IMG/VR virus record: IMGVR_UViG_3300037674_000465
Span: 1 to 39,713 of that record
Strand: one strand, 5' to 3'
Length of the DNA: 39,713 bases
Source: a virus
Of the stretch, positions 1-39,713 are shown one piece after another. The notes under the pieces are model-generated. The model was not told the origin of the DNA, did no database searches, and was given only the letters and a program-made list of their open reading frames with translations. The position numbers were made by a program, and so were the translations under genes. Within the stretch, counting starts at the first letter, position 1, and each line of letters starts with the position of its first letter.

Positions 1-132
1 ACCAACAACAATATGCTCAAAGGTTTGAGTATGAGATAGACCTAAATGAGTAGCTGGTTGAACTGCATTCAATCCACCAGCAAGAGTTGTGTAAGTACCG
101 TAGTTAGCTTTTCCATCTTTACCTGCGGCATG
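1..132. repeat. terminal overlap, left copy (circular genome)
   Basis: These 132 bases recur in the same orientation at 39582-39713. The only difference is G at 127 against T at 39708. The ERF gene reads in frame through the repeat from both ends, so the overlap most simply shows that the sequence closes into a circle of about 39,581 bp. The mismatch falls at the third position of an alanine codon on the minus strand, so it is silent, as expected for strain variation in a population assembly. Confidence 0.9.
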
Positions 133-222
133 ATGTTCCATTTGGAACCTTGCCAATGCTTCTTCAATAGTTTTTGGATGTGAAGACTTTGCGTCAGTCT
201 TGGGTTTTGATTGGTTTGGCAT
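1..222 (-). CDS. erf: ERF-family ssDNA-annealing protein, N-terminal part
   Basis: First 74 codons of an ERF-type single-strand annealing recombinase. The frame starts with ATG at 222, reads leftward to base 1 and continues at 39581 after circularisation, giving 252 residues in all. The N-terminus is polar and lysine-rich, followed by a helix ending in HHAAGKDGK and the start of the ERF fold (YGTYTTLAGGLNAVQPAT). A sigma-70-like promoter with a palindrome lies just upstream at 246-274. An AGGAG stands about 16 bases before the ATG, too far to be a standard ribosome site. Its position between rusA and the small early genes places it in the recombination and replication arm. Confidence 0.85.
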   Translation of the reverse strand, partial: MPNQSKPKTDAKSSHPKTIEEALARFQMEHHAAGKDGKANYGTYTTLAGGLNAVQPATHLGLSHTQTFEHIVVG

Positions 223-245
223 TGTTCGTGCTTTTGTACTCCTAA

Positions 246-274
246 AGTCTAACCTAATAGGTTAGAAAGGTCAA
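246..274 (-). promoter_or_regulatory. candidate early promoter of erf
   Basis: On the minus strand, TTGACC (269-274) and TAGACT (246-251) are separated by exactly 17 bases. The -35 box overlaps the stop codon of rusA. A perfect palindrome covers the spacer and the start of the -10 box. The spacing and position fit a sigma-70 promoter read toward erf. This is a sequence match only. Confidence 0.5.
248..266. promoter_or_regulatory. palindromic operator candidate
   Basis: TCTAACCT-AAT-AGGTTAGA is a perfect inverted repeat with 8-base arms and a 3-base spacer. It sits between the -35 and -10 boxes of the erf promoter, where a bound dimer would block RNA polymerase. The 11-base element ATTAGGTTAGA contained in it recurs at 15087-15097 and 37816-37826, both between genes. 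Confidence 0.55.
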
Positions 275-720
275 TGTAATGTTCTAACCGTAATCTTTGC
301 GCCTGGATTTTCTCCTTCTACGCAGTACCTTTTCATGTTTCTATTCTTAACAATCAAAGAATCATCTTTCAATACACTCCCTCCACTACTTTCTGACAAT
401 GCGTCATAAGTACTGCGTTGCAGCTTGTCTACGTCACCGATTCCTTTACTTGTTACAAATACAGGAGCAGAAGGTTTTAGCTTCTTTGCATTCTTTCCTG
501 TTCCGTAATGACTCTTAGGTCTTGCAAATAAAAATATAATCTCTATCTCTACAGCTTGATCAATTGCTTCTCCATCGTAATGAGTTAATGCTGCCTCCTT
601 TACATCCTGTCTCCAAGGTTTTACACGTTTACTATTTTCAATCATGATCCCATGTCCTACATGTCTTTTACTACCTTGCGGAGCAGGGATTCCTATTACA
701 GGAATAAAAATTTCATTCAT
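271..720 (-). CDS. rusA: RusA-family Holliday junction resolvase
   Basis: A 149-residue protein with RusA features. It has the N-terminal GIPAPQGSK strand motif (10-18), the loop RPKSHYGTGKN (67-77) and the acidic motif GIGDVDKLQRSTYDAL with D96 and D98. A second acidic pair follows at VLKDDSLI (D119, D120). In this family the aspartates bind metal and cut four-way junctions symmetrically. The length is close to typical RusA proteins (about 120-150). It would resolve branched intermediates made by the exonuclease and ERF protein encoded beside it. The start overlaps the end of the upstream gene by 8 bases. Confidence 0.9.
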   Translation of the reverse strand: MNEIFIPVIGIPAPQGSKRHVGHGIMIENSKRVKPWRQDVKEAALTHYDGEAIDQAVEIEIIFLFARPKSHYGTGKNAKKLKPSAPVFVTSKGIGDVDKLQRSTYDALSESSGGSVLKDDSLIVKNRNMKRYCVEGENPGAKITVRTLH

Positions 721-1114
721 TACTAGATGATTCAGCCAAACCTTCTGATATATATTTGAAGGCTTTTACTTCTAACAAAGAAAAAGCTATTTCTTCTTTT
801 GTATCATCGTCATTATCTAAAACAGCAGAAAGGCCATGAGAAGAAGAAGGGTTCTCAAACCAAGCTTCATCTCCATGTCTTCTATGTTCGTTACTTGCTT
901 GAGGAGATTCAAAATCAGGATATAGATGACAAAGATCTATATAAGTTCTATTTTCATTTCCAGGTGTACCAAATTCAGTTTCTGAAAAAGGTAAATTAAT
1001 AGGGACAGAACATAAAACCCAAGAGTCAATAACAACACTAAATGGTTTTACTTTGAACCATTGTCCTAAAGCGTAGATACCTACAATTCTTCTTGTATCA
1101 ACATGGAAAGACAT
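713..1114 (-). CDS. unknown early protein (133 aa)
   Basis: Not recognised. The protein is acidic, with a strand-rich N-terminal half (GIYALGQWFKVKPFSVVIDS), a polar middle rich in E, N, H and D, and a helical C-terminus. It starts with ATG overlapping the stop of the exonuclease gene (TAATG) and overlaps rusA by 8 bases. It is therefore embedded in the recombination operon and probably translated by coupling. An accessory role to the exonuclease or resolvase is possible from position only. Confidence 0.75.
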   Translation of the reverse strand: MSFHVDTRRIVGIYALGQWFKVKPFSVVIDSWVLCSVPINLPFSETEFGTPGNENRTYIDLCHLYPDFESPQASNEHRRHGDEAWFENPSSSHGLSAVLDNDDDTKEEIAFSLLEVKAFKYISEGLAESSSNE

Positions 1115-1803
1115 TAAAAAGGAACCTCCTGTTTTTCTTCAAAAGTATGCCATGCTTTATGCCATTCATCTAGGCATTCATTAACAGGTTGATCATCACC
1201 AATTGTTGTCTTTTTAGGTTTAGCCCAAATCGTTTTACAGACATCAACTTCTAATCCATGATGTGTTTTTAGTGCCTCTACATAACTTCCTAATTGAGCA
1301 TTAGTTGAATAAGTTCTGCCTGATTTACTTTGAGATTTAAGATCAATTAACATTAATCTTCTTGAGTCATGGTCATAACCCAGAAGATCTAATTGACCTC
1401 CAACAGACTTCTTAAGATCACACAGCATATATTCGGTACACCACGGCTCGAATTGTTCAAAAAATGGATGACTTAATAACGGTTCAACCCATTCACCATA
1501 AAGTTCAGGATCAGGTGAAGGATCACCGAGCATTTTTTGTTCTAAACACCAATGAACTTTCTTGCCTCTAGCTTCCCAACCATTAGGGCCATGCCTGTAA
1601 CGTTCAATATTGGCTAAAGCTTCAGGTGTTTTGTTATTACATACCTGAGTTGTTGAATATAAAAGAGATTCATTAGTAGGTTCCCAAACATATTTATGTT
1701 CAGGTTCTTTCCGATATATCGGTAAAGGATCAAGCCAAACAGAAGACCAAGGATCTTTACGTTTTAAAGCTTGAACGTGTATCCACTTTGCAAAAGGATT
1801 CAT
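1114..1803 (-). CDS. PD-(D/E)XK exonuclease (RecB/Cas4-like)
   Basis: A 229-residue protein with the ordered motifs of PD-(D/E)XK nucleases. There is a histidine in an early helix (GKKVHWCLE, H84), a glutamate in TEYML (E124), the metal-binding aspartate in VGGQLDLLGYD (D139), the core IDLKSQS (D154 and K156) and a late QLGSY helix (Q170, Y174). It matches the layout of phage recombination exonucleases that resect double-strand ends for an annealing partner, here the ERF protein. The leader before the ATG is rich in A and C (CTAAACCAAC) with no clear Shine-Dalgarno site. Confidence 0.87.
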   Translation of the reverse strand: MNPFAKWIHVQALKRKDPWSSVWLDPLPIYRKEPEHKYVWEPTNESLLYSTTQVCNNKTPEALANIERYRHGPNGWEARGKKVHWCLEQKMLGDPSPDPELYGEWVEPLLSHPFFEQFEPWCTEYMLCDLKKSVGGQLDLLGYDHDSRRLMLIDLKSQSKSGRTYSTNAQLGSYVEALKTHHGLEVDVCKTIWAKPKKTTIGDDQPVNECLDEWHKAWHTFEEKQEVPF

Positions 1804-1812
1804 TGTTTTTAG

Positions 1813-1821
1813 TTGGTTTAG
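1813..1821 (-). promoter_or_regulatory. CTAAACCAA leader element
   Basis: On the minus strand CTAAACCAA lies 9 bases before the exonuclease ATG, in a G-poor leader. The same 9-mer precedes the genes starting at 4109, 6518 and 38546. Its function is unknown. It may be an unstructured ribosome-loading sequence used in place of a Shine-Dalgarno site. Confidence 0.4.
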
Positions 1822-2102
1822 TTAGTTGGGAAATCTTTAGGGTCAACGACCTCTACAGATTCTTTAATTTCGGGAGGAGGATTCTCCCTTGCTAAGTTTT
1901 TAAACCTCACACCTTGATAACCTCTAGGGAAAATATCAAGGTGCTTATTGGCTTGTTCGATGTTGCGTTTAGAACCTTTAGCAATCTCGTCAAGATCCTC
2001 AAGAGTCCACATTGGTCTATCAGGATTAGCAGGATTAGGTGTATGTAATCCTTTCTTTAACCTGAGAGTGATAGAGCGAAGGTTGTTAAATAAAGGTTCC
2101 AT
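1818..2102 (-). CDS. unknown early protein (94 aa)
   Basis: Not recognised. A basic N-terminal half leads into MWTLEDLDEIAKGSKRNIEQ, which has helical periodicity that could be a DNA-binding helix pair. A proline- and glutamate-rich acidic tail follows. It overlaps the upstream gene by 17 bases and ends within the leader of the exonuclease gene, so it belongs to the same leftward transcript. A small regulator is possible but not shown. Confidence 0.65.
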   Translation of the reverse strand: MEPLFNNLRSITLRLKKGLHTPNPANPDRPMWTLEDLDEIAKGSKRNIEQANKHLDIFPRGYQGVRFKNLARENPPPEIKESVEVVDPKDFPTN

Positions 2103-2340
2103 CTTGATAGTTCGTGATTGGTGCTTCTAATTTTTTATTCAATAAAACAAGAACAAATCGTTCTTCTACTGAATAAGGATTAGTCATTGTGTACTTCCAT
2201 TTTTTACCCATGATTTGATCTTTAAGTTTTTGGCATTCACTTAAGGAGTAAGAATCGATCAGTTTTAACCATTTAGACCTGAATTGAGGAGAGGTTATTT
2301 TGCGTTCAGGGATTTTTACGCCATTCACTCGCTTATCCAT
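2086..2340 (-). CDS. unknown early protein (84 aa)
   Basis: Not recognised. Small and basic, it begins MDKRVNGVKIPERK and continues as mostly helical sequence. ATG at 2340 is preferred over ATG at 2355 because GGGAGG stands 7 bases before it on the minus strand; this is one of the few good Shine-Dalgarno sites in the early arm. The start overlaps the upstream gene by 8 bases and the end overlaps the downstream gene by 17 bases, as expected for a tightly packed operon. Confidence 0.65.
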   Translation of the reverse strand: MDKRVNGVKIPERKITSPQFRSKWLKLIDSYSLSECQKLKDQIMGKKWKYTMTNPYSVEERFVLVLLNKKLEAPITNYQDGTFI

Positions 2341-2905
2341 CGACAAACCTCCCATTCTTAAAGAGTCTTCCTGCTGGATGATTGGTTACAGGTTCCTTAT
2401 CAGCGTTCTTTGGTCTTCCAAAGGCGATGTAGTTCTTAAGTGTTACTGATTGCCATTGATGCGCTATGGCCTCTTCTAGCTGATCTGTGACGGCACTCTG
2501 CCCATGATTTGTATATATCCCTGCTAAACCTTTAGGCCCAATTAAAAGTTTAAAAGCATCTTCTGTATGAAATCCCTTCTTAACGCCCCAGAACTTAACG
2601 ATTAAATCTTTACAAAACTCAAGTGATTTAGGAATTTTATTTTCTTTGAAAACCCATTTTTTTGTTTTTTCCTTATTTATTATATTCTCTACTTTACTAG
2701 TATAGAAAACCTCCCTTTCTTTCTCTTTTTTCTCTTTGTGTCGGTCGGTTTTCATTGTATCATACGTTGTCAAGTCTTTATATTTTGTTTCTATCCCGAG
2801 AGCTACCATATCATGTACAAACCCTTTGAGGGAGTGCCATTCAGACATATGAGACTTGCATGTATCGATGAGCTTTTTAGATATATCGACTGCTTGAGTT
2901 TCCAT
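2333..2905 (-). CDS. possible replication or regulatory protein (190 aa)
   Basis: First gene after a well-formed promoter at 2949-2977. The N-terminus looks like a small helical domain (SKKLIDTCKSHMSEWHSL). A very charged linker rich in K and E follows, then a C-terminal helical domain ending AIAHQWQSVTLKNYIAFG. That ending recalls the 'AIxNGWxGI' helix found near the C-terminus of some phage replication initiators. The last residues (NGRFVDG) are polar. No helicase, primase or polymerase is encoded in this genome, so an initiator recruiting host replication proteins is plausible. The assignment is weak. Confidence 0.6.
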   Translation of the reverse strand: METQAVDISKKLIDTCKSHMSEWHSLKGFVHDMVALGIETKYKDLTTYDTMKTDRHKEKKEKEREVFYTSKVENIINKEKTKKWVFKENKIPKSLEFCKDLIVKFWGVKKGFHTEDAFKLLIGPKGLAGIYTNHGQSAVTDQLEEAIAHQWQSVTLKNYIAFGRPKNADKEPVTNHPAGRLFKNGRFVDG

Positions 2906-2948
2906 AATACAGTTCGTTTACAGTTCTATAGGGTGGTTAACTACGTGT

Positions 2949-2977
2949 AATCTACATGGTAGATATATATATGTCAA
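2949..2977 (-). promoter_or_regulatory. strong sigma-70-like early promoter
   Basis: On the minus strand, consensus TTGACA (2972-2977) and TAGATT (2949-2954) are separated by exactly 17 bases, with an alternating TA tract in the spacer. It points at the gene starting at 2905. A palindrome ATCTAC-ATG-GTAGAT (2950-2964) covers the -10 box and the adjoining spacer, so it may be repressible. Confidence 0.65.
2950..2964. promoter_or_regulatory. palindrome over -10 box
   Basis: ATCTAC-ATG-GTAGAT is a perfect inverted repeat with 6-base arms and a 3-base spacer, within the promoter at 2949-2977. Its arm-spacer-arm design resembles the palindrome at 248-266, though the arm sequence differs. Confidence 0.45.
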
Positions 2978-3000
2978 ATCAGGATTGTAATATTTCTCAT

Positions 3001-3525
3001 TCATGATTTTACCTCTGTGGTAACGCCTGAAAGGGATACCAACTTTGCTTGTTTTTTAGCCTCCTCTTTTTTGTTCTTTTCTTGGTATTTATTCCATTCA
3101 TCTCTCCCTTTTGCACGTTCTTTCCATTCCTGATCCCAAATATTTTTACTATCTTTCTCAGCTTTTATTCTTTTATCTTCTGCTATAACCAACTTTCTAG
3201 CGTGTTCTATTCCTGCTTTCTGCATGAAATTAGCATTGTCATTTGCTATTGAATGCCATATCTCAAAGCAATCACCTGTCATTTTTCTGCATTCATCGTC
3301 CTCCTCTCCATTCCATTCTTTATTTTCAGATTCATAGCTACTTTCTTTTAAAAGTTTATAACCATGCCATCTTTCATTCATTAATCTCATCTCTGTATAT
3401 ATTTCATGCTCTAACTCTGAAATTGTTTTTCTTAGTTTTTCTCTTTGCTTATTAAACTCAGGGACTTTCCCGTAATCTTCAGCATAGTCATAGTCAGTTG
3501 TGTACTCAGAAATTAGTTTTTTCAT
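3001..3525 (-). CDS. unknown charged early protein (174 aa)
   Basis: Not recognised. It is extremely rich in K and E. Long helices suggest coiled coil in the first third (FNKQREKLRKTISELEHEI) and again near the C-terminus (KYQEKNKKEEAKKQAK). ATG at 3525 is chosen over the upstream ATG at 3624, which would overlap the preceding gene by 119 bases in non-coding-like sequence. The gene overlaps its upstream neighbour by 20 bases. It ends just before the promoter at 2949-2977, so the next gene probably has its own transcript. Confidence 0.65.
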   Translation of the reverse strand: MKKLISEYTTDYDYAEDYGKVPEFNKQREKLRKTISELEHEIYTEMRLMNERWHGYKLLKESSYESENKEWNGEEDDECRKMTGDCFEIWHSIANDNANFMQKAGIEHARKLVIAEDKRIKAEKDSKNIWDQEWKERAKGRDEWNKYQEKNKKEEAKKQAKLVSLSGVTTEVKS

Positions 3526-3697
3526 TGTTCTTAAATAAATTGGTTTGTAGGTTTGTTTTTTTAATCCGTTTTTGATAACTAGGATTTGCTTCAAAGGCAT
3601 ACCATTCATCACTAGGTGGGTCAATCCAGCATCGGACTCCGTTAATCAATTTGAATCGCAATACTTTGCCATTCATAATTGCATTCATGACTTTCAT
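3506..3697 (-). CDS. unknown early protein (63 aa)
   Basis: Not recognised. The N-terminal half has a strand-turn look with aromatic residues (GKVLRFKLINGVRCWIDPP, EWYAFEANP) and the C-terminus is a basic polar tail. The start ATG overlaps the stop of the upstream gene (ATGA, 3694-3697), a coupling arrangement that supports it being real. Confidence 0.6.
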   Translation of the reverse strand: MKVMNAIMNGKVLRFKLINGVRCWIDPPSDEWYAFEANPSYQKRIKKTNLQTNLFKNNEKTNF

Positions 3698-3873
3698 AGA
3701 CCTAATTCTCTGATGGTTTTTTCTGCTAAATCAAGTGCATTGATTTCTGCTATATAATCAGATTTGCTGATTTCATTATTAAAAAAAGCATGTTCAATAA
3801 TTGCTCGATTTTCTGCCTTTTCTTTCAATTTTCTTTGAATTAGATTTTCTAATTCTCTTTTCATTGCGGCCAT
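3694..3873 (-). CDS. unknown helical early protein (59 aa)
   Basis: A small all-helical charged protein starting MAAMKRELENLIQRKLKEKA. The ATG at 3873 follows a G-poor leader rich in A, C and T (repeated AAACTAAAC). The stop overlaps the next ATG. No domain is recognised; amphipathic helices suggest a small dimeric protein. Confidence 0.6.
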   Translation of the reverse strand: MAAMKRELENLIQRKLKEKAENRAIIEHAFFNNEISKSDYIAEINALDLAEKTIRELGL

Positions 3874-3920
3874 GATTTAGGTTTGTTTAGTTTAGTTTGA
3901 TATGGGTAAGGTTTATATAA

Positions 3921-4109
3921 TTAATCCGCTAATGATGGACTTCTTTGATAAGCACTTAATGAAGGGTGATTCTCCCAGTATTCAAGGTCTTGTAAATGCT
4001 CTTTGAATTGTTCTTGAAACTGTATTGAATCTATTTCTAAATCAATATTGTCATCTGCAAATTCTTCTTTAAGTCGTTCGTAATACTCTTCAGAAAATTG
4101 ATTAGACAT
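3921..4109 (-). CDS. unknown acidic early protein (62 aa)
   Basis: Begins MSNQFSEEYYERLKEEFADD and is strongly acidic and helical. ATG at 4109 is preferred over ATG at 4172 because GAGGA stands about 9 bases before it and the upstream extension looks non-coding. The leader also holds the CTAAACCAA element at 4125-4133. Highly acidic small phage proteins sometimes act as DNA mimics or inhibitors, but nothing here identifies one. Confidence 0.6.
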   Translation of the reverse strand: MSNQFSEEYYERLKEEFADDNIDLEIDSIQFQEQFKEHLQDLEYWENHPSLSAYQRSPSLAD

Positions 4110-4124
4110 GGTTAAAATCCTCAA

Positions 4125-4133
4125 TTGGTTTAG
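4125..4133 (-). promoter_or_regulatory. CTAAACCAA leader element
   Basis: Second copy of the early leader 9-mer, about 15 bases before the ATG at 4109. Here it sits just upstream of a GAGGA ribosome site and is followed further upstream by AACCAACC, so the leader repeats the theme. Confidence 0.4.
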
Positions 4134-4211
4134 TTGGTTGGTTAATTCTCTAGGTCTTACTGTCTCTTTCAACTGCCTAGAATTTTACTGTCGGACTGTC
4201 GCAAACGACAA

Positions 4212-4550
4212 TCAACAATTACCTTTAATAGCATTTGATGTTTTTATAATTAACCCTATTCTCTCAACTCTTTCTTTATCATCTTCAATTAAAGTAGCGT
4301 TTATTAATTCATCTCTTAATAATCGACTACCAATAATATTAATTTCTTTTTTATTGCTAGGTACTTCCATTTTTCCTATTTCAACTTGATTAAAAGTATT
4401 AAAGTACCTTTGAGCTGTTCTAGTGCTTACTTTAAATTGTTCTTCAATATCTTTTTTTATCTCAGTATCTCCAAAACCTTCAATCTTTTTTTCTTTAATC
4501 AGGGCTCTAATTTCATCTTCAATTAGTTCTAATTTTTGGGAATGATTCAT
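4212..4550 (-). CDS. helix-turn-helix protein (112 aa)
   Basis: The N-terminal half contains a clear helix-turn-helix (residues about 26-50, EIKKDIEEQFKVSTRTAQRY). The C-terminal half is helical (ERVERIGLIIKTSNAIKG). The arrangement parallels the candidate small terminase at 6844-7227, which also has an N-terminal HTH ending in SERHAWDDW and a helical C-terminal half. It could be a diverged terminase small subunit or a DNA-binding regulator. Its ATG overlaps the stop of the GP88-like gene (ATGA), so the two are coupled. A short TGTCG-CAAA-CGACA hairpin lies just beyond its stop (4197-4210). Confidence 0.7.
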   Translation of the reverse strand: MNHSQKLELIEDEIRALIKEKKIEGFGDTEIKKDIEEQFKVSTRTAQRYFNTFNQVEIGKMEVPSNKKEINIIGSRLLRDELINATLIEDDKERVERIGLIIKTSNAIKGNC

Positions 4551-5266
4551 TTTGAATACCCTGTAAAAATTGTTTGGTTTGTTTTCTTTAGTTTTCTTCT
4601 TTTTCCTAGTTCCTTACTTGCCTCACTTCCTTTAGGTTGCGTACCGTGTAATAAATGACAAAAACTACCTTTTTTAAAACAATTTGAATCATCATGATCT
4701 ATTGGTAAATTTAATTTCTTTGCCTCATCCTCATTGAAAACTACTCTTGAATCTCTCTCAAAATATTCTATTAAATTATCCTCAGTTCCTCCCCATGAAG
4801 CAGTTACATAAAAGTTGCTAGGTATTCCTAAATCTAAAAAGTAACTGAGTGATTTTGAATAACAATAAAAAATATTATCAGGATTCAACTCAGCAACTTT
4901 TAACCATGCTTTTAAATAATCTAAGTTGAAAAAATCCCCACTCTCATGAATCCTAGTAAGTTTTAGATTCTTATTGATACTTTTATCAATTAACTCAACC
5001 GCATTTCCTTTTCTTAAAGCTTTTAAAATCGCTTTAAAATTACTCATTCTATTATCTCTAACTGCTGGGTATTGCGCTTCTTGGCTTGCTGCGTAACACC
5101 TAAATAAAGTGGTGTCAGAATCAACTATTTGACTCTTTCCATTAATAACGCTTGCCCAGCTACGGCAAATTTTTGCCTTTGGACATGTAAGCCCAGCGGG
5201 AATAGAAACAATGTTTCTTGATGTTAGTTTTGAGTTTCCTGAACTAACTTTTAATAGTTCTTTCAT
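4547..5266 (-). CDS. GP88-like protein (239 aa)
   Basis: Resembles the phage 'gene product 88' family of unknown function. The recognisable core is an N-terminal NIVSIPAGLTCPKAKIC, then RIHESGDFFNLDYLKAW, then NIFYCYSKSL and a cysteine-containing end (NCFKKGSFCHLLHG). The conserved cysteines and histidines suggest metal binding, perhaps a metal-dependent nuclease or radical-type fold, but no activity is established that I can cite. ATG at 5266 overlaps the upstream stop (ATGA) and is preferred to the in-frame TTG at 5281. The C-terminus is basic. Confidence 0.75.
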   Translation of the reverse strand: MKELLKVSSGNSKLTSRNIVSIPAGLTCPKAKICRSWASVINGKSQIVDSDTTLFRCYAASQEAQYPAVRDNRMSNFKAILKALRKGNAVELIDKSINKNLKLTRIHESGDFFNLDYLKAWLKVAELNPDNIFYCYSKSLSYFLDLGIPSNFYVTASWGGTEDNLIEYFERDSRVVFNEDEAKKLNLPIDHDDSNCFKKGSFCHLLHGTQPKGSEASKELGKRRKLKKTNQTIFTGYSK

Positions 5267-5448
5267 TTTCCTAACATCCAATTACAATAGTTTTCTACTT
5301 GATCTATTCTCATTGGTTTCATGCCGTTCTTACTTGGCAATAAATAACAGATTGATTTTGTACCGTCTGGGTTTTTAATGATGACTTCTTCAGGAATAAC
5401 CCCGAAATGATTTTTTAAAAAGTTGTAGGCTTGTTTTGTTAGTTCCAT
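5263..5448 (-). CDS. unknown early protein (61 aa)
   Basis: Begins MELTKQAYNFLKNHFG, followed by a short strand-rich section (EEVIIKNPDGTKSICYLLPS) and a helical end. Not recognised. It starts just after the strong terminator at 5475-5504 with an A-rich leader, and its stop is coupled to the GP88-like gene. Confidence 0.6.
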   Translation of the reverse strand: MELTKQAYNFLKNHFGVIPEEVIIKNPDGTKSICYLLPSKNGMKPMRIDQVENYCNWMLGK

Positions 5449-5469
5449 TTTTTTTTAAGATAATTGAGC

Positions 5470-5504
5470 AATAAAAAAGTAGAGAGAATTAACTCTCTAC
5501 TTTT
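5470..5504 (-). terminator. intrinsic terminator inside early arm
   Basis: Perfect 12-base stem AAAAGTAGAGAG / CTCTCTACTTTT (5475-5486 and 5493-5504) with a 6-base loop, followed on the minus strand by a run of T. The stop codon of the gene at 5489-5806 lies in the loop. It should end leftward transcripts before the GP88-like operon. Confidence 0.75.
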
Positions 5505-5806
5505 GATATTGGATGATTGACTAGCTCTTTCTCAAGCTCCTCATCTCTCCAATTTTTTAAAACTTTCTCACACGATTCAGCTAAACTTTTTAGATAAAGT
5601 TTATGAGAATCTGATTTGTCATACTTGCTCAAATCTGTACTTTTTAAAATTGCCGCTGCTAGTTCTTCTCTAGGGATTTCTATGGTCAACTCTTGGTCTG
5701 TTCCTTTAACGGAAATTCTAGGAGTTGGCCAACTTGAAAAACTTATTGTCAAAGAATCCTTAGCTGACAAATTAAAAGTTTGATGAGTCCTAGTAGAAAT
5801 TTTCAT
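5489..5806 (-). CDS. unknown early protein (105 aa)
   Basis: Not recognised. The N-terminal half is strand-rich (THQTFNLSAKDSLTISFSSW, QELTIEIPREELAAAIL) and the C-terminal half is helical and acidic. The leader is G-poor and rich in A and C (CAACAAACCAAAAA). Its stop codon sits in the loop of the terminator, so this gene probably ends a transcription unit. Confidence 0.6.
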   Translation of the reverse strand: MKISTRTHQTFNLSAKDSLTISFSSWPTPRISVKGTDQELTIEIPREELAAAILKSTDLSKYDKSDSHKLYLKSLAESCEKVLKNWRDEELEKELVNHPISKVES

Positions 5807-5856
5807 TTTTGGTTGAGTTGGTTTTTTTTTGGTTTGTTGAGAATTTTTTTAGATAA

Positions 5857-5991
5857 TTAAAATTGAATCAATCCCTCATATCTTTTTTCTAATTCTCTTT
5901 TTGTTCGGATAGATCCTCTTTGATAAGTATCTCTTAAAAGAGATTTTTCAAATTGAGTTAAGAATCTTTCGATTGAATCATTTGAAATCAT
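5857..5991 (-). CDS. unknown small early protein (44 aa)
   Basis: ATG at 5991, stop at 5857. Begins MISNDSIERFLTQFEKSLL, then a basic helix (RTKRELEKRYEGL). The leader repeats CAAAATCAAACAA. Codon choice and helical pattern match neighbouring small early genes. It is too small to classify. Confidence 0.5.
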   Translation of the reverse strand: MISNDSIERFLTQFEKSLLRDTYQRGSIRTKRELEKRYEGLIQF

Positions 5992-6037
5992 TTGTTTGAT
6001 TTTGTTTGATTTTGGTTTTCAGGTCTTCAGGATTTGC

Positions 6038-6072
6038 ACCTGATAAAAATCTAAATTAGACCTGATAAAAAT
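6038..6072. repeat. tandem 13-mer pair, 22-base period
   Basis: ACCTGATAAAAAT occurs at 6038-6050 and again at 6060-6072. The 22-base period is about two helical turns, which would place bound proteins on the same face of the DNA. It may be an operator pair or iterons. Confidence 0.6.
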
Positions 6073-6166
6073 TTTTTTTAAAGCAGAAAATTTTTAAAAA
6101 CTCTATCCTTGATATCGTTGCAAGGTGATTTAAAAAACGCTCTTTTCTTCGATAAGAGAAAACGAT

Positions 6167-6188
6167 AATTTTGTTGACCTACAAAATT
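6167..6188. repeat. 22-base palindrome
   Basis: AATTTTGT and ACAAAATT are perfect 8-base inverted arms around TGACCT. It lies in the AT-rich non-coding region and may be a protein-binding site. Confidence 0.55.
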
Positions 6189-6249
6189 TAAAAGTTGTTT
6201 CGGTAGTTCCTATTTTTAAAACTTGGATTTGTTTAAGGTTTTTGAAAAC

Positions 6250-6274
6250 CTTGAGGAACCCCGAAGGGCTCCTT
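6250..6274 (-). terminator. UUCG-loop hairpin, probable terminator
   Basis: On the minus strand AGGAGCCC-TTCG-GGGTTCCT forms an 8-base stem with one G-U pair and a stable UUCG loop, 8 bases after the stop of the gene at 6282-6518. The downstream T-run is short (GGTTTTC), so efficiency is uncertain. Confidence 0.6.
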
Positions 6275-6281
6275 AAGATCA

Positions 6282-6518
6282 TCAAGCAAAAAGTTTTTTA
6301 GTAGCTCTGAAAAGATTTTTTAAATCTCGGATTGCTAAGTGAAATTCTTTTTGATGAATTTGGCAACGACTAATGAAATCATTTCCGTAATCATCAATAG
6401 TGAGAATTCCGTTTTCTCTTTGCTGGTTAATTTTCTTCTCTTCTTGATAAGCAATGAAGAGTTGATCTCTAGTCCAGATTTTTTTTGTCTCTGGATTGAT
6501 CTCAGAAAATTTAGTCAT
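6282..6518 (-). CDS. unknown early protein (78 aa)
   Basis: Not recognised. A helical, basic protein beginning MTKFSEINPETKKIW and ending in LAIRDLKNLFRATKKLF, an amphipathic basic helix. The leader carries CTAAACCAAACC (9-mer at 6539-6547), shared with other early genes. The UUCG hairpin follows directly, so this may be a short, single-gene transcript. Confidence 0.6.
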   Translation of the reverse strand: MTKFSEINPETKKIWTRDQLFIAYQEEKKINQQRENGILTIDDYGNDFISRCQIHQKEFHLAIRDLKNLFRATKKLFA

Positions 6519-6538
6519 TTGGTTTTTCTAGGTTCGGT

Positions 6539-6547
6539 TTGGTTTAG
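6539..6547 (-). promoter_or_regulatory. CTAAACCAA leader element
   Basis: Third copy of the early leader 9-mer, about 20 bases before the ATG at 6518. Confidence 0.4.
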
Positions 6548-6843
6548 GTGATCTGTTCTTTTTTTATCTCTTGATTTCAGTGTCTCAGAAAAGTAAAAAT
6601 CTTAAGAGTAGAGATTTGATCTTAATTCTGAGAAGTGAACAGCAAAAGAAAAGGAAGAATGGCTGAACTTATGTTTTAATTATAGATGATTTCTCTAGAT
6701 TATTAGGGTAGAGATAGACAGTTTAACAATTGGTTGAGAATTGGGCAGCAAAGAGGAGGCCGCAAGATCTCAATGATAGGGGTAGGGTTGGAGATTTATT
6801 TTTTTAGTAGCACTACTCCCCGAACCTAAATATATTCTCGAAA
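6548..6843. other. non-coding region before the small terminase end
   Basis: About 300 bases without a convincing gene. It contains nested inverted repeats: TCTCAGAA (6583-6590) with TTCTGAGA (6626-6633), and inside these TTAAGA (6602-6607) with TCTTAA (6620-6625). A 13-base element TATTAGGGTAGAG (6701-6713) has an inverted partner at 6859-6871. It could hold a regulatory or packaging-recognition site, since it lies beside the terminase genes. Confidence 0.5.
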
Positions 6844-6871
6844 TTAAGATTTTTTATTCTCTACCCTAATA
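6701..6871. repeat. 13-base inverted repeat pair beside terminase genes
   Basis: TATTAGGGTAGAG at 6701-6713 and its exact reverse complement at 6859-6871. The second arm lies in the last codons of the small terminase candidate. A related AGGGGTAGGGTT lies between them near 6779. This is a possible pac or regulatory site. Confidence 0.5.
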
Positions 6872-7227
6872 GATAGCTCAGGAGCCTTGATGTTTATGAC
6901 TTCTTCTGCCTCACCTACAACTTTACCGAGGTCTGCTAGGAGAGTTTGAACAGTTTGGAGTTGACCTTTTTTCATGGCTTTATCTATGGCACGAAGACGC
7001 ATTGTTTGAATGCGAGAGATCATATTTTCTCTATCTTTGGACCAATCTTCATCGTTCCATTGTTTAACTTGTTTCCAATCATCCCAAGCGTGACGTTCAG
7101 ATATGCCGTAAGTTTTAGCATGATCTACGACAAGTGCTCTAGCTGGAAGACCTTCAGTTTGTCTACGATAGAGTTGTTGCTGCCTTTTCAGGATTTTGTC
7201 TGTAATTTCATCATTACTACGTGCCAC
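6844..7227 (-). CDS. probable terminase small subunit
   Basis: A 127-residue helical protein. A helix-turn-helix lies in the N-terminal half (ALVVDHAKTYGISERHAWDD), followed by a charged linker and a helical oligomerisation-like section (TVQTLLADLGKVVGEAEEV). This is the usual plan of phage small terminases, which bind packaging sites and feed DNA to TerL. Unusually it is encoded on the opposite strand to terL, divergently, with 39 bases between the starts. The start codon is GTG. An alternative is a plain DNA-binding regulator; position beside terL favours terminase. Confidence 0.65.
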   Translation of the reverse strand: MARSNDEITDKILKRQQQLYRRQTEGLPARALVVDHAKTYGISERHAWDDWKQVKQWNDEDWSKDRENMISRIQTMRLRAIDKAMKKGQLQTVQTLLADLGKVVGEAEEVINIKAPELSIRVENKKS

Positions 7228-7248
7228 GATTACAAATCGAAGGGATTA

Positions 7249-7277
7249 TGTATAGGATACTAGGTTATGACAGTTAA
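7249..7277 (-). promoter_or_regulatory. weak promoter candidate for small terminase
   Basis: On the minus strand TTAACT (7272-7277) and TATACA (7249-7254) are 17 bases apart, upstream of the GTG at 7227 and inside the first codons of terL. The match is partial. Confidence 0.3.
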
Positions 7278-8532
7278 AACCGCACGACCAGGGCTAGATA
7301 TTGATTTACGATGGGCACAGGGGCAGGTGTTCAACGATAAGAGAAGGTTTAGGGTGTTGGTGGCTGGGAGGAGGTTTGGGAAGAGTTATTTAAGTTGTAT
7401 TGAGTTGTTGAAGGGAGCGATTGATCGACCTGGTGAGACTTATTTCTATTGTGCGCCTACATATCGGATGGCGAAAGATATTGCGTGGAAGGCATTGAAG
7501 AAGTTAGTACCGAGGGTATGGATTGCGAGTAAGAATGAGACTGATTTGAGGTTGGAATTGATAAATGGGTCAACTATTGAGTTGAAAGGAACTGAGAATG
7601 CGATGGCATTGAGGGGAAGAAGTTTAGCTGGTGTTGTGTTGGATGAGGCTGCATTTATGGATGCAGAGGTATGGTTTGAAGTTATTAGACCTGCCTTGGC
7701 TGATAAACAGGGATGGGCGTTATTTATTAGTACGCCTGATGGAACTGCTAGTTGGTTTTATGATTTGTGGTGTTATTGCAAGGAAGATCCTACTGAGGAA
7801 TGGAAGAGGTGGTGTTATACAACGATTGAGGGGGGTAATGTCCCGAAAGATGAGGTTGAAGCAGCTAGGGCGCAATTAGATGGGAGAACATTTAGGCAGG
7901 AGTTTGAGGCAAGTTTCGAGAATTTAACTGGATTGGTTGCTGTAAGTTTTGGTGATGCAAATATTTCTACGGAGGCAGAGGATATTAGCGTGATGCCTCT
8001 GTTGCTGGGTGTTGACTTTAACGTTGACCCGATGTCTGGCATCTGTGCTGTTAAAAAGGACGACACACTATATGTCTTTGATGAGATAATTATGACTGGA
8101 GGTGCTACGACATGGGATTTTGCGGAAGAAGTTACACGTAGGTACGGGGTAGATAGAAGAATTGTTGCTTGTCCTGACCCCACAGGTGGAGCAAGAAAAA
8201 CTTCAGGTATTGGTGCGACAGATCACAGCATCCTCCGCCGAAGTGGATTTAATGTGTCAGCACCTAGAGCACCTTGGAAGATAAGAGATAAAATTACTGC
8301 TGTTAATACTGCTTTATTTGATGCAAATAGTGTTCGTAGGACATTTATTCATCCAAGATGTAAAGAATTAATCAAATCGTTAAGAACTCTGACTTATGCG
8401 CCAAATACAGGTCTACCGAATAAAAATCTTGGTGTTGATCACGCTTTTGATGCTTTCGGGTACTTATGTTTACAGCAATTTAATTTAGCGAAACCTGAAA
8501 CTTTAGGTCAAACTGGTTATAGAATCTATTAA
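7267..8532 (+). CDS. terL: terminase large subunit
   Basis: A 421-residue DNA-packaging motor. The N-terminal ATPase has Walker A GRRFGKS (34-40), Walker B VVLDEA (123-128) and the coupling motif STPDG (155-159). The C-terminal RNase H-like nuclease has LLGVDFNVDP (D250), VACPDPTG (D304) and GVDHAFDAFGYL (D391, D395). It moves DNA into the procapsid through the portal and cuts the concatemer. Length and motifs are complete. It is the first gene of the rightward structural arm. AGG stands a few bases before the ATG. Confidence 0.95.
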   Translation: MTVKTARPGLDIDLRWAQGQVFNDKRRFRVLVAGRRFGKSYLSCIELLKGAIDRPGETYFYCAPTYRMAKDIAWKALKKLVPRVWIASKNETDLRLELINGSTIELKGTENAMALRGRSLAGVVLDEAAFMDAEVWFEVIRPALADKQGWALFISTPDGTASWFYDLWCYCKEDPTEEWKRWCYTTIEGGNVPKDEVEAARAQLDGRTFRQEFEASFENLTGLVAVSFGDANISTEAEDISVMPLLLGVDFNVDPMSGICAVKKDDTLYVFDEIIMTGGATTWDFAEEVTRRYGVDRRIVACPDPTGGARKTSGIGATDHSILRRSGFNVSAPRAPWKIRDKITAVNTALFDANSVRRTFIHPRCKELIKSLRTLTYAPNTGLPNKNLGVDHAFDAFGYLCLQQFNLAKPETLGQTGYRIY

Positions 8533-8537
8533 AAACT

Positions 8538-8642
8538 ATGAAAAAATCTGCTGGAACAAAAAGATGTGAAGCTTATCTTGCAAAAGTAAAAGGCGGTAAA
8601 AAGTCTACAAGTAAGAAAAAGAGTAGTGCAAAGAAAAAGTAA
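8538..8642 (+). CDS. lysine-rich 34-residue protein
   Basis: ATG at 8538, stop at 8640-8642, five bases after terL. It begins MKKSAGTKRCEAYLAKVKGG and ends in a tail of K and S, giving a very high positive charge. It could bind DNA or the portal-terminase interface, or neutralise packaged DNA. No family is recognised. The clean spacing after terL and before the portal gene supports a real gene. Confidence 0.6.
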   Translation: MKKSAGTKRCEAYLAKVKGGKKSTSKKKSSAKKK

Positions 8643-8694
8643 ACGAGGAAAGACCGTTTAGACTGTATGCAATGTTGAGAGCCTTAAACGTTAG

Positions 8695-10134
8695 ATGACA
8701 TACTCAGTCCCAGGGGCAATTCGTACTAATGTTGTTAGCCAAACCTATTTAGGTGGGGGTGATAATCCATTTTCTAAGACACGAGCTGTTTTAGATATGA
8801 CAAAATCGTGGGAAATAATGAAAGCAGTTAGTTTAGGGACGGAATATTTAAGAGATAATTCGCAAGCGTTTTTACCATTAGAACCGAGAGAAGATTATGA
8901 CGCATATTTATCAAGAGTTAACCGTGCTGTATTTTCTCCTTACACACAAAGATTAGTTAGAGCTGCGACAGGATTAATTTTAAGAAAACCGATAACTGTT
9001 CTTGGTGATCCTTATTGGACGGATGTTTTTGTTAAAGATGTTGATGGTTGTGGATCGGACTTAGACGAATATGCAAGAAGATTATTAATTTGTGCTTTAA
9101 CTTATGGGCATAGTAATACCCTTGTTGATTTCCCTGCACCAACTGGAGCTATAAGTCTTGCGGAAGAAAGAAATCAAAATCGTAGACCTTATTGGATTGA
9201 AGTTGATCCAGCAAATATTTATGGCTGGAGGCTAGATAGAGAGGTTAATTATGGGAAATTGATACAAGTAAGAATTGCAGAACAGGCTGTTGTACCTGAA
9301 GGAGACTTTGGAGAGAAAGTTTTTGATCAAGTTAGAGTGATTGAGCCTGGTCAATATAAGATTTTCAGAAAAAAAGAGACAACAAAGGATATGTACACGC
9401 AAGATGAAAGTTTTGCAGGTAATTTTGACTCTCCTGCTAATGAAAAAGACTATGAATTGGTCGAATCAGGTGAGTTTTCTTTAGGGGAAATACCTTTAGT
9501 GACTGTTTATGCAGGCAAAACAGACACAATGACAAGCAAACCACCGTTATTAGATATTGCGTATTTGAATTTGGCTCATTTTCAACGTCAAGCTGACTTG
9601 ATTCATAGTTTGCACGTTGCTTCACAGCCTTTATTGGTAATGGAAGGATGGGATGACCAAACAAAAGACACAGCAATCAGTGTCAACTATGCAATGGCAA
9701 CCCAACCAGGCAACAAAATCTATTATGTAGAGCCAGCCGCTAGTGCATTTGAAGCTCAATCAGCAGAAATACAAGAATTACAGTCCCAAATGGCAACTTT
9801 AGGAATTAGCACACTTTCACAGCAAAAATTTGTTGCAGAATCAGCAGATGCGAGAAGATTGGATCGTGTAGATACAAATTCAATGCTTTCGATGGTTTCT
9901 TTAGATTTAGAGCAGAAAATCCAAAAAGCATTTAATTTATCTGCTAATTATTTAGGAATAGAGCCACCAGAGATCAAAATTAGTCGTGATTTTGATATTG
10001 ATAGGCTAATAGGCCAAGATATAACAGCTTTAACTTCATTGTTTGATCAACAAGTCATTGATAGAGAGGAATTTAGAGATATTTTGGTTCAAGGTGAGGT
10101 TTTACCTAATGCAAACGAAGCTGAAAACAATTAA
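8695..10134 (+). CDS. portal protein (DUF4055 type)
   Basis: A 479-residue protein with the N-terminal pattern of DUF4055 portals (EYLRDNSQAFLPLEPREDY, then YLSRVNRAVFSPYTQRLVR and GLILRKP). In this family twelve copies form the ring through which DNA enters the head. The middle includes WIEVDPANIYGWR and a region of helices (HFQRQADLIHSLHVASQP), then a C-terminal helical part (LEQKIQKAFNLSANYLGI). It is placed between terL and the scaffold as usual. Confidence 0.9.
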   Translation: MTYSVPGAIRTNVVSQTYLGGGDNPFSKTRAVLDMTKSWEIMKAVSLGTEYLRDNSQAFLPLEPREDYDAYLSRVNRAVFSPYTQRLVRAATGLILRKPITVLGDPYWTDVFVKDVDGCGSDLDEYARRLLICALTYGHSNTLVDFPAPTGAISLAEERNQNRRPYWIEVDPANIYGWRLDREVNYGKLIQVRIAEQAVVPEGDFGEKVFDQVRVIEPGQYKIFRKKETTKDMYTQDESFAGNFDSPANEKDYELVESGEFSLGEIPLVTVYAGKTDTMTSKPPLLDIAYLNLAHFQRQADLIHSLHVASQPLLVMEGWDDQTKDTAISVNYAMATQPGNKIYYVEPAASAFEAQSAEIQELQSQMATLGISTLSQQKFVAESADARRLDRVDTNSMLSMVSLDLEQKIQKAFNLSANYLGIEPPEIKISRDFDIDRLIGQDITALTSLFDQQVIDREEFRDILVQGEVLPNANEAENN

Positions 10135-10168
10135 TAGACTAGACTAATAAAGGAATACTCTTTTTGTT

Positions 10169-10339
10169 ATGCCTTCTGTAGAGTTTGTAGACGGGAAATG
10201 GATCTCCGTATCAAGTATTCGGGCGACTGACTTGGATGCTGGGAAAGCTGTATCAGCTCCAGAAACTAAGCCAACTCCAGCACCTGAAGTTACGACTAAA
10301 GTAACAAAAACAACTACCCCTAAAAAAACTGACGCTTAA
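10169..10339 (+). CDS. unknown small head-module protein (56 aa)
   Basis: ATG at 10169, stop at 10337-10339, two bases before the scaffold start. The short N-terminal section (MPSVEFVDGKWISVSSI) is followed by a proline-, threonine- and lysine-rich tail that is probably disordered. Its position between portal and scaffold is typical of small head accessory proteins, but it is not recognised. Confidence 0.65.
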   Translation: MPSVEFVDGKWISVSSIRATDLDAGKAVSAPETKPTPAPEVTTKVTKTTTPKKTDA

Positions 10340-10341
10340 TT

Positions 10342-11067
10342 ATGGAAGAAAAAGTCATCCAGCCTGAGTCTGTGACTCCTGCTGAACAGCCTGTGGCTGA
10401 GACTACAATCCCTCAAGCACCCAATCTTGACAGTGTTAAGGCTGAGTACGAGAGCAAAATCTCTGCATTAGAAGTGAAAATCGCTGAAGAAAGCGAAAAA
10501 TTTCAAGGCATCAAGACGAAACTTGATGATGTTTACAAAAAAGCAGATGACAAAAGGAAAAAGTCACTCGAAGACCAAGGGCAGTGGAAAGACTTATGGG
10601 AAGAAGCCAATAAAACCGCCCAAGAAAAAGATATACAAATAAATACTTTAAATGAAGAATTAAAGAACTTAAAAAGTTCTAATGAGACTGCAAACATTAA
10701 GACTTCAGCACTTTCAGCTATCAGTAATTCTGGTGCTGTAAATGCAGAACAAATGCTATCTCTTCTTCAAGATAAATTAAAAAAGAACGATAGCGGTGAC
10801 GTTGTTGTACTTAATGGAGGTGTTGAGCAGGACTTAGGAACTTATATAGGGAACCTGAAAAATCCTGGTAGTGGATGGGAACACCACTTCAAACCTAGTT
10901 CTGCTGCTGGTATGGGTGCAAAGCCTACACCTACATCGAATGTCTCTCCTGGTATGACTAATCCCTGGAAAGAAGGTAGTATTAACCTAACAAGGCAAAT
11001 GATCCTTGAAAGTTCCGAGCCTGATCTTGCTGCTGTGCTCAAGAAAGAAGCAGGAACTCCTACATAG
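10342..11067 (+). CDS. capsid scaffolding protein
   Basis: A 241-residue acidic protein with long coiled-coil helices. A proline/glutamate N-terminus is followed by helices from about residue 28 to 115 (EYESKISALEVKIAEESEKF, KTAQEKDIQINTLNEELKNL). It ends with a glycine/proline linker and a helical C-terminus (TRQMILESSEPDLAAVLKK). This is the standard plan of phage scaffolds, which guide assembly of the major capsid protein and then leave. Its position immediately before the capsid gene agrees. No protease domain is visible. Confidence 0.85.
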   Translation: MEEKVIQPESVTPAEQPVAETTIPQAPNLDSVKAEYESKISALEVKIAEESEKFQGIKTKLDDVYKKADDKRKKSLEDQGQWKDLWEEANKTAQEKDIQINTLNEELKNLKSSNETANIKTSALSAISNSGAVNAEQMLSLLQDKLKKNDSGDVVVLNGGVEQDLGTYIGNLKNPGSGWEHHFKPSSAAGMGAKPTPTSNVSPGMTNPWKEGSINLTRQMILESSEPDLAAVLKKEAGTPT

Positions 11068-11133
11068 TTAGCTCTGTGAGTTAACAACCGAGTCTGTGAC
11101 TTGGACCTCGTTAAAGAATCCTCCTAATTAGAA

Positions 11134-12213
11134 ATGGCAGCCCCGTTTCAGAATTACTCTGGCGGTGTCCTTCTTGCGGACATCGTAAAAAGAAATAATT
11201 TGTCTCGCTACGTGCAAGAGGCAATTAAAGAACGCAGTCTTTTTGTAAAAAGTGGAGCAGTTGTAAGAAACAGCTTCCTTGACTCAAGAGAAGGCGGTAC
11301 ACGTATTCAAGTTCCTGAGTTCAATCCTGTTGCACCAACAGAAGAGGTAATGAACGGAACCGCTACTTGGGGAACCTCAAGTGCTGGTTACTTAACACCT
11401 CAGAAAATTGGTACAGCAACTCAGATTGCAACAATCATCCACAGAGGTTTTGCATACGCTGTAGATGACATTGCAACATTGGCTGCTGGTGAAGATCCAA
11501 TGAATGCAATCCGCAACCAGCTTGCAGATGCAATCAATAAGCTAAATAGCCAAAGATTGTTCTATCAATTACACGGTTTATTTGGTACTGCTCTTTCTGG
11601 CAACGCTTCTGATCTAGCTAAAGCTGCTAGTTCTGGTGCTGCTGAAGCTAACTATCTGACTGCTGCAAACGTGGCAACAGCTAGAGCTTTACTTGGAGAG
11701 CGTGGTGACGAGTTAGATACTCTTATTGTTCACCCAAATGTAGGTTTCTATCTTTATCAGGTAGGACTATTAACCTTCTCAACTTCTTCACTAACTACTG
11801 GTGGAGCTGTGACTTGGGGTGGCGGCGGTGCTGGTGTCAGTGCTAGAAGCATTGGTCAGTTTGCTGGTTTGAATGTTGTTATGGATTCTCAGGTGAACGC
11901 TGTTCAACCTGGAACTTCTGGTCATATCAAGGAGTACTACTGCTACTTGGTTAAGTCTGGAACAATCATGGAAGGTGTTCAGCAAGACCTCAGAATTGAA
12001 GCAGATAGAAACGTGCTCTCGAAGCAAGACGTACTTTCTGTTGACTATCACACTGCGTATCACGTTATGGGTACTAAGTGGGGCAATGCTGCTGATAACC
12101 CAACCAATAGTGTTCTTGGTAATAAGGACAACTGGACTGCAACTTACGATGCAGATCTAATTCCTATGGTTCAGTTAACAGTTAACACACCACTAGACAC
12201 ATCAACACTTTGA
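11134..12213 (+). CDS. major capsid protein
   Basis: A 359-residue capsid subunit, probably of the HK97 fold. The N-terminus is NYSGGVLLADIVKRNNLSRY, then an early E-loop-like part (SREGGTRIQVPEF, TATWGTSS) and a long helix (IRNQLADAINKLNSQRLFYQ). A peripheral-domain section (ARALLGERGDELDTLIVHPN) and the late strand VLSVDYHTAYHVMGTKWG follow. It is placed after the scaffold and before head completion genes. An intrinsic terminator at 12253-12282 follows directly, suggesting separate high-level expression. No Shine-Dalgarno site is evident. Confidence 0.92.
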   Translation: MAAPFQNYSGGVLLADIVKRNNLSRYVQEAIKERSLFVKSGAVVRNSFLDSREGGTRIQVPEFNPVAPTEEVMNGTATWGTSSAGYLTPQKIGTATQIATIIHRGFAYAVDDIATLAAGEDPMNAIRNQLADAINKLNSQRLFYQLHGLFGTALSGNASDLAKAASSGAAEANYLTAANVATARALLGERGDELDTLIVHPNVGFYLYQVGLLTFSTSSLTTGGAVTWGGGGAGVSARSIGQFAGLNVVMDSQVNAVQPGTSGHIKEYYCYLVKSGTIMEGVQQDLRIEADRNVLSKQDVLSVDYHTAYHVMGTKWGNAADNPTNSVLGNKDNWTATYDADLIPMVQLTVNTPLDTSTL

Positions 12214-12252
12214 TCTAGTCTAAGTCTGATCTTCCATAGATCTGCATGAAAG

Positions 12253-12282
12253 CCCTCATCATTTATTTGGTGGGGGTTTTTT
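12253..12282 (+). terminator. intrinsic terminator after major capsid gene
   Basis: Stem CCCTCATC (12253-12260) with GGTGGGGG (12269-12276), eight pairs including two G-U, an 8-base loop and six T. A TACAAT box follows at 12290-12295, possibly a restart promoter for the next genes. Confidence 0.75.
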
Positions 12283-12319
12283 ATGACGCTACAATAAGAA
12301 CAATGTTTGAGAGATAAGC

Positions 12320-12850
12320 GTGGCAGCAACTATTCACGCCACTTTGAAAGGTGAAAGTTCTAATAGTTATGTCACTTTGGCAGAAGCTAATAGTTACTTT
12401 GAAACTTCTCCTGATGATTCAACGTGGACAAATAAATCAGATGATCAGAAAAATCGAGCATTGATTTCTGCTTGTCGCTGGATTGATAGTTTGAATTATT
12501 ACGGTGATAGGTGTGATGAATCACAAGCATTGAAATGGCCTAGAAATAACTTTCAAGTTGATGATGTTGAACTTGCTTGTACGTTAATTCCTGCAAAAAT
12601 CAAGTATGCACAGTACGAATTAGCACGAGCTTTGGCTAATGATACGGATGCGATAACTGGAAATACTGGCACTGCTGGTGTTGCAAAAGAAGTAGAAATG
12701 GGTGAATTAAAGGTGAAATATAACGAAGCTAGTCTTGCTACTGGCAATGTAAACAATGTTTTTGACGTGTATCCTTGGCTTCAGTCCTATCTTGGTGCTT
12801 ATTGTCTTGGTGGAGCTGGCGGCTATCAAGTACGGGTGGTGAGAGGTTAA
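12320..12850 (+). CDS. head-tail adaptor (DnaT-like head completion)
   Basis: A 176-residue protein starting at GTG. The N-terminal part has the pattern SYVTLAEANSYF followed by a helical block (RALISACRWIDSLNYYGDR) and ALKWPRNNF. It then continues IPAKIKYAQYELARALAND, with a short C-terminal section (VYPWLQSYLG). It matches the phage family often labelled 'DnaT-like ssDNA-binding' by fold resemblance, which sits in head-completion position and is best read as an adaptor below the portal. It does not imply primosome function here. Confidence 0.8.
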   Translation: MAATIHATLKGESSNSYVTLAEANSYFETSPDDSTWTNKSDDQKNRALISACRWIDSLNYYGDRCDESQALKWPRNNFQVDDVELACTLIPAKIKYAQYELARALANDTDAITGNTGTAGVAKEVEMGELKVKYNEASLATGNVNNVFDVYPWLQSYLGAYCLGGAGGYQVRVVRG

Positions 12851-12852
12851 TT

Positions 12853-13230
12853 ATGGCAAAAATTGATGATGTATTTGGATCAATTCCAGCAAGTATTCTT
12901 AGCACTTGGGGTCAAGATTTTACTTTTATTAAGTCCACTACGCCAAAGACTTATAACCCCACAACTGGTGCTGTAACTGGATCAGACACAAATGTAACGG
13001 TAAAAGGAGTCATTACAACGCTTGATTCCAGCGAAGACGAAGGTTTATATCAAACAACAGATGTAAAAATGGTTATTGGATCAGAAGAATTAGGAGATTA
13101 TTACCCTACGGAAGCAGATCGAGTTCAATATCCACAAGCAGGAGCGACAAGAGAGGGGAAAATTATTGATATTAAGACAGCTAGAGGAGATAAGCCTATT
13201 TTTCATACGTTGATCGTGAGGCCACAATAA
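12853..13230 (+). CDS. head-closure or neck protein (125 aa)
   Basis: Starts at ATG 12853, two bases after the previous stop. Strand-rich: TFIKSTTPKTYNPTTGAVTG, KGVITTLDSSEDEGLY, then KMVIGSEELGDYYP and a last strand FHTLIVRP. Size and position match small beta-barrel head-closure proteins of siphoviruses. The stop overlaps the next start (TAATG). Confidence 0.75.
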   Translation: MAKIDDVFGSIPASILSTWGQDFTFIKSTTPKTYNPTTGAVTGSDTNVTVKGVITTLDSSEDEGLYQTTDVKMVIGSEELGDYYPTEADRVQYPQAGATREGKIIDIKTARGDKPIFHTLIVRPQ

Positions 13231-13799
13231 TGGCAAGAATCCGTAATGAATTAGGCAAATTAATAAAAGATTTAGACAGAGTGACTGCTTCTGTGGCATT
13301 TATAGGCCCAACAAGAGCAGCAGTACAAGTTGTTAATGATTTACAAGATCTAGGTCCAGTATGGACAGGTCGATTTGCTAACTCATGGCAAATCCAAACA
13401 CCTTCTCAAATTTTTAAACCTGCATCCTTTATGCAAGAAGGTCCACCTCGTCAGATTCCATTTCCTACAACAACAGGAAGAGAAGCATTAAAGGGATTAA
13501 AACCTTTTGGTGATCGAGTTGTTTTTAGGATTTCTAATCAGTCACCGCATAAAAAATATGCAATGGATCAAGCTGAAGGACGTTTCTTCAGACCAGAAAA
13601 CAACCCTCTTCCAATTAATGCTGTTAGTGGTAAGTGGCAAGAAGGAATGGGAGGAAGAGGAAGCACAATGAAAAGAGGTAATATTAGTAAGGGTCGTGGT
13701 CGAGCAAGTAGCACTGCTGAATTGGATTGGTTTAGTACCTATGCTTCTGGCAGATTAAATAAGACAATTAAACTAGAAATGAATAAGGTTGTGAAATGA
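13230..13799 (+). CDS. HK97 gp10-like neck/minor tail protein
   Basis: A 189-residue basic protein. It has an N-terminal helix (ARIRNELGKLIKDLDRVTAS), a middle with DLGPVWTGRFANSWQI, and a glycine-rich C-terminal part. The 'TGRFANSW' segment resembles the 'TGxLRxS' pattern of HK97 gp10-type proteins that act at the head-tail joint. The start overlaps the upstream stop by one base and the end overlaps the tail terminator gene by four (ATGA). Confidence 0.65.
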   Translation: MARIRNELGKLIKDLDRVTASVAFIGPTRAAVQVVNDLQDLGPVWTGRFANSWQIQTPSQIFKPASFMQEGPPRQIPFPTTTGREALKGLKPFGDRVVFRISNQSPHKKYAMDQAEGRFFRPENNPLPINAVSGKWQEGMGGRGSTMKRGNISKGRGRASSTAELDWFSTYASGRLNKTIKLEMNKVVK

Positions 13800-14227
13800 A
13801 TTATCAAAAAATTCGAGCAGAAGTAGAAAACCCATTGTTAACTGCTTTTGGAGCATTAAGTCCTGCTATCCCTGTTTTCTTTGATAACATCACTGCTGCA
13901 CCAGCGAACAGCACGACTGAATATGTACGAGTAAATGTTACATTCGGCTTAACAAACGATCCAACACTAGGTTCAAGCGTTGATAACGCTAGAGGTTCAA
14001 TTGTTATTCGAGTTTTTACGAAGAAAGGTGATGGCCCTGCACGAAATCAAACATTAATGACAACTGCTGTTGGTGTTTTAGAAACACTAAATGATGCGAC
14101 AAAAGGCACAACAGGTACATATTTAAAGACTGGATCAATTGAAGGCCCAAGCTTTTCGTCAACAGAAACACCCCCAATGTTTATGGGAAGAATAGAGACT
14201 TCTTACGTTGCCACGGTTTTGAGCTAA
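13796..14227 (+). CDS. tail terminator (DUF4128-like)
   Basis: A 143-residue protein with the plan of siphovirus tail terminators. An N-terminal helix (MNYQKIRAEVENPLLTAFGA) precedes the strands VFFDNITAAP, YVRVNVTFGL and GSIVIRVFTKKGDG. A central helix (TLMTTAVGVLETLND) and a final strand (GRIETSYVATVL) follow. It caps the finished tail tube and docks it to the head. It directly precedes the tail tube gene, as in lambda-type order. Confidence 0.8.
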   Translation: MNYQKIRAEVENPLLTAFGALSPAIPVFFDNITAAPANSTTEYVRVNVTFGLTNDPTLGSSVDNARGSIVIRVFTKKGDGPARNQTLMTTAVGVLETLNDATKGTTGTYLKTGSIEGPSFSSTETPPMFMGRIETSYVATVLS

Positions 14228-14255
14228 TCTATAGGTAAATTTCTTAAGCAGCCTC

Positions 14256-15026
14256 ATGGCCGTTACTGTTCTATCAGGCACATCAGGTGCTCTGTATTAT
14301 AAACCTGCTGGTACTACAGGTACTTTTAGTCCTGCTGATGTCACCATTGGCACAGAAACAATGGTGGTTCAAACCTATTTAAATCTCAAAGTAGGAGATC
14401 CAGTCAAGTTTCAAGTTGTAGATGGCTCAACAGGTGGTTCAGGAACAGGAACTTTACCTGCTGGATTAAGTGCTGGAACAACTTATTACGTTACTGCTTA
14501 TACAAGTACAACAGGAGCGTTAAAGGTATCTGCTACTAATGGTGGATCGGATGTAAACCTAACTGATGTAGGAACAGCAGCAGCTCCTAATGAATTTCAA
14601 GTTTATTACAACGATTTTGCTGCAATTGGGCAAGTAAGAGAGTGGACTTTTGAGATTGAAAGAGCTGAGATTGATGTAACAACAATTGGTCAAGCTCCTG
14701 GTCAATATGTTCCATTTAGAAAGTACATCGCTGGATTTGGTGATGGTTCTGGTACTGCTTCTACATATATGACAAACGAAGATGCAGCTCTATCAAACAG
14801 ATTGGTAGAAGACGTTCTTCAACGTCAGCAAGTTGGTGCAGCATTCAAACTTTATACAGACCGTGTATTTAGTGGTGGAAACGTTAGTGACACTCTTAGT
14901 CGCTCAATCAGCTTCGATGCAACATTAACTTCTGCAAGCTTTAGTGTTAACCCTGATGATGCTCAAGAGGTATCAGTTAACTTCCGACCAGCAGGAGTCC
15001 CAACATTCGATCTAAGTTCTACATAA
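14256..15026 (+). CDS. major tail tube protein
   Basis: A 256-residue, strand-rich protein placed between tail terminator and chaperones. An inserted domain (about 30-110, GDPVKFQVVDGSTGGSGTG) interrupts the tube fold. The core then reads AIGQVREWTFEIERAEIDVT, VPFRKYIAGFGDGSGTASTY, SISFDATLTSASFSVNPDDA and EVSVNFRPAGVP. The 'W/F-x-F, then T-x-L/I-G, then G-x-GSG' order recurs in the two proteins at 23342-24649, which look like paralogues. A terminator follows directly at 15057-15079. Confidence 0.85.
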   Translation: MAVTVLSGTSGALYYKPAGTTGTFSPADVTIGTETMVVQTYLNLKVGDPVKFQVVDGSTGGSGTGTLPAGLSAGTTYYVTAYTSTTGALKVSATNGGSDVNLTDVGTAAAPNEFQVYYNDFAAIGQVREWTFEIERAEIDVTTIGQAPGQYVPFRKYIAGFGDGSGTASTYMTNEDAALSNRLVEDVLQRQQVGAAFKLYTDRVFSGGNVSDTLSRSISFDATLTSASFSVNPDDAQEVSVNFRPAGVPTFDLSST

Positions 15027-15054
15027 TAGGACTGGGACACGGAATGTTCCGATT

Positions 15055-15079
15055 AACCCTGCCTAGTGCAGGGTTTTTT
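15055..15079 (+). terminator. intrinsic terminator after tail tube gene
   Basis: Perfect stem CCCTGC (15057-15062) with GCAGGG (15068-15073), a 5-base loop and six T. An AA/TT pair extends it. It is placed like the terminator behind the capsid gene. Confidence 0.8.
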
Positions 15080-15086
15080 ATTGTTT

Positions 15087-15097
15087 ATTAGGTTAGA
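15087..15097 (+). promoter_or_regulatory. ATTAGGTTAGA element
   Basis: An 11-base match to the half of the erf operator, between the tail tube terminator and the tail chaperone start. It could be a repressor half-site or part of a restart promoter (TAGAAT at 15094-15099 resembles a -10 box). Confidence 0.4.
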
Positions 15098-15120
15098 ATA
15101 ATAATGTTCAACAAAATCTT

Positions 15121-15483
15121 ATGTCATCAAGCCCTAGAACTACACGCTCACCGTTAAGAGCAATAGATCGCTTAAAGAAAGCAGCAAATTTAGATGCAAC
15201 CAAGAAATATGTTGAGTTATCTGATGGAACCACCTTTGAAATGTGGGTAACACCCTTAACAATGGCAGAAAGAGAGAGGGCACAAAAAGGTCCAAAAGGT
15301 GATGATGCGAATGAATTTGCGTTGCGTTTGTTAATTGCTAAAGCTTGTGACGAGAATGGAGAAAGATTGTTTCAAATGGGTGAAATAGATGTTCTAAAGA
15401 ATGAAGTTAGAGATGCAGATTTACAAGCATTGATGCTTGCAGTGCTTCAAGATGACGAGGATGCAATCGACCCAAAATCCTAA
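15121..15483 (+). CDS. tail assembly chaperone, short form (G-like)
   Basis: A 120-residue protein between tail tube and tape measure. A basic N-terminus is followed by YVELSDGTTFEMWVTPLTMAE and helices, with an acidic end (LQDDEDAID). This is the position and size of lambda gpG-type chaperones, which coat the tape measure during tail assembly. The frame ends just after a CCCAAAA slippery site, which gives a longer frameshifted product. Confidence 0.85.
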   Translation: MSSSPRTTRSPLRAIDRLKKAANLDATKKYVELSDGTTFEMWVTPLTMAERERAQKGPKGDDANEFALRLLIAKACDENGERLFQMGEIDVLKNEVRDADLQALMLAVLQDDEDAIDPKS

Positions 15484-15665
15484 GTGCGGAGCTTCGGAAA
15501 GATGGATTGTTAATGCTTCAATTTGGTATCGCAAAAGAACTGGGAAAAACTCTTTCTGAAATCCGTCAAATGACCTTTGAGGAAATTTTAGGTTGGAGTG
15601 CTTATTTTCAAGTGATTAACGAGGATCAACGAAAAGAAATGGATAGAGTGAAGCGGTTCCGTTAG
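15121..15665 (+). CDS. tail assembly chaperone, -1 frameshift fusion (GT-like)
   Basis: Slippage by -1 at CCCAAAA (15471-15477) would join the first 119 residues to 62 more, giving 181. The extension reads ILSAELRKDGLLMLQFGIAK, then TLSEIRQMTFEEILGWSAYF and a basic end. 'MTFEEILGWSAYFQVINED' is the usual signature of gpT-type extensions. There is no independent good start for this extension. The heptamer is in the correct phase (GA C CCA AAA). Confidence 0.85.
15471..15477 (+). other. -1 ribosomal frameshift site CCCAAAA
   Basis: An X-XXY-YYZ heptamer in the zero frame, followed by TCC TAA. Slipping tRNAs on CCA and AAA re-pair with CCC and AAA, the classic form. It lies two codons before the stop. 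I see no obvious strong stimulatory hairpin downstream. Confidence 0.8.
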
Positions 15666-15698
15666 ACTGTTTAGTAATCGTGTTTATGGTTGGTTTCT

Positions 15699-17765
15699 GT
15701 GGCTGCTTATAACGCTGATATTGAAGTTGTTGTAAAAGGTGTCAATAAGGTTACAGCGTTAACTAATCAGATTAAAGCTGCAAATAAAGCTGTTAATGCG
15801 TTAAATAAAGAAGTTATTGGTAAGAATGCAAGAGGTGGAACAGAATATTTTGACAAAGTAGGAAAAAAAGCAAGATTAGCAACTTTAAGTATTAGTAATC
15901 TTCAGAAAGCTGTTTCAAAGTCAAGTGCGACTTTAAATAAAGCAACTTTAGGAACAGATCAAGCAAGTGATGCTGCTAGAGGTTATGTCGCTGCAAATCA
16001 AGCTTTAAATGATCAGCTTCGTAAACGAATTGCATTATTAAAAGAAACAGAAAGGGCAATGGCCTTTGAAAGATTTGCTGCTGGAGATTTATCAGGTCGC
16101 ACTCAATATTCTTCACCTATCGGTCCTAAAGCTAAAAGAGGTGGAGGTGGTGGAGGGACACCAAGGCAAGGGAAAGGGATGATGAGTGGGTTTAGTGGTA
16201 CAAGAGTTGGTCAAGCTGTCCTTGGTGGTGGATTTCCTGCTTTATTTGGTCAAGGTATTGGTGGTGTTGCAGGTGGTGCTGCTGGTGGATTGCTTGGTGG
16301 TTTTGCGGGAGGCATTGCAGGTTCAATTTTAGGATCAAGAGTTGAAGAATTTGCTCAAGCTGCTGCTGAAACAGGAAGAGCATTGGCTTCTGTAGGGGAA
16401 GCTTTTGACATGATGCAGGAGAAATCTTTATTTTCTTCTGAAGCTATTGAACGAAATGTTGAGGCATTAATTCTTCAAGGGAAAATTCAAGAAGCTGCTA
16501 CTGCTATTACAGATGAATTATCTACAAAGATAGGAAATAAAGGTGTTTCAAGATTGAAGGAATTAGGAGAAGTTTCAAAAGTAACAATGAAGTTATGGAA
16601 TGAATTGAAGATTCAAATGCAAGCAGTTGCTACGAAAGCAATTCTTCCATTGTTAAAATTAATTAATAAGGTTTTAGGTCAGACGACAGCAGGTAACAGG
16701 TTAAGAGCATTAGAAGATGATTTGAAAGGAACAGAAGAAGGAAAGAATTTAAAAGCAGATATAGAGGCAAAAGCAGGAGTTAATTCGATGACAGGTAAAA
16801 CAAAACTAAGCACTTTAAGTCCTGAAGAAATGCAACAACTGATAGATAAATATAAGCGAGCTCAAAATGATTTAAGGACAGGAGCTTCAACTGTTGGGAT
16901 TTCAGATGAAGATCTTAAGAATGCAGAGGAGATTATCAAGAAAAACAGAAAAGGATTAGATATGGCTTTAGAACAACTTGAAGCAACAAGAGAGTTATAT
17001 CAAGCAAAATTAGATGGTAATGAAAAAGAAGTAATCAAGAAACAAGAAATTGAAAAAGTGATGAAGACAATCAAAGGAATGGATGATGCAGAATTAGAAG
17101 CTGCTAGAACAAAACTTGAATTAGCGTATGATCAAGCTGATGCAGTTAAAACTACTGCAAAAATAAAAGAAGAAGCAGATAAACAAGAATTAGAACGTAG
17201 AAAGAAAATTGCAGATTTATTAGCAACAGAAACAACTAATGCAATCGTTGGATTAATTGATGGCACAAGAACATTAGGAGAATCATTGAAAAATATTATT
17301 AAGCAGATGGCAGCAATGTTTATACAAAAGAAAGCGATGAGTTTCTTTGGAGGAATGATGGGGCTTGAAGAAGGAGGTTATGTCTCTAACGGTATAAAAC
17401 CTTTTAGCTCTGGTGGTTTGGTTACTAAACCCACAATGGGACTCGTAGGAGAAGCAGGTGAGGATGAGTATATAATTCCAGCTTCTAAGATGGCTCAGTC
17501 AATGCAACGGTATTCAGCAGGTGCTAGGGGTGAATCTGTTATTCCTGGTACTGGTCAATCTTCAGCAGGTGGTGGAGCTGATGCACAAACAACTGTTAAC
17601 TATTCTGGCCCAATATTAAACTTCAACTCTGAAGAATTTGTTCCTAAATCTGCAATAGGTCAAATCATTAATAGTGCAGCTTCTAGAGGCTCAAAAGCTG
17701 GAGAAGCTAGAACATTATCTAGCCTCCGAAATTCTCGTAGCAGAAGGGGTAATATAGGGTTATGA
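15699..17765 (+). CDS. tape measure protein
   Basis: About 688 residues. It starts NADIEVVVKGVNKVTALTNQ with long helices. A glycine-rich hydrophobic stretch at about 170-215 (GIGGVAGGAAGGLLGGFAGG) and further charged coiled-coil helices follow. The C-terminus is typical (SGGLVTKPTMGLVGEAGEDE, then IIPASKM). It sets tail length; at roughly 0.15 nm per residue the tail would be near 100 nm. GTG at 15699 gives MAAYNADI and is preferred; TTG at 15690 is an in-frame alternative. Its end overlaps the next gene by four bases. Confidence 0.92.
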   Translation: MAAYNADIEVVVKGVNKVTALTNQIKAANKAVNALNKEVIGKNARGGTEYFDKVGKKARLATLSISNLQKAVSKSSATLNKATLGTDQASDAARGYVAANQALNDQLRKRIALLKETERAMAFERFAAGDLSGRTQYSSPIGPKAKRGGGGGGTPRQGKGMMSGFSGTRVGQAVLGGGFPALFGQGIGGVAGGAAGGLLGGFAGGIAGSILGSRVEEFAQAAAETGRALASVGEAFDMMQEKSLFSSEAIERNVEALILQGKIQEAATAITDELSTKIGNKGVSRLKELGEVSKVTMKLWNELKIQMQAVATKAILPLLKLINKVLGQTTAGNRLRALEDDLKGTEEGKNLKADIEAKAGVNSMTGKTKLSTLSPEEMQQLIDKYKRAQNDLRTGASTVGISDEDLKNAEEIIKKNRKGLDMALEQLEATRELYQAKLDGNEKEVIKKQEIEKVMKTIKGMDDAELEAARTKLELAYDQADAVKTTAKIKEEADKQELERRKKIADLLATETTNAIVGLIDGTRTLGESLKNIIKQMAAMFIQKKAMSFFGGMMGLEEGGYVSNGIKPFSSGGLVTKPTMGLVGEAGEDEYIIPASKMAQSMQRYSAGARGESVIPGTGQSSAGGGADAQTTVNYSGPILNFNSEEFVPKSAIGQIINSAASRGSKAGEARTLSSLRNSRSRRGNIGL

Positions 17766-18274
17766 CAACAAGTACTGGCTATGTAGCCCTAACCAATTTT
17801 ATTACTGTTACTAAATCCGACGGAACTGGCCCAGATAAAATAGGAACAGCTTTTAGCCCTTACCACAAATTCCAGAACGGTAAACAAACTATAGGAGGTG
17901 GCTTTCCTGCTTTTCAACAACATAATTATCTTTCATTTATTTACCAAGGAGCAGCACGTAACAGGTCAGGTGACAACATGATTTCTTCTTTAATTCTTGC
18001 AAATAGTGAGATAAGTATGAATTTTGCAGTAGAAGCAGTGCAAGAAAAATATCATATTAAAGTTGAAACTTGGCTTATGACAGAAAATTTTGGACAACTT
18101 AAACAACTATCAGAGGAAACATGGCTAGCATCTCAATTAAGTTATGACCCCGAAAGTATTGAACTTATTTTAAGTTCTGCTATAGATGCTGTTGGAGCAA
18201 ATGCGCCAGACAAAGTTTTAACAAGGGATCTTGTTGGTTCGTTACCTGTTACTGGATCGCTACAAAACAGGTGA
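17762..18274 (+). CDS. minor tail protein (gpL-like)
   Basis: A 170-residue protein following the tape measure. The central part (HNYLSFIYQGAARNRSGDNM, SLILANSEISMNF) and the C-terminal pattern SIELILSSAIDAVGANAPDK resemble gpL/gpM-type minor tail proteins, where 'velrLxxPlDxxgxxxP' is common. Such proteins form the tail end below the tube. The typical gpL iron-sulphur cysteines are not visible. It is coupled to the neighbours by ATGA and GTGA overlaps. Confidence 0.6.
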   Translation: MTTSTGYVALTNFITVTKSDGTGPDKIGTAFSPYHKFQNGKQTIGGGFPAFQQHNYLSFIYQGAARNRSGDNMISSLILANSEISMNFAVEAVQEKYHIKVETWLMTENFGQLKQLSEETWLASQLSYDPESIELILSSAIDAVGANAPDKVLTRDLVGSLPVTGSLQNR

Positions 18275-18651
18275 GACCACATCGATTAATTGGTCTACCT
18301 TATCGTTTAGGGGCTGACCCTGAAAAACATAAAGCAGGTGATTGTTTATCTTTAGTTCGCACAGTATTAGCAAATTATGGTTTTACTGTTCCCAAAGGAC
18401 AGCGTGATTGGTATAGAAGACTAAGAAGGAAAGACTATAGTATCTTTTTTGAAGAATTAAATAGGTGGGGAGTTGATTCACCCCCTAAACTAGGAACAAT
18501 TGGCCTTTGCAAATCAGAAGATGGTTATGGCATGGCTGCATTTTACGAGGACGGATGGCTGAGTTATCAAAAAACATTAGGAGGCCAGGTGGTGATTTGG
18601 TTACCCCTAAACGCCCTCATGGTAAAAGGCTGTTACTTCCAACGGAAGTAG
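18271..18651 (+). CDS. NlpC/P60-like tail protein
   Basis: A 126-residue protein starting at GTG overlapping the previous stop. GLPYRLGADPEKHKAGDCLS carries the expected catalytic cysteine after a GxPYRxG lead, followed by LVRTVLANYGF and RDWYRRLRRKDY. In tail-associated NlpC/P60 hydrolases a histidine normally comes in a following 'HVGIY' strand. Here that place reads YGMAAFYEDG, with no histidine, so activity is doubtful or uses another residue. Its position equals lambda gpK. It is the only cell-wall-hydrolase-like gene I recognise in this genome. Confidence 0.7.
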   Translation: MRPHRLIGLPYRLGADPEKHKAGDCLSLVRTVLANYGFTVPKGQRDWYRRLRRKDYSIFFEELNRWGVDSPPKLGTIGLCKSEDGYGMAAFYEDGWLSYQKTLGGQVVIWLPLNALMVKGCYFQRK

Positions 18652-21600
18652 AATTATGTAAGGTCTTAGGAATAACTGAAGATGAATATTGGCTATTTAT
18701 AGATTCAACTGCTGCTTATAACGGACAAAGGCCAAAAGGATATGAATTAATTCCTGATATAAGAAATGATGCTATTAGTGGTTATATTGCTTCTGTTGGT
18801 GTAAAAGCTTTCTGGACTTCAGTAGGAGTTGCTGTTGCTTCTGCAACTGTTTCCTATCTGTTAACACCTAAACCACAGGAGGCCAAACAAGGAGGGTCTA
18901 GGAGAACTGCTGATTCAATTGGTAATAGAAAATTTGCGCCACAAGCATCTTTTAATTCAGTTCAAGCTTTAGCTCAGCTAGGAGATTCCATTCCTCTTAT
19001 TTTTGCTAATCAAGTAATAGATGGAGATAATGTTTTTGGCGGGTTAAGGGTTAACAGTCAGTTGTTATGGTCTCAATTTGTAAGTCTTGGAAAATATCAA
19101 CAATTAAAAGCACTTGCTTTGTTTTCGCATGGAACTATTGGAGAAGATCCTGATTATGAAGGCTATGCAGTAGGAGATACTCTTTTGAATACTTATAACG
19201 CTTATAAAGTCAGTCTTTATTTCAAAGATGGAAGTATTTCCGAAAACAATAGAATTACCAAATTTGATAGATACGACCAATCCAAGTTAATTATCCCAGT
19301 AAGTCAAGATAAAGATGATCCGTTTGAAGTTGGTGTACCTAATAAAGCAGGAACAACGGCTCCGACATTAACAAGTAAATCTTTCAGTGGAGCTAGAAAC
19401 CCAACGACACAAACAACTTTTGGTCTTTATGCTCCTATCCCTAATTGTCAAGTTTGTAGATTGCCTTATGAGTTGGTTCGTCCTCCTAGAGGAGCAACGG
19501 GAGATGCTATTGAAGCTATGGCAAGAAAACGGAAAAAAGTTGAATTTGCAAAGTGGCCGACGAGGGCGGGTTTTATACAGGTTAACAATGTAAAAACAAG
19601 AGGTTTAAAATCTCTCAATGTAGATGATATTGTTTTTTATCAAATAATAGGAGAGGAAAGCGGGGAGAATAATGCGTTACAAAGAGTTTATGACAATGAT
19701 CCAAATACTCCAGGTTATCAAACAGTTACAGGAAAAGGAAACGCAGACGCTTTCAATTACAGACCTCATGGAGTCGCCGATGTTGACAGTTTTACGACTT
19801 CAATAAGAGAAAACACAGACAGTTTATTAGCAGTTGGAGAACAATACTTATTAGGAACGGCTCTTGTTATCTGCATTGAAACAAGTAAGCCTATGCCTTG
19901 GACAATTAAACAAAGTAAACATTATGGATTCAAAGTTGTAGAAGCTGGTGAATTTGATATTCCTGTTGATAGTGCAGATTTAAGTAGACATTGTCAGAAT
20001 CCTATATGGTATGACCCAAAACAATTTGGCTATAGAGATGGAACTAAGAGTCAAGACGATGAAATTTATAGTATAGGTGGTCAAGATACTATCTTTTGGC
20101 AACAAGTAATTAGTGGAACTTTCGATTTTCCTAGAGGGCAAAATGATTTATATTATGGTCATGATATTTATACAGGTCAAAGAATTGCATTAGCAACAGT
20201 TACGAATAATAGAAAATGTGATGTTACTGAAATAGGGATCAAATCAACAGTTTATAAACGTATTCAATTTGCAAATGTAAAAAGTCAGCCTGAAAAAGAA
20301 GCATTAAGGAAACTTATCATGGATGACCGAACACAAATACAACTAGGTCAAGTCTCAATGTTTGCGGATAGGATTTCTTTGTTTATGTTACAAGCTAGAC
20401 AAATAGGAGATTCAAATTGGGAAAATTTAATTAATACATTAGAGAACCATCTTGGGTTATTTGCTGTTAAAGGAAACACACCAGAATCACAATACAATGC
20501 TATTACTATTTCTCATCCTGCCTTAGATCAATATGAATATAGGTTCAGACCTTATCCTGGCAATTACATAACTAGAAATGCAAATTGGGATCAAAGAGTT
20601 AATTTATTGACAACAGACTCTGGTGGATTAGGGCAAGTTTCACACTTTTCAGCAAATACTACTTTTGGAACATTTGACGTTGCCTTTACTGGAGATGAAG
20701 GATTTACGATTTCACAAGCTGTTGCTAGTAATAATGAATGGCAACTAGGAGAAACGACAAGATCCACTGTCGGGACAGTTTCGAGTGCAAGGCTTAATGG
20801 AGTTACAAGTTGGGTTGAAAATCCAAGCTTCAACGGAGTTATTACAGAGTATAGGAAAGAACTTGTTCAAACTTTTGTTGGAAATCATCAATACAATATT
20901 GTCTTATGGAATCAAACAAATGCCCCAGGATGGGCAGCCGTTCACGGTTGGACTTGGGTTCTATATGGTGTCCCTGGTCAGCCTGAAATTAGTTTAGGAA
21001 CAATATTTCCTAATACAAATACGGCATGGCCTCAAGTCTTTTTTGCTTTTCCTAATGGTAAAACCTATATTCCGTTAGACCCTGGTACTTATTATCACCC
21101 AAACAATAACCCCTATCATTTTTGGGTTGGGGTGGAAGAATATAGATATTCAACCCGAACCATTCAACCTCTTTTACATTTTGAGGGATCGGTTCCTGTT
21201 ACAGGAGGAAGTGGTACTGGACTGAAAGTTAATTTAAAAGTTTATAAACAAGAATATCAAACAGGCCAATATTATTACAAAGCAGATTGGACTTTAGACC
21301 CTCAAAATTTAGGTGAAGATTATCAAAATGGTGAAACAGTTGTTATCCCTTGGACAGCAGTAGGAGGTGCTCAAAGAACTATTAATGTTCAATTGTTAGT
21401 AGAGACTACAACAATAACAACAAAGGCAGAACAAAATTTTAATCCTTATGATGTTCTAAGTGATTGGAATGTTTATGAAGGAGATGAAAACAGTAACCGT
21501 ACTAATCCAGAACATGAAATAGTTTATGTAAATGAAATACTAAAACCTGCTACAGAACCAGGTACGGATGTAGAGAGACCTGCGGAATATAGTAATTTGG

Positions 21601-22796
21601 CTTTTGCTGGTATTAAAATTAACAGCTCTAAGGAATGGGTTAATTTCAGTCAGTTATCTGCTTACTTTAAAAAAGGGATAAAAATTTATGATCTTATAAA
21701 TTCTTCTATTAATGGTGATGATGATATTACATGGGCTGCGGATGATTCATCTAATTTATTTCCTGAAATTGCTTATTCCTTGTTAGCCAGTACAAAGATA
21801 GGTGCTGGAAAACTTGTTGGTATTGACTCTGTCGATTTTAGAGCGATGAAAAATGCCGCTGAATATTGTTCTAGAAATAAATTCTTTTGGGATGGAACAA
21901 TTAGTAGTAAATTAAATTTAAGAGATTTTATTTTTGAACATTCTGGTTATTGTTTATTAGATTTCACAATAATTGGAGGTAAGTTTAGTCTCAAGCCTTC
22001 TGTTCCTATTAATGGAAATAATGAAATTGATAAGACAATTTTGCCTGATATAAAATGTTTATTTACTGATGGCAATATTAATGATTTACAAGTTTCGTTT
22101 TTGAATCCAGAAGAAAGACAAACATTTAAAGCAGTTGTTCTTTATCGTGAAGAAAAAGTAAATGGTTTCCCTGAGACAAAATCTATATTAATCAGAGAGG
22201 ATGCCCCCTACGGATCGGATTCTGACCCTGTAGAAACCTTTGACTTGTCGAGTTTCTGCACGTCTCGTAAGCAAGCAATTTATTTTGCTTATTTTGCTAT
22301 CAAATCAAGACGTTTAATTGATCATGGAATTACTTTTAAAACAGCTCCTCAATATGTTCAAGGATTAGAGCCTGGGGATTATTTCAGGTTAGTTTCAGAA
22401 GTCACTCATACCAGTAGGTTTAAGAATGGAGCGAAGCTAGAAGACGGAACAATTGTTAGTAAAGATGATATGACGGGAAATGAAGACGTTCTATATTGGA
22501 TACCTGGAAAAGTCGGTGAAATACTTCCTTCAAAATTATCTGAGGCTCCTTCTGGTTGTTTGTTTACTGTTAAAAATACAACAACAGAAAATAAGGTTTA
22601 TAAATGTGAAACTATTTCTTATGGTGAGGATGGTTTGTTGGAGGTGGCTGGTAGCTTTGCTCCAACAGAAACTGACCCTGCAACAAAAGGACAACTTTCT
22701 GTTATGCAGGGATGGGGGTTAGATCGAGATATTCCAGATTTCGTTACCGAAGAACTAACAGGCGCCACGGCAATGCAATCTTTAGGTGGGTCGTAA
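18555..22796 (+). CDS. tail tip/host specificity protein (gpJ-like)
   Basis: About 1413 residues, the largest protein here. ATG at 18555 has GAGG just upstream and overlaps the previous gene by 97 bases; the longer frame from 18507 lacks support. The N-terminal domain is followed by a hydrophobic segment at about 77-103 (SVGVKAFWTSVGVAVASATV). The middle is large and strand-rich. The C-terminal third (KIGAGKLVGIDSVDF, LNLRDFIFEHSGYCLLDFTI, GLEPGDYFRLVSE) matches the tail-tip attachment fold of gpJ-type proteins. It would form the baseplate hub or central fibre that contacts the host. Confidence 0.85.
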   Translation: MAELSKNIRRPGGDLVTPKRPHGKRLLLPTEVELCKVLGITEDEYWLFIDSTAAYNGQRPKGYELIPDIRNDAISGYIASVGVKAFWTSVGVAVASATVSYLLTPKPQEAKQGGSRRTADSIGNRKFAPQASFNSVQALAQLGDSIPLIFANQVIDGDNVFGGLRVNSQLLWSQFVSLGKYQQLKALALFSHGTIGEDPDYEGYAVGDTLLNTYNAYKVSLYFKDGSISENNRITKFDRYDQSKLIIPVSQDKDDPFEVGVPNKAGTTAPTLTSKSFSGARNPTTQTTFGLYAPIPNCQVCRLPYELVRPPRGATGDAIEAMARKRKKVEFAKWPTRAGFIQVNNVKTRGLKSLNVDDIVFYQIIGEESGENNALQRVYDNDPNTPGYQTVTGKGNADAFNYRPHGVADVDSFTTSIRENTDSLLAVGEQYLLGTALVICIETSKPMPWTIKQSKHYGFKVVEAGEFDIPVDSADLSRHCQNPIWYDPKQFGYRDGTKSQDDEIYSIGGQDTIFWQQVISGTFDFPRGQNDLYYGHDIYTGQRIALATVTNNRKCDVTEIGIKSTVYKRIQFANVKSQPEKEALRKLIMDDRTQIQLGQVSMFADRISLFMLQARQIGDSNWENLINTLENHLGLFAVKGNTPESQYNAITISHPALDQYEYRFRPYPGNYITRNANWDQRVNLLTTDSGGLGQVSHFSANTTFGTFDVAFTGDEGFTISQAVASNNEWQLGETTRSTVGTVSSARLNGVTSWVENPSFNGVITEYRKELVQTFVGNHQYNIVLWNQTNAPGWAAVHGWTWVLYGVPGQPEISLGTIFPNTNTAWPQVFFAFPNGKTYIPLDPGTYYHPNNNPYHFWVGVEEYRYSTRTIQPLLHFEGSVPVTGGSGTGLKVNLKVYKQEYQTGQYYYKADWTLDPQNLGEDYQNGETVVIPWTAVGGAQRTINVQLLVETTTITTKAEQNFNPYDVLSDWNVYEGDENSNRTNPEHEIVYVNEILKPATEPGTDVERPAEYSNLAFAGIKINSSKEWVNFSQLSAYFKKGIKIYDLINSSINGDDDITWAADDSSNLFPEIAYSLLASTKIGAGKLVGIDSVDFRAMKNAAEYCSRNKFFWDGTISSKLNLRDFIFEHSGYCLLDFTIIGGKFSLKPSVPINGNNEIDKTILPDIKCLFTDGNINDLQVSFLNPEERQTFKAVVLYREEKVNGFPETKSILIREDAPYGSDSDPVETFDLSSFCTSRKQAIYFAYFAIKSRRLIDHGITFKTAPQYVQGLEPGDYFRLVSEVTHTSRFKNGAKLEDGTIVSKDDMTGNEDVLYWIPGKVGEILPSKLSEAPSGCLFTVKNTTTENKVYKCETISYGEDGLLEVAGSFAPTETDPATKGQLSVMQGWGLDRDIPDFVTEELTGATAMQSLGGS

Positions 22797-22813
22797 TGTG
22801 AATATGTTCCGAT

Positions 22814-22840
22814 ACACTTAGTGGAAATCAAGTGTGATTT
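22814..22840 (+). terminator. weak hairpin after tail tip gene
   Basis: ACACTT (22814-22819) pairs with AAGTGT (22830-22835), with a 10-base loop and a short GATTTT tail. It may be a weak terminator or processing hairpin. Confidence 0.3.
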
Positions 22841-22864
22841 TCAAGCATTATCTGATTTTTTAAC

Positions 22865-23311
22865 ATGGCAAGTCCTAAAGATTTCCCAAGCATTAAACCA
22901 ACTTCCCGAAGTTATTCTCCTGGGACATATCCAAGTACTACATTTGAATCGTTAGATGGTACAAAGACACATTTGCGTTTTGGTAATCAAAGGGTTAATG
23001 CAACTTTGACTCTTGGATTTTCTAATATTACTGATGCAGAAGCTTGGGAAATTTTAGAGAATTATAGAGATGTAAATTCTGATTGGGATTATGTAACTTT
23101 TAATTTTAAATCAGGTTTGGCAGGTGTCGGAGGAGATGGTCACACGTCACAAAGTGGTGCATTAACAAATTTAGCTACTTATATGGCAGAAAATAACAGT
23201 CAATCAGGTGGTTTAAAATGGCGTTATTCTGGGCCTCCTTCTGTTACAAGTACCTTTAAAGGTATGAGCAATGTGAGCTGTAGTTTTGTTGCTTGCCTAG
23301 ATGCCCCTTAG
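22865..23311 (+). CDS. conserved marine-phage tail protein (148 aa)
   Basis: The N-terminal IKPTSRSYSPGTYPSTTFES leads to HLRFGNQRVNATLTLGFSNI, WEILENYRDVNSDWDYVTFN, then GGLKWRYSGPPSVTSTFKGM and NVSCSFVACLD. From memory this order is common in tail modules of cyanophages. It is strand-rich and probably part of the tail tip. It lies between the gpJ-like gene and two tail-tube-like genes. No enzymatic motif is seen. Confidence 0.65.
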   Translation: MASPKDFPSIKPTSRSYSPGTYPSTTFESLDGTKTHLRFGNQRVNATLTLGFSNITDAEAWEILENYRDVNSDWDYVTFNFKSGLAGVGGDGHTSQSGALTNLATYMAENNSQSGGLKWRYSGPPSVTSTFKGMSNVSCSFVACLDAP

Positions 23312-23341
23312 AATAAACACAACGTATTGATTTTTTAGGTC

Positions 23342-23779
23342 GTGGCTTTTTATAGCGGAAAAGATGGACAGCTTTTTATTGACGGCGATAAAGCCGCCAA
23401 AGTTCAATCTTGGTCTTTTTCTAGTTCACAAGCTGTTCTTGAAACAACTTCTTTAGAAGACACAGATCGAACAATTGTCCAAGGTGTAAGAAGCTATAGC
23501 GGTAGCGCAAGACTGTTTTACTATCAAGCGTCTGCTGGTTCTGGCGGAGATGTTACAGATTTAATTGGTAAATGCATTAAGGCTGCAAGTGGTGGAGTTG
23601 CGGCTGCTTCTACTGCTGCAACTTTAAAACTTAAAATTGTTGACGGTTCTGCTAATGGTCGTTTTATTACTTTCTCTACTTTGATTACTGGAATATCAAT
23701 GAATAGTGCTGTTGGTGAAGTTTTAAGTGCTGATATTAGTTGGGAATCAAATGGAGCACCTACAGAAGTATCTATCTAA
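23342..23779 (+). CDS. tail-tube-like protein 2 (145 aa)
   Basis: Starts at GTG. The pattern AAKVQSWSFSSSQAVLETTS, then LEDTDRTIVQGVRSYSGSAR and SADISWESNGAP, follows the core of a tail tube subunit (compare the protein at 14256-15026). Located after the tail tip gene, it may form a tip ring, a tube decoration or a fibre adaptor instead of the main tube. Only three bases separate it from the next, related gene. Confidence 0.65.
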   Translation: MAFYSGKDGQLFIDGDKAAKVQSWSFSSSQAVLETTSLEDTDRTIVQGVRSYSGSARLFYYQASAGSGGDVTDLIGKCIKAASGGVAAASTAATLKLKIVDGSANGRFITFSTLITGISMNSAVGEVLSADISWESNGAPTEVSI

Positions 23780-23782
23780 ATC

Positions 23783-24649
23783 ATGGGTGTTTATTTTGGG
23801 CAATCGGGTGAAATAGCCCTTAAAAGAGATGCACTTCAAGCTGCTTTGCAGACGAAGTTAGATCCTTTTGATGTAAACACTTCAACAAAGAGATTTAGTG
23901 TTGACCATAGTTCTGGATCGTTACTTACAGGAGATGAAGTTGAAATAGCAACCGTTGATGAATCAAACCTTGAGCTTGTTAGTGGTCATAATTATCCAGA
24001 TGGCAAATGGTTTATAAATGTTGATCCTGTTGGTGGAATAAAGTTATTTGATAGCTTTTCAAAAGCAATAGAAGGATTAACCAGTAATGCTTTAACTCTT
24101 GTTGCTCCTAGTTCTGCAAAAGATATTACGATTAAAACTCGAAATGAAAGATATAGACACGTTGCCAATGTTCGAGATTTTGAGATGACAACGAGTAGAG
24201 AGCAAGTTGATTTAACAAATCTTGGAGATGAATTTAGAAATCAATATGAGGCTGGATTAATTAGTGGTCAAGGGACAATGAGCTGCATTTGGGAGCATAG
24301 TTATGACACAGGAGATAGAAAAAATGAATATGGAGCTGAATCTGAATTTGCGTTTTATTTAGCTCAACTAATTGTTAGAACTCAACAGGGTTCGGATTTT
24401 GATGGTTTATTTTACATTTATAGAGATTCAAGTAATAAAAAGAACAATGTTTACTATGAAGCAAATTGCATTATTACTAATGTTGCTGTAAGTGTTAACG
24501 CTGCCGAAGTTATAGAGACAAGAGTTGAATTTGTTACTAATGGAGTTATCCGATTAAAGACAGGAGATACGGCTGGTTACATCCTTCAGGAGAACTCAGA
24601 TCTAGTCCTTCAGGAAAATGAAAGTCCCATATTGCAGGAACAGGTTTAA
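23783..24649 (+). CDS. tail-tube-like protein 3 (288 aa)
   Basis: The core VANVRDFEMTTSREQVDLTN, then LGDEFRNQYEAGLISGQGTM, matches the tube pattern of its upstream neighbour. It carries an N-terminal extra domain of about 125 residues. A C-terminal tail repeats LQEN (YILQENSDLVLQENESPILQ). Similar short repeats end several marine phage tail proteins and may be a docking peptide for the fibre encoded next. A partner of the 145-residue protein is likely. Confidence 0.65.
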   Translation: MGVYFGQSGEIALKRDALQAALQTKLDPFDVNTSTKRFSVDHSSGSLLTGDEVEIATVDESNLELVSGHNYPDGKWFINVDPVGGIKLFDSFSKAIEGLTSNALTLVAPSSAKDITIKTRNERYRHVANVRDFEMTTSREQVDLTNLGDEFRNQYEAGLISGQGTMSCIWEHSYDTGDRKNEYGAESEFAFYLAQLIVRTQQGSDFDGLFYIYRDSSNKKNNVYYEANCIITNVAVSVNAAEVIETRVEFVTNGVIRLKTGDTAGYILQENSDLVLQENESPILQEQV

Positions 24650-24680
24650 ACTATTGCTAATGGTTTTTAGATAGTAGTCA

Positions 24681-27600
24681 ATGGCTGATCTTCAGATAAG
24701 TGCTTTACCCGCCCTTGGTGAAGCTGGTATTCAAGCAACTGATGTATTAGCCCTAGCGGATCTCAGTGCTACCGAAACGAAAAAGGTAACTGTAAAAGAT
24801 TTAGTAGCTGCTGCTGTAGCACTTTTAGATTCTGGAGATATTCCTGCTGCCAAGGTTGCAACGCCTTTTGCTACTGATGCCGTAGCGACCGCAACGATTC
24901 AGAACTTAGCTGTAACTGCTGCCAAGATTGCTAACTCAACTATTACTGCAACGCAGATAGCAAACACAACGATAACTGGAGCAAAGTTAGTTAACGATAC
25001 TGTTACTGCAACACAAATCGCTGCTAATGCGATAACTGCTTCTGAATTAGCCGATGATGCTGTAGATACTGCTGCTATTGCTGATCTTGCTGTTGATAAT
25101 GCCAGAATTGCTAATACAACAATTGCTTATGCAAAATTAGATTTAAGTGATGGAGATATTCCTGGGGCAAAAATTGCGTCAGGTGGAATTACTGCTACTC
25201 AATTAGCAACTAATTCTGTTACTGCTACAGAACTTGCTGATAACGCTGTTGATGCAAATGCAATTGCTAGTGGAGTAATTACTGGAGCTAAAATTGCAAG
25301 CAATACTATTGCTGCTGGAAATATTGTTAATAACACGATTACAGCAACGCAAATTGCTAATGGGGCAATAGGTAATGCTCAAATAGCGGCGGGAGCAATA
25401 GACGCATCAAAGTTATCTGGAGCCTTAGCAGCAACGTCAATTGCTGATGATGCTGTTTCTACTCAAAAAATACAAGATGACGCTGTTGATAGTTCTAAGC
25501 TTGCAGCAAACGCTGTTGATGCAGCAGCTTTAGCCGATAATTCTGTTGATGCTGGAGCGATAGCTAGCAATGCTGTTATCGAAGCAAAGATAGCTGCAAA
25601 CGCTGTAACTAATGCGAAGATTGCTGATGGCACGATTACAGCAGCTAAGTTAAATACATCAAATGTTGATAGGTCTTTAAATGTAGCCAGTGGGAACCTT
25701 GGAATAAATAACACAGTTACTGCTGCTACTCGTTCAGGAATAACATATAACGCTCAGGGACTCATAACTGGAACCGTTGCTCTTGCGGCCGGAGATTTAC
25801 CTGTTGCTACTACTTCTGCTGTTGGTGGTGTTTCTATTAGTACTGGTTTAACTGTTAGCGGAGCAGGTGCATTATCTCTTTCTAATTCTGTAACAGCAGC
25901 CACAATGAGCGGCATTACTTACAACGCTCAGGGTCAAATTACTGCGACAACTGCATTGACGGCTTCTGATCTTCCAGTAGCAACAACCAGTGCTAAAGGT
26001 GCGGTACAAATTACATCTGGAGGAGGCTTAACTGTTTCTGGGACAGGTGAACTTATAACTTCAACAAGTGGAATTAGTGCAGGTACTTTCACGAAATTAA
26101 CTGTAAACAATAAAGGAGTTGCAACTGCTGGAGCAGCACTGGCTTCATCAGACATACCTGATCTTTCCGCCGCAAAACTAACAAGCGGAACACTAGATGC
26201 TGCAAGGATTGGAGCCGATACTATTGATTCATCTAAGCTAAGCAATTCATCGACCACAATAATACAATCTATAACACAATTAGGTTACCCAACAGCAGCC
26301 TTCACAGGCCAGCTTCTCTTTGACCCGATTGCTGAAGATGCATACCTATGGGACGGGAACGCTTGGAATCCGATTACTACTTTAACCAAGGGAGCCTTGG
26401 TCAGATTAGGAACTTATAACGCTAATTTAAGCCAAGTTGATTATGTAACTGCGGCTGGATCTGCGGCTGGTTTAACTGTTGGTCAAAACTTGCCAGTTGC
26501 ATCTGATTCGGTTGACGGTGGATACGTTGTCATTTCGGTTCAAGGAACTCCAAGCGGTGTAGCAGGGATAACTGGACAGCTTTCACCTCCTGACTATCTC
26601 CTTGGAGTAACGGCTAGTGCGTCTTCTAGTTCATGGGTAGAAATTGATCTTTCAACAACTGTTGCTTCTCAGCAAGCTTCAGCAATTTCCTATACCCCAC
26701 ACGGTCAACTCTCTTCGACAAATGTTCAAGCAGCTTTAAATGAGATTGAAGATGAAAAACTAGCAAAAGCAGGTGGTACTGTCACGGGTGAGCTGTTAAT
26801 TGGTAATGCTGGAAGCCTTGTTTTTGAAGGATCTACTGTTGACGCATTTGAAACAAAATTAACAGTTGCCGATCCAACGACCTCGGACAAAACTATTACT
26901 TTGCCTAACGTAACTGGAACAGTAATTACAACTGGAGATACTGGAACTGTTAACAGCACAATGTTGCTTGATGGAACGATATTAAATGCTGATATTAACG
27001 CTAATGCCGACATTGCACTTTCAAAACTAGCCGATATTACTTCTGCTCAAATCATTGTAGGCAACGGATCAAACGTTCCAACAGCAGTAGCAGTCACAGG
27101 AGACATAAGCATAAACAACGCAGGACTTACAGCTATTACTGCTGGAGCAATTGTTAATGCTGATATATCTGGATCGGCTGCAATTACAGGTTCAAAAGTA
27201 ACAACAGGAACTACAAGTGCCGTTGGTGTTTTACAACTAACAGATTCAACTTCAAGTACAAGTGCTACCACTGCTGGAACTCCTGCTGCTATTAAAACTG
27301 CCTTTGATTTAGCTACAACCGCTAATACCACTGCTGGAAATGCCTTGGCAAAAGCTGGTGGAACAATGACTGGCAACTTAATTCTTGATAACGCAAAAGA
27401 AATTAGGTTTAGTGAGGCAGATTCAAACGGTGCAAATTATCTAGGGTTAAAAGCTCCTGATTCCGTAACTGCTGATATTACTTGGATTCTTCCAGCAACT
27501 GATTCGACTGGAACTCAATTCTTAAAGTCTGATGGATCTGGAAATTTAGGCTGGGCTTCTGATAGCACCGTAGACAATACCAAACTCCCCTTAGCTGGTG

Positions 27601-28496
27601 GCACGATGTCAGGTGACATCAATCTAGGAACAAACGATATAACAAACGGCGGAACAATTACAGGAACCTTCGTAGGAAATATTACGGGAAATCTTACTGG
27701 GACAGCAGACGAATTTACGGTTACAGCTAATAACTCAACTGACGAAACCGTTTATCCATTGTTTGCTGATGGAGCAACAGGTTCACAAGGAGCCGAGACA
27801 GATACTGGCCTAACTTATAACCCTAGTACTGGTCTTTTAACGGCTGGTGAATTTGTAGGAAATTTAACTGGTAATGCAACCACAGCCTCAACAGGAACAG
27901 CAGTCAATGTAACTGCTAATGAAAGCTCCGATGAGTTGCTATATCTTGCAATGGTTGATGGAACATCTGGAGCTCAAGGAATTGAAGCTGATTCAAGTTT
28001 GCAATACAACCCGTCTACAGGATTAATAACGACTACAGGATTTGTAGGAAACTTAACTGGTAATGCTTCTGGAACAGCAGCGACAGTAACGGGTGCTGCT
28101 CAATCAGCAATCACAAGTGTTGGCACGTTAACTGGTCTGACTGTCAGTGGAAATATTTTGATGAGCGGGAATGGAGCAATTGATGTTGCTGCTGGAACGG
28201 ATGCACAAAGACCTGGCTCTCCTAATGCAGGAATGTTTAGGTTTAATACTGATGATAATAAATTTGAAGGTTATGACGGAAGTGCTTGGGGAGAAATAGG
28301 TGGCGGTGGCGGTGGCGGTGCTACAGGCGGTGGAACAGATACTATCTTTGTTGAAAATTCGCTTGTCGTAACAACAAATTATACGATTGGGAATAATGGA
28401 ACAACGAACAAAAGTGCTTCAAGCGTTGGCCCTATAACTATTAATGCTACAAAGACTGTTAACGTCCCAACAGGGCACAGATGGGTAATAATATGA
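24681..28496 (+). CDS. tail fibre with decapeptide repeats (1271 aa)
   Basis: The N-terminus (MADLQISALPALGEAGIQAT, ETKKVTVKDLV) is the attachment motif seen in many cyanophage fibres. From about residue 65 to 325 there are about 26 repeats of exactly ten residues with consensus (A/T)-(V/I)-T-A-x-(K/Q)-I-A-x-x, probably a beta-solenoid shaft. Further modules start GGT(V/M)TG. Two copies of a block containing ETDTGLTYNPSTGLL and FVGNLTGNA follow, then a glycine run and a C-terminal end (PITINATKTVNVPTGHRWVI) typical of marine phage fibres. It is the likely receptor-binding fibre. Confidence 0.85.
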   Translation: MADLQISALPALGEAGIQATDVLALADLSATETKKVTVKDLVAAAVALLDSGDIPAAKVATPFATDAVATATIQNLAVTAAKIANSTITATQIANTTITGAKLVNDTVTATQIAANAITASELADDAVDTAAIADLAVDNARIANTTIAYAKLDLSDGDIPGAKIASGGITATQLATNSVTATELADNAVDANAIASGVITGAKIASNTIAAGNIVNNTITATQIANGAIGNAQIAAGAIDASKLSGALAATSIADDAVSTQKIQDDAVDSSKLAANAVDAAALADNSVDAGAIASNAVIEAKIAANAVTNAKIADGTITAAKLNTSNVDRSLNVASGNLGINNTVTAATRSGITYNAQGLITGTVALAAGDLPVATTSAVGGVSISTGLTVSGAGALSLSNSVTAATMSGITYNAQGQITATTALTASDLPVATTSAKGAVQITSGGGLTVSGTGELITSTSGISAGTFTKLTVNNKGVATAGAALASSDIPDLSAAKLTSGTLDAARIGADTIDSSKLSNSSTTIIQSITQLGYPTAAFTGQLLFDPIAEDAYLWDGNAWNPITTLTKGALVRLGTYNANLSQVDYVTAAGSAAGLTVGQNLPVASDSVDGGYVVISVQGTPSGVAGITGQLSPPDYLLGVTASASSSSWVEIDLSTTVASQQASAISYTPHGQLSSTNVQAALNEIEDEKLAKAGGTVTGELLIGNAGSLVFEGSTVDAFETKLTVADPTTSDKTITLPNVTGTVITTGDTGTVNSTMLLDGTILNADINANADIALSKLADITSAQIIVGNGSNVPTAVAVTGDISINNAGLTAITAGAIVNADISGSAAITGSKVTTGTTSAVGVLQLTDSTSSTSATTAGTPAAIKTAFDLATTANTTAGNALAKAGGTMTGNLILDNAKEIRFSEADSNGANYLGLKAPDSVTADITWILPATDSTGTQFLKSDGSGNLGWASDSTVDNTKLPLAGGTMSGDINLGTNDITNGGTITGTFVGNITGNLTGTADEFTVTANNSTDETVYPLFADGATGSQGAETDTGLTYNPSTGLLTAGEFVGNLTGNATTASTGTAVNVTANESSDELLYLAMVDGTSGAQGIEADSSLQYNPSTGLITTTGFVGNLTGNASGTAATVTGAAQSAITSVGTLTGLTVSGNILMSGNGAIDVAAGTDAQRPGSPNAGMFRFNTDDNKFEGYDGSAWGEIGGGGGGGATGGGTDTIFVENSLVVTTNYTIGNNGTTNKSASSVGPITINATKTVNVPTGHRWVII
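24873..25655 (+). repeat. 30-base coding repeats in fibre gene
   Basis: About 26 tandem units of 30 bases encode the decapeptides. The DNA has diverged among units while the protein pattern is kept, so the repeat is old and under protein-level selection. Confidence 0.7.
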
Positions 28497-28571
28497 ATAT
28501 ATAGCTGTAAAACTCCAAATCAGTTAAACTTTAGAGTAATAATTATAAGCTTTGAAATCTAGGGAAAAACT

Positions 28572-29066
28572 ATGGCTTATGGAACCGTCAAATGCGACAA
28601 CGTTATCTATGATGACAGTGGTGATCAAACCCTATCTGTAGCTAATATTGCCACAAAGGCATCTCCTTCCTTCACAGGAGCTGTGGGTGTAGCAGGTGAA
28701 TTTGATATTACTGGACAGTATAACCAAACGGTTCCAACAGCATTAGCAACAACTGGGGCCTTAACTGTTGATACATCTTTAGGTAATTATTTCACTATAC
28801 CTACTATGACTGGAAACATAACAGGCTTCACTTTTACTAACCTTCCTGCAAGTGGAAAGGCTTATTCCTTCACTCTTGAAATTGCTACGAGCGGCACTCC
28901 TCACACTATTACATGGACTCCTACGGTTGGAGGTGCTACCAAGAACTGGTATTGGCCTGGTGATGCACCAACTCTTGAAGCAACTAAAACGTTTCTTGTC
29001 TCTGTAGTAACAGATGATGGAGGGGCCACCTTCAGAGCTATTGCGACTAAAGCTTATACGAATTAA
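28572..29066 (+). CDS. fibre-associated protein (164 aa)
   Basis: Begins MAYGTVKCDNVIYDDSGDQT, a start I associate with marine phage tail fibre genes, followed by TKASPSFTGAVGVAGEF. The second half is strand-rich with NITGFTFTNLPASGKAYSFT and ITWTPTVGG, close to the fold of some fibre head domains. An AGGGA stands before the ATG. It is probably part of the distal fibre. Confidence 0.7.
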   Translation: MAYGTVKCDNVIYDDSGDQTLSVANIATKASPSFTGAVGVAGEFDITGQYNQTVPTALATTGALTVDTSLGNYFTIPTMTGNITGFTFTNLPASGKAYSFTLEIATSGTPHTITWTPTVGGATKNWYWPGDAPTLEATKTFLVSVVTDDGGATFRAIATKAYTN

Positions 29067-29068
29067 TC

Positions 29069-30139
29069 ATGGATCCTATAACTCAACAGTTATTCAAATC
29101 AACAGGCGTTAATTATACTGACGCAGTTTGGTTTCAAGGTGCTGTAACAAATTCAACTGCTCAGGGCCTCGGTGTTTTGCAGCTACATAATAATAGTCCA
29201 ACAGAAACAGCATGGGAAGTCCCTGGTGGTGTAACAAGTATTTCTGTCGCTGTTATGGGAAGTGGTGGAGGAGGACAGAACTTAAGTAATCTTGCTAATA
29301 CAACATCTTTTGCCTGTGGTGGGGGGGAATTAGTTTGGAGAAATGGGATAAGCGTGACTCCTGGTCAAACTTTATATGTTCATTGTGGTTCAGCAGGTGA
29401 TTCGGGAGTTGCAGGCTCTTCAGGTATCGGGTCAAAGTACGTCTCTGATACTTCTTACAATGAAACTGCTTGGACAGATTCAGCAGTAGCTAATTATGTA
29501 CGAGCTTCTTATATTAGAGCTTGGGTTTCTGGATCTAACAAATTTGTAGTCTATGCAGAAGGAGGTTTAAATAAGAAAAATGATGATACTGGCGGTGGTA
29601 ACGACGCTGGAGGGAGAATGAACGCCTACACTTACGGGACGTTAGGAACCGAAGATACAGATTGGAGACATAGCCCAGGTGGTACTGGTGGAGGAAGATC
29701 AACTCAAGGAAGCAATTATCAAGCGTGGTCAAGAGGTTCGGGTGGTGGTGGTGGATGGACAGGAGCGGGTGGAAATGGCGGTGCAAACAACTCTGGCCAA
29801 GGCGGCGGTGGATCAGGTGGTGGATCAGGTGGTGGAGCGTCAAGTAATAGTATATCTGGCTCTTACGGACATGGTGGGCATACCTTCATGTGGGGTTCAG
29901 GAGATAGTGGGTCAGGTGGTGGTTGGCCTAATGGACTCGGTGGTGCAGGTTCCAAAACAGGAACAGGAGCGTCAACAACTCCGCCAGATGGTGTAGGTCA
30001 AGGTGGAGGCGGCGCTAGAGATGGATGGGTCGGCCCTAACGCTATGGCACCGCTTTATCCTGGTTGGGTTCGTATTGTTTGGTCTACAAGTGGACAAACA
30101 AGAAACTTTCCTTCTACAAACGTTGGCTATCCAGGCTAA
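29069..30139 (+). CDS. glycine-rich adhesin (356 aa)
   Basis: The N-terminal part (WEVPGGVTSISVAVMGSGGG) leads into a strand section. From about residue 180 polyglycine loops dominate (GGTGGGRSTQGSNYQ, GSGGGGGWTGAGGNGG and others). It ends WVRIVWSTSGQTRNFPSTNV, a C-terminal motif common in marine phage glycine-rich proteins. Polyglycine sandwich adhesins at fibre tips bind host receptors in other phages; the same role is inferred here. A stop two bases before it ends the previous fibre gene. Confidence 0.75.
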   Translation: MDPITQQLFKSTGVNYTDAVWFQGAVTNSTAQGLGVLQLHNNSPTETAWEVPGGVTSISVAVMGSGGGGQNLSNLANTTSFACGGGELVWRNGISVTPGQTLYVHCGSAGDSGVAGSSGIGSKYVSDTSYNETAWTDSAVANYVRASYIRAWVSGSNKFVVYAEGGLNKKNDDTGGGNDAGGRMNAYTYGTLGTEDTDWRHSPGGTGGGRSTQGSNYQAWSRGSGGGGGWTGAGGNGGANNSGQGGGGSGGGSGGGASSNSISGSYGHGGHTFMWGSGDSGSGGGWPNGLGGAGSKTGTGASTTPPDGVGQGGGGARDGWVGPNAMAPLYPGWVRIVWSTSGQTRNFPSTNVGYPG

Positions 30140-30163
30140 CTCCTACAATCCTTAAAAAGGCTA

Positions 30164-30616
30164 ATGACTGAATACAGAAAAAGAGCTGATGGAACGGTTG
30201 CTATTTCAACTGATCTTTTTAAAGCTGCAAACAGAAACACATCTTTTCCTTCTATACCAACAGAAGACAACTGCGATTCTGTAGGTTGGGATATTGTACA
30301 GACGAGCACACCTCCAGCAGTCACACCTCCTTACGAAATATTTGAACGTGATGGAGTAGAAGAATCTGGGGGAAAATGGGTTGAAAAATATAAGATAACA
30401 ACAAGGAATACATCAGAAGTTGATACAGAAAATGCAAATTTAGCTAGGTCTGACAGAGACAGACTTCTTTCCGAATCTGATTGGACACAAGCCGCAGACA
30501 CAGCCTTGTCAAATTCAAAGAAGGCAGAATGGGTAACATATAGAACAGCCCTAAGAGATCTCCCAACAGCTAGTGGTTGGCCTCATACCCACACCTTGCC
30601 TACTAAGCCATCTTGA
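30164..30616 (+). CDS. tail fibre assembly chaperone-like protein (150 aa)
   Basis: The C-terminal half has the pattern RDRLLSESDWTQAADTALSN, then WVTYRTALRDLP and WPHTHTLPTKP. This is the family of phage tail assembly chaperones encoded next to fibre genes. The N-terminal half is a variable strand-rich part (EYRKRADGTVAISTDLFKAA). It would help fold or attach the fibre or adhesin upstream. Confidence 0.8.
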   Translation: MTEYRKRADGTVAISTDLFKAANRNTSFPSIPTEDNCDSVGWDIVQTSTPPAVTPPYEIFERDGVEESGGKWVEKYKITTRNTSEVDTENANLARSDRDRLLSESDWTQAADTALSNSKKAEWVTYRTALRDLPTASGWPHTHTLPTKPS

Positions 30617-30654
30617 CGGTTAGGGCTATAATTTGAAGGCAATGTATTATTTTT

Positions 30655-30801
30655 ATGTCTGACCGTTTAAGCCTTGCAGCCGAAGTTAAGCAATTACAAG
30701 CTGATCAAGAGACTAGAGCTGCTGAATGGAAAGAAAATCAAGCTGCATTAGAAGCCAAAGTAGCTCAATTAGTTAAGGCAAATATGGATGAAATTGGATG
30801 A
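30655..30801 (+). CDS. small coiled-coil protein (48 aa)
   Basis: ATG at 30655, stop at 30799-30801 overlapping the next start (ATGA). It begins MSDRLSLAAEVKQLQADQET and is one continuous heptad-patterned helix. A TATAAT box at 30627-30632 lies upstream, possibly an extended -10 promoter. Function unknown; a partner of the membrane protein encoded next is possible. Confidence 0.6.
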   Translation: MSDRLSLAAEVKQLQADQETRAAEWKENQAALEAKVAQLVKANMDEIG

Positions 30802-31004
30802 TTAAGATCCTTACCTATATAAATGCTGCTGCCCTAGTGGTGGCAGTAGCTGGTGGTACGTTTGCCTTCTTTAATCGTGGCAAGATTACCGAGTCCATTA
30901 TGAGTGAAGTGCAAAAGCAATTGCCTTCTCTTGTTAAAGGAGCAATGCCATCTATACCCAAAATGCCCTCCTCCACTGGTTCCGTAAATCCATTTGCTAA
31001 GTGA
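30798..31004 (+). CDS. small membrane protein (68 aa)
   Basis: One membrane segment near the N-terminus (YINAAALVVAVAGGTFAFF, residues about 7-26), then a basic amphipathic part (EVQKQLPSLVKGAMPSIPK). Single-span proteins of this kind in phages may be holins, spanin parts or accessory proteins; nothing decides. Overlaps both neighbours by four bases. Confidence 0.65.
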   Translation: MIKILTYINAAALVVAVAGGTFAFFNRGKITESIMSEVQKQLPSLVKGAMPSIPKMPSSTGSVNPFAK

Positions 31005-31558
31005 TTCAATTTAAGTCATTTAACGGCCTAACTTCTTTAGTTCTGGGCGGTGGTTTGATCGCTACGAACTTTATGAGTCTTAACCTTTTAGCTCGTAAAG
31101 ATTCTGGTATTCCTGATATAGCAAAGCTTTCTAATACTCCTTATAGTTCAATTCAAATCAGGAGCGAGACTAAGCCTGATGGTGCAGAAGAGTGGATGTT
31201 TAATTCTAAGCAACACGATCCAAAGCTAGTTACAACAATCGTTGATGATGAGAAACCTACCTTTAATGGTGGCGTTAAGAAGAGATATACACATAAGCAA
31301 GATGTGGCTCAATTTGCAATTTATCCAAAAGGTTCAGGAGGAAAACTGACAGCAGATCAGATTGCCTGTATTGAAAAAATGGCACAGGGTAAGTCAAATG
31401 GAATGATGATTGCTGACGCTGCTTCTGTTCAGGTAACTCCAGCTATAGCAAGCGTTCCTATCTTAGGGCCAGTATTGGCGGGTATTTTCTTTGGTCAATC
31501 TAGAAAGCAGATTGGCAATGCTGCTAGTGAGCTTGCTGGGCAATGGAACGACTGCTAA
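31001..31558 (+). CDS. membrane-associated protein (185 aa)
   Basis: Starts at GTG in the overlap with the previous stop. A hydrophobic N-terminal segment (LVLGGGLIATNFMSLNLLA) looks like a signal anchor. A polar middle and a second hydrophobic stretch near the C-terminus (PAIASVPILGPVLAGIFFG) follow. Not recognised. It may be in the envelope at lysis or in the virion. Confidence 0.65.
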   Translation: MIQFKSFNGLTSLVLGGGLIATNFMSLNLLARKDSGIPDIAKLSNTPYSSIQIRSETKPDGAEEWMFNSKQHDPKLVTTIVDDEKPTFNGGVKKRYTHKQDVAQFAIYPKGSGGKLTADQIACIEKMAQGKSNGMMIADAASVQVTPAIASVPILGPVLAGIFFGQSRKQIGNAASELAGQWNDC

Positions 31559-31628
31559 TATGTTTTTACCAGACCCATTATCAAGCTATTAATTTAGCCG
31601 CTGCTCTGTTGGAGCGTCAGTACCAAAG

Positions 31629-31660
31629 CCCTCTAGTCTCGCAAGTACTGGAGGGTTTTG
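31629..31660 (+). terminator. terminator hairpin just before next gene
   Basis: CCCTCTAGT (31629-31637) pairs with ACTGGAGGG (31647-31655), nine pairs with one G-U, 9-base loop, then TTTTG. It ends only about five bases before the ATG at 31665, so it could also act as an attenuator or block ribosome access when folded. Confidence 0.65.
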
Positions 31661-31664
31661 TTGT

Positions 31665-32489
31665 ATGGAAATAGAAGATATTTCTGTTAGAGAGATACCT
31701 GACGCTTCAATTAATACAACAATAATCCGTACAGCAAACCCACAATTTCCTAGCAATATAGGTTTTCCTGTTATTCAGATGCCTGGATGTGTAAGGGCTA
31801 GGACGTTAAAAAATAAGAATTTAGTAACCTCAGATCCTGCTGGGAATTTTTATGTATGTGATGGCAACGTACCAACACTTGAAAGCATGGCTGTTGATTG
31901 GGACGGGCTATCTGCTGTTGGGCCTGTAAAGGCAGACGAGCCAGCATTAATTCCACCTATTCCAAAGATAAATTCAAAAGGGGATAAGAGAAAGGAAGTG
32001 GAAGAAGAGGATAGCAAAAATGACGAGGAGGGAAATACCGATGTAGGTCAACAAGATTTTAAAGTTCCAGATATTGATGGACAGTTTATTGTAGATAAAT
32101 TGCCCTGCCCACCATTAGATACACTTGCTAAAACTCCTGTTGGTTCGTTAGGTAAAGGCGGCCTTGCAAGGATAAAAGGATGGAAAAGAGATGAGCTTAC
32201 GGGTAAATGTGAAACAGTATGGGAAGGTTTAAGTCCATTAGATATTGCAGGTAATTACGCTCCACAACCGACAGTCCTTGTTAATACATCTGTAATTGCA
32301 GTTACGTCAGTTATTGGTGTTACTGTGATTGGTCAACCAATAGCAAAATTCTTTCAAAAGCAAGTTAAAGGTCAAGTTAAAAGTTTTTCTAAAAAGATAA
32401 CTAAAAAGCTATTAGCTCTTAGGGGGAAGAAGCCTCCTGTAAAGTCCCTCGCTGAAAGGAGAAAGGAGCAGAAAGATTCTCGGAAGTAA
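31665..32489 (+). CDS. membrane-anchored protein (274 aa)
   Basis: Not recognised. The N-terminal half is strand-rich (TTIIRTANPQFPSNIGFPVI, NFYVCDGNVP). A very charged linker follows (RKEVEEEDSKNDEEGNTD). A cysteine-bearing middle leads to a single membrane segment at about 205-226 (NTSVIAVTSVIGVTVIG) and a strongly basic tail. The last 71 bases overlap the end of the opposite-strand gene at 32419. A virion or membrane protein is inferred. Confidence 0.65.
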   Translation: MEIEDISVREIPDASINTTIIRTANPQFPSNIGFPVIQMPGCVRARTLKNKNLVTSDPAGNFYVCDGNVPTLESMAVDWDGLSAVGPVKADEPALIPPIPKINSKGDKRKEVEEEDSKNDEEGNTDVGQQDFKVPDIDGQFIVDKLPCPPLDTLAKTPVGSLGKGGLARIKGWKRDELTGKCETVWEGLSPLDIAGNYAPQPTVLVNTSVIAVTSVIGVTVIGQPIAKFFQKQVKGQVKSFSKKITKKLLALRGKKPPVKSLAERRKEQKDSRK

Positions 32490-33267
32490 CCTCAATACTG
32501 TGAGTGTGATCTGTCAATGTATTAGGAGGATTGACTAGTCTTACATCTTCACAGACAACATAACTAGGACTGTCTTTTGCATAGACAACACCTAGCTTCA
32601 ATTGTTCTGCACATACTTTTAAACGTCCCAAAGCGTAATCTAGTTTCTTAGCTTTATATGCTTGTTCTAAATATTGAATACGGGTATTCATAGCAGCCAC
32701 ACAGTTATTAGTCATGCGTCTATCTAGTGGAACGGCAATCGTAGCTGTAATACCATAGTTAAAACTTAAATTATTTTCAGCTTGTCCTGTCCTAATTGGT
32801 TTTGTATATAAAACTCCACCAGGATTAGTTAAGTTTCCGTCTGCATCTGTACTATCGTCATATACATTTTCTTGGTAATAAGGTTCAAATGGATCTTTCC
32901 AAGTATTTACTTTAGAAACGAATGGATTAATAGTAAGAGTCGTTCCACTGCAACGGATTCCATCACCTACTTCTTGAAACATAAAGCTACCACTTTGTAC
33001 CTGAATACCTTGATTAATCACTGAGCCTTGGGATGTTGCAGATGGAGAGGCTATAGTCGTTGAGTTTGCAAATACTGGTTGACTAAATGTTATTGAGTAA
33101 AGACAGATACCGATTCCACAATAGAATCTGTTGTAGTGGTTCGGTTTATTGTTGTTACATTTTGGAGTCCAGGTTGGGCTAGACTTTCTGTAAAGGAAAA
33201 AGCGTTGCCAGCCGTTTTTATTCCCCAGTCGGGTTTGTTTGCTGGTGTTACATCTACTGATGTCCAT
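32419..33267 (-). CDS. exported protein, start uncertain
   Basis: The frame is open from 33267 to 32419. The part upstream of about 33130 looks like an out-of-frame shadow of the neighbouring gene. A signal peptide-like segment (CGIGICLYSITFSQPVFA, near 33120-33065) then leads into a mature protein with NNLSFNYGITATIAVPLDRR and ALGRLKVCAEQLKLGVVY. No ATG, GTG or TTG precedes the signal peptide closely in this frame, so the true start may be a rare codon, a frameshift from the upstream gene, or 33267. The three exported-protein genes form one leftward operon. Confidence 0.6.
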   Translation of the reverse strand: MDISRCNTSKQTRLGNKNGWQRFFLYRKSSPTWTPKCNNNKPNHYNRFYCGIGICLYSITFSQPVFANSTTIASPSATSQGSVINQGIQVQSGSFMFQEVGDGIRCSGTTLTINPFVSKVNTWKDPFEPYYQENVYDDSTDADGNLTNPGGVLYTKPIRTGQAENNLSFNYGITATIAVPLDRRMTNNCVAAMNTRIQYLEQAYKAKKLDYALGRLKVCAEQLKLGVVYAKDSPSYVVCEDVRLVNPPNTLTDHTHSIEVTSENLSAPFSFQRGTLQEASSP

Positions 33268-33536
33268 GTGAATGTAATGTTATCAATTGTTTGAGGTGTA
33301 CTTAGTACAGCTTTAGGTGAAATAGTATTTGTATTTAGTGGTTCGATATTATGACCAGAAACCACGTATTCATAGCCTGAACGATGATCTACCGAAGTTA
33401 TAGTTTCAGTTACTACAGTCTTAGTTTCTTGTCTGCTGTTTAGAGTACCAGTTGAGAAGGTTGGCACAACGGGAACAGCAGAAACGCTAGTTCCTGCAAA
33501 GGATATAAGTAGCAATAACTTATATATTTTACGCAC
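33090..33536 (-). CDS. exported protein, paralogue of its neighbour (148 aa)
   Basis: Starts at GTG overlapping the upstream stop (TAGTG). A signal peptide (RKIYKLLLLISFAGTSVSA) is followed by a strand-rich body. The segments YVVSGHN and TAGNAFSFTESLAQPG match YAVSGNN and TVGSAFSFSESWLQGD of the upstream protein, so the two are tandem paralogues. Export to the periplasm suggests action on the host envelope or virion use. From memory, similar proteins occur in marine cyanophages. No known domain. Confidence 0.75.
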   Translation of the reverse strand: MRKIYKLLLLISFAGTSVSAVPVVPTFSTGTLNSRQETKTVVTETITSVDHRSGYEYVVSGHNIEPLNTNTISPKAVLSTPQTIDNITFTWTSVDVTPANKPDWGIKTAGNAFSFTESLAQPGLQNVTTINRTTTTDSIVESVSVFTQ

Positions 33537-34036
33537 TATTTAATAGTAATTTCTGAACTATATTGAGCCGTTCCAGTAGTTCCAGCTCCTCCAGCGACTG
33601 TCGTTGCAATTCCAGCAGAAGTTACCGTACCAGCAAGATTTCCAGCTACTCCACCAGAGGTGACAACTGTATTACCAAAAGCTGGCATATCAGCAACAAC
33701 TCCTGTGGAGACATCCACACCACTTCCTATGGCAGGGATAGCGTCACCTTGTAACCAGCTTTCAGAGAACGAAAATGCCGATCCAACAGTATTAACTTCG
33801 TAGACACCAACATCAAGTGTTGGGGCTGCTGTCGCTGACCCTGCTGTTATCTTTCCAAAGTGTTCTCCAGTAGTCACTTTCATGTTGTTACCAGAGACAG
33901 CGTAAGTAGATGGAACTCTAATAGCCTGAACTGCTGCCCCATCAACTTTTAAGCTTGTTGAGGCTGTGTGTTTGATCGAAATATCAGCTTGAGCTGGTGC
34001 TGCTAATAAAAGCAGAAGTGGAATAAAGCGTTTCAT
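33536..34036 (-). CDS. exported protein, paralogue of its neighbour (166 aa)
   Basis: A signal peptide (MKRFIPLLLLLAAPAQA) with a clean A-x-A cleavage site, then ISIKHTASTSLKVDG and a strand-rich body with YAVSGNNMKV and GSAFSFSESWLQGD. The C-terminal third is rich in G, T, V and A (GTVTSAGIATTVAGGAGTTG) and resembles a flexible or beta-structured tail. The shared motifs with the downstream neighbour show duplication. Confidence 0.78.
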   Translation of the reverse strand: MKRFIPLLLLLAAPAQADISIKHTASTSLKVDGAAVQAIRVPSTYAVSGNNMKVTTGEHFGKITAGSATAAPTLDVGVYEVNTVGSAFSFSESWLQGDAIPAIGSGVDVSTGVVADMPAFGNTVVTSGGVAGNLAGTVTSAGIATTVAGGAGTTGTAQYSSEITIK

Positions 34037-34038
34037 GA

Positions 34039-34602
34039 TTAGTCAGGCAGCAAGTAAAGCGTTTCGCTGATTTTCTTTGCTGTTACATTAGCTATTTTAT
34101 CGACTGGGCCTTGTTCATAAGTAACAACTAGAACGCCCCAAGCATCCTCTTTCCCTGTGATGGGACAGCTTTGTGAAATAAAAGTTCTATTAGGAAGTGG
34201 GGTACATTGAGCTAAAACAAAATGTCCTATTACTTCCTCATCTCCTGGCATCCAATAACCCGTTGGGATAGGGTCTATTGACGTTCTAGGAAAGTTAGCA
34301 ATAGGAATAATATTTCTAGCGTCAGGCCAGTCATATAACCAAACAGATTTTATATCTCTGTTCTTAGTAAGGATGCCATTTAACAACGCTTCTACTTTTA
34401 GTTTTTTGCTTGGATCTTCTTCAAATAAGACGCTGATTTCTTTATCGCCTCCATCATCAACCATCTTTGATTCGTTGTAAGCCTTAAAACCAATTAGACC
34501 TATTGCAGAGATAGCAGATAGGCCAACTATCTTCATTAAAAACTTACTCCAGTTTTGTTCTGGAGAAATGATGTTTTTAACGGTTTCTATTGCTGCCTTC
34601 AT
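34039..34602 (-). CDS. membrane-anchored envelope protein (187 aa)
   Basis: One N-terminal membrane segment (FLMKIVGLSAISAIGLIGF, about 22-40), then a soluble domain with DIKSVWLYDWPDARNIIPIA, GYWMPGDEEVIGHFVLAQC and DAWGVLVVTYEQGPVDKI. The pattern suggests a GAF/PAS-like sensory or binding fold facing the periplasm, but this is only an impression. It is coupled to the coiled-coil membrane protein upstream (ATGA at 34599-34602). Confidence 0.65.
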   Translation of the reverse strand: MKAAIETVKNIISPEQNWSKFLMKIVGLSAISAIGLIGFKAYNESKMVDDGGDKEISVLFEEDPSKKLKVEALLNGILTKNRDIKSVWLYDWPDARNIIPIANFPRTSIDPIPTGYWMPGDEEVIGHFVLAQCTPLPNRTFISQSCPITGKEDAWGVLVVTYEQGPVDKIANVTAKKISETLYLLPD

Positions 34603-34808
34603 AAGTAAGCCTTACTGATTTGAGCAAGTAAACCTAGCAACGCCAAAGCCGCACTAACAACTGCTGCTGCTTGGAATACTCTTTTTTCTAATTGTCTTAC
34701 TCGATCCTCTAAATCTCCTATCTTTTCCTCTGCTCTCTTGAGTTTCATCTCTGTGCAGACAATACGAGTTTCTTGTCTTGCATCAATAGAAAGATCACCA
34801 TCGATCAT
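34599..34808 (-). CDS. XhlA-like small membrane protein (69 aa)
   Basis: A coiled-coil N-terminal half (EMKLKRAEEKIGDLEDRVRQ, LEKRVF) is followed by one C-terminal membrane segment (AAAVVSAALALLGLLAQI). The plan matches XhlA/holin-associated proteins, which support membrane lysis. The neighbouring two-span membrane gene and the exported proteins agree with a lysis or envelope block. Confidence 0.65.
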   Translation of the reverse strand: MIDGDLSIDARQETRIVCTEMKLKRAEEKIGDLEDRVRQLEKRVFQAAAVVSAALALLGLLAQISKAYL

Positions 34809-35242
34809 GTCAACCTCCCACTTTCAGGGTCAATAGACTTATTCGTGATCGGGTCAACTCTCGGCCCTACTGGGATTAGTTTTACAGGAGTTTCAATTCT
34901 AACTATCTGATAAGGCACGCCACCCATATTCCCTTCTGCTTTCTTTTTCTCTTCGTCAGCTTTATAAGTTCCATCACCTCTCTTTTTTGCTGTCTCCAAT
35001 CCAAAACTGGCCAGGGCACCTGTAAACACGCTAGCTATGAAGGTTGGATCTATACGTTCTTGCTCTCCTAATCCTGGGATCGTAACGTAATTCAAAGTCA
35101 AAATAAATCCGCTCCAAACAACAACACCTAACCTTACAAATGTAGATAAGACTTGCAGTTGTTCTTCTTTATCATCCAAGCCCTCCTTTAGTTTTTGCAG
35201 AGGATTCTTCTTCTTTGGATCGTTTACTTTTTTCTCTTCCAT
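34805..35242 (-). CDS. putative holin (145 aa)
   Basis: A basic N-terminus, then two membrane segments (VRLGVVVWSGFILTLNYV, about 36-54; FIASVFTGALASFGL, about 68-82) joined by a short acidic loop (GLGEQERIDP), then a charged soluble tail. This resembles small proteins next to lysis genes in marine phages, so holin is a reasonable guess but unproven. It is the first gene of the leftward block and overlaps the XhlA-like gene by four bases. Confidence 0.6.
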   Translation of the reverse strand: MEEKKVNDPKKKNPLQKLKEGLDDKEEQLQVLSTFVRLGVVVWSGFILTLNYVTIPGLGEQERIDPTFIASVFTGALASFGLETAKKRGDGTYKADEEKKKAEGNMGGVPYQIVRIETPVKLIPVGPRVDPITNKSIDPESGRLT

Positions 35243-35293
35243 GCGTAAAAAGTTAAAAACATAACTACATTAGACATAAATGGCTTGAAAGTA
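35243..35293. promoter_or_regulatory. divergent intergenic region
   Basis: About 50 AT-rich bases between the leftward putative holin gene and the rightward small genes must carry promoters for both blocks. I see TAGACAT (35272-35278) as a possible rightward -10 box, but no convincing -35 box. Confidence 0.35.
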
Positions 35294-35485
35294 ATGAAAT
35301 TCCTTTCTCAGACGCAAAAGGAAGTAATAGCCAAGGCTCATGGCATAACCGTTGAATCTATAAATAAAAGAATTGAGCTATGGAGTTTAATTAACGATCC
35401 AGATATATCTAAGCCTGACCTAGTAGAAGCACAAAAGGCATGGATTAAGATTCAGCAAGGAACATGGCCTAATGTAAATGTCTGA
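35294..35485 (+). CDS. small helical protein (63 aa)
   Basis: ATG at 35294 is preferred to TTG at 35285. It begins MKFLSQTQKEVIAKAHGITV; the segment looks like a helix-turn-helix start (KEVIAKAHGITVESINKRIE). A helical end follows. Not recognised beyond that. It overlaps the next gene by eight bases. Confidence 0.6.
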   Translation: MKFLSQTQKEVIAKAHGITVESINKRIELWSLINDPDISKPDLVEAQKAWIKIQQGTWPNVNV

Positions 35486-35657
35486 GATTGCTGCTGCGTT
35501 AATTGGTGCTATGGTGTCAGCCTTACTGATGGTTCTTGGCAATCGTTCTAATAAACGCCAAGGAGACATTCGTGAGATCTTTCATCGACTCAACGCTATA
35601 GATAAAGAATTAGTAAGGCTTGATTCAACTAGACCAAGAAATTGGCGAGGACAATGA
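35478..35657 (+). CDS. small membrane protein (59 aa)
   Basis: ATG at 35478, stop at 35655-35657. An N-terminal membrane segment (IAAALIGAMVSALLMVLG) is followed by a basic coiled-coil part (IREIFHRLNAIDKELVRLD). It is the mirror plan of the XhlA-like protein and might be an accessory lysis protein. A terminator starts directly after the stop. Confidence 0.6.
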   Translation: MSEIAAALIGAMVSALLMVLGNRSNKRQGDIREIFHRLNAIDKELVRLDSTRPRNWRGQ

Positions 35658-35696
35658 AAAACCCCTAGTGTCCTCTATGAAACTAGGGGTTTCTCT
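35656..35696 (+). terminator. intrinsic terminator, strong stem
   Basis: Perfect 11-base stem AAACCCCTAGT / ACTAGGGGTTT (35659-35669 and 35682-35692) with a 12-base loop. The T-tail is short (TTTCTC). Confidence 0.7.
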
Positions 35697-35787
35697 GATA
35701 CATCAAGTCCCACCTCGACGTTTAATAACTTACTTGTGTGAGTTGTAAATTACAAAAATATTTTAGCCATTTCCATGAATATTTCAA

Positions 35788-35943
35788 ATGAAAAAACTTT
35801 TCTTCAACAGCGAGCGAGGGAAACGCTTTACCCTCTGGGTACTTGAATCAGCTACAGAACAAAGTAACAACAGTCTTGTGCCAGAGGACGTTGACTTTAT
35901 AGAGGCTAGACTATGGCCTAATCGAACATTAAAACTCCAATGA
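35788..35943 (+). CDS. unknown small protein (51 aa)
   Basis: ATG at 35788, stop at 35941-35943 overlapping the next start (ATGA). It begins MKKLFFNSERGKRFTLWVLE and ends EARLWPNRTLKLQ. Not recognised. The coupling to its neighbours supports it. Confidence 0.55.
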   Translation: MKKLFFNSERGKRFTLWVLESATEQSNNSLVPEDVDFIEARLWPNRTLKLQ

Positions 35944-36110
35944 GTATGTATAAGACTGAATGGTTAGAAGAAGACCGTCAGAGAGTTATGAACATGGAAC
36001 GCTGGTATATCCTCGATGGGCGGCATAGACCTGATCATCCTCAACATGGGATCTATACTGGTTTATCGGAAAAAGCAAATGACCTCGACAGCTTTGACGG
36101 AATTGTGTGA
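35940..36110 (+). CDS. conserved small protein (56 aa)
   Basis: Starts MSMYKTEWLEEDRQRVMNME and continues RWYILDGRHRPDHPQHGIYT. The 'WYxxDGRxxPxHPxHGxYTGL' pattern is, from memory, a small protein found in marine cyanobacteria and their phages. Function unknown. Overlaps the next gene by 32 bases. Confidence 0.65.
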   Translation: MSMYKTEWLEEDRQRVMNMERWYILDGRHRPDHPQHGIYTGLSEKANDLDSFDGIV

Positions 36111-36219
36111 TTGCCCTCATTGCAAAGAACTAAGAAGACAGCAAGCCAGGCATGGAAAGTGGCAAGAATTATTGCTACATATAAATAAAAACAATGAAAG
36201 AAGCGGAAGTTCCTCTTGA
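36079..36219 (+). CDS. small cysteine-motif protein (46 aa)
   Basis: ATG at 36079 gives MTSTALTELCDCPHCKELRR followed by a basic helix. C-x-C-x2-C plus a histidine may bind zinc. It overlaps both neighbours, in a different frame. The longer frame from 36016 has no support in its extra residues. Confidence 0.5.
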   Translation: MTSTALTELCDCPHCKELRRQQARHGKWQELLLHINKNNERSGSSS

Positions 36220-36490
36220 TTTCTCTTTTGTCTTTGACTTAGCTCAACCTCCTAGTTTGGAAGATGAATTGCACTTAGAGAAAGAGATAAGGATGATTAA
36301 ATCTTCCGATGATATTGAAGGGATAAAAAATTACGCAGTAGATACAGCTAGGCAGAATTATCAGCAAACTATTTTCATTGCCGGATGCCTTACTAAGATT
36401 GCAGAATTACAAACAAGAATTGTTAAAGTCGCCGAAATGAAAGAGCAAAAAAGCCCTAATTTGCTGAAAAAATTATTAAAGCTAAAATAA
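36194..36490 (+). CDS. unknown helical protein (98 aa)
   Basis: An acidic N-terminal half (EVPLDFSFVFDLAQPPSLED) is followed by a helix-rich C-terminal part (TARQNYQQTIFIAGCLTKIA, then a lysine-rich end). Not recognised. Last gene of the rightward block before the terminator at 36528-36561. Confidence 0.6.
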   Translation: MKEAEVPLDFSFVFDLAQPPSLEDELHLEKEIRMIKSSDDIEGIKNYAVDTARQNYQQTIFIAGCLTKIAELQTRIVKVAEMKEQKSPNLLKKLLKLK

Positions 36491-36525
36491 GATTGGAGTT
36501 GAGACTAGCTCCATTGAAAAGACAG

Positions 36526-36562
36526 AGCCTCTTGCATCCGATCCCCAGTGCAAGAGGTTTTG
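36526..36562 (+). terminator. terminator between convergent blocks
   Basis: Perfect 9-base stem CCTCTTGCA / TGCAAGAGG (36528-36536 and 36549-36557) with a 12-base loop, then TTTTGTTGT. It serves the rightward small genes. The stem also lies just after the stop of the leftward zinc-ribbon gene, so it may work in both directions. Confidence 0.75.
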
Positions 36563-36566
36563 TTGT

Positions 36567-36788
36567 CTATGCAGACTTCTGGAATTTAGCGTTACTTCCT
36601 GTGCCTATCCACTTTATTTCGTGATCTGAAACAGGAACTTCAGGTTGTTGAACAGAGTACCAACGATGATCACAGGCAATACAATTCCTGCGTCTAATTG
36701 TAAGTTTGTCAGAGGTACGCTTAGTGCATACAACTCTAGTCCTAGTGTTCCCACATTCAGGACAGTCTGTTTGAATTTTATTAATCAT
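36567..36788 (-). CDS. NrdR-type zinc-ribbon protein (73 aa)
   Basis: TDCPECGNTRTRVVCTKRTS, then IRRRNCIACDHRWYSVQ, gives C9-x2-C12 and C36-x2-C39 in a zinc ribbon. The order 'CPxCG ... RRRxCxxCxxRW' closely follows the DNA-binding zinc ribbon of NrdR. The ATP-cone domain of NrdR is absent, so it may be a free regulator. It is the last gene of the early leftward transcript. Confidence 0.75.
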   Translation of the reverse strand: MINKIQTDCPECGNTRTRVVCTKRTSDKLTIRRRNCIACDHRWYSVQQPEVPVSDHEIKWIGTGSNAKFQKSA

Positions 36789-36932
36789 TTATTGTCCAAA
36801 TCCTTTGTTGTTTTTTTTGCTTTTCATTTTTGGTTTTCTTCGTGTTGAAAGACGAGGAGTATTGAAGTCTCTTGTCTGACGTACTGTGAAATCAGTCTCA
36901 GATCTAGTCTTAGGGATATGACTTTTAGACAT
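36789..36932 (-). CDS. basic small protein (47 aa)
   Basis: ATG at 36932, stop at 36789-36791, adjoining the next ATG. It begins MSKSHIPKTRSETDFTVRQT and ends in a lysine-rich tail (RRKPKMKSKKNNKGFGQ). It is probably disordered and nucleic-acid binding. No family recognised. Confidence 0.55.
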   Translation of the reverse strand: MSKSHIPKTRSETDFTVRQTRDFNTPRLSTRRKPKMKSKKNNKGFGQ

Positions 36933-37145
36933 TTACGGAGCTGGAACCAATATGTGTTGTGCGTGTTCTGAACTCCTGCCATCAGGCCATTTCACGTTGT
37001 AGTAATAACTTGGGCGTTTTCTGCTATTCAATTTTTCCTTCATTTCTACAATTGTTCCGGCAGTAGAATCTATTGCTAAAAAGACTCCTGTGTTTCTTTT
37101 TTTATTAACACGGTCATTAATCTTGAACCTCGGTGTTGCTGGCAT
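36933..37145 (-). CDS. SH3/Tudor-like small protein (70 aa)
   Basis: The pattern FKINDRVNKKRNTGVFLAID, then GTIVEMKEKLNSRKRPSYYY, NVKWPDGRSSEHAQHILVP, reads as a five-strand SH3-like barrel ('G-x-V ... GTIV ... Y-x-V-x-WDG'). Such small barrels often bind nucleic acid or protein tails. Its stop adjoins the next start. Confidence 0.6.
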   Translation of the reverse strand: MPATPRFKINDRVNKKRNTGVFLAIDSTAGTIVEMKEKLNSRKRPSYYYNVKWPDGRSSEHAQHILVPAP

Positions 37146-37317
37146 TAGTTTTTTGTAAGTAAATTTGTACGAGTTTTTTCTTGCTGTGATGGGTTGTAGT
37201 CCCAGCTAATAATCTTAATTCTCTTGAGGTACGAGTTTCAAGGAATCTTGCAAATCCTTGATATGGTTTTGGACTTCTGTAAACAAAGGAAGAGCCAAGC
37301 CAATCAAGGAGTTTCAT
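37117..37317 (-). CDS. unknown basic protein (66 aa)
   Basis: Begins MKLLDWLGSSFVYRSPKPYQ, then RFLETRTSRELRLLAGTTTH and a basic end. Not recognised. It overlaps the next gene by 29 bases. Confidence 0.5.
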   Translation of the reverse strand: MKLLDWLGSSFVYRSPKPYQGFARFLETRTSRELRLLAGTTTHHSKKKLVQIYLQKTNASNTEVQD

Positions 37318-37318
37318 T

Positions 37319-37507
37319 TTACAGTTCTTTTTTCCAAAGGATAGAAGCTGTTGGATAAGTTGCTTTTAGTTTGTTAAAAGCCTCTTCTTTTGTTGTGCCC
37401 CATGCCCTGATTTTCATCCCTTGTTTTTTAGGTTCACAAACCCAAAACAAGTGAAGTTTAGGAACTGGCTTAGGCTCGCTTGCTGTAACAGATGTGAAAT
37501 AAGTCAT
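37319..37507 (-). CDS. unknown small protein (62 aa)
   Basis: The main section KLHLFWVCEPKKQGMKIRAW followed by GTTKEEAFNKLKATYP reads as strand-strand-helix, the plan of small double-stranded RNA-binding-like or HicB-like folds. The identity is not known. Coupled to the candidate repressor upstream (ATGA). Confidence 0.55.
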   Translation of the reverse strand: MTYFTSVTASEPKPVPKLHLFWVCEPKKQGMKIRAWGTTKEEAFNKLKATYPTASILWKKEL

Positions 37508-37788
37508 GATTCTTTTGCTTTTAGGATTGAATTGTTTTGTTTAGCGATAACTCTGTTTTGAACTGCCTGTTCCCATTCCGCTTCGTCTTGTTCCTTAAGT
37601 GCTGCATACTCTTTTTTAGTACAAATGCTTTCGACATAATTAAAAATAAGTTCTCTCATGAAAGCACTTACTTGTTTTTCTAGCTTCTCTTCTACATGAT
37701 TCACAAAATATGTCCCTCTTGCTGATGGCAAAAGCACTTGAACGATATATTTATTATCTTCTTTTCTTGGTTTTAATCGACCACTCAT
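37504..37788 (-). CDS. ribbon-helix-helix repressor candidate (94 aa)
   Basis: NKYIVQVLLPSARGTYFVNH followed by EEKLEKQVSAFMRELIFNYV has the order strand, helix A, turn, helix B of Arc/CopG-type ribbon-helix-helix dimers ('VxVxLP ... VSxFxRELI'). A charged helical tail follows. The 11-base element ATTAGGTTAGA lies 28 bases upstream of its start (37816-37826), as expected for an autoregulated repressor, and the full palindrome covers the erf promoter. Confidence 0.55.
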   Translation of the reverse strand: MSGRLKPRKEDNKYIVQVLLPSARGTYFVNHVEEKLEKQVSAFMRELIFNYVESICTKKEYAALKEQDEAEWEQAVQNRVIAKQNNSILKAKES

Positions 37789-37815
37789 GATGGAATACAG
37801 AATCGTTACTCACAT

Positions 37816-37826
37816 ATTAGGTTAGA
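37816..37826 (-). promoter_or_regulatory. operator half-site before RHH gene
   Basis: ATTAGGTTAGA (TCTAACCTAAT on the minus strand), identical to part of the palindrome at 248-266, in the gap between the genes at 37788 and 37834. TAATAT adjoining it could be a -10 box. Confidence 0.45.
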
Positions 37827-37833
37827 AAAGGTT

Positions 37834-38100
37834 TTAATCCCATTCAACTTCATCTGCTAAACGTGCCAAAGTATGTAGAGAGTTAAGACTGTCTACTTTT
37901 CTTTGAATTTGAGCTGACTTAATTTGATTGCCAAAAGATTCAGCTTGCTCAGTCAAAGTTAATTTGTGGCAATGTTCAATGCGTTGGCAAGGATTATTCT
38001 CAAGATCTTTTGTAGCTCTAGCAAATTTGCCTCCAGTAATGACGGCAGTTAACTGACTTAAAGCTTTGTAGACCTCTGTTTTTGTTGTTGGATTGTTCAT
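37834..38100 (-). CDS. unknown early protein (88 aa)
   Basis: Starts at ATG 38100 overlapping the previous stop (ATGA); ATG at 38127 is less likely. It begins MNNPTTKTEVYKALSQLTAV and is helix-rich with basic and polar residues (GNQIKSAQIQRKVDSLNSLH). Not recognised. Confidence 0.6.
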   Translation of the reverse strand: MNNPTTKTEVYKALSQLTAVITGGKFARATKDLENNPCQRIEHCHKLTLTEQAESFGNQIKSAQIQRKVDSLNSLHTLARLADEVEWD

Positions 38101-38546
38101 CCTTTTACCTCCATTTTTTGTTGCCAAGCTCGATCTGATATTTCTTTGGCTGTTTGGCCGTAAGAGTCAGAGATTTCTTCGTCACTAGGTTCGTAGTTGA
38201 ATTGCTTATCAGCCTCATCTACATATTCATCAATGATGTCATGTACAAAAGAAAACTCTTGATTAGGTTCATAGCGATCTTTGTCTTCTTGATTTAATTC
38301 ATCAAGTTCTTCTGTTATGTCTTGAACTCTTGCGTAAGGACAAACCCATCGTTTGTTATTTGCCAGTTCAGAAACAACTGTTGCTAGTGCTTTACGAAGC
38401 TCCCTCACATGAACATGAGGATTGTGCTTGATAAATGTTTCTGTTTGAACGCTATGGTTAATAGCTTGATTACAGGTTTTGATTAAAGTTTCTATTTTTT
38501 CAAATTCAATTGAAACTTTAGGAGAATAAGATTTGGTGGTTTTCAT
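38097..38546 (-). CDS. unknown acidic protein (149 aa)
   Basis: Helical and strongly acidic in the second half (ITEELDELNQEDKDRYEPNQ, VHDIIDEYVDEADKQF). Not recognised. The leader has the CTAAACCAA element next to the ATG and a near-palindrome with a TATATA core, so this gene may have its own promoter. Confidence 0.6.
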   Translation of the reverse strand: MKTTKSYSPKVSIEFEKIETLIKTCNQAINHSVQTETFIKHNPHVHVRELRKALATVVSELANNKRWVCPYARVQDITEELDELNQEDKDRYEPNQEFSFVHDIIDEYVDEADKQFNYEPSDEEISDSYGQTAKEISDRAWQQKMEVKG

Positions 38547-38591
38547 TGGTTTAGAAAAGGGCCATATATATGACCCTGTATTGGTTTAGAA
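38545..38591. repeat. 12-mer direct repeat around an AT palindrome
   Basis: ATTGGTTTAGAA at 38545-38556 and again at 38580-38591. Between them AGGGCCATATATATGACCCT (38558-38577) is a near-perfect palindrome. One repeat covers a start codon and the other a stop codon. The CATATATATG core could be a -10 box or a binding site. Confidence 0.5.
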
Positions 38592-38915
38592 GTTAGGTTC
38601 TACTTCGATTTTTCTAGGATTGATATTGCCAAAGCAACCATATCCATCGTTTGATTCCTTGCCTTTACCATTCAAGTAAACAACAGGTTTCTTTTCCTCT
38701 CCGTTTTCCTTACTCCAAACTTTGCCTTGCTTGTGCTTAGAAGTATCAGCTTCTAATGCCATTAACAAACTGATGAAACCAGGAATTGATTCAACAGGAA
38801 TTGCAAGACCTATTGTTTTAGGATTCTTATCTGCATCATCAAAGGTGTTATCTCCTACAGACCACTTAACAGGGAAAGGAAAAGCAGGAACGAAATTAGA
38901 TTGAAAGTCAGCCAT
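38586..38915 (-). CDS. unknown protein near erf (109 aa)
   Basis: Begins MADFQSNFVPAFPFPVKWSV, then helix-rich IPVESIPGFISLLMALEADT, then a polar strand-rich end (KPVVYLNGKGKESNDGYGCF). Not recognised. Position two genes after erf makes a DNA-binding or recombination accessory role possible; it might substitute for a single-stranded DNA-binding protein, which is otherwise missing. Confidence 0.65.
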   Translation of the reverse strand: MADFQSNFVPAFPFPVKWSVGDNTFDDADKNPKTIGLAIPVESIPGFISLLMALEADTSKHKQGKVWSKENGEEKKPVVYLNGKGKESNDGYGCFGNINPRKIEVEPNF

Positions 38916-39045
38916 AGTAATTGAAATGGTTAATTAGTTTACTTGTTTTAATGTCGTTTTTTAGAGACTCGACATTACATTTACGTCTGTTTGAAAGTTG
39001 CGTAAGAACTGCTTTTGCAGCGTGATCGACAGCTTCAGGTGTCAT
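38908..39045 (-). CDS. small basic protein after erf (45 aa)
   Basis: ATG at 39045 overlaps the erf stop (TAATG); stop at 38908-38910 overlaps the next gene by eight bases. It begins MTPEAVDHAAKAVLTQLSNR and is a helical basic protein. Not recognised. The double overlap indicates coupled translation with erf. Confidence 0.55.
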   Translation of the reverse strand: MTPEAVDHAAKAVLTQLSNRRKCNVESLKNDIKTSKLINHFNYYG

Positions 39046-39713
39046 TACGGAGAGTCAGATTCTACTTCCGCTATTTTGGATCTAATGAAAGACAAATGCT
39101 CTGGAGTCGTAATAAATTCCGATATTTTTTCAGAAGATATCTTGTATTCCTGTCTGAAAGCACTTACTACTCTGTTCCTCCCGTGAGTAGGTAATGTCTG
39201 TAGCTCTTTGGCAAGAGCATCTTTCTGAGATTGAGGGATTGATGCCTGAGCAACTTTGCCAGTTACCATTTCATGTGCAACAGGAGAAGGTTTTGCTTGT
39301 CTAGCGTTAGCACCTCTTTGAGGAGAGCGAGCAATCTCTTTCTTTGCAGGAGTAGCAACAGGAGCAGATCCTTCAGCATCATCGTCATCACCTGCTAATC
39401 CATAAATGGCTAACAATGAATAACGTCTTGCGTAAGTAATAGCTGACCCTAAAGCTTGCATGATGTTCCCTCTATTAGGAACTAGATCAGGGAAAGGTAA
39501 GTTGCTTTCAATAACTGTGTTGTAATCACTGTCCTCACCAGTAAAAAGTAATCTGGTTTTTAATACAGTTACAACCTTTTCACCAACAACAATATGCTCA
39601 AAGGTTTGAGTATGAGATAGACCTAAATGAGTAGCTGGTTGAACTGCATTCAATCCACCAGCAAGAGTTGTGTAAGTACCGTAGTTAGCTTTTCCATCTT
39701 TACCTGCTGCATG
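39045..39713 (-). CDS. erf: ERF-family ssDNA-annealing protein, C-terminal part
   Basis: Main body of the ERF annealing protein; the frame runs open off the right edge and joins 222-1. ERF proteins bind single-stranded DNA and anneal complementary strands for recombination-dependent repair and genome circularisation. The family signature is clear: NIMQALGSAITYARRYSLL followed by the acidic GLAGDDDDAEG. A proline/alanine/lysine-rich linker and a small helical C-terminal domain follow. The exonuclease at 1114-1803 and the RusA resolvase at 271-720 make up the rest of a recombination set. The stop TAA overlaps the start of the next small gene (TAATG), so the two are probably translationally coupled. 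Confidence 0.9.
   Translation of the reverse strand, partial: HAAGKDGKANYGTYTTLAGGLNAVQPATHLGLSHTQTFEHIVVGEKVVTVLKTRLLFTGEDSDYNTVIESNLPFPDLVPNRGNIMQALGSAITYARRYSLLAIYGLAGDDDDAEGSAPVATPAKKEIARSPQRGANARQAKPSPVAHEMVTGKVAQASIPQSQKDALAKELQTLPTHGRNRVVSAFRQEYKISSEKISEFITTPEHLSFIRSKIAEVESDSP
39582..39713. repeat. terminal overlap, right copy (circular genome)
   Basis: Second copy of the 132-base end repeat, matching bases 1-132 except at 39708. Assembly overlap of a circular or circularly permuted genome is the simplest reading. A true short direct terminal repeat is less likely because the repeat lies inside the ERF coding frame. Confidence 0.9.

Follow-up and report, generated by a model that had tools for sequence, protein, structure and literature searches.

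The window analysed here is the whole of IMG/VR virus record IMGVR_UViG_3300037674_000465, 39,713 nucleotides in length, which carries terminase, portal, major head and tail genes together with an Erf/RusA/exonuclease set. The record is circular, bases 1–132 being a repeat of 39582–39713 with one mismatch; the two copies disagree at a single base (g at 127, t at 39708), which points either to variation in the population or to a sequencing error where the circle closes. Because of this repeat, the gene for an Erf-like single-strand annealing protein (erf; 39045–39713 plus 1–222, minus strand) can be read across the join, from its start codon at 222–220 to position 1 and then to 39045. It is the first gene of an operon preceded by a candidate sigma-70-type promoter, TTGACC-17-TAGACT (274–246, minus strand), assigned by consensus match only (9 of 12 positions), with a −35 box overlapped by the 3′ end of a gene for a RusA-like Holliday junction resolvase (271–720, minus strand). 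Across the spacer and −10 box of this promoter lies a 19-bp palindrome, TCTAACCTAATAGGTTAGA (O-erf, 248–266), and on the other side of erf stands the gene for a 94-residue predicted ribbon-helix-helix protein (RHH94; 37504–37788, minus strand), which we propose as its repressor.

A search of IMG/VR with the terminase gave at least 600 hits, at identities reaching 99%, and the closest cultured terminase is that of Cyanophage S-2L (43%). For RusA, the cultured relatives among the matches listed include Prochlorococcus and marine Synechococcus phages at 45–48%. The terminase of a relative (83%) is found in a Prochlorococcus single-cell genome, which makes a picocyanobacterium, one of the ocean cyanobacteria, the likely host; four further terminase matches fall in metagenome bins of other groups, one of them a cyanobacterium. 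Pfam searches recovered no tyrosine recombinase (PF00589) in 15 records, and neither a serine recombinase (PF00239) nor a ParA-type partition gene (PF13614) in 8 records, several of these records being fragments.

Both the palindrome and the erf promoter beneath it are present as a preliminary description of this DNA had placed them, as are two exact intergenic copies of an 11-mer taken from the palindrome, ATTAGGTTAGA, at 15087–15097 and 37816–37826 (both plus strand) in addition to that at 248–258 (minus strand). The full TCTAACCTAATAGGTTAGA recurs within three mismatches at one other place in the genome, 37808–37826, against a shuffle average of 0.01. The expected number of exact ATTAGGTTAGA copies is 0.036, and the threefold recurrence had been taken as well above chance. 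That argument does not hold up: 33 different 11-mers occur at least three times in the genome and ten shuffled genomes contain 13–41 such words, so that recurrence of a word picked after looking is weak evidence. The case for an operator therefore rests on conservation in relatives and not on the word count.

We compared by eye the 130 bases following RusA in 25 related loci, 23 of which keep a TTG −35-like hexamer, a dyad and a TAG/TAC −10-like hexamer; the two exceptions are a locus that ends before the site (L096) and a distant relative without it (L106). The left arm is degenerate in five loci (L081, L091, L097, L100 and L162). The palindromes at the erf promoters of relatives are variants in which both arms are altered together. 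Over 15 distinct erf sites, the arms pair in 83.7% of cells, a generous figure since G-T was counted as a pair, compared with 76.3% when shuffled and at most 43.7% when slid, and the arm covariation score is 0.247 versus 0.110, a value that none of 500 shuffles reached. The erf gene is itself mosaic: its identity ranges over 26–94% in loci where the adjacent orf45 mostly exceeds 80%.

A first set of loci yielded 22 matches to RHH94. An enlarged set gave 24 rows, which reduce to 21 distinct close orthologues; the other three are distant homologues in two records (one of them appearing twice) and were not counted as support. With a profile built from erf sites only, the best-scoring upstream stretch lies 19–22 bp before the ATG in all 21 distinct close orthologues, placing an operator at the gene's own promoter, itself assigned by position only, and the score is at least 9 in 18 of them; low-scoring sites linked to RHH94 occur in L091, L162 and L217. 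As a control, 393 upstream regions of other open reading frames (ORFs) from the same loci, a set that may include true operator genes, average −0.6 (s.d. 6.7), with 31 reaching 10. In one locus (L088) the erf and RHH94 sites differ from each other. Upstream of one distant homologue (G008) lies the best-scoring site of that genome (8.9, below the highest shuffle), and the other (G003) has no upstream site.

Among eleven compared genes, RHH94 shows the lowest median identity (42%, 22 loci), and in L095 it is 40% identical between flanking genes that are 94% and 96% identical. As the change in sequence starts near the operator, directly after the orf97 stop, operator and RHH94 gene look to have been exchanged together. 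In cultured phages, tblastn with RHH94 gave no match and queries with two distant homologues gave nothing convincing. The parts of six cyanophages that we searched (S-2L, MED4-184, MED4-117, KBS-S-2A, S-CBS1 and S-CBS3) yielded no RHH94, nor RHH58, the ribbon-helix-helix protein of a sister clade described below, at a useful score, and neither of the two strict palindromes.

The protein likely has a ribbon-helix-helix fold, as judged from structure predictions. The AlphaFold model of RHH94 (mean pLDDT 87.7) has an extended segment followed by helices at 22–35, 40–55/56 and 58–93; DSSP assigns no strand in this monomer model. Ribbon-helix-helix proteins have an N-terminal strand and then helices some 14 and 15 residues long, and as dimers they insert their paired strands into the major groove of DNA. 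A model of the 59-residue core (pLDDT 91.4) gave structural matches headed by the CopASO antitoxin (Z 4.8) and including NikR, AtaR2, a Sulfolobus dimer, CopG with DNA, Arc and ParD. By their titles, 9 of the 15 core matches listed are ribbon-helix-helix proteins, with Z of 2.9–4.8, low scores that may mean a common arrangement only; TCP-domain plant factors are also among the matches. The full-length model had no match in the PDB (Foldseek; VIA re-alignment), and its best match among viral models was an unnamed protein, K7XYK0 (TM 0.67, E 0.043). None of 16 RHH94 orthologues matched the Pfam ribbon-helix-helix families, and querying the PDB by sequence, with A1, A3, A4 and a distant homologue, produced no convincing relative and no ribbon-helix-helix match. 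Sequence methods thus tie RHH94 firmly to no known ribbon-helix-helix family.

We combined 24 sites from other phages, located at erf and at RHH94 genes, into a symmetric profile and applied it to the genome and seven other records. In the window it ranked positions 248 (24.8), 6694 (22.2), 37808 (19.0), 2688 (17.1) and 15079 (13.3), the highest of 20 shuffles being 16.5, so that the intergenic sites at 248, 6694 and 37808 score above all 20 shuffles. The site before RHH94 (O-rhh, 37808–37826) ends 19 bp before the ATG, and the 11-mer copy at 37816 within it lies 27 bp upstream of that codon. The site at 6694–6712 (O-left; minus strand TCTACCCTAATAATCTAGA) is additional to those named in the preliminary description. 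It lies upstream of a separate TATAAT (6679–6684, minus strand) at the candidate start of a left early operon that runs leftwards from 6518, of which, judging by position, the first gene is that at 6282–6518 (minus strand). O-left is found at the same place in L001, L002, L003, L005, L101 and L197. Of the nine listed loci in which ORF 6844–7227, a putative small terminase by position only, is at least 88% identical, seven have a left-operon site scoring 14 or more; most farther relatives lack one. RHH94-type operators occur at early promoters, those of erf and of the left early operon, both in the genome and in relatives.

The remaining intergenic site (O-tail, 15079–15097) is situated between a terminator hairpin (15055–15075) and the gene for a tail assembly chaperone (15121–15483, plus strand; phrog_344, phrog_20784), the first gene downstream. 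It is not significant alone, since its score of 13.3 is below the highest shuffle. At the equivalent tail position, ahead of the orthologous chaperone gene, G002 and G010 have a site scoring 20.1. G002 has five sites including a coding copy of the 2688 type, its next best score being 7.0; in G009 the erf dyad is of different sequence and the tail position has no scoring site (5.2).

The palindrome at 2688–2706 lies inside a gene for a 190-residue protein (ORF 2333–2905) and was rejected as an RHH94 operator, being coding and part of an origin-like segment conserved in relatives without RHH94. It is the one coding copy found, where the preliminary description had named many such copies as a ground for doubt. 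At about 2630–2760 on the minus strand, a purine-rich tract is followed by AT-rich short palindromes, a segment with nearly every base conserved within a gene that otherwise varies, and present in modified form in relatives without RHH94; it looks like an in-gene replication origin, for which lambda O is a precedent. A site at 6860 (the second ATTAGGGTAGA) was set aside with a profile score of only 7.5. An unsupervised count of dyads found none enriched in the genome or in RHH94 genomes, and one dyad present four times in G004 of the sister clade.

At about 4186–4210 on the minus strand, between ORFs 4212–4550 and 3921–4172, stands a dyad of TGTCGTTTGCGACA then GTCCGACAG, at a place where G002 and G010 carry a promoter with an RHH94-type operator; the gene upstream of it encodes a variable (33–53% identity), HTH-like protein of 112 residues, and the two are possibly a second regulator–operator pair. 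A third type of palindrome, approximately TCTAYTGTGWTACAATAGA, occurs in L043 (8445) and L047 (2522 and 3202). At 36567–36788 (minus strand) a 73-residue protein has an NrdR-like zinc ribbon (Pfam PF22811, 28.5 bits, cut-off 27.2), with no space for the remainder of NrdR.

A sister clade (L165–L175), in which erf is 45–54% identical and RHH94 was not found, carries a different palindrome. AATCTTAWTAAGATT is present within two mismatches at the erf promoter in all 11 sister-clade loci, the longer of which hold several further copies, and also upstream of five of seven distinct genes for RHH58 (53–58 residues); those of L168 and L172 have no palindrome within two mismatches upstream. One RHH58 (L175) passes the cut-off for Pfam RHH_1 (E 2.3e-7), a second (L167) falls slightly short and a third shows no ribbon-helix-helix match, and the RHH94 profile aligns with RHH58 co-linearly and weakly (P 0.009, probability 4.5%). 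The clade provides a separate, independent instance of a ribbon-helix-helix gene coupled to a palindrome at the erf promoter.

The repressor candidate and the operator diverge together between relatives. In Mantel tests of distance between erf operators against distance between proteins, which assume exchangeable loci as related phages are not, RHH94 correlates with the erf operator, about 2 kb from its gene, at r 0.63–0.66 (p 0.0002, 16–18 loci). With one locus kept per near-identical RHH94 group (13 loci; L082, L084, L085, L101 and L093 dropped), r is 0.57, and 0.50–0.65 when single loci are left out. In this deduplicated set r is 0.14 for erf and 0.17 for RusA, which adjoin the operator, 0.06 for orf109 and 0.30 for orf149. 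As the N-terminal 56 residues of RHH94 (r 0.51) and the rest (r 0.53) correlate equally, the co-variation does not pinpoint a DNA-reading strand.

On these grounds we consider it probable, with good though not full confidence, that RHH94 is a ribbon-helix-helix repressor which regulates its own gene and has four to five operators, the palindrome being one of them. The preliminary description had named the palindrome as an operator, which comparison with relatives and the different palindrome of the sister clade support, and the 94-residue protein as a good candidate for its regulator, in favour of which stand the upstream sites in 21 of 21 orthologues, the co-variation and the sister-clade pairing. 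Dimers of RHH94 would bind the 19-bp dyad, with a consensus of about TCTAnnCTAWTAGnnTAGA; bound over the spacer and −10 box of erf, they would keep RNA polymerase off, and the targets of repression by RHH94 would further include its own gene and the left early and tail operons. That RHH94 binds these sites, that it represses rather than activates, and which infection state it serves are points we infer. Joint silencing of early and tail operons suits a dormant state better than a late-infection shut-off of early genes, but neither a recombinase of the two types nor a ParA-type gene was found in the records searched, some of them fragments.

Repression fits best at erf, because the dyad there covers usable −35 and −10 boxes. 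At 6694, 15079 and 37808 a simple scan finds no promoter-like pair over the dyad, and for that reason activation also fits at these three sites. Where the −35 box is poor, RHH94 might bind the dyad to activate transcription, or might have both effects, as does the ribbon-helix-helix protein AmrZ (PMC3325190). We regard this as unlikely given the position of the erf dyad over a usable promoter pair. Autoregulatory sites so placed usually repress.

A less probable alternative still is that another phage protein, either orf97 or the HTH-like 112-residue protein encoded at 4212–4550, is the regulator and RHH94 merely hitch-hikes. The 112-residue gene is variable, and orf97, which lies directly upstream of RHH94, itself correlates with the operator in the deduplicated set (r 0.41, p 0.0014). 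The signal of orf97 falls to 0.24 (p 0.05) with RHH94 held fixed, however, whereas RHH94 keeps r 0.48 (p 0.0008) with orf97 held fixed. The site moreover lies at a fixed distance before RHH94, and in the sister clade, too, the palindrome goes with a ribbon-helix-helix gene.

Phage promoters are often under the control of host regulators, and the palindrome could be a host operator copied by the phage and bound by a host transcription factor. We hold this to be very improbable: only 5 of 61 genomes from the genus of the Prochlorococcus single-cell genome match within two mismatches, a smaller number than the reversed pattern gave as a control, and the operator differs among close phages and tracks a phage protein. 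It is just as improbable that the conserved word is a promoter element (an extended −10 region, TATTAGGTTAGAAT) read by a sigma factor, with the dyad incidental, for although the right arm overlaps −10-like TAGACT/TAGAAT boxes at the erf and tail sites, the left arm lies in the spacer and yet co-varies with the right, the dyad at 6694 is upstream of a separate TATAAT, and the dyad varies among related phages as the target of a host promoter reader should not.

Taken as a ribbon-helix-helix repressor, RHH94 has among its close analogues Arc and Mnt of phage P22 and plasmid CopG, which repress through short dyads and regulate their own synthesis. These share the predicted fold of RHH94, Arc and CopG being among the core structural matches, but have no detectable sequence similarity to it, and RHH94 differs in its long C-terminal helix (58–93 in the model) and its several operators genome-wide. 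SvtR of the archaeal virus SIRV1 is likewise a small viral ribbon-helix-helix protein, the fold of RHH94 being predicted; SvtR acts as a repressor at the promoter of its own gene and also binds at three further places in the viral genome, most strongly at a tail-fibre gene, its sites being imperfect inverted repeats (PMC5569661). SvtR differs in belonging to a rod-shaped archaeal virus with archaeal promoters and in that its binding is experimental, that of RHH94 being deduced; unlike RHH94, it has no allelic series of protein and operator described in the passages considered (PMC5569661).

The repressor and stoperators of cluster A mycobacteriophages resemble the RHH94 system in that repressor and sites co-vary across relatives, with several sites per genome and repressor distance compared with site distance (PMC6550527). 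The cluster A repressor is a helix-turn-helix protein in phages with integration or partition genes (PMC6550527), and its sites are asymmetric (PMC9283540); RHH94 is predicted to be of the ribbon-helix-helix type and has four to five palindromic sites, in phages in which neither integration nor partition genes were found. What is different here is the combination, in marine phages, of a predicted ribbon-helix-helix protein, palindromic early and tail operators, exchange of repressor and operator types and no integrase found. The open literature that we searched contained no report of a cyanophage ribbon-helix-helix repressor, nor of a ribbon-helix-helix repressor combined with palindromic operators, type exchange and no integrase.

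Stable lysogeny in marine picocyanobacteria is unsettled, and T7-like cyanophages are reported to integrate and form no stable lysogens (PMC8776855). The system described here matters in this respect as a concrete candidate repressor together with its operators, for which a well-populated group of phages supplies a natural series of matched variants. Tentatively, and as a possibility that we would not yet favour, it may represent an allelic immunity system in integrase-less marine cyanophages, in which operator and repressor would be exchanged as a cassette between otherwise similar phages, giving some ten specificity types, and would keep the early and tail operons silent while the phage lies dormant, without integration, in Prochlorococcus or in organisms related to it.
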